A DNA stretch of 37,516 nt, from contig JAISUT010000041.1 of the NCBI GenBank assembly GCA_031271905.1, positions 1 through 37,516 on the forward strand. The letters run 5' to 3'. The DNA is from Acidobacteriota bacterium (GTDB taxonomy: Bacteria; Acidobacteriota; UBA6911). The notes under the pieces were generated by a model. The model was not told the origin of the DNA and did no database searches. It was given only the letters and a program-made list of their open reading frames with translations. Positions within the stretch are counted from its first letter, which is position 1, and each line of letters opens with the position of its first letter. The position numbers and the translations under genes were made by a program. Shown piece after piece: positions 1 to 37,516 of this stretch.

Positions 1-172
1 ACAGATTCCTGAAGGCGATTTCCATCACATAACAGAACGCGCCGCAAACAGAAACCCGAAACGCCTGATTTCTCAACGGATTCTGGTGCCACGCGCTTCC
101 TAAAGTCCTAAAGTCAGGTCGACAGCGATCACAAGATTTAAGTTTTGACTGGACATGTGCTATATTCCCATC

Positions 173-382
173 ATGAAGATCGAAGTCGTCGACGAGACTA
201 CCGGAACCAGGCACACATGCGACGGCATTACAATCATCATCCGTCGGGCGGAAGAGAAGACCTTGGCCGACAGGTTTTGGGAAGCCGTCGGCAACTTTTC
301 TTTTTTCGAGGCGGGCGTGTTCGTCGTCAAACTCGCCGTCGCCGCAGGCGTTATTTTCATCTTGTGGCATTGGCCATGGTGA
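173..382 (+). CDS. small single-pass membrane protein, phage-like context
   Basis: This 69-residue ORF starts at the ATG at 173. Its N-terminal ~45 residues are polar and charged. A hydrophobic stretch follows from about residue 47 to 66 (FVVKLAVAAGVIFILW), consistent with one transmembrane helix at the very C-terminus. I do not recognise the family. It converges with the minus-strand gene ending at 357 and overlaps it by 26 bases, a compact arrangement usual in phage genomes. A longer reading from the alternative start at 155 is possible but adds only six residues. The upstream 172 bases carry no gene that I can see. Confidence 0.5.
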   Translation: MKIEVVDETTGTRHTCDGITIIIRRAEEKTLADRFWEAVGNFSFFEAGVFVVKLAVAAGVIFILWHWPW

Positions 383-723
383 ACCGCTGCTTTTCCATCC
401 GCTCCGCTTCCCATTTAGCCACCTCCTCGGCGATCACCAGCATCGCGTAGAACTCGTCCGCGTCGATTTCGTCCAGCGTGACCCGCACCCCCAGCTTCAA
501 CGCCGCATTCAACTCCGCCGCCCGCCCCATCAGCGCTCCGACAGGAGATTCCCTCGCCGCGTCCAGCTTGCCGAGCGGGCAGTCGTCGCACCGCTCGTGC
601 GGCTCCGGATGGGGGGCGCCGACGCACAAGACCGGGTTGCAGAGGTCTTCGCGCCGGAGCTCCCAGTGGACGAGGAAGCGGAGCGACGGGCTTTCAGGCC
701 AGTCGGAGCCTAAAAATTTTCAT
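357..723 (-). CDS. Cys-rich phage-type protein, apparently frameshifted in a T5 tract
   Basis: The downstream part reads from a TTG at 629 and contains a CxxC pair (ERCDDCPLG) after another Cys, followed by a helical charged C-terminus (EEVAKWEAERMEKQRF). Upstream of 629 the same frame stays open and protein-like (SDWPESPSLRFLVHWEL...) back to a TGA, but has no start codon. An ATG at 723 followed by a run of five Ts (712-716) would join this frame if one T were absent, giving a 121-residue protein. I therefore read it as one gene with a single-base homopolymer indel, either a mutation or a sequencing error. The function is not recognised; the CxxC cluster suggests metal binding. Confidence 0.45.
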
Positions 724-880
724 GTCCGGCACCGCCGAAGCCGGATTCGACCTCCTCTGCCAGCGCCGACGCCACCGCGACGCGGTGGTTGAGCGGCACC
801 TCGTCCCCCGCATAGCCCTCATGCTTTTTGAGGACGGCATCGTACAGGTCGCCGCCTGCGGCGAGGTTGACCACCAGTTG
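710..880 (-). CDS. C-terminal fragment of a phage-type protein cut at the CRISPR-like repeat
   Basis: On the minus strand, a protein-like frame runs from the edge of the repeat at 882 to a TAG at 710-712. It encodes 56 residues beginning QLVVNLAAGGDLYDAVLKKH and ending GGAGHENF. No start codon is available because the frame ends abruptly at the repeat. The gene downstream (ATG at 723) overlaps its end, as in a translationally coupled phage operon. The family is not recognised. The important observation is that coding continuity stops exactly at the repeat boundary. Confidence 0.45.
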   Translation of the reverse strand, partial: QLVVNLAAGGDLYDAVLKKHEGYAGDEVPLNHRVAVASALAEEVESGFGGAGHENF

Positions 881-881
881 C

Positions 882-909
882 GTGTTCCCCGCACACGCGG
901 GGGTGAGCC
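882..909 (+). repeat. solitary type I-E-like CRISPR repeat unit, copy 1
   Basis: This 28-base unit begins GTGTTCCCCGC, contains the perfect stem CCCCGC-ACAC-GCGGGG and ends GTGAGCC. That layout matches known type I-E CRISPR repeats. It is identical over 28 bases to the copy at 5918-5945. No second unit follows at a spacer-like distance (~32 bases), so this is not a conventional array. To its left a minus-strand gene is broken and to its right a plus-strand gene is broken. Confidence 0.8.
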
Positions 910-3900
910 TCCGCCAATTCCGGGCCGACTATATCCGCCGCGAAGCCGAAAGACCGCACGCTGTGGCAGTACGTCAAGGAGGCGGCGCAGGACGTCTTCG
1001 GGCGCGACGAGGGCGGGTTGCCGAACGTGCCGGAGACCCGCGTTGGCCAGGTCAAGAACAAGTTCATGGGCGGGGCGACAGGCGCGGTGGCCGACTTCTA
1101 CGCCGGAGTCGGGACGCTCGCCGACATCGCGGACGGGAGGAAGGGGACGCTGACCCGGGACGCCGAAGCCCTCAAGCGCGACCTGCGGGACGTGGACTAC
1201 CCGTCCAATCCACGCTTCGAGGCGGGGGACGACGCTTCGTTCGCGGAGAAGGCGGCGTCGTTCGCGACGAACACACTCCCCGCGGCGGCTGGGAGCTTCG
1301 TGCCGCAAATCGCCCTGGGCGTCGGCACCGGCGGCGTCGGCTTCGCGCCCGGCGCGGCGATGGCGGCGCAGTCACTCGGCGGGATGTCCGAAGACATGCC
1401 CGAAGACGCGGGGCGTGGGCGCAGGGTCGCCCTCCTGCCTGCGGCGGCGGCTTCCGCCGCGCTAGAAAAGATCGGATTGGACAAGGTGCTGAAGCCGACC
1501 GGCGGGCTGACCTCGCTGGCGGAGAAGGCGATTTCCGAGTCCGTCACGGAACTGTTGCAGGACAGGGTGGAGCGCTCCGGGGCGACCGTCGCCAAGGAAG
1601 GCGAGCTCCGTCCGTCAGAACTGTATTCCGGCGGCTGGCGGCAGTCGCTGGAAGCTGCGGCGGCGGGTCTGTTGCTGGGCGCGGCATCGGGCGCGGCGTT
1701 CCGCGAAGGCGGCGGAGGGGATTCCGCCGGGCGTGGCGACAGTCGCCGGGAGACCGCACCGCCCACATCGTCCGCACCGCCCACATCGTCCGCGCCGACG
1801 GCACCACCGTCCGAGGTTGTGCAAACGGCGGCACCGTCCGAGGTCGTGCAAGCCGCGCCCTCCCCGGAGCGCGGGGGGGCGGGCGACGCGGGGTTCGGAG
1901 CGTCGGAGGTCTTCGAGGTTCCGGTAGAGCTGATAAAGTTGTCCAAGGACGTGCCGCAGTTCAAGGAAGGGGCGGACAAGGACACCGGCGTCGTCGAGAG
2001 GCTGGGCGGCGAGAAATACATCCGCACCGGAACGGCACCCATAGTGGTGTGGCGTCGTCAGGACGGCTCGCTGGAGGTGATCACGGGACGCCATCGCCTC
2101 GACTTGGCGAAGAGGAGCGGAGAGGCTACAATACCGGCGCAGATCGTGGACGAGTCGGCGGGCTTCACCAGGGAGCACGCGCTGACTTTCGACGCGGAAT
2201 CCAACATCAGGGACGGACAGGGGAGCGTAGCGGACTATGCAAAGTATTTCAGAAATTCTAAAACAACCGAGGAAGAAGCATCCAGCCGAGAACTTCTTGA
2301 TCGCGACAAAGGAAAGAAGGGCTTCTATATTGGCAGAAATGCCTCCGACGATCTATACGGACTATTTGAAGCCGGAAAACTCAACGCCAAAACCGTGGTC
2401 GGAATATCTTCGGCGGCACCCGGAAATGCGGACCTCCAGCGACTCGGAGCCGAATACGCCCTAGCAGGACATTCCGCAGAAGACGCGACTGCCTATGTGC
2501 AGGCGGCGGCGACGCTGAAGCCGGAAGGCGTCCAACTCGACCTGTTCGGGGCGGACGAGTCGTGGAAGGTGGAGGCGGAGCGCCGTGCGAAGGCGCAGGC
2601 TTTCGCGGAGAAGTACGGGATAGACCCCGGCGACAAGGCGGCGGTGGCGGGGCGGCTGGAGCAGGTGGAGCGCGAGATCGCCCGCTTCGATCGCTGGTAC
2701 ACCGACCCCGAGCTCGTGCGCATGATCGACGAGGAGGTGCGGCGACGCCATCCCGAGTCCGCGCAGCGTTCGTTTTCGGACGAGACGGCGACGGTTGCGC
2801 AGGTGCAGGGCGGCCTGTTCGCCGCGCCGACGAGTGACGAGCCCGCGCCGTCCGACAAGCCCAAGTCCGGCGCGAGGCTGGAAGCCGAACGGAGGATGTC
2901 GTCCGGACGGGCGGAGCCGGTTTCCAAGTCCGGAGCCAGCATCGGGGCGGAGCCCCCCAAACCTCCGTCTCCGACACCCACGACACCCCTGCTCCGCTTC
3001 GATTTCGACGAAAAGCCGTCCGGGGACGGGTGGCGGATGTCCGGTTCTCCGAACCAGCACTCGAAAATCCGCGTCGAGTTCGACGAAAAGCCGTCTCCCG
3101 CAGTGCTGGAAGCGCTGGAAAACAACGGGTTCAAGCGTGTTTCGCCGGTCATGCTCGAATGGTTCCACTTCGGGAACAAGAAGGCGAGACGCGACGCCTC
3201 CAACGTCGTCGCCGCGATAGAGGCGGAGCAGAGTGTTCGGGCGGGGTGGGACGGAGGCTCCGGCGTGGTGCGCGAGGAAGGTTCAGGCTCCGCCGTTCCG
3301 GTCAAGGGCAACCCGTCGGCTGAGGATGCTTCAAACCCCTTGTACGACGACCGGGGCGAGCCGATACCGGAGAACTTCACGAAGCCGGGTCCCTCGGGGC
3401 GGCCGGAGGCGCTCAAAGGCGCGAGGCGCGAACTGGAGGTGCGCAAGATAACCAAGTCTCTCAAGGACGACTACCCCGGGCTGGTGTTCCTAGGCATCCA
3501 GCCGAACCTGTCCGAGGGGCGTCCCGCGTCGCCGCTCGGCAAGCGGATACGCGCCGGGGAGAGCTTCAATAACGACCTTGTGACGGTCGGGCGGCTGTTC
3601 CGCAGCCCGCAGGTCGAGACTTTCCACTACGTGTTCACGGACGCGGAAGGCGTCGTCGTCGGGCATACGGCGGTGTCATCGCGCCTGCCGAACATGACGC
3701 GAACTGCCCCGTTCACGGAAGGCGGGGACTCTGCTTGGAGGTTAGAGCTCGCAGCCAAGATGAGAGAGTCCGGGGCGGTGAGCGTCTACGGCGTCCACAA
3801 CCACCCCAGCGGGAATAACACGCCGTCCGCAGCAGACGTGAAATTCACAAATGAGATTGAACGGGAATTCTCCAAAGCCGGGATCGGCTGGGGCGGACAT

Positions 3901-5916
3901 CTGATAACCGACCACGAGGAGTATTCGTTCCTCGCGCCCGGCGCAAACTCCGGTTTCGACCGGATGAGCCGACGCATGCAGGATAGCGGAATCGATTTCG
4001 GACGCCCGGCGATAAACATCGTCAAGATTCCCACGGGCGAGACCGGGGCAGACCCGCTCAAAAGCCCGTCTGCCTTCGTCCTTCCGACAGAGTGGAAGCT
4101 GTCGGAATGGGTCAAGGACAACATCGCGGACGCCGACGCGCCCATCCTTGTCCACTTGAACGGAAGGCAGATCAGGGCTGTGGAGAAGCTGTCCCAGACC
4201 GTGCTTGATGAGATGGACTCGTTGGGGCTCATGGACAGGCGGGCAGCCTTCGGGGCTAATCAGACCTTCCTGTACGACCCCGAGGGGCAGACGGTCGAGA
4301 TGTTCTTCCCGAAGCCGTCACAGGGGGACGGCGACTTTGCGACGCAAAGGACGACGGTTGTCCACGAGAACCTCACCGAGCCCGTCGGGGAATCGGATGG
4401 ACGGGGAGACGGCGTGGTGAGCGAGGACGCAGGGGAAGGCGACGCGCCGTCCTTCCCGCGCAAACCCGACTTGGGAAAGGGGGAATGGGACATCGCCGGG
4501 CAGGAGTTCAGGCGGGCGGACACGTTCGCGCAAGCGAAGGAACAGGCGGCCGCATTCGTCGGAAAGCCGCTTGAAAGCGCCGACGGGTTCGTCGCGACCG
4601 TCTCCAACAACGCCGTCGGCAAGATGCTTTCATCCAGCGCCGTGTCGAAGTCGGCGTCGCCGAAAGAACAGGCGCTGGCGGTGGCGAACCTCGACATGCT
4701 GTTCGGGCAGTCCGTGCTCGGATGGACGAAAGGCGACAGGAACGGCGACATCAACATCAAAGCGATAGACAGGTTCTTCGCCCCTATGCGCGTGGGCGGC
4801 TCCGCCCGACTCGTGAAAATCACCGTGAAGGAACTGAAACGGAAAGCGCAAGGAAACAAGATTTACTCTGTCGAGGAAATAGAAATCGGGGAAGAGAGCC
4901 CGATCCCAGAAATGGTAGAGGCTGACGGCTTGACCGCCGGGCAAACTCTATCCGGCCACATCGGGCTCGTTGAAACTTTAGCCCGGCGCGTCCGCGATTT
5001 CAAGCCCGTTTCCGGCGCACGGCTGGAGTTCGAGACGCGCAAGGGCGGCGGCGGAACCGTGCGCGAGCCTTCGAGCGACGAAGAATATTTCAACAGCTTG
5101 GTGGACAGCTTCGACAACGAGGGCCCGTTCGGCGACGAGCGCACCGGGAGGCGGACGGAAGCCCCGATGCCCACGGAAGGCGTCGTCGGGGGCGAAGGTG
5201 AGTCGATGTGGGAGCGTCGGCACGGCGGCGAGGACAGATACGGCATATTCGGCGACAAGGCGGTGCTGCCGCCGGACAGGAGCGGCGGCTTGGAGCTGGA
5301 CGACGACGGGGAGCTGCGCGTCCCGGAAAAGAAGAAGCCGGGGCTGGTCGAAGGGTTCAAGAACATCATGGACTACGTGCGGGGGGCGGACTACGCCTTG
5401 GCGCGGAGCCCGGACACCCTGCCGCTCGTGCGGCTGGTCAAGCAGGCGGCGCGCGGCAAGCAGAAGGCGATGCAGAAATACTACGACCGGACCGCGGACA
5501 TCATGGGCGAGTCGGGGATAAAGAAGGGTTCGTGGGAGGACAACCTCGTCCGCGACCTGCTCGACCAAGCGACGACGAGGCTGCGACCGGAAGACATACG
5601 CCACGCGGCGGAGTTCGACGACCTGTCGCCGTCGCGCAAGGAGGCGCTGATCAAAGCCGCCGACAGGCTGCGCCGCGAGGTGTTCGACCCGATCATCATG
5701 TCCATCCGAGACGACCCGGAGCTGATACGCATCATCGGACAGCGCGGTTACATCCGGGGGTACTTCCCCCACTTCGCGGCGTCAACGTTAGACCAGTACG
5801 GGCAGGGCGCGTGGTCGGTGATGGCGGACATGATGCCGGAAGGCGTCATGTCGAAGTTCCTCCGCAGGCGCGAAGGGGTGGACTGGGATCCGACCGGCGT
5901 GTCGGTCTACGACGTG
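907..5916 (+). CDS. giant phage polyvalent protein, both ends truncated by CRISPR-like repeats
   Basis: One frame is open for 1670 codons between two repeat units. The first potential start is a TTG at 1018, but coding-quality sequence begins right after the TGA inside the left repeat, so the N-terminus is missing. Counting from 1018, residues ~85-230 have Ala/Gly-rich hydrophobic stretches. A Pro/Ala/Ser linker follows at ~240-290 and a ParB/sulfiredoxin-like segment at ~298-380 (GRHRLDLAKRSG). A RadC/JAB-like metalloprotease segment with HNHPSGNNTPSAAD lies near 926-940. A segment near 1260 (LVKITVKELKRKAQ) resembles domains of large phage-borne polyproteins. The C-terminal ~250 residues are helical (RGYIRGYFPHFAA). 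Beyond 5917 the frame reads Arg-rich junk from another gene. Such proteins are typically carried by phages and integrative elements and may be ejected with DNA; that role is inference. Confidence 0.65.
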
Positions 5917-5917
5917 C

Positions 5918-5945
5918 GTGTTCCCCGCACACGCGGGGGTGAGCC
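5918..5945 (+). repeat. solitary type I-E-like CRISPR repeat unit, copy 2
   Basis: This unit is identical over 28 bases to the one at 882-909 and has the same CCCCGC/GCGGGG stem with ACAC loop. It terminates the giant ORF on its left. Immediately to its right a different reading frame opens that belongs to a related copy of the same giant gene. No neighbouring repeat occurs at array spacing. Confidence 0.8.
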
Positions 5946-6173
5946 TCCCGCGCCGCTGCGGCGCAGGAGGCTATGGAACGGGATGCTGCGGCGACGGCGG
6001 GCGTGGAAACCGGGGCGCAAGCCGCTCCGGAGGAGGCTGCGGCACCGGCGGCACCGCACAAGGCCGTGCAAGCCGCGCCCCCCCCGGAGCACGGAGGGGC
6101 GGACGACGGGCGGTTCGGTGCGTCGGAGGTCTTCGAGGTGCCGGTAGAACTGATAAAGTTGTCCAAGGACGTG
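5943..6173 (+). CDS. internal fragment of a second polyvalent-protein gene copy
   Basis: After the TGA inside the repeat, 77 codons read as protein: an Ala/Pro/Glu-rich linker and then FGASEVFEVPVELIKLSKDV. That ending is the same as the linker plus start of the ParB-like domain of the giant ORF. Similarity stops sharply at 6173, where the giant ORF would continue with PQFKEGADK but this copy turns into unrelated sequence and a stop at 6200. It is a remnant with breaks at both ends: the repeat on the left and an unexplained junction on the right. Confidence 0.55.
6066..6173 (+). repeat. 108-bp duplicate of positions 1846-1953
   Basis: The two segments align without gaps and differ at only about a dozen positions. 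The last ~20 bases (TGATAAAGTTGTCCAAGGAC and the following GTG) are identical. They encode the end of the linker and the start of the ParB-like part of the giant phage protein. The sequences diverge completely after 1953/6173, so this is a recombination or assembly breakpoint rather than a full gene duplication. Confidence 0.7.
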
Positions 6174-6231
6174 TCGCCCAGAACATCGACTTCTGGTTAA
6201 AACAGAAAACAGCCCAAGACGCCTAAGCCCC

Positions 6232-6259
6232 TTGCATATATCACCTCCTGTAGTAATAT
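6232..6259 (+). promoter_or_regulatory. sigma70-type promoter of the toxin-antitoxin pair
   Basis: TTGCAT at 6232-6237 and TAATAT at 6254-6259 are separated by 16 bases. Transcription would begin close to 6265-6267, on or beside the GTG start of the toxin. The promoter overlaps an imperfect ATATAT...ATATAT symmetry (about 6236-6262) that could be the autoregulatory operator of the HTH antitoxin. Confidence 0.5.
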
Positions 6260-6265
6260 ATAACC

Positions 6266-6532
6266 GTGGATTGCGAAGTCAGGGTGAAACACAAGACCGA
6301 GAGGAACCTGGACAGGCTGCCGGAGCCTGTGCGGAAGCTGTTTTTCCTGCTTGTGGAGGATTTGAAGGCGGACGGCCCGATCCAAAAGTCGTGGCCGAAC
6401 TTTTCAAGTTTGGGAAAAGACAAGTACCACTGCCACTTGAACCGCTCCCATGTCGCCTGCTGGACATGGAAGAAAGGCAGCGTCGAAATCGAGGTGTACT
6501 ATGCTGGCAGTCGTGAAAAAGCCCCGTATTGA
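6266..6532 (+). CDS. RelE/HigB-like toxin of a type II toxin-antitoxin system
   Basis: This 88-residue basic protein (KHKTERNLDRLPEPVRKLF, then KDKYHCHLNRSHVACWTW and EVYYAGSREKAPY) has the length and pattern of RelE/HigB-type mRNA interferases. These have a helical hairpin and then a beta-sheet with basic residues. The chosen start is GTG at 6266, with no Shine-Dalgarno and the promoter directly in front, so translation could be leaderless. A second GTG at 6284 is an alternative. The 3' end overlaps the downstream HTH gene by 32 bases, in toxin-first HigBA order. The family assignment rests on pattern and context rather than a visible catalytic signature. Confidence 0.65.
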   Translation: MDCEVRVKHKTERNLDRLPEPVRKLFFLLVEDLKADGPIQKSWPNFSSLGKDKYHCHLNRSHVACWTWKKGSVEIEVYYAGSREKAPY

Positions 6533-6872
6533 ACTTTCCCTGAACGGCGAAGGCGCGGCCGAGGCATTGGCGTGGCTTGCAAAGAAGTTCGACGTTGCCG
6601 TCGTCGAGGACGAAGACCGCAGCGTCCCCGTGGAGGAGACGGACTTCTGGCGGGAGATGAACGCCAACCGCGTCGGCAACCTGCTCCAGGCGGCGCGGCT
6701 GAAAAAGGGCGTGACCCAGAAGCAGCTCGCGGAATCGGCGGGGATAAAACAGAACATGGTGAGCGACTACGAGAAGGGGCGCAGGAGGCTGACGCGCCCC
6801 ATGGCCGCGAAGCTCGCCGGGATCTTGGGAGTCAGCCCCGCCAGGCTGTACGAGGAGGGTGCCGGGTCGTGA
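6501..6872 (+). CDS. XRE-family HTH antitoxin (HigA-like)
   Basis: The ATG at 6501 lies inside the toxin gene and gives 123 residues. The N-terminal ~50 residues (EAALAWLAKKF-like region, then acidic VVEDEDRSVPVEE) would be the toxin-binding part. Residues ~55-115 form a clear Cro/C1-type helix-turn-helix (LLQAARLKKGVTQKQLAESA, then VSDYEKGRRRLT). Such antitoxins neutralise the partner toxin and repress the shared promoter. The longer ORF starting at 6450 is not favoured because it would fully overlap the toxin frame. Confidence 0.75.
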   Translation: MLAVVKKPRIELSLNGEGAAEALAWLAKKFDVAVVEDEDRSVPVEETDFWREMNANRVGNLLQAARLKKGVTQKQLAESAGIKQNMVSDYEKGRRRLTRPMAAKLAGILGVSPARLYEEGAGS

Positions 6873-6963
6873 CGCCCAAGACACCTAGCCCCCGCCCGCG
6901 CGAACCGATTGTTTTCCTTGCGTCATTCTGGTCCCCTTGGGGCATGTCGCCCGCTCGAAGGGG

Positions 6964-7110
6964 ATGACGCGGATGGCGCGGGAACTCGGCCTCGACCGCA
7001 AGGGGCTTTACAAGTCGCTGTCGGCAGAAGGCAACCCGTCGTTTGGCACAGTGGCGCGGGTCTTGGACAACCTCGGCTTCGGCATCAGCATCTACCGGAA
7101 GACGGCGTAA
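6964..7110 (+). pseudogene. C-terminal remnant of an addiction-module antidote (HigA-like, COG3636 type)
   Basis: The 48 residues from ATG 6964 (MTRMARELGLDRKGLYKSLS, then GNPSFGTVARVLDNLGFGI) match the C-terminal HTH half of the short antidote proteins that usually run to ~100 residues. The expected N-terminal half is absent: upstream sequence to 6873 has no matching frame. No partner toxin is visible next to it. I treat it as a decayed second toxin-antitoxin locus, although a functional mini-HTH protein cannot be excluded. Confidence 0.6.
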
Positions 7111-7297
7111 GCCCGCGCCAGCCGAACCCTGCTGCACCGACCCCGCATCCCGAGCGGCCGGTGCCGCCTCATTTCCGAATCCTCCGTCGGTCGCACGGCG
7201 TCCCCCCCCCGCCCGACATCCCCCCTTGCAGAACTGATTGCTCCCCATTCTGACGCTGCACAGGGATAACGCCGTCCCGAAATAAATTTTTTGAAAT

Positions 7298-7337
7298 GTG
7301 ACCTCAGTCACGCCGCCTCCCCCGATGCCTCTATAAC
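7298..7337 (+). promoter_or_regulatory. CRP/FNR-like site and promoter for the outer-membrane gene
   Basis: TGTGACCTCAGTCACG at 7298-7313 fits the TGTGA-N6-TCACA pattern with one mismatch at the outermost base. A -10 candidate TATAAC lies at 7332-7337, so the site is centred about 38-41 bases upstream of the expected start, the class II activator position. A strong AAGGAGGA ribosome binding site precedes the ATG at 7370. The 187 bases between 7111 and 7297 show no gene. Confidence 0.55.
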
Positions 7338-7369
7338 ATGTCGTTTTTTCACATCCGAAGGAGGACTCC

Positions 7370-8020
7370 ATGCGGGCGTTTTTCCCACTTCTCACATTCA
7401 CCCTGTTGGCGACGGGAGCGGCGCTGGCGCAGGAGACACCTGCGGCGGGTCTTCCCGCCGCAGAATTGTTCGTCGGCTACTCCCATCTGGGCGCGGACGT
7501 GTACGGCTACGGCTTCGGCGAAGGGCGGAAGTCCGCCCCCGGATGGAGGGGAGGGCTTTCCGCGCCGATGCTCCCGCGCCTCTCCATAGACGTGGAGGGG
7601 ACGGGCAACTACAGGAAGACGGGGCTCCTGCTGTCAGAAGACCCGACGCGGGAGACGATGGACGTGGTCGTGGGCGAATACACGGTGTTCGTCGGCCCCC
7701 GGGTGAACTTCGGGCCGGTCTTCATACGGGCTATGTTCGGGGGCGACTACATCCATTACAAGACGCCGGAAGCCTGGGTCGTGGAAAGCTCATCCGGCTC
7801 GGAATGGAGCGCGGCGGGATCCTTCGGCGGTGGCGTGAAGTTGCCGGTGACGCGGCTGGTGTCGTTCCAAGCAGGCTTGGACTACGAGGTGGCGCGGCAC
7901 GACATCTTCGGGACGCCGCCGGCGGTCTCCGGAGGCGGTCAGAACGTCCGCTACCGGGTGTTGACGCAGAACAACTTCCGCGTGTCGGCGGGCGTCGTGT
8001 TCAACGTGTTCAAAAGGTGA
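7370..8020 (+). CDS. outer-membrane beta-barrel protein with signal peptide
   Basis: The 216-residue product has a classical signal peptide (positively charged start, hydrophobic core LLTFTLLATGAALA, cleavage before QETP). Alternating amphipathic strands rich in Gly, Tyr and Phe follow (ELFVGYSHLGADVYGYGFG, GPVFIRAMFGGDYIHYKT, FSAGVVFNVFKR-like end). The last residues, with Phe near the C-terminus, fit an OmpA/porin-type barrel of about eight strands. It probably sits in the outer membrane; its specific function is unknown. It starts behind a strong RBS and is followed after 27 bases by a lipoprotein gene, likely in one operon. The CRP-like site upstream suggests control by a CRP/FNR-family activator. 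Confidence 0.7.
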   Translation: MRAFFPLLTFTLLATGAALAQETPAAGLPAAELFVGYSHLGADVYGYGFGEGRKSAPGWRGGLSAPMLPRLSIDVEGTGNYRKTGLLLSEDPTRETMDVVVGEYTVFVGPRVNFGPVFIRAMFGGDYIHYKTPEAWVVESSSGSEWSAAGSFGGGVKLPVTRLVSFQAGLDYEVARHDIFGTPPAVSGGGQNVRYRVLTQNNFRVSAGVVFNVFKR

Positions 8021-8047
8021 CGACAGTTTTTACGGGAGGAATGCGCC

Positions 8048-10156
8048 ATGACGACATCGAGGCGGGCGGGCGCGGGCGCGGCAGTGCTGGTGCTGGCGTT
8101 TTTGACGGCGTGCGGGGACGGGGGCGTGGGCGGCGGGGGAGGCTGGAGCGACATAGCCGTCAAGATCGCCATATCGCCGCAGGCGGGGAGCATGACGGCG
8201 GGGGAGTCCAAGGTGCTCACCGTGACGGCGACGAACACCGGCTTCGAGGTGTCGGTAAACCCGCCAGCCGACTACGAGCGGGTCGGCAACGACGTGGTAT
8301 TCACCCCCGTTTCAAGGGGGACGTACACCGTCACGGCGACCGCGACGGCGAACACGTCGAAGAAGGCATCGGCGGCCGTGACCGTGACGCTCGCCGACCC
8401 GGAGGTCGCCGTCGCGCCGGGGGCGGTCAAACTCGCCGTGGGCGACACGATCCAGTTCGCGGCGAACACATCATCCCCGGTCGGGCAGCCGCAGTCCGCG
8501 CCGTCATGGGAGGTGTCGGGAGGCTGCGGCTCCATCGACCGGGCGGGGCTGTTCACCGCGACGGCGAAGGGGAGCTGCACGGTGGTCGCGTCCGTCTTGG
8601 ACATCGACGACAAGCAGTTCACGGCGGTCGCCGCCGTGACCGTGACGCTCGCGGCACCGGAGGTCTCCATCGCGCCCACGGCGGAGACTCTCGCCGTGGG
8701 CAACACGATCCAGTTCGCGGCGCACGCCGTGCTCCCGGTCGGGCAGCCGCAGTCCGTGCCGTCATGGGAGGTGTCGGGAGGCTGCGGCTCCATCGACCGG
8801 GCGGGGCTGTTCACCGCGACGGCGAAGGGGAGCTGCACGGTGGTCGCGTCCGTCCTTGACATCGACGGCGTGAAAGTGTCGGCGGCGGCAGGCGTGACCG
8901 TGACGCTGGACACGCCTGCGATCTCCGTCGCCCCCGCATCCATGTCGCTCGCCGTGGGCGACGAGTTCCAGTTCGCGGCGAACACGTCGCTCCCGACCGG
9001 GCAACCGCAGTCCGCGCCGTCATGGGAGGTGTCGGGAGGCTGCGGCTCCATCGACCGGGCGGGGCTGTTCACCGCGACGGCGAAGGGGAGCTGCGCGGTG
9101 ACTGCGTCCGTCCTTGACATCGACGGCGTGAAAGTGTCGGCGGAGGCGGGCGTGACCGTGACGCTCGCCGCCCCGGAGATCGCCGTCGCGCCGGAGGCCG
9201 TGCTGCTCACGGTGGGCGACGAGTTCCAGTTCGCGGCACGCACCGTGCTCCCGGTCGGGCAGCCGCAGTCCGCGCCGTCATGGGAGGTGTCCGGAGGCTG
9301 CGGCTCCATCGACCGGGCGGGGCTGTTCACCGCGACCTCAGGGGGGAGTTGCACGGTGGTCGCGTCCGTCCTTGACATCGACGGCGTGAAAGTGTCGTCA
9401 GGGGCCGCCGTGACGGTGACCGAGCCCAGGGTCGAGGACTTGCCGGGGATGCGGTTCGTCGAGGGCGGGACGTTCACGATGGGATGCACGGCGGAACAGG
9501 GGGGCGATTGCGACGCCGACGAAAGCCCCGCGCATCCCGTGACGTTGAGCAGCTTCTACATCGGGATCACCGAGGTCACCCAAGCCCAATGGAAGGCGGT
9601 AATGGGCTCCAACCCGTCCGCGCATGTCGGCGACAGCCTCCCGGTGGAGAACGTCAGTTGGAATGACGTGCAGGAGTTCCTTGAGAAACTTAACGAGAGG
9701 GAGGCGGCGTCCGGGAGCAGCCGCGTCTGGCGACTGCCGACCGAAGCCGAATGGGAGTTCGCGGCGCGCGGCGGCGTGGTGGAGCGCAAATGCGACGCCC
9801 GATATGACAGGTGCAAGTACAGCGGCGCCGCCGAGGTGGACGACGTGGCGTGGTTCGCGGACAACAGCGGCGGCGCGCCGCACGGCGTGGGGACGAAGGC
9901 GGCGAACGACCTGTGGCTCAACGACATGAGCGGGAACGTCTGGGAATGGTGCCAGGACAGGTACGGAGCCTACGACGACGACGCACAGAAAGACCCCGCA
10001 GGACCGGCCACCGGCCCGTACCGCGTGATCCGGGGTGGGAACTGGAGCGCCGACGGGGAGGTCGCGCGGGTGTCTAACCGCGCCTACGGCTATCCGGACA
10101 ACCGGGACGGCACGCGCGGCACGCGCGGCTTCCGGCTGGCGTCCAGTTGGAAATGA
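8048..10156 (+). CDS. lipoprotein with four Ig-like repeats and a C-terminal FGE-sulfatase fold
   Basis: The 702-residue product has a lipoprotein signal ending in LTAC (lipid-bearing Cys at residue 22). A first Ig-like region covers ~35-115, and four near-identical 86-residue repeats cover 118-461, each with VGDTIQFAANTS-like and WEVSGGCGSIDRAGLF blocks. Residues ~465-702 form a formylglycine-generating-enzyme/sulfatase-modifying-factor fold (MRFVEGGTFTMGC, RLPTEAEWEFAARGG, NDMSGNVWEWCQDRYG, YRVIRGGNWSADGE, GFRLASSWK). The same fold is used by C-type-lectin-like targets of diversity-generating retroelements, with the variable stretch at the end (here ~residues 672-698). No reverse transcriptase or template repeat is in the window. 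Surface ligand binding is the likely role. RBS GGGAGGA precedes the ATG. Confidence 0.75.
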   Translation: MTTSRRAGAGAAVLVLAFLTACGDGGVGGGGGWSDIAVKIAISPQAGSMTAGESKVLTVTATNTGFEVSVNPPADYERVGNDVVFTPVSRGTYTVTATATANTSKKASAAVTVTLADPEVAVAPGAVKLAVGDTIQFAANTSSPVGQPQSAPSWEVSGGCGSIDRAGLFTATAKGSCTVVASVLDIDDKQFTAVAAVTVTLAAPEVSIAPTAETLAVGNTIQFAAHAVLPVGQPQSVPSWEVSGGCGSIDRAGLFTATAKGSCTVVASVLDIDGVKVSAAAGVTVTLDTPAISVAPASMSLAVGDEFQFAANTSLPTGQPQSAPSWEVSGGCGSIDRAGLFTATAKGSCAVTASVLDIDGVKVSAEAGVTVTLAAPEIAVAPEAVLLTVGDEFQFAARTVLPVGQPQSAPSWEVSGGCGSIDRAGLFTATSGGSCTVVASVLDIDGVKVSSGAAVTVTEPRVEDLPGMRFVEGGTFTMGCTAEQGGDCDADESPAHPVTLSSFYIGITEVTQAQWKAVMGSNPSAHVGDSLPVENVSWNDVQEFLEKLNEREAASGSSRVWRLPTEAEWEFAARGGVVERKCDARYDRCKYSGAAEVDDVAWFADNSGGAPHGVGTKAANDLWLNDMSGNVWEWCQDRYGAYDDDAQKDPAGPATGPYRVIRGGNWSADGEVARVSNRAYGYPDNRDGTRGTRGFRLASSWK
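8399..9430 (+). repeat. four tandem 258-bp coding repeats
   Basis: Units begin at 8399, 8657, 8915 and 9173, each exactly 258 bases (86 codons). They share long identical blocks such as TCATGGGAGGTGTCGGGAGG and the following GGCTGCGGCTCCATCGACCG. The high DNA identity indicates recent expansion or gene conversion. Repeat number could vary among strains or be mis-assembled from short reads. Confidence 0.85.
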
Positions 10157-10201
10157 CGCGGCTTCCACGGGCGGCGTCGATGGAACGATGCGAATACGGA
10201 C

Positions 10202-10228
10202 GCGGGTGCGCACCCTTGGCGCACCCGC
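10202..10228 (+). other. perfect 10-bp hairpin 45 bases after the lipoprotein gene
   Basis: GCGGGTGCGC (10202-10211) and GCGCACCCGC (10219-10228) pair perfectly around the 7-base loop ACCCTTG. No T-tract follows (TTGCGCGG), so it is a poor intrinsic terminator by the usual rule. Hairpins shortly downstream of the variable repeat are needed for homing in known diversity-generating retroelements, so this structure fits that idea as well as an mRNA 3'-end stabiliser. Confidence 0.6.
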
Positions 10229-10286
10229 TTGCGCGGCGCCATCATCGATCGGTCTGGGTTTGGCTGCGGCTGGCGGCGCGCAGGTG

Positions 10287-10304
10287 GTGTTCCCCGCACA
10301 CGCG
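10287..10304 (+). repeat. partial type I-E-like CRISPR repeat, copy 3
   Basis: The first 18 bases (GTGTTCCCCGCACACGCG) equal the start of the two complete copies. The sequence then changes to AACACTGTCC, so the second half of the right stem arm is lost. Like the other copies it marks a break: a truncated minus-strand gene begins immediately on its right. Confidence 0.65.
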
Positions 10305-10581
10305 AACACTGTCCTTTGCCACTTTCATGCAACCCCTCCCCTATGTTTTCGATTACCCTCCGCCGCCGAACCTCCAGCCGCCGCCGCTTGCAGTGCATCC
10401 TTGGCAGCACAAGCCAGCTCTGCGGCAGCGTCGCCAGCACCTTGTGCCCTACGTACCAGCCGTGCGCCTGCCGGAGCCGCCGGAACGGCTCCTCTCCGCA
10501 CATGATGAGCCACAGCGCGTTCAGCCGCCGGACGCGCAACTGTGTGGCGCGTCCGTCCCGCTGGCACAGCCCGCATCGCAT
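10305..10581 (-). CDS. phage-type hypothetical protein, C-terminus cut at the partial repeat
   Basis: From the ATG at 10581 the frame reads MRCGLCQRDGRATQLRVRRL... with a CxxC pair at the N-terminus and a very basic helical middle (CKRRRLEVRRRRVIENIG). About 92 residues precede the repeat at 10304. Beyond that point the frame continues only by translating the repeat and unrelated DNA. It follows the disrupted gene at 10603-10874 by 21 bases on the same strand. The family is not recognised; the CxxC and basic composition suggest a small nucleic-acid-binding phage protein, which is a guess. Confidence 0.45.
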
Positions 10582-10602
10582 ATGCTCCCAGTCGATCCAT
10601 GC

Positions 10603-10874
10603 TCACCGCTCTCCAGGGGCCGGGTCGCACAGGTACTCAGTAGTCTCTTCCACCTCGCTGTAGGTGCTGCGGGCGACCATCCTTCGCTTCACCCCGTTGC
10701 GCAGGAAGAACCATGTCGGTGATGCGTTGTTCGGCATCCGCCCCTCGCCGCGTATCCGATGGCGAGCTTCACGCCCGTCATCAGCTCCCAGTCCTGCTGC
10801 ATGGCTGCCAGGTCGCCGAATATGGGAGTTCAACCCCGCGTCCAGTCGGCGACCGTCGCCTTTTTGTCTCCCAT
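10603..10874 (-). pseudogene. phage-type gene with an in-frame stop and a frameshift
   Basis: The ATG at 10874 opens MGDKKATVADWTRG, stops at TGA (10830-10832) and continues in the same frame as TPIFGDLAAMQQDWELMTGV and then KLAIGYAARGG. Near 10744 the protein-like reading moves to another frame: MPNNASPTWFFLRNGVKRRM and on to EYLCDPAPGER with a TGA at 10603. Together the pieces look like one ~90-residue protein broken by one nonsense change and one frameshift. Alternatively the second part is a separate overlapping gene. No function is recognised. Confidence 0.4.
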
Positions 10875-10875
10875 G

Positions 10876-10968
10876 TCAACCCTCCTCTTCCTCCAAGGGA
10901 AGTCTGGCAAGCTCCTTCGCCTTGGCTATGTCTTCCCTCTGCGTGGACTTGTCGGGAGTGAAAATCAA
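10876..10968 (-). CDS. short acidic phage-type ORF or C-terminal fragment
   Basis: A frame starting at TTG 10968 gives 30 residues (MIFTPDKSTQREDIAKAKEL and then ARLPLEEEEG). Its stop lies 1 base before the ATG of the next gene at 10874, which argues for real translational coupling. The same frame is open further upstream to about 11027 without a good start. The gene could therefore be longer and have lost its beginning. Function unknown. Confidence 0.35.
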   Translation of the reverse strand: MIFTPDKSTQREDIAKAKELARLPLEEEEG

Positions 10969-10998
10969 ACAGTTTGACAGGCGGATGGAGGCGACGAT

Positions 10999-11014
10999 GT
11001 GACTACGGTCACAT
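10999..11014. promoter_or_regulatory. perfect CRP/FNR-like palindrome
   Basis: TGTGACTACGGTCACA matches TGTGA-N6-TCACA exactly. A further half site (CAGTCACATTCC) lies ~12 bases to the right. Nearby TTGAAC (11045-11050) and TAATCT are separated by 16 bases and could serve a plus-strand promoter toward the aminotransferase. The site could equally control the small minus-strand genes. The gap 10969-11258 holds no other gene I can support. Confidence 0.5.
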
Positions 11015-11258
11015 TTCCGAAGAAACAGTCACATTCCGATTCAGCCTTGAACACATGAAAATAAAGGATAATCTTTTATACCCCTGATTTTCGCGGGGAT
11101 CGGAGGAAACTCGGAGCTAGGAACTAGGAATTCGGAACCAGGACGCCCGGCGCAAACGGCCGCGCAAACGACGGAAAGCCGGGCAGGTGCCGACGAAAAG
11201 ACAGACCGACAGACAAAGACAGACAGAAGGCAATAGAAGACAGAGGGACGACACGTCA

Positions 11259-12461
11259 ATGAGACAACTGTTGATATCCAACCGCGCCCGCATCACGCCG
11301 CCATCGCCCATCCGCAAGCTCGCCCACCTGGCCCGTAAGGCGAAGAAGGCGGGGACGCACGTCTACCACCTCAACATCGGCCAACCCGACATCGCCTCGC
11401 CGCAGGAGTTCTTCGACGGCATCCGCCGCTTCGACCAACCTGTGGTGGCATACGAGCTGTCGCAGGGGAACGAGGGGCTGTGCAACGCCTGGTCCGGCTA
11501 CATCAACCGGACGCTGGGCATCGCGACCAAGCCCGAGCAGTTCATGATCACCGAGGGGGCGTCCGAGGCGCTGGTCTTCTTGTTTGAGACCTGTTGCGAC
11601 CCCGGTGACGAGGTGATCATCTTCGACCCCACCTACGCCAACTACCTGGGCTTCTCCACCATCGCGGGGGTCAACCTGGTGCCGGTGCTGAGCAACATGG
11701 AGAACGACTTCGCGCTGCCGGGCCGCGAAAAGATCGAGGAGTGCATCACCAACCACACGCGCGCGATCTTGATCTGCAACCCGAACAACCCGACCGGGAC
11801 GGTCTACACGAAGGAGGAGCTGCAATTCCTGTTCGACATCTGCGAGGAGCACAACATGTTCCTGATCGTGGACGAGACCTACCGCGAGTTCGTCTACGAC
11901 GATTTGAAGCCGCTCTCGATCTTCCACGTCGTGCCCGACAGCAGCCGCGTGGTGGTGGTGGACAGCCTCTCCAAGCGCTTCAGCCTGTGCGGGGCGCGCA
12001 TCGGGTGCCTGGTCACCACCAACGAGCAGGTGCTGGCGGCGGTGCTCAAGATCGCGCAGGCGCGCCTGGCGGCGCCGACCATCGAGCAGTTCGCGGCGGC
12101 GCACATGCTGGAGACGATCCCCGACTCCTACCTGGAGGGGGTGCGCAAGGAGTTCCTGCTGCGGCGCGACATCTTGGACGCCGCCCTGCGGCAGGTTCCC
12201 GGCGTGACCGCCTCCAAGCCCAAGGGGGCGTTCTACACCTTCGTGCAACTGCCGGTCGAGGACGCGGAGGCTTTCGCCTACTTCATGCTGGACGAGTTCT
12301 CCCACGAAGGGAAGACGACCTTCATCGCCCCCGCCGCCGGCTTTTACATGCAGAGCGAGCAGGGGCGGCAGAAGGCGCGCCTGGCCTACGTGCTGGAAAA
12401 AAGCTCCATTGAGGACGCCGTCGCGACCCTTGCCGCCGGCCTCCGCGAATTCGCCAAGTAG
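11259..12461 (+). CDS. PLP-dependent class I/II aminotransferase (aspartate aminotransferase-like)
   Basis: The 400-residue protein is full length for fold-type I aminotransferases. NIGQPDIASPQEFFD lies near the start, ITEGASEAL contacts the cofactor phosphate, and CNPNNPTGTVYTKEEL is the conserved Asn-Pro-Gly segment. VDETYREFVYDD holds the Asp that pairs with the PLP ring nitrogen. SLSKRFSLCGARIG carries the Schiff-base Lys at residue 239. The substrate is probably aspartate or another amino acid with 2-oxoglutarate, in the cytoplasm. I chose ATG 11259 behind AGAGGGA because the longer frame from 11187 begins with low-complexity Arg/Gln sequence. It is convergent with gdhA, its likely nitrogen-metabolism neighbour. 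Confidence 0.88.
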   Translation: MRQLLISNRARITPPSPIRKLAHLARKAKKAGTHVYHLNIGQPDIASPQEFFDGIRRFDQPVVAYELSQGNEGLCNAWSGYINRTLGIATKPEQFMITEGASEALVFLFETCCDPGDEVIIFDPTYANYLGFSTIAGVNLVPVLSNMENDFALPGREKIEECITNHTRAILICNPNNPTGTVYTKEELQFLFDICEEHNMFLIVDETYREFVYDDLKPLSIFHVVPDSSRVVVVDSLSKRFSLCGARIGCLVTTNEQVLAAVLKIAQARLAAPTIEQFAAAHMLETIPDSYLEGVRKEFLLRRDILDAALRQVPGVTASKPKGAFYTFVQLPVEDAEAFAYFMLDEFSHEGKTTFIAPAAGFYMQSEQGRQKARLAYVLEKSSIEDAVATLAAGLREFAK

Positions 12462-12500
12462 GCGCGTTGCACCCGCCCGCCGTCCTGCTGCGGCACGGAT

Positions 12501-13862
12501 TTACACAAGCCCCTGGTCGATCATGGCGTCGGCGACTTTCAAGAAGCCGCCGATGTTCGCGCCGTTGACGTAGTTGCCCGGTGTGCCGAAACGCTCGGCG
12601 TATTGCAGGCAGGCTGCGTGGATGTTCTTCATGATGCCAGCCAAGCGCCGGTCCATCTCTTCCTTCGTCCAGTTCGTCCTCATGCCGTTTTGCGCCATCT
12701 CGAGGCCGGAGATCGCCGCGCCCCCTGCGCCGGCGGCTTTGCCGGGGGCGTAGAGGATGCCGGAGTCGAGGAAGAGCGCGACCCCTTCCGAGCAGGTCGG
12801 GCGGTGCGCCCCCTCGGCGACGAGCCGGACGCCGCCCCGAAGCAGGTTCTCCGCGTCGGCGGCGCCGATCTCGTTCTGCGTGGCGCAGGGGAAGGCGCAG
12901 TCCGCCTCATGCCCCCAGAGCGGGTTGTCCGCGCGGGAGCGGTCGGCAGGTGTGAACACCGCGCCCTTGTACTTGTCGGCATACGCCTTGATGCGCCCCC
13001 GCCGCAAGTTCTTAAGCTCCATGACGTAGGCGAGCTTGCCGGCGTCGATGCCCTCTTCGTCGAAGATGTAGCCGTCCGAGTCTGAGACGGTGACGACCTT
13101 GCCGCCGAGCTGCAATATCTTCTCTATGGCGTATTGCGAGACGTTGCCGCTGCCGGAGACGAGGCAGGTCTTCCCCGCCAGGGTCTCGCCGCGCGTCGCC
13201 AGCATCTCGGCGGCGAAGTAGACGCAGCCGTAGCCCGAGGACTGCGGGCGGAAATGCACGCCGCCCCAGTTGAGCCCCTTGCCGGTCAGGACGCCGGAGA
13301 ACTCGCCCGCGAGCCGCTTGTACTGGCCGAAAAGGTAGCCGATCTCACGCCCGCCGACGCCGATGTCGCCCGCCGGGATGTCCCTATCAGGCCCGATGTG
13401 GCGGAAAAGCTCGCCCATGAAGCTCTGGCAGAAGCGCATCACCTCGTTGTTGCTCTTGCCCTTCGGGTCGAAGTCCGAGCCGCCTTTCGCCCCCCCCATC
13501 GGCAGGGTGGTGAGGCTGTTCTGGAAGATCTGCTCGAAGGCGAGGAACTTGAAGATGCCGAGGTTGACCGAGGGGTGGAAGCGCAGACCGCCCTTGTACG
13601 GCCCGATGGCGCTGCTCATCTGGACGCGGTAGCCGCGGTTGACCCGCATCTCCCCTTGGTCGTCCATCCAGGGGACGCGGAAGATGACCGTGCGCTCCGG
13701 CTCCACCATGCGTTCCAAAATCTTGGCGGCGCGGTATTCCGGGTGCCGGTCGAAGACGAGGGCGACCGAACCGACGACTTCGGCGACGGCCTGGTGGAAT
13801 TCCGCCTCGCCGGGGTTGGCGGCCTGCAAACGGGCCATGAAGGCGTTGACGTAGTCGATCAT
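12501..13862 (-). CDS. gdhA: glutamate dehydrogenase, hexameric NADP-type
   Basis: The 453-residue protein matches the ~450-residue hexameric glutamate dehydrogenases. Visible signatures are YKGGLRFHPSVNLGIFKFLA with the substrate-binding Lys, LPMGGAKGGSDFDPKGKS around the catalytic Lys, PAGDIGVGGREIGYLFGQYK, and VSGSGNVSQYAIEKI as the nucleotide-binding turn. It interconverts 2-oxoglutarate plus ammonium and glutamate, most likely assimilating ammonium. The ATG at 13862 follows GGAGG and gives the family-typical start MIDYVNAFMARL; the in-frame extension to 13880 is unnecessary. It converges on the aminotransferase with 39 bases between stops. Confidence 0.95.
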   Translation of the reverse strand: MIDYVNAFMARLQAANPGEAEFHQAVAEVVGSVALVFDRHPEYRAAKILERMVEPERTVIFRVPWMDDQGEMRVNRGYRVQMSSAIGPYKGGLRFHPSVNLGIFKFLAFEQIFQNSLTTLPMGGAKGGSDFDPKGKSNNEVMRFCQSFMGELFRHIGPDRDIPAGDIGVGGREIGYLFGQYKRLAGEFSGVLTGKGLNWGGVHFRPQSSGYGCVYFAAEMLATRGETLAGKTCLVSGSGNVSQYAIEKILQLGGKVVTVSDSDGYIFDEEGIDAGKLAYVMELKNLRRGRIKAYADKYKGAVFTPADRSRADNPLWGHEADCAFPCATQNEIGAADAENLLRGGVRLVAEGAHRPTCSEGVALFLDSGILYAPGKAAGAGGAAISGLEMAQNGMRTNWTKEEMDRRLAGIMKNIHAACLQYAERFGTPGNYVNGANIGGFLKVADAMIDQGLV

Positions 13863-14020
13863 CGGAAGTCCTCCGTGCAAGGGGCGCGGCGTGCCGTGCT
13901 GTCCATCAAAGGGCGAAGTTTACGCCGACGCGGGGGGAAACAGAAGATTTTGCGCCTGAAATTTTGTCGGTGCCGGTCGTTCGCCGGCCTTCCGGCGGCC
14001 AGGCGTCGCCATCAACGGAA

Positions 14021-14050
14021 TTGACAAAGGGCGGGTCGGTCGAGTAGGCT
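14021..14050 (+). promoter_or_regulatory. probable tatA promoter
   Basis: TTGACA at 14021-14026 is a perfect -35. TAGGCT at 14045-14050, 18 bases downstream, is a weak -10. The strong ribosome binding site AAAAGGAGGG follows, then the ATG at 14082. The divergent gap to gdhA (13863-14020) shows no gene. Confidence 0.4.
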
Positions 14051-14081
14051 TTAACTTGCTTGTAAAAAGGAGGGCTTGGCA

Positions 14082-14291
14082 ATGGGTACACAAATTCTTC
14101 TTTTCGGGATGCCCATGGGAATGGAATGGGTTATCATCTTGGGCGTCGTGCTCCTGCTTTTCGGGGGCACGAAAATCCCCCAGTTGGCAAAGGGGTTGGG
14201 CGAAGGGATTCGCAACTTCAAGACCGCCGTCAAGGAACCCGAGGCGGATTCCAACGCGGATTCGGGGAAAAAGCAGGAAAAAGAAGCATAG
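14082..14291 (+). CDS. tatA: Sec-independent twin-arginine translocase subunit TatA
   Basis: The 69-residue protein has the TatA plan: a short polar N-terminus, one membrane helix at about residues 14-30 ([17 protein letters not shown]), the hinge [14 protein letters not shown], an amphipathic helix ([10 protein letters not shown]) and an acidic/basic tail rich in Glu and Lys. It would form the pore-like part of the Tat system that exports folded, cofactor-bearing proteins such as hydrogenases. No tatB or tatC is next to it. A strong SD sequence lies before ATG 14082. A GC-rich terminator follows at 14398. Confidence 0.93.
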
Positions 14292-14397
14292 CATTCCCCC
14301 GGTTTTCTCCGGCAGGTCTGAGCCCGGCAGGTCTGAGCAAAGAGTAAGGCGCAAGATGAAGCGGGGCGGTTCCGTCCGGGCGTTGCTGTGCCGCCTG

Positions 14398-14428
14398 GAC
14401 GGGCGCGGACGCGCCCCGTCGTCGTTTT
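14398..14428 (+). terminator. intrinsic terminator between tatA and hydE
   Basis: GACGGGCGCG (14398-14407) pairs with CGCGCCCCGTC (14410-14420), with one bulged base, and is followed by GTCGTTTT. It lies downstream of tatA and could also serve hydE, which converges from the other side. Confidence 0.6.
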
Positions 14429-14479
14429 ACCGGGGCCTTGCCGGGCTTGCCGGGTTTTGTCGGTCTGTCGTCGGTTCCG

Positions 14480-15592
14480 TCAGTTCGCCCCCACGCCGTT
14501 TCTCTCCGCATAGTGCCGCGAATCGCCCCACTCGCCATAGGCGATGACGTCTCCGACGGAAAGGATCCTCGACTCGAGGCAGAACTTGCACGCCTCCGCC
14601 TCCTCATGGATGCACGGCTTGTTCTCGTACAGCAGGTAGTCCGAACGGTACTTCACCGGCGTCAGGTTGGGCATCAGCACGTTCGCCCCCGCCCGCAGCG
14701 CCTTCTCGCGCCCCATCGGGTCTATCGCCTGCATGGCGGTGGTGGCGGCGATGTTGATGTCCTTCATCATGATGCGCAACAGCGCCACCATGCGCAACGA
14801 CAGTTGGAACCGCTCCCCCAGCGGCGGGATGTCGCCGCGATGCCGGTACAGGGGGGTGTCGGGGTGCTCGATGTACGGCCCCATCCCCACCATGTCGATG
14901 TCGTAGTCGCGGAAGAAGAGGAGGTCGTCCGCCAAGTCTTCGACCGTTTGGAAGGGCAGCCCGATCATGACGCCCGTCCCCACCTGGTAGCCGAGGCGTC
15001 GCAAATCGCCGAGCGCCCGGAGGCGTTCGGCGTGGGAATGCCTGCCGTCGCCCGGGTGCAGCCTGCCGTAGAGCGCGGGGTTCGAGACCTCGATGCGCAG
15101 CAGGTAGCGATGCGCCCCGGCGCGCCGCCAGCGCTCGTAGGTCTCCGGCGACTGCTCGCCCAGGGAGAGCGTGATGTGCAACTCGCCCCGCGTCTCTTCC
15201 TGTATCTTGCGGATCAAATCTTCTATCTTGGCTGCGAACGCCTCGTCGGTGCGCTCCCCCGCCTGGAGCACGATGGAGGCGTAGCGGCTCTCCCAGGCGA
15301 AGCGGGCGGCGTGGAGCGTCTCCGCCTCCGTCATCTCGTAGCGGGTGAAGTTGGCGTTGCCGGAGCGGATGCCGCAATAGAGGCAGTTTTTGACGCAGCG
15401 GTTGGAATACTCGATCAGGCCGCGGAAGTACGCCTTGTTGCCGACGCAACCTTTCTTGACCGCCGCCGCCCTCCTGAAGATCGCGCGGCTTTCCTCCTCG
15501 CCCGCCGCCAGCAGCCGGACGAGGTCGTCCCGTTGCAGGCAGCCCTTCTCCAAGACCTCTTCGACCATCGCGACATCCGAAGCCATCGTCAT
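14480..15592 (-). CDS. hydE: [FeFe]-hydrogenase H-cluster radical SAM maturase HydE
   Basis: The 370-residue protein carries the radical SAM motif CVKNCLYC (Cys66, Cys70, Cys73) directly after YFRGLIEYSN, the HydE/BioB-like arrangement. ILQAGERTDEAF, ITLSLGEQSPETYERWRRAG, YLLRIEVSNPALY and MVGMGPYIEHPDTPL are typical HydE blocks. HydE acts with HydF and HydG in the cytoplasm to build the di-iron subcluster of [FeFe]-hydrogenase, so the organism probably makes such an enzyme. Additional Cys residues near the C-terminus (EACKFC) could hold an extra Fe-S cluster. ATG 15592 is preceded by GGGGAAGGGG. cutA lies 45 bases upstream on the same strand, so the two may be co-transcribed. Confidence 0.9.
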   Translation of the reverse strand: MTMASDVAMVEEVLEKGCLQRDDLVRLLAAGEEESRAIFRRAAAVKKGCVGNKAYFRGLIEYSNRCVKNCLYCGIRSGNANFTRYEMTEAETLHAARFAWESRYASIVLQAGERTDEAFAAKIEDLIRKIQEETRGELHITLSLGEQSPETYERWRRAGAHRYLLRIEVSNPALYGRLHPGDGRHSHAERLRALGDLRRLGYQVGTGVMIGLPFQTVEDLADDLLFFRDYDIDMVGMGPYIEHPDTPLYRHRGDIPPLGERFQLSLRMVALLRIMMKDINIAATTAMQAIDPMGREKALRAGANVLMPNLTPVKYRSDYLLYENKPCIHEEAEACKFCLESRILSVGDVIAYGEWGDSRHYAERNGVGAN

Positions 15593-15637
15593 CACCCCTT
15601 CCCCGTCGTCTTGCGCACCGCGCCCCGGGCGGGGGCG

Positions 15638-15961
15638 CTACAGCGTCGCCCCGACCGCAAGGCGCAGCCATTGCAGATAGTCGGCGTCCCCCGCCGCGAC
15701 GGGGATCGCCAGCACCTCCGGCACCTCGTAAGGGTGCAGCGAACGGATGCGCTCCCGCACGGCGTCGAACTTCCCCTGCACCGACTTGATGATGAGGAGG
15801 TGCTCCGCGTCCCGGCACAGCTCCCCCTTCCAACGATAGACCGACCGGATGCCGGGGAGGATGTTGACGCAGGCCGCCTCGCCGTTCTCCACCAGCGCGG
15901 CGGCGATCTCCACCCCCAGCTCCTCAGAACCGACTGTGCTTAAGACGATGATCGCGTCCAT
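15638..15961 (-). CDS. cutA: CutA-family divalent-cation tolerance protein
   Basis: The 107-residue product is the standard CutA length. It shows the family signatures STVGSEELGVEIAAALVENG, ACVNILPGIRSVYRWKGEL, EHLLIIKSV and LHPYEVPEVLAIPV. CutA forms a very stable trimer with a ferredoxin-like fold. The name comes from copper tolerance, but its cellular role is still unclear. I chose ATG 15961 (MDAIIVLST) because the extension to 15985 adds a non-homologous MFFSVRGA. hydE follows on the same strand. Confidence 0.92.
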   Translation of the reverse strand: MDAIIVLSTVGSEELGVEIAAALVENGEAACVNILPGIRSVYRWKGELCRDAEHLLIIKSVQGKFDAVRERIRSLHPYEVPEVLAIPVAAGDADYLQWLRLAVGATL

Positions 15962-16002
15962 GGCGCCCCTGACGGAAAAAAACAACGGTCCAACAGATAA
16001 AA

Positions 16003-16046
16003 GATTGCATCCACGGTTGCAATCCTTTGCAAGAACCTAGTATTAT
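16003..16046 (+). promoter_or_regulatory. divergent cutA/ftsB control region with inverted repeat and promoter
   Basis: GATTGCA (16003-16009) and TTGCAATC (16017-16024) form an inverted repeat. The second arm includes TTGCAA (16017-16022), which with TATTAT (16041-16046) and an 18-base spacer makes a plausible plus-strand promoter. A regulator bound to the repeat would cover this -35. The leader to the ATG at 16109 is ~55 bases. Confidence 0.45.
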
Positions 16047-16108
16047 GCCAACGGATCCGCCGGTTGCATAGGCGCAACATCTGAAACGCCACGTCCGGCA
16101 GGAGGCGC

Positions 16109-16417
16109 ATGAAGGCAATGACAAGATTCAAGCATCGGCCCCCGTATAAAAAAGAACTCCTCGCGATAATCGGCATCGTCGCGGTGTTCGGCTGGTTGAT
16201 CCTGGGTCTGTTCGGGCCTGGCGGGTACCGCAGCCTGCAAAAGAGCCGCTTGGAACAGAAACGGCAGCAGATGGCGGTGCGCGCCCTGGAGCTGGACAAC
16301 TCCCGGCTCTTGCAGAAGATCACGGCCTTGCGCACCGACCCGATGGCGCAGGAGGGCAAGGCGCGGGAGAACAATTTCGCCAGGGAGAACGAAGTCATCC
16401 TGCCTGTACCCGAATAG
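16109..16417 (+). CDS. ftsB: septum formation initiator, FtsB/DivIC-like
   Basis: The 102-residue protein has a short basic cytoplasmic N-terminus (KHRPPYKKE) and one transmembrane helix at about 17-37 (LLAIIGIVAVFGWLILGLFG). A periplasmic coiled coil follows (LQKSRLEQKRQQMAVRALEL, then RLLQKITALRTDP) and ends in MAQEGKARENNFARENEVIL, the region where FtsB proteins turn to meet FtsL/FtsQ. It should act in the FtsQLB divisome complex. Sequence-poor proteins of this type are recognised mainly by architecture, so the FtsB/DivIC assignment is at family level. SD GCAGGAGGCGC precedes the ATG. It converges with pyrC. Confidence 0.8.
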   Translation: MKAMTRFKHRPPYKKELLAIIGIVAVFGWLILGLFGPGGYRSLQKSRLEQKRQQMAVRALELDNSRLLQKITALRTDPMAQEGKARENNFARENEVILPVPE

Positions 16418-16438
16418 GCGGCGCGGCGCGCCCCGTCC

Positions 16439-17719
16439 CTACAGGCTCCAGACCACCTTGCCCCTCACGACGGTCAGGGCGGGTCCGCCAGTGAGCTTCC
16501 ACCCCGCGAAGGGGGTGTTGCGGCTGCGCGAGGCGAACTCCCCCGGCTTGACATCCATCTTCCGCTCCAGGTCCAGCACGGTGACGTCCGCGACCGAGCC
16601 GACGGCGAGCGTCCCCCGTCCCAGGTTGAGGATGCGGGAAGGATTCGCGGAAAAGAGCTCCGCGAGCCGTTCCAGCGTCAGGACGCCGGGGCGCACGAAG
16701 CGGTCGCAGACCAGGCTCACCGCCGTCTCCAAGCCCACGATGCCGAACGGCGCGTGGTCGAACTCCAGCATCTTGTCCCGCACGCTGTGCGGCGCGTGGT
16801 CGGTGGCGATGACGTCGATGGCGCCGGAGGCGAGCCCTCGCGCCAGCGCGTCCACGTCCTCTTGCAGGCGCAACGGCGGGTTCATCTTGGTGTTGGTGTC
16901 ATACGAGGACTCCGCCACCGCCGCGTCGGTCAAAAGCAGGTGGTGCGGGGTCACCTCGCAGGTCAGCGCGACGCCCGCCTTCTTTGCGCGCACGACGGTC
17001 TCGAGCGCGTGGCGTGTCGAGAGGTGCGCGATATGGACGCGCGCGCCGGTCTGGCGCGCCAGCACGGCGTCCCGCTCCACCTGCACCTCCTCGGCGGCGG
17101 GGTTCATGCCCCGAAGCCCCAGCCGCGTCGCCCACCCCCCCTCGTTCATGACGCCGCCGGCGGCGAGATCCCTGTCCTCGCAGTGGTCGATCACCGGGAT
17201 GTCGAAGATGCGCGAATACTCCATGGCGCGGCGCATCACTTGGCTGTTGCAGACCGGATGCCCGTCGTCGCTGACCGCCACGATGCCGGCGCGGCGCATC
17301 TCGCCGATCTCCGCCAGCGTCTTCCCCTCCAACCCCTTGGTGATCGCCCCGACGGGGTAGACCGCCGCCTTGCCCGCCTCGCGCGCGCGGCTGAGGATGA
17401 AGGCGGTGACCGCCTCGGAGTCGTTGACCGGCTGGGTGTTGGGCATGCAGGCGACGCCGGTGAAGCCGCCAGCGACGGCGGCGGCGCAACCCGACTCGAT
17501 GGTCTCGGCGTCTTCCCGCCCCGGTTCCCGCAGGTGGACGTGCATGTCGATGAAGCCGGGGAGGATCACCAACCCGCGCACGTCGATCTCCTTGCGCCCT
17601 TTGCCGGCGACCTTGGGGGCGAGGGCGGCGATTTTCCCGTCGTCGATGCCGACGTCCATCACATTGTTCAGTTTTTGCGAAGGGTCGATCACCCTTCCCT
17701 GGCGCAGAATCAGTTGCAT
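16439..17719 (-). CDS. pyrC: dihydroorotase, class I
   Basis: The 426-residue protein belongs to the amidohydrolase superfamily. GFIDMHVHLREPG holds the two metal-binding His (residues 60 and 62). CMPNTQPVNDSEAV, VIDHCEDRDLAAGG, VHIAHLST and VIATDHAPHSVRDK supply substrate contacts, further metal ligands and the catalytic Asp. It closes N-carbamoyl-aspartate to dihydroorotate in pyrimidine synthesis. I chose ATG 17719 behind GGTGAGA. The frame is open to 17884, but that part merely translates the 121-bp repeat at 17735-17855. It is the third gene of the pyrR-pyrB-pyrC cluster, separated from pyrB by that repeat. Confidence 0.95.
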   Translation of the reverse strand: MQLILRQGRVIDPSQKLNNVMDVGIDDGKIAALAPKVAGKGRKEIDVRGLVILPGFIDMHVHLREPGREDAETIESGCAAAVAGGFTGVACMPNTQPVNDSEAVTAFILSRAREAGKAAVYPVGAITKGLEGKTLAEIGEMRRAGIVAVSDDGHPVCNSQVMRRAMEYSRIFDIPVIDHCEDRDLAAGGVMNEGGWATRLGLRGMNPAAEEVQVERDAVLARQTGARVHIAHLSTRHALETVVRAKKAGVALTCEVTPHHLLLTDAAVAESSYDTNTKMNPPLRLQEDVDALARGLASGAIDVIATDHAPHSVRDKMLEFDHAPFGIVGLETAVSLVCDRFVRPGVLTLERLAELFSANPSRILNLGRGTLAVGSVADVTVLDLERKMDVKPGEFASRSRNTPFAGWKLTGGPALTVVRGKVVWSL

Positions 17720-17734
17720 AGCTATCTCACCCAA

Positions 17735-17855
17735 GGGAACCTCTGAAAACCCCGGACGCTGCGTTGCGCCTTGGTCGAAAACGCCCATTCGCCTCGGCAA
17801 ACTCCGCTTTTCGACCTGCGGCGACGCCTTGTCTGCGGGGTTTTTAGAGGTTCCC
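17735..17855 (+). repeat. 121-bp TIR element, copy a (between pyrB and pyrC)
   Basis: The ends GGGAACCTCTGAAAACCCC and GGGGTTTTTAGAGGTTCCC are inverted repeats (18 of 19 matching). Inside lies a second perfect inverted pair, GGTCGAAAA and TTTTCGACC. Much of the sequence between the pairs is also imperfectly complementary, so the whole unit can fold as one long hairpin. It lies 15 bases upstream of the pyrC ATG. Confidence 0.85.
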
Positions 17856-17911
17856 TCAAACTCACCCAAAAGGCAAAGCGACAAACGTCGGGCCCGCCGG
17901 ACGCGGGACGC

Positions 17912-18847
17912 CTATGGCTCGAGGCCCGAGTTGCCCGACAGCAGGTACAGCACGGCCATGCGGGCGGCGACGCCGTTCGAGACTTGGTTCAGGATCACGG
18001 AGTAGTCTGCGTCGGCGACTTCCGACTCGATCTCCACGCCCCGGTTGATCGGGCCCGGGTGCATGACGATCGCCCCCTTCTTCGCCGAGCGCATCCGCTC
18101 GCGCGTCAGCCCGTACAGGCTCGCATACTCCCGCGCCGACGGAAAGAACGCCTCGTTCTGCCGCTCGTGCTGCACGCGCAACATCATGATGACGTCGGCG
18201 CCATCCATCGCCTCCTCCATGTGCGGGGTCGTGCGCGCCCCCAGCTTCTCGAACTCCCACGGGAGCAAGGTCGGCGGCCCGCAGACCCAGACATCCGCCC
18301 CCATGCGGCTGAACAGGATGGTGTCGGAGCGCACGACGCGGCTGTGCGCCACGTCGCCGATTATGGCGACCTTCAGACCGTCCAGCCGCCCCTTGATGGT
18401 GCGCACCGTCAAGCCGTCCAGGAGCGCCTGCGTCGGATGCTCGTGCATGCCGTCGCCTGCGTTGACGATGGAGGCGCGGCACTCGCGCCCGAGCAGGTGG
18501 GGCGCCCCCGCCGACTGGTGGCGGATGACGATGATGTCCGGCGACATCGCCTCGAGGTTGTGCGCGGTGTCCAGCAACGTCTCCCCCTTGGTGACGCTGC
18601 TGGTGGACGCCGAGAAGTTGAGGATGTCGGCGCTGAGCCGCTTCTCCGCCAGCTCGAACGAGGAGCGGGTGCGCGTGGACGGCTCGAAGAAGAGGTTCAC
18701 CACGGTCTTGCCGCGCAATGTGGGGACTTTTTTGACCGGCCGTGCGGCGACTTCGCGCAACGCCTCCGCCGTGTCCAGGATGAGCTGGATGTCCTCCACG
18801 GAAAGTTGTTCGATGCCCAACAAATCCTTGTGGCTGAGGGATGCCAT
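17912..18847 (-). CDS. pyrB: aspartate carbamoyltransferase catalytic subunit
   Basis: The 311-residue protein matches ATCase catalytic chains. [15 protein letters not shown] contains the carbamoyl-phosphate-binding STRTR (residues 57-61), [17 protein letters not shown] binds aspartate/phosphate, and [16 protein letters not shown] and [15 protein letters not shown] complete the active site. It condenses carbamoyl phosphate and aspartate, the first committed step of pyrimidine synthesis. No pyrI regulatory chain is seen, so regulation is expected through PyrR upstream. It is flanked on both sides by copies of the 121-bp element, which separate it from pyrR and pyrC. The ATG at 18847 follows AGAGGTCGG. 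Confidence 0.96.
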
Positions 18848-18883
18848 AATCCGACCTCTGGTTCTCGTGCCCCTAATTTTTGA

Positions 18884-19008
18884 GGGAACCCCTAATAAAA
18901 ACCCCCGGGCGCTACGTTGCGCCTTGGTCGAAAATGCTCGTTTGCCTCAGCAAACTCCGCTTTTCGACCTGCGGCGACGCCTTGTCTGCGAGGTTTTTAG
19001 AGGCTCCC
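18884..19008 (+). repeat. 121-bp-type TIR element, copy b (pyrR 3' end)
   Basis: This 125-bp copy has the same orientation as copy a, with ends GGGAACCCC... and ...AGAGGCTCCC slightly diverged and the internal GGTCGAAAA/TTTTCGACC pair intact. It overlaps the end of pyrR and provides its last 31 codons and its stop codon. Confidence 0.85.
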
Positions 19009-19568
19009 TTGATGAAGACGCCTTCCGCCTGGCCTTCCTCCGCCAACCGGACGTCCACGTCGTCGGATGCCTCGGTCTGGACGACCTTGCCCACGTAGTC
19101 CGCCTGGATCGGCAACTCGCGATGGCCGCGATCCACGAGGACTGCGAGCTGCACCCGCTTGGGGCGCCCGAGATCGACCAGGCCGTCCAGCGCCGCGCGG
19201 ATCGTCCGCCCGGTGAACAGGACGTCGTCCACCAGGATCAGGCTGCGGTCGTTGACGTCGAAGTCGATGCGGGTCTCGCGCAACGTCGGCCGGTTGCCGC
19301 CCGCCGCAGTCAGGTCGTCCCGATAGAGGGTGATGTCCAAGATGCCGAGCGGGACGGCGCGTCGGCGCGTCGCCTCGACCTTTCGGCAGAGGCGCTGGGC
19401 GAGGTGCACGCCGCACCGTCGGATGCCGACGACGGCGAAGTCCTCCCCCGGGCCCAGCCGTTCGAGGATCTCGGCGGCGATGCGCGCCAGCACCAGGTCG
19501 ATCTCCGACGCGGTCATCACGACCTTGCCTTGCACCTTGCTCCTGGTCTTGTCTCCGGTCTTTCCCAT
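18912..19568 (-). CDS. pyrR: bifunctional pyr regulator / uracil phosphoribosyltransferase PyrR, C-terminus extended by a repeat
   Basis: The core matches Pyr[44 protein letters not shown], and the PRPP-binding [20 protein letters not shown] at about 110-129. PyrR binds pyr mRNA in a UMP-dependent way to cause attenuation and may also make UMP from uracil. Family members are ~180 residues; this one has 218. The natural end seems to be near [14 protein letters not shown]. Residues 188-218 (KGASKN...IFDQGAT, counting the Gly at 188) are translated from the inserted 121-bp-type element. Start ATG 19568 gives a short polar lead before KVVMTASEI; a start near 19517 is conceivable. It is the first gene of the pyr cluster. 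Confidence 0.92.
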
Positions 19569-19608
19569 TGGTCGCAGGCCCGCCAGTCAATTTCCAAATC
19601 CGCCGCCG

Positions 19609-19637
19609 ATGATAGCATACGGGGCGGGGGGCTGCAA
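19609..19637 (-). promoter_or_regulatory. promoter of the pyrR-pyrB-pyrC cluster
   Basis: On the minus strand TTGCAG (19632-19637) and TATCAT (19609-19614) are 17 bases apart, and the -10 is extended by TGC. The leader to the pyrR ATG is only ~35 bases. No classical PyrR-type terminator/antiterminator fits there, so any attenuation would have to act between the genes. Confidence 0.55.
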
Positions 19638-19717
19638 TCCGGCGGCAAGCCCCAGGGCCCCAGGAACCGCAACCGCGCACCGCGCCCCTTGGCGAACCCT
19701 TTTCCCATGGCCGCATC

Positions 19718-20797
19718 CTATCCGCACCCGCCGCCGTTTTGCGATGGGCGCCGCCTGCCGGGGACATCACCGGGAGAGGCGCGCCGATCCTGCCCGAAAG
19801 ACCCTTCGCATGCTTGCCGCGCGCCTGCCGCCCCATCGAAAAAACGCATCGCCGCCGAGCGCAGCCCCTCGAGGTCGCGCGCACCCCGGCTCGCCCGGAA
19901 AAGCTCGTGGCCGAAGAAGAAGTTCTGCGAGAAGTAGGCGGTGAACTCCTTCATGCGGCCGATCGCCTTCTCTGGCGGGAAGTCCTCCAGCGTGTAGCGA
20001 TACAGCCGCTCCCAGACCTCGGCAAACGAGAACGGCATCGGCGGAAGGCCGGCGAATTCGCGGAAAGCCCACGGCTTCTGCGCGAGGACGCGCCCCAGCA
20101 TCAGCCCCCCGAGCGGCGCGAAAAAGTCGCGCCGCCCCTCCACGTCCTGCGGGGAGCGGATGTCGCCGTTGCCGATGACGGGTATCCTCGTCGAGGCGGC
20201 TATCCAGGGGAACTCCCGCCAGCGGGCGCGGCGCTTGAGCTTCTCGCCGGAAAAGCGCGGATGCACCGTGACGGCGTCGACCCCGTAGTCCTCGAACAGG
20301 CGCAGGCGCTCCAGGAAGGGGGCGCGCCAGTCGTCGGGATCGTCCCCCAGGCGGCATTTCACGAAGAGCGGTCCCCCGTAGCAGGCGCGGATGCGCGCCA
20401 AGACCTCGCGCAGGCGGTCGAAGTCGCGGAAAAGCGCGGCGCCGGAGGCGACCTTCTGGATTTCCGGCGCGGGGCAGCCGAGGTTCAGGTCGATGGCGTC
20501 GGGCGGCGAGGGGCGCAGCGCCGCGAGCTTCGCCATGACCGCTTCGAGGACAGCCTCGCCGCAGGTGCGCAGTTGGTAGACTACCGGCCCTTCGCACGCG
20601 CGGCGGCGGGAGAAGGGGGATGTCTCGGGGTCTTCCTGGTGGAACGCCGTCGCCGAGAGCATCTCCGTCGTCAGCGCCCCGTAGCCGCCGAAGTCGGACA
20701 AGAGCCGCCGGAAGGCGGAATGGGTGATCCCCGCCATCGGCGCGAGGAAGAGCGCCGGGGCGAAGGTCTTGCCGTGGACATGCAACGATTCGAACAT
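19718..20797 (-). CDS. dus: tRNA-dihydrouridine synthase
   Basis: The 359-residue TIM-barrel flavoenzyme has the Dus start LFLAPMAGITHSAFRRLLSD, the motif AIDLNLGCPAPEIQKVASGA with the active-site Cys108, VKCRLGDDPDDW, AVTVHPRFSGEKLKRRARW, and IPVIGNGDIRSPQDV plus GGLMLGRVLAQKPW, which bind FMN phosphate. It reduces specific uridines in tRNA. The C-terminal helical domain (FTAYFSQNFFFGHELFRASR) contacts tRNA, and its last ~35 residues are Gly/Arg-rich and unlike the family. Which Dus subgroup it belongs to cannot be decided here. The stop of a small membrane-protein gene lies 16 bases upstream, suggesting one operon. Confidence 0.9.
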   Translation of the reverse strand: MFESLHVHGKTFAPALFLAPMAGITHSAFRRLLSDFGGYGALTTEMLSATAFHQEDPETSPFSRRRACEGPVVYQLRTCGEAVLEAVMAKLAALRPSPPDAIDLNLGCPAPEIQKVASGAALFRDFDRLREVLARIRACYGGPLFVKCRLGDDPDDWRAPFLERLRLFEDYGVDAVTVHPRFSGEKLKRRARWREFPWIAASTRIPVIGNGDIRSPQDVEGRRDFFAPLGGLMLGRVLAQKPWAFREFAGLPPMPFSFAEVWERLYRYTLEDFPPEKAIGRMKEFTAYFSQNFFFGHELFRASRGARDLEGLRSAAMRFFDGAAGARQACEGSFGQDRRASPGDVPGRRRPSQNGGGCG

Positions 20798-20813
20798 GGG
20801 CGCGCCCGCTCCG

Positions 20814-21137
20814 TCACTCGGGAAGGTCGGAGCGTTTGCCGCGCCGCCAGTCCCGGACGCGGATGTATGCGTACAGGGCGAGGACCAGGATGAATGGGAG
20901 CCCCACCCCGAACCAGAGCGGATCCACCGTCCCGCCCAGGATCGCCAGCACGGCGAGGATCAGGACGACGCCCGTCATCCAAGGGCGGTGCGGGAACAGC
21001 GGGCGGGCGAACCCCTCCTCCGGTGCGGCGTCCTCGAAGCCGACATCGCCGCATTCCCCAACTTCCCCGACATCGCCGACACCGTCCCCGGCTTCGGCGG
21101 CGGCGGTCTTTCCCTCAGATTCGTCCGTCTCACCCAT
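20814..21137 (-). CDS. small membrane protein with acidic N-terminus
   Basis: The ATG at 21137 gives 107 residues. The first ~50 are acidic and Gly-rich (repeated GDVGEVGECGDVGFED). Two hydrophobic helices follow (MTGVVLILAVLAILGGTVD and FGVGLPFILVLALYAYI) joined by a short turn, and the tail is basic (RVRDWRRGKRSD). That makes it a two-pass inner-membrane protein with cytoplasmic basic tail. I do not recognise the family. The much longer open frame reaching 21896 is an artefact of reading through the 121-bp element and the sigma-factor gene. dus follows 16 bases downstream. Confidence 0.6.
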   Translation of the reverse strand: MGETDESEGKTAAAEAGDGVGDVGEVGECGDVGFEDAAPEEGFARPLFPHRPWMTGVVLILAVLAILGGTVDPLWFGVGLPFILVLALYAYIRVRDWRRGKRSDLPE

Positions 21138-21269
21138 GGCAACCCTAAGGATGCCGCAACGACGGGGGGATTCCAATACGTCAATTCCGCGGTTGTCCCC
21201 TCGATCGTCTCGCGAACGCCCATCCCTCGCCGCCTCCGCAGGCCGGCGACCTCGCATCTTTCCGCACAT

Positions 21270-21390
21270 GGGAACCTCCGAAAACCCCGGATACTGCGTT
21301 GCGCCTTGGGCGAAAATGCTCATTCGCCCCGGCGAACTCCGCTTTTCGATCTGCGGCGACGCCTTGTCTGCGAGCTTTTCTGAGGTTCCC
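21270..21390 (+). repeat. 121-bp TIR element, copy c (upstream of the sigma factor gene)
   Basis: The ends GGGAACCTCCGAAAACCCC and ...CTTTTCTGAGGTTCCC are inverted repeats, and flanking AT extends the match to ATGGGAACCTC/GAGGTTCCCAT. The inner pair is GGGCGAAAA/TTTTCGATC and thus slightly decayed. It has the same orientation as copies a and b and sits between two divergent genes. Confidence 0.85.
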
Positions 21391-21455
21391 ATATCTGGAG
21401 GCGGCGGCCCGGTCACCCCTACGCAAACGACTTTGGATAAGATAATATCTGCATC

Positions 21456-22046
21456 GTGTGGAAAGAATCGGACTCCGAAGAAGATAGCCGACTGGTCGCC
21501 GGGTGCCGGACCGGGGATCCGCACGCCTTCGAACGGCTGGTGGGCAAGTACCAGCAGACGATCCTGAACCTCGTCTACCACTACATCGGCTCGCGCAACG
21601 ACGTGGAGGACGTGGCGCAGAAGATCTTCATGAAGATATACTTCTCCCTCCCCAAGTTCGACGCTTCGCGCCCCTTCTTCCCCTGGCTCTACCGCATCGC
21701 CATCAACCAGTGTTACGACGAGTTGCGCCGCATCAAGCGCCAACGCATCCATTCCTTCAGCGAGTTGAGCATCGAGGAGGCCGACCACATAGAAAAGTTG
21801 ATCAACCAGAACGAGGCGCCGCCCGACAAGGAGGACGCCGAGCGGGAGATGTATGCGATCATGCACAAGGTCATGGATCAACTGCCGGAGCAGCAAAAGC
21901 GCTCCATCATGCTCCGGGACATCGAGGGGATGCCCTACGACAAGATGGCCGAGTTGTTGAATTGCACCGAGCAGGCGGCGCGACTCAAGGTGTTCCGGGC
22001 GCGCTCGCGGCTGAAAGCCTTGGTGGGGAAGGCGCTCAAGAGGTAG
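21456..22046 (+). CDS. ECF-type RNA polymerase sigma factor (RpoE-like)
   Basis: The 196-residue protein has sigma region 2 (FERLVGKYQQTILNLVYHYI, then DVEDVAQKIFMKIYFSLPKF and PWLYRIAINQCYDELRRIKR) and region 4 (MDQLPEQQKRSIMLRDIEGM, then YDKMAELLNCTEQAARLKVF). It should direct RNA polymerase to a stress or envelope regulon. No anti-sigma gene follows; the next gene is an HD-domain protein 71 bases on. The start is GTG 21456. A TAATAT -10 at 21443-21448 would place the transcription start at about 21455, so the mRNA may be leaderless, and no ribosome binding site is visible. The 121-bp element lies 65 bases upstream. Confidence 0.9.
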   Translation: MWKESDSEEDSRLVAGCRTGDPHAFERLVGKYQQTILNLVYHYIGSRNDVEDVAQKIFMKIYFSLPKFDASRPFFPWLYRIAINQCYDELRRIKRQRIHSFSELSIEEADHIEKLINQNEAPPDKEDAEREMYAIMHKVMDQLPEQQKRSIMLRDIEGMPYDKMAELLNCTEQAARLKVFRARSRLKALVGKALKR

Positions 22047-22117
22047 GCCGCCGCGCGGCGACCGGGGCGGGCGGGGCGGATGAGGTGGGCGGTGGAAGTC
22101 GCCGCCGGACGGGAAGC

Positions 22118-22654
22118 ATGGACTATTTGCAGATCATCGAGAAGCATTACCGGAAGGGCTCCGGCCTGTACGACATCCTGCTGGGCCACAGCGCCGAGGT
22201 CGCCCGCAAGGCGCTGGAGGTCGCCGCGCGCCATCCCGAACTCGACATCGACCGGCGGTTTTTGGAGGAAGCCGCCATGGTGCACGACATAGGGATTTTC
22301 AAAACCCGCGCCCCGTCCATCCAGTGCCACGGCGAGGAGCCGTACCTGCGCCACGGCGTCCTCGGTGCGGAACTGATGCGCCGCGAAGGCTACCCCGCGC
22401 ACGCCCGCGTCTGCGAGCGGCACACCGGCACCGGGTTGACCAAGGAGGAGATCGCCGCCCAGCAGTTGCCGCTGCCCCACATCGACCTGGTGCCGGAGAG
22501 CGTCGAGGAGCAGGTGATCTGCTTCGCCGACTGCTTCTTTTCCAAGACCAAGCTGGGCGTGGAGAAAACGGTCGAGGACGTCCGCCGGAAGATGCAGGGG
22601 TTCGGCGACCGCTCGCGCGGGCAGTTCGACGCCTGGTGCGCGGCGTTCCTGTGA
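22118..22654 (+). CDS. HD-domain (HDIG-type) phosphohydrolase
   Basis: The 178-residue protein carries the HD metal-binding pattern. LLGHSAEVARKALEVA provides His24, EEAAMVHDIGIF provides His56-Asp57, EEPYLRHGVLGAELMRREGY and CERHTGTGL provide later His residues, and EEQVICFADCFFSK the final Asp. Such soluble proteins hydrolyse nucleotide or other phosphate esters; the substrate here is unknown. ATG 22118 was chosen because the frame upstream translates the sigma-factor gene out of frame. It is downstream of the sigma gene by 71 bases and converges with the symporter gene by 19 bases. Confidence 0.82.
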   Translation: MDYLQIIEKHYRKGSGLYDILLGHSAEVARKALEVAARHPELDIDRRFLEEAAMVHDIGIFKTRAPSIQCHGEEPYLRHGVLGAELMRREGYPAHARVCERHTGTGLTKEEIAAQQLPLPHIDLVPESVEEQVICFADCFFSKTKLGVEKTVEDVRRKMQGFGDRSRGQFDAWCAAFL

Positions 22655-22673
22655 CCCGTCGCATGCCGCGCCC

Positions 22674-24050
22674 TCAGTCTTTCGCCAATTCCCCGGCGGG
22701 GGCTTCGGCGTCCAGGCTCCCGCTCCACAGGTAGGTTCGCGTCTCGGCGACGACCACGCCGCTTAACAGGAGCAGGGCGACGAGGTTGGGTATCGCCATC
22801 AGCGCGTTCATGGCGTCGGCGAGATCCCAGACGAAGGCGAGCTTGGTCACCGCCCCGACGAACGTCCCCAGCACCCACAGGAGCCGGTAGGGGCGGATGG
22901 CGGCCTTGCCGAAAAGGTACTCGCACGCCCGCTCGCCGTAGTACGACCAGCCGAGGATGGTGGAAAAGACGAACACCAGCAGGCTGACGGACAGGGCGAC
23001 CGGCCCGACGACGTGGACTTGGCCGAACGCCGCCTGTGTCAGATCCGCCCCGGTCAGATGCCCCAATCCGACGGGGTTGCGGATCAGGCTGGAGACCAGC
23101 ACCAAGCCGCTGACGGCGCAGACCACGACGGTGTCCCAGAAGGTCCCGGTCGAGGAGACCAGCGCCTGTCGCACGGGGTTGCGCGTCCTCGCCGCCGCCG
23201 CCACGATGGGGGCGGAGCCCAGCCCCGACTCGTTGGAGAACAGCCCGCGGGCGACGCCGTATCGCGCCGCCGCCATCACCGTCGCCCCCGCGAAGCCCCC
23301 TCCGGCGGCCATCGGCGTGAAGGCGTGCGCGCAGATCAGCTTCACGGCGGGCGCGAGGTATTCGTAGTTGAACGCCAGGACGACCAGGCAGCCGAGGACG
23401 TAAAAAACCGCCATGAACGGCACCAGACGCTCGCAGATGGCGGCGATCCACCGGACGCCGCCGAGGATGACCGAGCCCGTCAGCAGGGCCAGGAACGCGC
23501 CAGTGGCCCAGGCGGGGATGCCGAGGGAGGTCTTCATCAGCGAGGAGATGGAGTTGGCCTGCACCATGCAGCCGATGCCGAAGCCCGCCAGCGCCGTGAA
23601 GACGCAGAACAGCAAGGCGAGCCAGCGCGCCTTCAAGCCGCGGTGCAGGGCGTACATCGGGCCGCCCAGCATCGTGCCGTCGGAAGTCTTGACGCGGTAC
23701 TTCACCGCCAGCACCGCCTCGGCGTATTTGGTGGCGATGCCGAAGACGCCGGTCAGCCAGCACCAGAGCACCGCGCCGGGGCCGCCCAGCGCCACCGCCG
23801 TCGCCACGCCGACGATGTTGCCGGTGCCGATGGTCGCCGCCAGCGCCGTCGCCAGCGCGCCGAACTGCGAGACGTCCCCCTCGCCTTCCTGCGACCGGCG
23901 AAAAGAGAGCTTGATGCCGGTCCACAGGTGGCGCTGGACGAACCGCAGCCGGAAGGTCAAAAAGACGTGGACGCCGACGAGCAGGACGAGCATCGGCGGC
24001 CCCCAGAGCCATTCGTTCAACCCGAGTACGAATCCATGCAGGGTTTCCAT
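22674..24050 (-). CDS. AGCS-family sodium:alanine/glycine symporter
   Basis: The 458-residue polytopic membrane protein has about eleven hydrophobic helices and the family signatures FGALATALAATIGTGNIVGV, GGPGAVLWCWLTGVFGIATK, YAEAVLAVKYR, GGPMYAL, and ARYGVARGLFSNESGLGSAP. It couples Na+ entry to alanine or glycine uptake across the inner membrane. Helix TILGWSYYGERACEYLFG is also typical. It lies 54 bases downstream of aroA on the same strand and may share its transcript. The last residues (SLDAEAPAGELAKD) form a short acidic cytoplasmic tail. Confidence 0.93.
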   Translation of the reverse strand: METLHGFVLGLNEWLWGPPMLVLLVGVHVFLTFRLRFVQRHLWTGIKLSFRRSQEGEGDVSQFGALATALAATIGTGNIVGVATAVALGGPGAVLWCWLTGVFGIATKYAEAVLAVKYRVKTSDGTMLGGPMYALHRGLKARWLALLFCVFTALAGFGIGCMVQANSISSLMKTSLGIPAWATGAFLALLTGSVILGGVRWIAAICERLVPFMAVFYVLGCLVVLAFNYEYLAPAVKLICAHAFTPMAAGGGFAGATVMAAARYGVARGLFSNESGLGSAPIVAAAARTRNPVRQALVSSTGTFWDTVVVCAVSGLVLVSSLIRNPVGLGHLTGADLTQAAFGQVHVVGPVALSVSLLVFVFSTILGWSYYGERACEYLFGKAAIRPYRLLWVLGTFVGAVTKLAFVWDLADAMNALMAIPNLVALLLLSGVVVAETRTYLWSGSLDAEAPAGELAKD

Positions 24051-24104
24051 AACCGTCTCCCAAACGCCCCGCGTGGCGAGGAGACAAGCGCGGGGCGCCC
24101 GCCG

Positions 24105-25397
24105 TCAGCGGGCTATGGACTCCAGGGCGTCCCAGAAGCCGGGGAAGCTCACGTTCGCGCACTCGGCGTCGTGGATGCGCGTCTCCCCCTCCGCCACCAG
24201 CCCCGCCACGGCGAACGCCATCGCGATGCGGTGATCCTTGCGCGTCTCTATGTCCGCGCCCCTCAACCGCCGCCCGCCGGCGACGCGCAAGCCGTCCTGC
24301 CTCTCCTCGACCTCGACGCCCAGGGCGCGCAAGTTGTCGGCGACGGCGGCGATGCGGTCGCTCTCCTTCACCCGCAGCTCCTGCGCGTCGGAGATCTCCA
24401 CGCCGCCGGCCGTCTGCGACCCCAACACCGCCAGCACCGGTATCTCGTCGATCAGCGCGGCGACCTCCGCCCCCTTGATGGCGGGCAGCCCCTTTTTGAG
24501 GAAATCGGCGTTGTAGCAGGCGTACAGGTCGCCCCGCGCCTCGCCCGCCTCGACGGTTTCGTTCTCGACGAAGAGATCCATCCCGGCGCGCCGCAGGTAG
24601 TTCAGCAGCTCGCGCCGCCGCCCGTTCAGCCCCACCCCCGGCAAGGTCAACGCCGCGCCGGGGACGATCGCCGCCGCGACCAGGAAGAACGCCGCGCCGG
24701 AGAGGTCGCCCGGCACGGCCAGGCGCCGTCCTTGGAGGCGCGGGTTCGGCGCGACCTCCAGCCACTCGCCGTCCGCGCGAACCTCGCCCCCGAACTCCCG
24801 CAACGCGATCTCGGTGTGGTCGCGCGTCGGCACGGTCTCGCGCACCGCCGTCGCGCCCTGCGCGTAAAGCCCCGCCAAAAGCACGCACGACTTCACCTGC
24901 GCGCTGGCGACCGGCAAGGTGTAGCGTATCCCATTCAGCGCACCGCCGCGCAGCCGCAACGGGGGGAGGGATCGCTCGCGCGACTCGACGTGGGCGCCCA
25001 TCAGCCGCAACGGCTCCATTATCCGCCCCATGGGGCGGTTGGAGAGCGAGGCGTCGCCGGTGATGGAGCACTCGAAGCCGTGCCCCGCCAAGATGCCGGA
25101 GAGGAGGCGGATGGTCGTGCCGCTGTTTTCCGCGTCCAGCGTCTGCGCCGGGGCTTGCAGGCCGCGCAGGCCGCGCCCCTGGATGGTGACGGCGTCGCCG
25201 TCCTCCGCGACGGCGACGCCGAGCGCCCGGAGGCAGCCGAGCGTGCTGTGGCAGTCGCGGCTGGCGGCGAAACGCCGGATGACCGACTCGCCCTCGGCGA
25301 CGGCGGCGAGCATGGCGTAACGGTGCGAGATGGACTTGTCCCCCGGCAGGTCGATGGAACCGGCGAGGGTCGTGGCGGCGCTCAGCTTCTGGATCAT
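24105..25397 (-). CDS. aroA: 3-phosphoshikimate 1-carboxyvinyltransferase (EPSP synthase)
   Basis: The 430-residue protein has the EPSP synthase blocks GSIDLPGDKSISHRYAMLAA (shikimate-3-phosphate site), TLDAENSGTTIRLLSGILAG (the PEP-binding loop in the NSGTT form), LSNRPMGRIMEPLRLMGA, ASAQVKSCVLLAGLYAQG, DEIPVLAVLG, RVKESDRIAAVADNLRALG, and KDHRIAMAFAVAGL. It transfers enolpyruvate to shikimate-3-phosphate in aromatic amino acid synthesis. NSGTT in place of NAGTA, common outside enterobacteria, resembles class II glyphosate-tolerant forms, but that cannot be judged from this motif alone. A promoter is visible at 25428-25455 on the minus strand. Confidence 0.95.
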   Translation of the reverse strand: MIQKLSAATTLAGSIDLPGDKSISHRYAMLAAVAEGESVIRRFAASRDCHSTLGCLRALGVAVAEDGDAVTIQGRGLRGLQAPAQTLDAENSGTTIRLLSGILAGHGFECSITGDASLSNRPMGRIMEPLRLMGAHVESRERSLPPLRLRGGALNGIRYTLPVASAQVKSCVLLAGLYAQGATAVRETVPTRDHTEIALREFGGEVRADGEWLEVAPNPRLQGRRLAVPGDLSGAAFFLVAAAIVPGAALTLPGVGLNGRRRELLNYLRRAGMDLFVENETVEAGEARGDLYACYNADFLKKGLPAIKGAEVAALIDEIPVLAVLGSQTAGGVEISDAQELRVKESDRIAAVADNLRALGVEVEERQDGLRVAGGRRLRGADIETRKDHRIAMAFAVAGLVAEGETRIHDAECANVSFPGFWDALESIAR

Positions 25398-25427
25398 GGT
25401 GTCGCTTCCCGTGAAATGCTACCTGTG

Positions 25428-25455
25428 AAAATATGCCTGATCGCGTGTAAGACAA
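25428..25455 (-). promoter_or_regulatory. aroA promoter
   Basis: On the minus strand TTGTCT (25450-25455) and TATTTT (25428-25433) are 16 bases apart. The leader to the aroA ATG at 25397 is about 25 bases. Confidence 0.5.
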
Positions 25456-25469
25456 TGGATTCTACTATG

Positions 25470-25791
25470 AAACCGCGCGAGGTAGAATCGCAATCCACCG
25501 GGAATCCACCGAGACCCGTCCACATCCTCTGGGACGTCCATGAGGCGCGGTTTTCCGGGGGCGGGGGGCGGGCGTGTTCGACGTATGTCCCCATACGCCT
25601 ACCTGCCTCCGGCAGGCCGCCCGACCTTTATTCCTTTGGGCGCGCCTGGCATCTGCACCCGTCTGCACCCCTGAGACCTTGCGATAATGACGGGGTGTGG
25701 GGCGAAGCCCCGCCAGCAACCGCAAGGCGGTTGCGAAAAGCCCCGACGGGGCTTCTGCACAATGCCCAGGGTTGGCGGACGCGAAGCGTCC
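25470..25791. other. hairpin-dense non-coding region between the aroA and ribB promoters
   Basis: No convincing gene occupies these ~320 bases. A 9-bp inverted pair (AAACCGCGC 25470-25478, GCGCGGTTT 25545-25553) encloses the first part. Six perfect short hairpins follow: CGTATG/CATACG (25582-25597), CCTGCC-TCC-GGCAGG (25602-25616), GGGGC-GAA-GCCCC (25699-25711), GCAACCGC-AAG-GCGGTTGC (25716-25734), AAGCCCC-GAC-GGGGCTT (25738-25754) and GGACGC-GAA-GCGTCC (25777-25791). Five have three-base loops. The last ends exactly where the ribB -35 begins. Confidence 0.7.
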
Positions 25792-25820
25792 TTGACAGAC
25801 GGCGGGACGGCGGGTAACTT
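25792..25820 (+). promoter_or_regulatory. strong ribB promoter
   Basis: TTGACA (25792-25797) and TAACTT (25815-25820) are separated by an ideal 17 bases. Transcription should begin near 25827, just ahead of the FMN riboswitch. Confidence 0.7.
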
Positions 25821-25837
25821 TTTCGTTTTGCTGATTA

Positions 25838-25983
25838 CCTGTACTCAGGGCGGGGTGGAAGTCCCCACCGGCGGTATCCCGGCGACGCCCGGGGAGCCCG
25901 CGAGCGGCCTTTCGTGCAATGGAAGGCGGCAGATCCGGTGAGAAACCGGGGCCGACGGTCACAGTCCGGACGGGAGAGGATAG
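25838..25983 (+). promoter_or_regulatory. FMN riboswitch (RFN element)
   Basis: The conserved RFN blocks appear in order: CTCAGGGCGGGGTG then GTCCCCACCGGCGGTA at the 5' side, AGCCCGCGAGCG in the middle, and GGCAGATCCGGTGAGAAACC, GGGCCGACGGTCACAGTCCG and GACGGGAGAGGA at the 3' side. It binds flavin mononucleotide and shuts off riboflavin genes. The controlled gene is ribB, whose ATG is 190 bases further on. Confidence 0.95.
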
Positions 25984-26097
25984 GATGATGGTTCCGCATC
26001 GCCGCAGACATCGGTCTGAACGTCAAAACGCCGCGCCCCGCCGCAGTTCGTCGGTGGCGGCGGCCTCCCCCTCCCGTCACAACCGTTCAATGGCAGA

Positions 26098-26146
26098 GGC
26101 ACGGCGCGCCGTGCCCGGATGTGCGCAACGCCGCCGCTATGCGGCG
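26098..26146 (+). other. leader hairpins between riboswitch and ribB
   Basis: A perfect 18-base palindrome (GGCACGGCGCGCCGTGCC, 26098-26115) and a second hairpin CGCCGC-TAT-GCGGCG (26132-26146) lie in the leader just before the ribosome binding site GGAGG (~26158-26163). No T-tract follows, so control by hiding the ribosome site or Rho access seems more likely than an intrinsic terminator. Confidence 0.5.
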
Positions 26147-26173
26147 CGGGGAGCGAGACGGAGGTTCGGCATC

Positions 26174-26839
26174 ATGGAGGGACAAGGTTTGCTGGCGGGG
26201 TTCGGCGACGCCGAGGAGCGGGTGGAGCGTGCGCTGGAGGCGTTGCGCGCAGGCAAAGGGGTCTTGGTCGCCGACGACGAGGGGCGCGAGAACGAGGGGG
26301 ACATCATCTTCCCCGCCGAAAACCTGACCGACTCCCAGGCGGCGATGCTCATCCGCGAATGCAGCGGCATCGTCTGCCTCTGCATGACGCCGGAGAAAGC
26401 CGACGCGCTCAAGCTGCCGTTGATGGTCGAACGGAACGACAGCAAGTACGGCACCGCCTTCACCGTCTCCATCGAGGCCGCCGAGGGGGTGACCACCGGG
26501 GTCTCCGCGCACGACCGGGCGCTCACCATCCGCACGGCGGCGAGGGACGGCGCCCGTCCGGAGGATCTGCACCGGCCGGGGCACGTCTTCCCCTTGCGCG
26601 CCCGCGAAGGCGGCGTGCTGGAGCGCGGCGGCCACACCGAGGCGACGGTGGATCTGATGCGTCTGGCGGGGTTCAAGCCGTGCGGCGTGCTGTGCGAGCT
26701 GACCAACCCCGATGGCACGATGGCGCGCCTGCCGGAGATCATCGAATTCGGCAGGCGGCACGGGATGCCGGTGCTCACGGTCGAGGACATCGTGAAGTAC
26801 CGTCTGGCGCGGGAGCGCGTGTTGCAGGAAGCGGTGTGA
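26174..26839 (+). CDS. ribB: 3,4-dihydroxy-2-butanone 4-phosphate synthase
   Basis: The 221-residue protein is a complete single-domain DHBP synthase. [20 protein letters not shown] carries the acidic metal-binding residues, [20 protein letters not shown] and [20 protein letters not shown] form the substrate pocket, and [17 protein letters not shown] and [16 protein letters not shown] complete the site. It converts ribulose 5-phosphate to the four-carbon precursor of riboflavin. There is no fused GTP cyclohydrolase II domain. The FMN riboswitch upstream makes it a feedback-controlled gene. ATG 26174 follows ACGGAGG; the longer reading from 25919 translates riboswitch leader and is rejected. 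The next gene is unrelated efflux machinery 446 bases on. Confidence 0.95.
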
Positions 26840-26942
26840 AGATGAGGGGGGCGGGCGGCGGCCACGCCAGGGGCGCGCCATGGACGCGGGCTGGCGCTTC
26901 ACGCTTTCCCGACGCCACCACTTGGAACCTGGCATGAAACGC

Positions 26943-26983
26943 CCCGAGCCCCCCCCGCCAGCGGCGGGTCCCGACGGCTCGGG
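26943..26983 (+). terminator. nested GC hairpin after ribB
   Basis: CCCGAGCC (26943-26950) pairs with GGCTCGGG (26976-26983), and inside CCCGCC pairs with GGCGGG around AGC. The following sequence is TTCCCGCCTTT, so the T-tract is weak. It is the best terminator candidate for ribB. The rest of the gap to 27285 holds a tandem 14-bp repeat, an AT-richer stretch and the efflux operator, but no gene. Confidence 0.45.
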
Positions 26984-26986
26984 TTC

Positions 26987-27014
26987 CCGCCTTTGAAAAT
27001 CCGCCTTTGAAAAT
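26987..27014 (+). repeat. tandem 14-bp direct repeat
   Basis: CCGCCTTTGAAAAT occurs twice in direct succession (26987-27000 and 27001-27014). It lies between the ribB hairpin and the efflux operon promoter region; no function is evident. Confidence 0.7.
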
Positions 27015-27237
27015 CCCGCCCGGGATGAAATTTCGTGGCGGTCGTTACGTAATTCCTGATTTGAAATCGACGGCGCGTTGAAAAACCGCCGCGAGTGCGT
27101 TATTTTTCTCACCATGAAAGTTTGTTACAGGCGTGTCGGCGCGACGAGCATTCCGGGAACCGAGGAATCACAAATTCACGGGAGTTGCTGACGGGGAGAT
27201 CACGGGAAAGTGATGCGGGGGATGTTTCGAGCCCTGC

Positions 27238-27257
27238 AAGTTAGTATGTACTTACTT
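27238..27257. promoter_or_regulatory. TetR/AcrR-type operator upstream of the efflux operon
   Basis: AAGTTAGTATGTACTTACTT is palindromic at 16 of 20 positions and overlaps a TATGTA...TATGTA direct pair. Its size, symmetry and position ~30 bases before the acrA ATG resemble operators of TetR-family repressors that control RND pumps. No regulator gene is adjacent, so the repressor would be encoded elsewhere. Confidence 0.5.
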
Positions 27258-27285
27258 ATGTAGCATGTAGCGGAGGAGTGTCACG

Positions 27286-28569
27286 ATGCGGTATGGTTTC
27301 GAATGCTTCGCCCCGGTCGGGATGATAGCCCGGGGGGCGATCAGGGGAGCGGCCGTTTTAATCGCCGCGGGGGTTTTGTTATCAGCCATGACGGGCTGCC
27401 AGAAAAAACAGGCGCCGCCTCCGGCCGCGGCGCCCGAAGTCGCGGTGGTCGAGGTCTCCACCGGCCCGGTGCGGCTGACGACGGAGCTGCCGGGGCGCAT
27501 CAACGCCTGGCTGGTCGCCGAGATACGGCCCCAAGTGAGCGGCCTTTTACAGGAGCGCCTCTTCACGGAAGGGGCCAACGTCAGGAAGGACGACATCCTC
27601 TACCGCATCGACCCGGCGCAGTACCAGGCGACCCTCGACCAGGCCGAGGCCGCGCTGAAGGCGTCCGAGGCCAACATCGCCTTGGCCGAGGCAAACCTGC
27701 CCGCCATCCGCTCCCGCGCCCAGCGCCTGAAGGATCTGGCCGCCATCCGCGCCGCCGGGGCGCAGGACGCCGATGACGCCGCCGCCGCCCTGCGGCAGGC
27801 CGAGGCCAACATCGCGTTGCAGAAGTCGTCCGTGGAGGTGAACCGCGCGGCGGTCGCCAGCGCCAAGATCAACCTCTCCTACACCCCCGTCAAGGCGCCC
27901 ATCTCCGGGCGCATCGGCCGCTCCAACGTCACGGTGGGCTCGATGGTCACGGCCTACCAAGGCGAGCCGCTGGCGGTCATCCAGCAGCTCGACCCGATCT
28001 ACGTCGATGTGACCCAGGCCAACGCCGAGCTGCTGGCGCTGCGGCGGCGCATGGAGAGCGGGACGCTCAAGCAAGGGGGGGAGAGCCGCCGGAAGGTGAA
28101 GCTGCTCCTCGAAGACGGGAGCGAGTACGAGTATGCCGGGACGCTCCAGTTCCAAGACGTGACGGTCGAGCCGACCACGGGCTCGGTCGTCCTGCGCATC
28201 TCCTTCCCCAACCCCAAGAACGTCCTGCTGCCGGGGATGTTCGTGCGCGCCGTCGTCGAGGAGGGGGTCAACGAGAACGCGATGCTGGTGCCGCAGCCGG
28301 GCGTCTCGCGCGACACGCGGGGCAACCCGGTCGCGCTCGTGGTCAACGCCCAGAACGTCGTGGAGCAGAAGCCTCTGGAGCTGGACCGCGCCATCGGCGA
28401 CAAATGGCTGGTCTTGAAAGGCCTCGATCCGGGCGACAAGGTGATCGTGGAGGGCAGCCAGAACGTCCGCGCGGGCGTCTCCGTCCGTGTGGCGGGCGCG
28501 CCCAAAGCCCCCGCCGCCCCCAACGCGAACCCGGGGCAGCCCGCCCCCGCCTCTTCGCAGGCGAAGTAG
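27286..28569 (+). CDS. acrA: RND efflux periplasmic adaptor (AcrA/MexA-like lipoprotein)
   Basis: The 427-residue protein has a lipoprotein signal (AAGVLLSAMTGC, Cys38) after an unusually long N-terminus. The barrel-sandwich half-motif EIRPQVSGLLQERLFTEGAN follows, then a helical hairpin (~105-180, DQAEAALKASEANIALAEAN and later RQAEANIALQKSSVEV), a second lipoyl half (LSYTPVKAPISGRIGRSNVT), beta-barrel and membrane-proximal domains. The tail is Pro/Ala-rich. It links the inner-membrane pump to the outer-membrane channel. The ATG follows GGAGGAG; the pump gene starts 9 bases after the stop. A TetR-like operator lies just upstream. Confidence 0.92.
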   Translation: MRYGFECFAPVGMIARGAIRGAAVLIAAGVLLSAMTGCQKKQAPPPAAAPEVAVVEVSTGPVRLTTELPGRINAWLVAEIRPQVSGLLQERLFTEGANVRKDDILYRIDPAQYQATLDQAEAALKASEANIALAEANLPAIRSRAQRLKDLAAIRAAGAQDADDAAAALRQAEANIALQKSSVEVNRAAVASAKINLSYTPVKAPISGRIGRSNVTVGSMVTAYQGEPLAVIQQLDPIYVDVTQANAELLALRRRMESGTLKQGGESRRKVKLLLEDGSEYEYAGTLQFQDVTVEPTTGSVVLRISFPNPKNVLLPGMFVRAVVEEGVNENAMLVPQPGVSRDTRGNPVALVVNAQNVVEQKPLELDRAIGDKWLVLKGLDPGDKVIVEGSQNVRAGVSVRVAGAPKAPAAPNANPGQPAPASSQAK

Positions 28570-28578
28570 GAGGGAGAC

Positions 28579-31500
28579 ATGGCTAGATTTTTCCTTGATC
28601 GCCCCGTTTTCGCCTGGGTCGTCGCCATCGCCATGGTGCTGGTCGGCGTCATCGCCATCTACACCCTGCCGATTTCGCAGTACCCGAACGTGGCGCCGCC
28701 GTCCATCGCCATCCGCGGCATGTACCCCGGCGCGTCGGCCCAGACCGTGCAGGACACCGTCGTCCAGATCATCGAGCAGAAGATGACCGGCCTGGACAGC
28801 ATGATCTACATGTCCTCGACCAGCGAGTCCTCCGGCACCGCCCGCGTCGAGCTGACCTTCGCCCCCGGCACCGACCCGGACATGGCTTGGGCGAAGGTGC
28901 AGAACAAGCTCCAGCTCGCCATGCCGATGCTGCCGGACGTGGTGCAGCAACAGGGGCTGTCCGTCGGCAAATCGACGCGCAACTTCCTTCTCATCGTCGG
29001 CCTGACCACCGACGACGGCAACATGGACCAGAACGACTTGGCCGACTACGCCGTCTCGCAGATGGAAAGCACCTTGGCGCGCGTCCCCGGCGTGGGCGAG
29101 ATCGAGGAGTTCGGCTCGCAGTACTCCATGCGCATCTGGGTGGACCCGGCCAAGCTGACCAGCTTCGGGCTGGTGACCGACGACGTCACCGCGGCGATCC
29201 GCTCCTACAACGTGCAGGTCTCCGCCGGGCAGTTCGGCGGCCGCCCCTCGGTCAAAGGGCAGCGCCTGAACGCCACCATCACCGTGCAGTCCCTGATGCA
29301 GACGCCGGAGGAGTTCGCCGAGATACCGTTGCGCAACAACCCGGACGGCTCCGTCATCCGGGTGAAGGACGTGGCGCGCGTGGAGCTGGGCGCGGAGTTC
29401 GCCAACTTCATCATGGCGAACAACGGGCGTCCCGCCGCAGGCATCGCCATCCGGCAGGAGGCTGGGGCGAACGCCTTGGATGTCGCCGACAACGTGAAGG
29501 CCAAGGTCGCGGAGATGTCGCGCTACTTCCCCCCCGGTATGAAGGCGGTCTACCTGAACGACTCCACGCGCTTCATCAAGGTGGCGATCGAGGAGGTGGT
29601 CGAGGCCCTGATAGAGGCGATCGTGCTGGTGTTCCTGGTGATGTTCCTGTTCCTCGGCAACATCCGCGCCACGCTGATACCGACCATCGCCGTGCCGGTG
29701 GTGCTGCTGGGGACGTTCGGCGTCCTGGCGGCGTTCGGCTTCTCCATCAACATGCTGACCATGTTCGCGATGGTGTTGGCCATCGGCCTGCTGGTCGATG
29801 ACGCCATCGTGGTGGTGGAGAACGTGGAGCGCATCATGGACGAGGAGGGGCTGTCGCCGATGGAGGCGACGCGCAAGTCGATGGACGAGATCACCAGCGC
29901 CCTGGTGGGCATCGGCCTGGTGCTTTCGGCGGTCTTCTTCCCGATGATCTTCTTCGGCGGCTCGACGGGCATCATCTACCGCCAGTTCTCCGTCACGATC
30001 ATCGCCTCGATGCTCCTGTCGGTGCTGGTGGCCTTGATCTTGACGCCGGTGCTGTGCGCCACTTTGCTCAAGCCGGTTTCCGGGGAGGGTCACGAAGGGC
30101 GCGAGACGGGGGGCTTCCACCCGATGCGCGCCTTCTTCCGCGGGTTCAACCGGATGTTCAACAGCCTGCGCGACAGCTACCAGGGGGGGGTCGGGCATGT
30201 GTTGCGCCTGCGGTTCGCCTACCTGGGGCTGTTCGTCCTGATCGTCGCCCTGATGTGCTGGTTCTACACGAAGATGCCGACCTCCTACCTGCCCAACGAG
30301 GACAAGGGGGTGATGATGACCATGGTGCAGCTCCCGTCCGGCTCGACGATGGAGCAGACCGAGGAGGTCGTCTCCGAGATCAGGAACTACTACCTGACCG
30401 AGGAGAAGGACGCCGTGGAGCTGGTCATGAACATCATCGGCTACAGCCAGGCGGGGATGGCGCAGAACCAGGCGATGATGTTCATCGACCTCAAGGACTG
30501 GGACCTGCGGCGCAACCCCGAGCTGCAAGTCCCCGCGCTGGTCAAGCGGGCGACGGCGCGCTTCGCCTCCATCCGCAACGCCCGCATCTACGCCATCGCC
30601 CCGCCCGCCATCACCGAGCTGGGGACTTCGGAGGGCTTCGACTTCATGTTGCAGGACCGCGGCGGCATGGGCCACGAGAAGCTGATGCAGGCGCGGATGC
30701 AGTTGCTGATGGCTGCGTCGCAGCACCCCCGGCTGACGGGGGTGCGCCCGAACGGCATGGACGACGTGGCGCAGTACAAGATAGACATCGACTGGAACAA
30801 GGCGGGGAGCCTGGGCGTTCCCATCGGCACGCTGCAAAGCTCCATCTCCGCCATCATGGGCGGCGCCTACGTCAACGACTTCCTCATGAACGGGCGCATC
30901 AAGCGCGTCTACCTGCAAGCGGACGCGCCCTACCGGATGCTCCCCGGCGACTTGGACAACATCTACGTCCGCAACACGTCGGGCAAGATGGTGCCGGTGT
31001 CGGCGGTGGCATCCGGCCACTGGTACTACGACTCGCCGCGCCTGGAGCGGTTCAACGGCTTCCCCGCCCTCAACTTCCAAGGGCAGCCGGCGGCGGGGGT
31101 GAGCTCCGGCGAGGCGATGCGCGTCATGGAGGAGCTGGCAGACAGCCTGCCGGGCGGGTTCGGTTACGAATGGACGGGGCTGTCCTACCAAGAGAAGATG
31201 GCGCAGTCGCAGACGGGGATGCTCTTCGCCTTCTCGGTGCTGGCGATCTTCCTGGTGCTGGCGGCGCTGTACGAGAGCTGGACGGTGCCGATCTCCATCT
31301 TGCTGGCGCTGCCGCTGGGGATCATCGGCGGGGTGCTGGCGACGATGATGCGCGGCCTGACCAACGACGTCTACTTCCAGATCGGCATCCTGACGGTGCT
31401 GGGGCTGACGACGAAGAACGCGATCCTGATCGTGCAGTTCGCGAAGATGCACCTGGAGCAGGGGAAGGGGCTGGTGGAGGCGACGCTGGCGGCGGCCAAG

Positions 31501-31743
31501 CTGCGGCTGCGCCCCATCGTCATGACCTCCCTGGCGTTCGGCTTCGGCGTGGTGCCGCTGGCCTTCGCCTCGGGCGCGGGCGCGGGCGGCCAGGTCGCCA
31601 TCGGCACGAGCGTGCTGGGGGGCATGGTGACGGCCACCTTCCTGGCGATTTTCTTCATACCGCTGTTTTTCGTGGCGATCACATGGGTGTTCGGCAGGAA
31701 GAACGTCAAGGTGGCGCAGAGGGGAGGGGACGTCCATGCTTAA
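28579..31743 (+). CDS. acrB: RND multidrug efflux transporter (AcrB/HAE1 family)
   Basis: The 1054-residue protein has the AcrB start MARFFLDRPVFAWVVAIAMV and the usual two halves, each with six membrane helices and a large periplasmic loop. The proton-relay acids fall at Asp407-Asp408 in LAIGLLVDDAIVVVENVERI, the same numbers as in E. coli AcrB. The relay Lys is at ~946 (GLTTKNAILIVQFAK). Porter-domain motifs GKSTRNFLLIVGL and GGRPSVKGQRLNATI are present. It exports hydrophobic or amphiphilic drugs using the proton gradient. The spacing to acrA is 9 bases, and its last 8 bases overlap the outer-membrane factor gene, so the three are one operon. Confidence 0.95.
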   Translation: MARFFLDRPVFAWVVAIAMVLVGVIAIYTLPISQYPNVAPPSIAIRGMYPGASAQTVQDTVVQIIEQKMTGLDSMIYMSSTSESSGTARVELTFAPGTDPDMAWAKVQNKLQLAMPMLPDVVQQQGLSVGKSTRNFLLIVGLTTDDGNMDQNDLADYAVSQMESTLARVPGVGEIEEFGSQYSMRIWVDPAKLTSFGLVTDDVTAAIRSYNVQVSAGQFGGRPSVKGQRLNATITVQSLMQTPEEFAEIPLRNNPDGSVIRVKDVARVELGAEFANFIMANNGRPAAGIAIRQEAGANALDVADNVKAKVAEMSRYFPPGMKAVYLNDSTRFIKVAIEEVVEALIEAIVLVFLVMFLFLGNIRATLIPTIAVPVVLLGTFGVLAAFGFSINMLTMFAMVLAIGLLVDDAIVVVENVERIMDEEGLSPMEATRKSMDEITSALVGIGLVLSAVFFPMIFFGGSTGIIYRQFSVTIIASMLLSVLVALILTPVLCATLLKPVSGEGHEGRETGGFHPMRAFFRGFNRMFNSLRDSYQGGVGHVLRLRFAYLGLFVLIVALMCWFYTKMPTSYLPNEDKGVMMTMVQLPSGSTMEQTEEVVSEIRNYYLTEEKDAVELVMNIIGYSQAGMAQNQAMMFIDLKDWDLRRNPELQVPALVKRATARFASIRNARIYAIAPPAITELGTSEGFDFMLQDRGGMGHEKLMQARMQLLMAASQHPRLTGVRPNGMDDVAQYKIDIDWNKAGSLGVPIGTLQSSISAIMGGAYVNDFLMNGRIKRVYLQADAPYRMLPGDLDNIYVRNTSGKMVPVSAVASGHWYYDSPRLERFNGFPALNFQGQPAAGVSSGEAMRVMEELADSLPGGFGYEWTGLSYQEKMAQSQTGMLFAFSVLAIFLVLAALYESWTVPISILLALPLGIIGGVLATMMRGLTNDVYFQIGILTVLGLTTKNAILIVQFAKMHLEQGKGLVEATLAAAKLRLRPIVMTSLAFGFGVVPLAFASGAGAGGQVAIGTSVLGGMVTATFLAIFFIPLFFVAITWVFGRKNVKVAQRGGDVHA

Positions 31744-33133
31744 ACCAAAGTACACGTTGCGCAAGTTCATACTGGTGTTGACGCCGCTGGCGCTCCTGCT
31801 GTGCGGCTGCCCGAAGCGGGCGGAGTACGCCCGCCCGGCGCTGCCCGTGCCGGAGTCCTGGGCCTCGCCGTCCGCGGCGGGGGAGGGGGCGGCGGCGACG
31901 CTCGCGCCCGACATCGCGTGGGAGGAGTTCTTCGAGGACGGCAACCTGCGGGCGGTCGTCCGCCTCGCGCTCGGGAACAACCGCGACCTGCGCTCGGCGG
32001 CGCTCGCCATCGAGAAGGCGCAGGCGCTGTACCGGGTTCAGGCCGTGGCGCGCCGCCCCGTGGTCAACGCCCAGGCGACGGGCACCGTGAGCCAAGTCCC
32101 GTTCGGCGACGACTCGTACCTGTCCCAGCAGTACAGCGTGGGCCTGGGGGTGACGGCTTGGGAGCTGGACTTCTTCGGGCGCGTCAAGAGCCTGACGGAG
32201 CGGGCGCTGGAGCAGTATCTGGCGACGGAGCAGGCGCGGGCGGCGACGCAGGTGTCGCTGGTCTACTCGGTGGCGGCGGCGTACCTGAACCTGGCCGCCG
32301 ACCGCGAGAACCTGGCGCTGGCGCGCCGGACGCTGGAGGCGCAGCAGGCGTCCTACGACCTCATTCGGCAGAGCCGGGACATCGGCGTCAACTCCGACTT
32401 GGACGTGAGCCAGGCCCGGACGCAGGTGGAGTCGGCGCGCGCGGACATCGCGCAGTACGAGGGGCGGCTGGCGCAGGACGGTAACGCCCTGCAACTGCTG
32501 GTGGGGGCGCCCGTCCCGGAGGAGCTCCTGCCCAAGGACCTGACGGGCATCCCCGCGCCGAGGGAGCTGGGGGCGGGGCTGTCGTCCGAGGTGCTGTTGC
32601 GCCGTCCGGACATCCTGATGGCGGAGCACCAGTTGAAGGGGTACCAGGCGAACATCGGTGCGGCGCGGGCGGCGTACTTCCCGCGCATCGCGCTGACGGG
32701 CGGGACGGGCCTCGTGGGGACGGCGCTGGACGAGCTGTTCCACTTCGGCTGGAACTTCGCGCCGCAGGCGACGCTGCCGATATTCGACTCCGGGACGCGC
32801 GACGCGAACTACCGGGCGGCGGAGCTGGACCGCGACATGGCGGTGGCGGCCTACGAGAAGGCGATACAGACGGCGTTCCGCGAAGTGGGGGACGAGCTGA
32901 GCCTGCGGGCGTCGCTGACGGAGCGGCAGGCGGCGCAGGAGGCTTTGGTGGAGGCGCTGCGCGACACGTACAGGCTGTCCGAGACGCGCTACGACGCGGG
33001 GATGGACAGCTACCTGAGCGTGCTGGTGGCGCAGCGGGCGCTGTACGCCGCCGAGCAGCAGCTCATCGCCATCCGGCTGGCCCGCGCCACCAACCTGGTC
33101 GCGCTCTACAAGGCGCTGGGCGGCGGCGCGTAA
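31736..33133 (+). CDS. outer-membrane factor lipoprotein (OprM/NodT family)
   Basis: The 465-residue protein has a lipobox (LALLLCGC, Cys25) and the two-fold repeat of TolC-like outer-membrane efflux proteins. EFFEDGNLRAVVRLALGNNR and LRSAALAIEKAQALYRVQAV start the first half. Beta-strand stretches (GLGVTAWELDFFGRVKSLTE) and long helices follow, and the second half has LLRRPDILMAEHQLKGYQAN, FPRIALTGGTGLVG and RLSETRYDAGMDSYLSVL. A trimer forms the outer-membrane exit duct docked to AcrA/AcrB. Its ATG lies inside the end of acrB, implying translational coupling. A clear terminator follows 41 bases later. Confidence 0.93.
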   Translation: MLKPKYTLRKFILVLTPLALLLCGCPKRAEYARPALPVPESWASPSAAGEGAAATLAPDIAWEEFFEDGNLRAVVRLALGNNRDLRSAALAIEKAQALYRVQAVARRPVVNAQATGTVSQVPFGDDSYLSQQYSVGLGVTAWELDFFGRVKSLTERALEQYLATEQARAATQVSLVYSVAAAYLNLAADRENLALARRTLEAQQASYDLIRQSRDIGVNSDLDVSQARTQVESARADIAQYEGRLAQDGNALQLLVGAPVPEELLPKDLTGIPAPRELGAGLSSEVLLRRPDILMAEHQLKGYQANIGAARAAYFPRIALTGGTGLVGTALDELFHFGWNFAPQATLPIFDSGTRDANYRAAELDRDMAVAAYEKAIQTAFREVGDELSLRASLTERQAAQEALVEALRDTYRLSETRYDAGMDSYLSVLVAQRALYAAEQQLIAIRLARATNLVALYKALGGGA

Positions 33134-33174
33134 CCGCGCGCGCCGGTCTGTCCACGCATCTGCGCATTACAATT

Positions 33175-33208
33175 GGGGCGCGCCCGCCGGACGCGCCCCG
33201 TTCGTTTT
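33175..33208 (+). terminator. intrinsic terminator of the efflux operon
   Basis: GGGGCGCG (33175-33182) pairs with CGCGCCCC (33192-33199) around a 9-base loop and is followed by GTTCGTTTT. The stretch 33209-33447 downstream has no gene. It contains a direct repeat TTTACCTA twice (near 33242 and 33265) and a CTAGGAA/TTCCTAG inverted pair (near 33358-33393). Confidence 0.7.
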
Positions 33209-33447
33209 CAACGAAAGCCGGACGACGGCTGTCACAAATCATTTACCTACAGACCCATAAATTGTTTACCTAATCGGCATGAAATCGTTGGCCTATCGCC
33301 GCAGGGACGGTGTTGCCGTCGTCCCCGCCGCGCTTCTCGGCGGATGAGGGAGTTCAACCTAGGAAAAAGAAGGCGACGGAACGGGATTCCTAGTAGAATT
33401 AGGTGCAAAACTCACGTGCGACAGGGGACGGGCGAGCCGTCAGGCGG

Positions 33448-33861
33448 TCATGCGTCGAGGGTGAGGACGCCTGCGCCGTTTTCCGCAGGGGTGAACAGCG
33501 AGTCCCGGAGTTCGACGAGAACGGAGGTCTCCGGCGTCGCGCCCACCCGCACACGGTTGGGGAGTGGCGCGTCGAACTGCAACGCCAGGAAGAACGGCGT
33601 TTTTCCGCCACGGCCGAAGATGGCTACCCCCTTGGTTTCGGGATGGAGCCCCGTGTCGAGGAAGACCTCAATGCGCCCGAGCGTGCCCCAGAACGCCGCC
33701 CGCTCCTGTTGCCGCATGCCGACCGTCACCGCGCGCACTTGGACGTTGAAGCTTTGCCTGTAGGGTGAGGAAAGGTCGAGATGGCAACTGACGGTGGGCG
33801 CGTCCGCTTCCGCCAGGGATTCCAGATACCGGATGTGGTCTTGCAACTCGAGATAATCCAT
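33448..33861 (-). pseudogene. truncated baeRF-family (bacterial eRF1-like) N-terminal domain
   Basis: The 137-residue frame (start ATG 33861) begins LQDHIRYLESLAEADAPTVS with a CHLDLSS block and continues through ETKGVAIFGRGGKTPFFLAL, QFDAPLPNRVRVG and VLVELRDS. This is the pattern of the first domain of bacterial eRF1/Vms1-like proteins, which normally run ~350-380 residues. After VELRDS the similarity ends and a 15-residue unrelated tail leads to a stop. No remainder of the gene is found down to 33209. The catalytic/GGQ-like and later domains are missing, so it is probably a remnant, although a stand-alone domain cannot be excluded. It lies between the efflux terminator and lepA, both on the other strand. 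Confidence 0.6.
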
Positions 33862-34107
33862 GAAACCAGCTTGCACCCGCCGCGCCTTGCGTGGAAAGCC
33901 CGTCCTGATCGATTCGTACGCCCAAATCTAAGGTCAGAGTCAATGTTGAAAACATACAGATCGGCAGTTGCCGGGATTTCTTCACACCTGATTTCGTGGA
34001 AACTTGGCGACCATGGAAACCTGGGGATGCAATCGGCGTCACACAATAACTAGAATTATCATTATTCACGATTTGTATTTCTCGCAAGAAGCTCGGAGGG
34101 AATTTGG

Positions 34108-34138
34108 TATAGTTACTGCTTTCATTTGCGAGGAAGGA
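34108..34138 (+). promoter_or_regulatory. lepA extended -10 promoter and ribosome binding site
   Basis: TGGTATAGT (TATAGT at 34108-34113) is an extended -10 without a clear -35. AGGAAGGA at 34131-34138 lies 9 bases before the TTG start of lepA and decides that start. The gap 33862-34107 is AT-richer and shows no gene. Confidence 0.5.
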
Positions 34139-34147
34139 CGGTAGTCA

Positions 34148-35950
34148 TTGAGCGACAGCAGCCATATCAGGAATTTTTCCATCATCGCGCACATCGATCA
34201 CGGCAAATCGACCTTGGCAGACCGCCTGCTGGAGCGGACCGGCGCCCTGACCAAGCGCGAGATGGCGGATCAGGTGCTGGACGCGATGGATTTGGAGCGC
34301 GAGCGGGGCATCACGATCAAGGCGCATTCCGTACGGCTGAACTACCGCGCCCAAAACGGCGAAGACTACGTCCTGAACCTGATCGACACCCCCGGGCACG
34401 TCGATTTCTCCTACGAGGTCTCGCGCAGCCTGTCCGCCTGCGAGGGGGCGCTCCTGGTCGTGGACGCGGCGCAGGGGGTCGAGGCGCAGACGCTGGCGAA
34501 CACCTACTTGGCGCTAGACCACAATTTGGAAATCATCCCGGTGCTGAACAAGATCGACCTGCCCGGCGCGGAGATACCGCGCATCAAGGACCAGATCGAG
34601 AACATCATCGGGCTGGACGCGGAAAGCGCCATCCTGGCGAGCGCCAAGGAGGGCATCGGCACCGAGGAGATACTGGAGGCCATCGTCCACCGGTTGCCGC
34701 CCCCCGTGGGGAGCTACGAGAGCCCGCTCAAGGCGCTGATCTTCGACTCGTGGTTCGACCCGTACCGCGGCGTCATCGTGCTGGTGCGCGTCATCGACGG
34801 CACCGTGCGCAAGGGGATGCAGATCCGCATGGTGAACACCGGGCAGTCGTTCCAAGTCGAGCAGGTCGGGGTCATCACCCCCAAGTTCCAGGAGATCGAC
34901 GCGCTGACGGTGGGCGAGGTGGGCTTTGTCATCGCCAACATCAAGCGGGTGGCCGACACCAAGATCGGCGACACCATCACGGAGGAGGCGCGCCCCACGC
35001 CGGAGCCGTTCCCGGGCTTCCAGGAGATCAAGCCGATGGTCTTCGCGGGGCTCTACCCGACCAACAGCGCCGACTACGAGGATCTGCGCGACGCGCTCTC
35101 CAAGCTCCAGCTCAACGACTCGGCGTTCTTCTACGAGCCGGACACGTCGGGGGCGCTGGGCTTCGGCTTCCGTTGCGGCTTCCTGGGGTTGTTGCACATG
35201 GAGATCGTGCAGGAGCGGCTGGAGCGCGAATTCAACCTCTCGCTCATCACCACCGCGCCGGGGGTGCGCTACCGCGTCACGACGACCAAGGGCGAGGTGA
35301 TGGAGATCCACAACCCGTCGAAGCTGCCCGACCCGGCGTCGATAGCCAAGTTCGAGGAGCCGCTCATCACCGCGATGATCCTCACGAGCGACGAGTACCT
35401 GGGGGCGATCCTGAAGCTGGCGGAGGAGAAGCGCGGGGTGCAGAAGGGGTTCGAGTACGTGACGCGCAACCGGGTGCTGGTGACCTACGACCTGCCGCTG
35501 AACGAGATCGTGCTGGACTTCTACGACCGGCTCAAGTCGGCTTCGCGCGGCTACGCCTCGCTCGACTACCGCTTGGCGGGCTACCAGGAGTCGCGGCTGG
35601 TCAAGCTCGACATCCTGGTGTCGGGCGAGCCGGTGGACGCGCTCTCGCTGATCGTCCACCAGGACACGGCGGTGGTGCGCGGGCGGGCGCTGGCGGAAAA
35701 GATGAAGGAGCTGATCCCCCGGCAAATGTTCGAGGTGGTCATCCAAGCCGCCATCGGCAGCAAGATCATCGCGCGCGAGGTGGTGCGGGCGATGCGTAAG
35801 AACGTCCTAGCCAAATGCTACGGCGGCGACATCACCCGCAAGCGGAAGCTGCTGGAGAAGCAGAAGGAGGGCAAGAAGCGGATGAAGCGCCTCGGCAAGG
35901 TCGATATCCCCCAAGAGGCGTTCCTCGCCATCCTCAAGGTCGAGTCGTAG
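34148..35950 (+). CDS. lepA: translation elongation factor 4 (LepA), GTPase
   Basis: The 600-residue protein has the LepA/EF4 layout. GTP-binding G1 is [16 protein letters not shown], the switch region has [15 protein letters not shown]3 is [18 protein letters not shown], and G4 is [12 protein letters not shown] beta-barrel and EF-G-like domains follow ([40 protein letters not shown]). The LepA-specific C-terminal domain ends in [20 protein letters not shown] and [19 protein letters not shown]. It binds ribosomes and back-translocates or remodels stalled ones. It starts with TTG ([13 protein letters not shown]), supported by the ribosome binding site 9 bases upstream. It is monocistronic here; rpiB converges. 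Confidence 0.97.
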
Positions 35951-36079
35951 CGGCAGGGTGGCGATAGGCGTCGCGCTGGTGTTCCGCGCAAAGCGGCGCC
36001 TCGCTCTTGCGGGATACGGGCGCCGCCAAGCGAACGCCCACCGCACCCTCGGTGAACGCTTGGGAGTTTAGAGCATTTA

Positions 36080-36200
36080 GGGAGCCTCTAAAAAGCTCGC
36101 AGACAAGGCGTCGCCGCAGGTCGGAAAGCGGGGCTCGCTGAGGCGAATGAGCATTTTCGACCAAGGCGCAACGCAGCGTCCGGGGTTTTTAGAGGTTCCC
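36080..36200 (-). repeat. 121-bp TIR element, copy d (between lepA and rpiB)
   Basis: This copy is inverted relative to copies a-c, with ends GGGAGCCTCTAAAAA and ...GGGGTTTTTAGAGGTTCCC. The inner pair is GGTCGGAAA and TTTTCGACC, with one mismatch. It ends one base before the rpiB stop codon and lies in the convergent gap, where its long hairpin could act as a bidirectional terminator. Confidence 0.85.
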
Positions 36201-36201
36201 T

Positions 36202-36651
36202 TTAGCGGAATTTGGACTCCAGCGCCTTCAGCTTGCCCAGGCGGCGCAAGTGGCGCTCCTCGCCGGTGAACCGCGCGTCGAGGAATATCCGCACCAAGTC
36301 TTTTGCAAGCGAGGACGCCACGATGCGCGCGCCCAGCACCAGCACGTTCATGTCGTCGTGCTCGACCCCTTGGCGGGCGGAGTAGCTGTCGTGGCAGACG
36401 GCGGCGCGGATGCCGGGGACTTTGTTGGCGGAGACCGACGCCCCGACGCCGCTGCCGCAAAGCAGGACGCCCCGGTCCGCCTTCCCGTCGAGGAGGGCGC
36501 GCGCCACGGCTTCGGCGAAGTCCGGGTAGTCCACCGCCTCCGTGCCGTGGGTGCCGACGTCCAGCGCCTCGTGCCCCAACTCGCCCAAGCGGGCGACGAT
36601 CTCCCGCTTCAACTCAACCCCGGCGTGATCCGATCCGATGACGACGCGCAT
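36202..36651 (-). CDS. rpiB: ribose-5-phosphate isomerase B
   Basis: The 149-residue protein is the normal RpiB length. MRVVIGSDHAGVELKREIVA opens the phosphate site, LDVGTHGTEAVDYPDFAEAV follows, and RGVLLCGSGVGASVSANKVP holds the catalytic Cys65. AVCHDSYSARQGVEHDDMNV completes the pocket. It interconverts ribose 5-phosphate and ribulose 5-phosphate, supplying the substrate of ribB and the pentose phosphate pathway. Its stop codon abuts the 121-bp element. The ATG at 36651 lies ~9 bases after GAGCGGACGTC-type sequence with only a weak ribosome site. Confidence 0.95.
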   Translation of the reverse strand: MRVVIGSDHAGVELKREIVARLGELGHEALDVGTHGTEAVDYPDFAEAVARALLDGKADRGVLLCGSGVGASVSANKVPGIRAAVCHDSYSARQGVEHDDMNVLVLGARIVASSLAKDLVRIFLDARFTGEERHLRRLGKLKALESKFR

Positions 36652-37148
36652 GACGTCCGCTCCTTAGCATATGTAAATTGAATCTGTCCATAAACTGTCC
36701 ATCTTCTGATCGCCGGCGCGCCGGACGCGCCGCCATGCGCCCGTGCGACCTTGCGACGACCACTGTGGTGAGACAAACCGCCGCTTGTCTTGGAGTGCGG
36801 CACCGCGTCAGCGGCACCCCCGCTTGCCCAGAAGCCGGACTCCGTCCGGCGTCATTCATCGCCTTCGCGATGACTTCGACCGGCAGCCCCGCCGCCTGGG
36901 GCGGCTCCAAGTAGGCGAGCGTGACGCCCTCCGCGAGCACTGTACCATATTCATCCCGCATTTTCCCCACTCGGAACATCCTGCCGTCGTCGTAGCCCCT
37001 GAATGCGCAGAACGTTCACGTCCATCAAACAAATGAACGAGGGGGCGAAACGGGCAATTGTTTCGGAGGGGAAATGCAAAAAAATGCACCGGGCACCCTC
37101 CACCGCGCGGACGCGCTCGTCTGATCCTCTAAATAAAAGTAGGGGAAA
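36652..37148. other. gene-poor region with a hairpin cluster and a possible minus-strand gene remnant
   Basis: Perfect hairpins or palindromes occur at 36759-36769 (ACCACTGTGGT), 36771-36790 (AGACAA/TTGTCT), 36834-36850 (GCCGGAC-TCC-GTCCGGC), 36857-36872 (CATCGC-CTTC-GCGATG) and 36886-36902 (GCCCC/GGGGC). On the minus strand a frame from ATG 36979 reads MFRVGKMRDEYGTVLAEGVT and LAYLEPPQAAGLPVEVIAKA before losing protein character. This may be the start of a small gene or a decayed fragment. I do not recognise it. Confidence 0.45.
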
Positions 37149-37170
37149 CCGGAAATTTGCCGGAAATTTG
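37149..37170 (+). repeat. tandem 11-bp repeat CCGGAAATTTG
   Basis: CCGGAAATTTG occurs twice without a gap (37149-37159, 37160-37170), directly ahead of an A/T tract with TTGACA at 37182. The stretch from ~37080 to 37400 is clearly AT-richer than the rest of the window and carries further short repeats such as AATTCACAA twice (37302-37320). Confidence 0.6.
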
Positions 37171-37337
37171 GTAAAAAATAGTTGACAAAAAATTTTTATG
37201 TGTTACGCGCGCGCGCGATGCGCGGGGGCGTAAAAAGGCGAAGAGGAGAAGTGAGAGGGCGATAATGTCACGAAGACAGGTGTAAAAACGGTGAAATTAT
37301 GCAATTCACAAAAATTCACAATCAAGCGCGAAAGTAG

Positions 37338-37366
37338 TTGACAAACGAAACCTTCAATTCTATAGT
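37338..37366 (+). promoter_or_regulatory. strong sigma70-type promoter at the window end
   Basis: TTGACA (37338-37343) and TATAGT (37361-37366) are 17 bases apart, close to the ideal. It faces the right edge and would start a transcript at about 37373. Confidence 0.75.
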
Positions 37367-37372
37367 ATTCCC

Positions 37373-37516
37373 GTGCTGAAAACAATCTCATAAATCAAAA
37401 AAATGCTTCCCACTTGGGTGGGGGGCGATTCCCACTGGGCGGAAACGGCGAAGAACGCCCCGCTTGGGAAGACGGACGGTCATGCCAAGGACGTCCCTTG
37501 GCATGGCTTTGCGCGA
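37373..37516 (+). ncRNA. candidate structured transcript, incomplete at the window edge
   Basis: Downstream of the strong promoter the sequence can fold extensively. CTTCCCA (37405-37411) can pair with TGGGAAG (near 37464-37470), GGCG/CGCC arms lie between, and a perfect 10-bp hairpin CATGCCAAGG-ACGTC-CCTTGGCATG ends near 37507. An ATG at 37403 also opens a frame to the edge (MLPTWVGGDSHWAETAKNAP...), but no ribosome binding site precedes it (AATCAAAAAA). It does not match tmRNA, RNase P or SRP RNA signatures that I know. It could be a small RNA, a structured leader or the start of a protein gene. Confidence 0.35.

Follow-up and report, generated by a model that had tools for sequence, protein, structure and literature searches.

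The gap between the divergent genes aroA and ribB in an Acidobacteriota bacterium is filled with short hairpins, which raises the question of whether they form a regulatory device for the two flanking genes. We addressed this question within a window of 37,516 nucleotides (the whole stretch of DNA analyzed, from contig JAISUT010000041.1). The original prediction, made from the sequence alone, listed six perfect hairpins in this gap, and all six are present, spanning exactly 210 bases (25582 to 25791), with the loops as described (five triloops and one 4-nt loop). Positions 25470 to 25791 contain five triloop hairpins with stems of at least 5 bp, compared to a mean of 0.52 in dinucleotide-shuffled sequences, and none of 1,000 shuffles reached five. 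When only triloop stems of at least 6 bp are considered, these 210 bases are the densest such stretch in the window. The hairpins in the gap are non-random and exceed what chance produces. An enclosing 9-bp pair (25470 to 25478 with 25545 to 25553) had also been reported; the pair exists, but Markov simulation yields a pair of this type in 21% of sequences, 31 of 116 equally long tiles of the window contain one, and we dropped it as a chance-level feature. Folded as RNA, the entire gap is moderately more stable than shuffled sequences (z of -2.3 on one strand and -2.5 on the other), a mild signal that is accounted for by the hairpins themselves. The features of the locus are collected in Table 1.

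Table 1. Features of the aroA-ribB locus, with positions in the window
Feature	Positions	Strand	Details
aroA, left neighbor	24105-25397	-	Orthologues at 69-77% identity in 9/9 congeners
Variant degenerate copy of R core	25566-25684	+	85% match to C33:30389-30509; 95% over first 37 nt to C46:62195-62231; aligned to R copies
Hairpin 1	25582-25597	none	CGTATG-TCCC-CATACG, 6 bp, 4-nt loop; apex hairpin of R core variant
Hairpin 2	25602-25616	none	CCTGCC-TCC-GGCAGG, 6 bp; extra hairpin in R variant, common to C33
Left half of modular hairpin-array element (A, B, C, truncated D)	25690-25791	+	92% match to C60:48279-48372; further copies; 22 other copies aligned
Hairpin 3 (module A)	25699-25711	none	GGGGC-GAA-GCCCC, 5 bp
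Hairpin 4 (module B)	25716-25734	none	GCAACCGC-AAG-GCGGTTGC, 8 bp
Hairpin 5 (module C)	25738-25754	none	AAGCCCC-GAC-GGGGCTT, 7 bp
Truncated module D	25765-25791	none	Left arm plus inner hairpin 25777-25791; outer right arm GCCnACCCTGGG of other copies absent
Hairpin 6 (inner hairpin of truncated D)	25777-25791		GGACGC-GAA-GCGTCC, 6 bp
TTGACA, candidate ribB -35 of the original prediction	25792-25797	+	No full sigma-70 match in scan
FMN riboswitch of ribB, outside repeats	25837-25985	+	RF00050, 96.7 bits

Searches of the bacterium's own genome and of relatives found the same hairpin pattern in both. The gap gave 54 matches in its own genome (best non-self match at 1e-32), which fall into two sets (25566 to 25684 and 25696 to 25790), and a composite consensus gave 46; altogether, there are related sequences at about 50 places. 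Among 44 copies tested, 34 are intergenic, compared to 18 to 20% of random intervals (from the window and the same loci); the intergenic call relies on a simple codon-usage gene finder, and the other 10 copies overlap called genes wholly or partly. Both neighbors were called for 25 of the intergenic copies: 17 lie between co-directional genes, 6 between convergent genes, and 2 between divergent genes. Because just 2 of 25 copies lie between divergent genes, the repeats have no preference for divergent promoters.

These data bear on the proposal that the array is a divergent-promoter insulator, or a binding array for a protein such as gyrase, IHF, or a transcription factor, which would be functional wherever it is present, as known for enterobacterial BIMEs. 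Divergent genes do flank the array, which stops one base before TTGACA, and REP clusters of other bacteria bind proteins, according to excerpts of PMC2817692. However, the gene orientations given above do not fit an insulator, the number and spacing of modules vary freely among array copies, and relatives have not retained the gap. Nothing specific to this locus speaks for a protein-binding array, and we consider either form of the proposal very unlikely.

Hairpins 3 to 6 belong to a modular array, the matches of which in the genome make up the second set (25696 to 25790). In the alignment with 22 other copies, the order of modules is constant, A-B-C-D-E, while individual modules are absent from different copies. 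Module A is GGGGC-GAA-GCCCC; module B is GCAACCGC-nnn-GCGGTTGC, a pattern with 30 sites in the genome compared to 1 in the control; module C is AAGCCCC-nnn-GGGGCTT; module D is a 38-nt hairpin, CCCAGGGTTGGC...GCCnACCCTGGG, that surrounds GACGC-GAA-GCGTC; and module E is AATCCAACCCTGTAAGGGTTGCGC. Junctions between modules often lie inside the common string GAAGCCC. The copy in the window breaks off at 25791, inside D, and TTGACA starts at the next base (25792). The predicted contact between the last hairpin arm and the ribB -35 is therefore correct as to position, but a mechanical scan found no sigma-70 promoter site in the gap.

Complete copies of module D (15 sequences) contain 12 cells with two-sided pair changes, compared to 5.0 after shuffling, and their covariation score is 0.161, compared to 0.084 for shuffled alignments (0 of 500 as high), with slid controls far lower. 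Module C occurs both as AAGCCCC/GGGGCTT and as GAGCCCT/AGGGCTC. Given the paired changes in D and the variants in C, the hairpins have been kept as hairpins while spreading. Such upkeep is what recognition of the folded form by a transposase or another protein would predict, and it would need no transcription. Stem covariation, which the original prediction called for, was thus found for the repeat families as wholes, but not for this gap. A six-frame translation search against Pfam gave no match, and we rejected the idea that the arrays had been annotated as small protein families.

Modules C, D, and E also occur in other genera. One locus (L245, about 300 to 850) carries a symmetric array related to the one in the window, and a clear symmetric palindrome, C-D-E-E'-D'-C', is present in two genomes (L246, about 1385 to 1660, and L247, about 1480 to 1725). 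Because of the symmetric arrangement in L246 and L247, the array in the window may be half of a C-D-E-E'-D'-C' palindrome unit.

Hairpins 1 and 2 belong to a second repeat, element R, and are enclosed by an imperfect stem (25566 to 25574 with 25618 to 25626). The full element is approximately 215 bp (AAACCGCCGTTTGTNTCGCACGGGCGCA ... TGCGCCCGTGCGACC ... CTGCGACAAACCGCCGTTTG), has many copies at 93 to 99% identity to the consensus, and has conserved inverted ends, AAACCGCCGTTTGTNNCGCAC...TGCGACAAACCGCCGTTTG. The end motif occurs at 25 + 28 sites, compared to 0 + 1 in the control. The window copy has lost its ends, and it is a variant with an additional hairpin after the apex hairpin, an arrangement common to C33:30389 and partly to C46:62195. 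In the bacterium's own genome (G000), at least five contigs break off within an R copy (at the first bases of C13, C14, C21, C30, and C33), as expected of a high-copy repeat; the R copy number in the assembly is therefore a lower bound, and these contig ends leave room for collapsed elements. We could fix no target duplication for R in this genome, and among the end sites examined, no pair lies at the distance expected of an insertion sequence that could serve as an autonomous partner. R had no match in a plasmid collection at blastn sensitivity, and three exact apex patterns had none in viral contigs. At one locus (L179:1571-1601), two R copies are joined, right end to left end, through a single common AAACCGCCGTTT; this head-to-tail join may reflect insertion or recombination at the palindrome AAACCGCCGTTT.

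The window also carries four copies of a second MITE-like palindrome of approximately 120 bp, at 17742 to 17849, 18895 to 19001, and 21277 to 21384 on the forward strand and 36086 to 36193 on the reverse strand. Its ends are GGGAACCTCTAAAAACCCCGGACGCTGCGTTGCGCCTTGG, and the strings in its interior are similar to those of the R core.

We compared the locus with nine congeners. The upstream neighbor of aroA is uvrB in eight of them, and nothing in the window matches the C-terminal part of UvrB. In the ninth, G002, which has the AroA closest to that of the window (77% identity), the neighbor is a divergent folE-like gene (folE being our reading of L157). The gap upstream of aroA in G002 holds a different palindromic repeat, whose outer ends, GGGARCCTCTAAAAA, are those of the 120-bp palindrome described above. 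Overall, the neighbor of aroA differs from that in the window in all nine congeners, and none of the nine has kept the aroA-ribB gap.

On the other side of the gap, positions 25837 to 26836 comprise the FMN riboswitch and RibB. The closest RibB among the congeners is also in G002 (83% identity), on a contig other than that of aroA; because this contig ends 78 bases upstream of the match, the G002 riboswitch cannot be judged, and with this qualification the FMN riboswitch was found in none of the nine congeners. In the other eight, RibB relatives reach just 53 to 55% identity and lie inside longer open frames. Named relatives (Desulfobacteraceae, Halodesulfovibrio) reach 72%. This pattern suggests that the ribB unit was exchanged or acquired and is shared with G002. 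Considering the differing aroA neighbors together with the pattern of RibB and the riboswitch, the junction in the window is lineage-specific.

A structured RNA or regulatory leader specific to this locus, transcribed from the gap and regulating aroA or ribB, could draw on the genuine excess of hairpins, the mildly low folding energy on both strands, and the pairing of stems kept across copies. The same modules, however, are present at dozens of unrelated places, and the gap is unconserved in congeners. The FMN riboswitch is the sole Rfam family in the window; searching the gap with permissive thresholds gave a weak, subthreshold match to an lncRNA. In addition to the lack of sigma-70 sites noted above, no intrinsic terminator (a GC-rich stem followed by a T run) was found in 25380 to 26200. 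Nothing specific to the gap favors such an RNA, and we regard it as highly improbable.

The gap very probably served as a landing site for palindromic, non-autonomous mobile repeats, and members of two dispersed families lie side by side in it (an R variant, followed by an A-B-C-D half array). The six hairpins are worn, truncated copies of these repeats and no switch built for aroA and ribB; the repeats most likely spread in the form of small, non-autonomous transposons. For these repeats, the analysis established dispersal, inverted ends, a constant order of modules, truncation, a bias toward intergenic positions, absence of conservation at the locus, and palindromy kept by paired changes. 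Their spread would have occurred by transposition in trans, with a transposase that reads the palindromic ends, although we saw no movement and found no empty site. After movement, copies would decay and undergo partial deletion by recombination between common strings; individual modules may have been lost through slippage or recombination at GAAGCCC. Copies probably persist at this locus because the junction between aroA and riboswitch-ribB is specific to the lineage and little constraint acts on the DNA upstream of TTGACA. If the repeats affect aroA or ribB at all, they would do so incidentally, and they probably have no function here. With the repeats recognized, the locus itself is ordinary; the R-core family is the interesting part.

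A blastn search detected the R core in 14 of 297 genomes of the phylum; with the covariance model R1, the core was found in 38 of 396 genomes and 25 of 210 sampled genera, often with at least nine copies per genome. Genomes rich in copies include G001, G008, G104, and G121. In relatives (L150 to L154 and L196 to L242), the element is a palindrome of approximately 185 nt with ends that differ from those of R (YTARCCCGSATTWYTCAYRA) and termini of YTARCCCGSATTWYTCAY at both ends. One of these elements folds at -103.9 kcal/mol (z of -11.4). The elements often have CTAG or TTAA on both sides, and in several of them the identical word stands at both ends; CTAG and TTAA are palindromic words and may belong to the element ends rather than to a target duplication. 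Because the ends often read this way, the mobilizer of the R relatives may be an IS5-like enzyme with a YTAR target. A YTAR target is a trait of the IS5-like family.

Two-sided changes were found in 21 of 38 R-core pairs across 24 sequences, compared to 11.8 after shuffling, and the covariation score was 0.254, compared to 0.120 for shuffled alignments (0 of 500 as high) and about 0.09 or less for slid controls. RNAalifold proposed 18 pairs on the same alignment; the counts use the structure of one full relative, itself a counted sequence, so that the percentage of paired cells leans to it, but the slid controls lack the two-sided changes. Almost no variation is seen within the family in the apex (CTCGACGTAC/GTACGCC) or in the strings GCGTTGC and GCGCGCCTTG. 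Good R copies had no Rfam match, and a literature text search for the R-core strings gave unrelated papers among the matches listed. The R-core family is seemingly an unnamed, multicopy palindrome. It is possible, though we think it unlikely, that the R core (approximately 108 nt, CTACTGCGTTGCGCTCGGTCGG ... CCTCGACGTAC-nnnn-GTACGCCTGCGG ... GCGCGCCTTGTATCC) represents a structured module not yet described, which many families of one phylum have retained with an almost unchanging apex and compensatory changes in its stems. Such a module might work as RNA or as single-stranded DNA, with a dedicated protein to read it, and might ride in miniature transposons with ends exchanged between lineages.

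Recognizing the repeats removes a false lead, in that there is no regulatory array for aroA and ribB. The hairpin clusters of this genome are relics of repeats, to be masked before searches for regulatory RNAs. What recognizes the apex and moves the R-family elements is now a concrete question.

Among known systems, REPs of the GTAG or CGTC superfamilies are palindromes of 20 to 40 bp in which a GTAG or CGTC motif stands unpaired at one end (PMC3733652). The suggestion that the gap holds a REP-type cluster was right as to kind, since these are dispersed, mostly intergenic palindromic repeats that are extragenic and high in copy number, but a strict GTAG/CGTC REP is unsupported. A REP/REPIN system of the classical type, with a RAYT (Y1) transposase in the same genome driving it, would account for short palindromes that are intergenic, clustered, and present in many copies. 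The Y1_Tnp domain (PF01797), however, had no match in this genome, which is 99.8% complete, while 5 of 14 control genomes had one, and the absence of this transposase argues against RAYT-linked REPs. Inspection of modules A to D in 23 aligned copies found no GTAG or CGTC tag at the feet of the hairpins, and complete units are longer palindromes with inverted ends. We regard a RAYT-driven system as extremely improbable. Going by excerpts of PMC3733652 and PMC2817692, REPs and BIMEs resemble the repeats described here in their intergenic clusters of short hairpins, mosaic makeup, and compensatory stem variation, and differ in their tag and Y1 transposase; they also alternate copies of one repeat, whereas here different modules follow a fixed order. 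REPINs, as excerpts of PMC3116915 describe them, are paired palindromes that form a larger palindrome spreading as a unit, comparable to C-D-E-E'-D'-C' in L246 and L247; unlike REPINs, the repeats here combine different module types in one unit and have no RAYT. The enterobacterial elements RU-1 to RU-3 are small mobile sequences of 127, 168, and 103 bp that have been called MITE-like (PMC2759123). They are alike in being units of about 100 to 170 bp at multiple intergenic places, a likeness by description, not by sequence, to elements of other organisms. Compared to bacterial MITEs, as far as excerpts of PMC10969869 describe them, we found no autonomous partner and no proven target duplication, and a simple MITE lacks the complexity of the modular A-E array. 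The likeness lies in repeats that are short, non-coding, dispersed, and mostly intergenic, with conserved inverted ends, and the relatives across the phylum are palindromic throughout. At about 215 bp and in many copies, R falls within the range of dispersed, multicopy, non-coding MITEs (approximately 50 to 600 bp), and both R and its relatives carry terminal inverted repeats.
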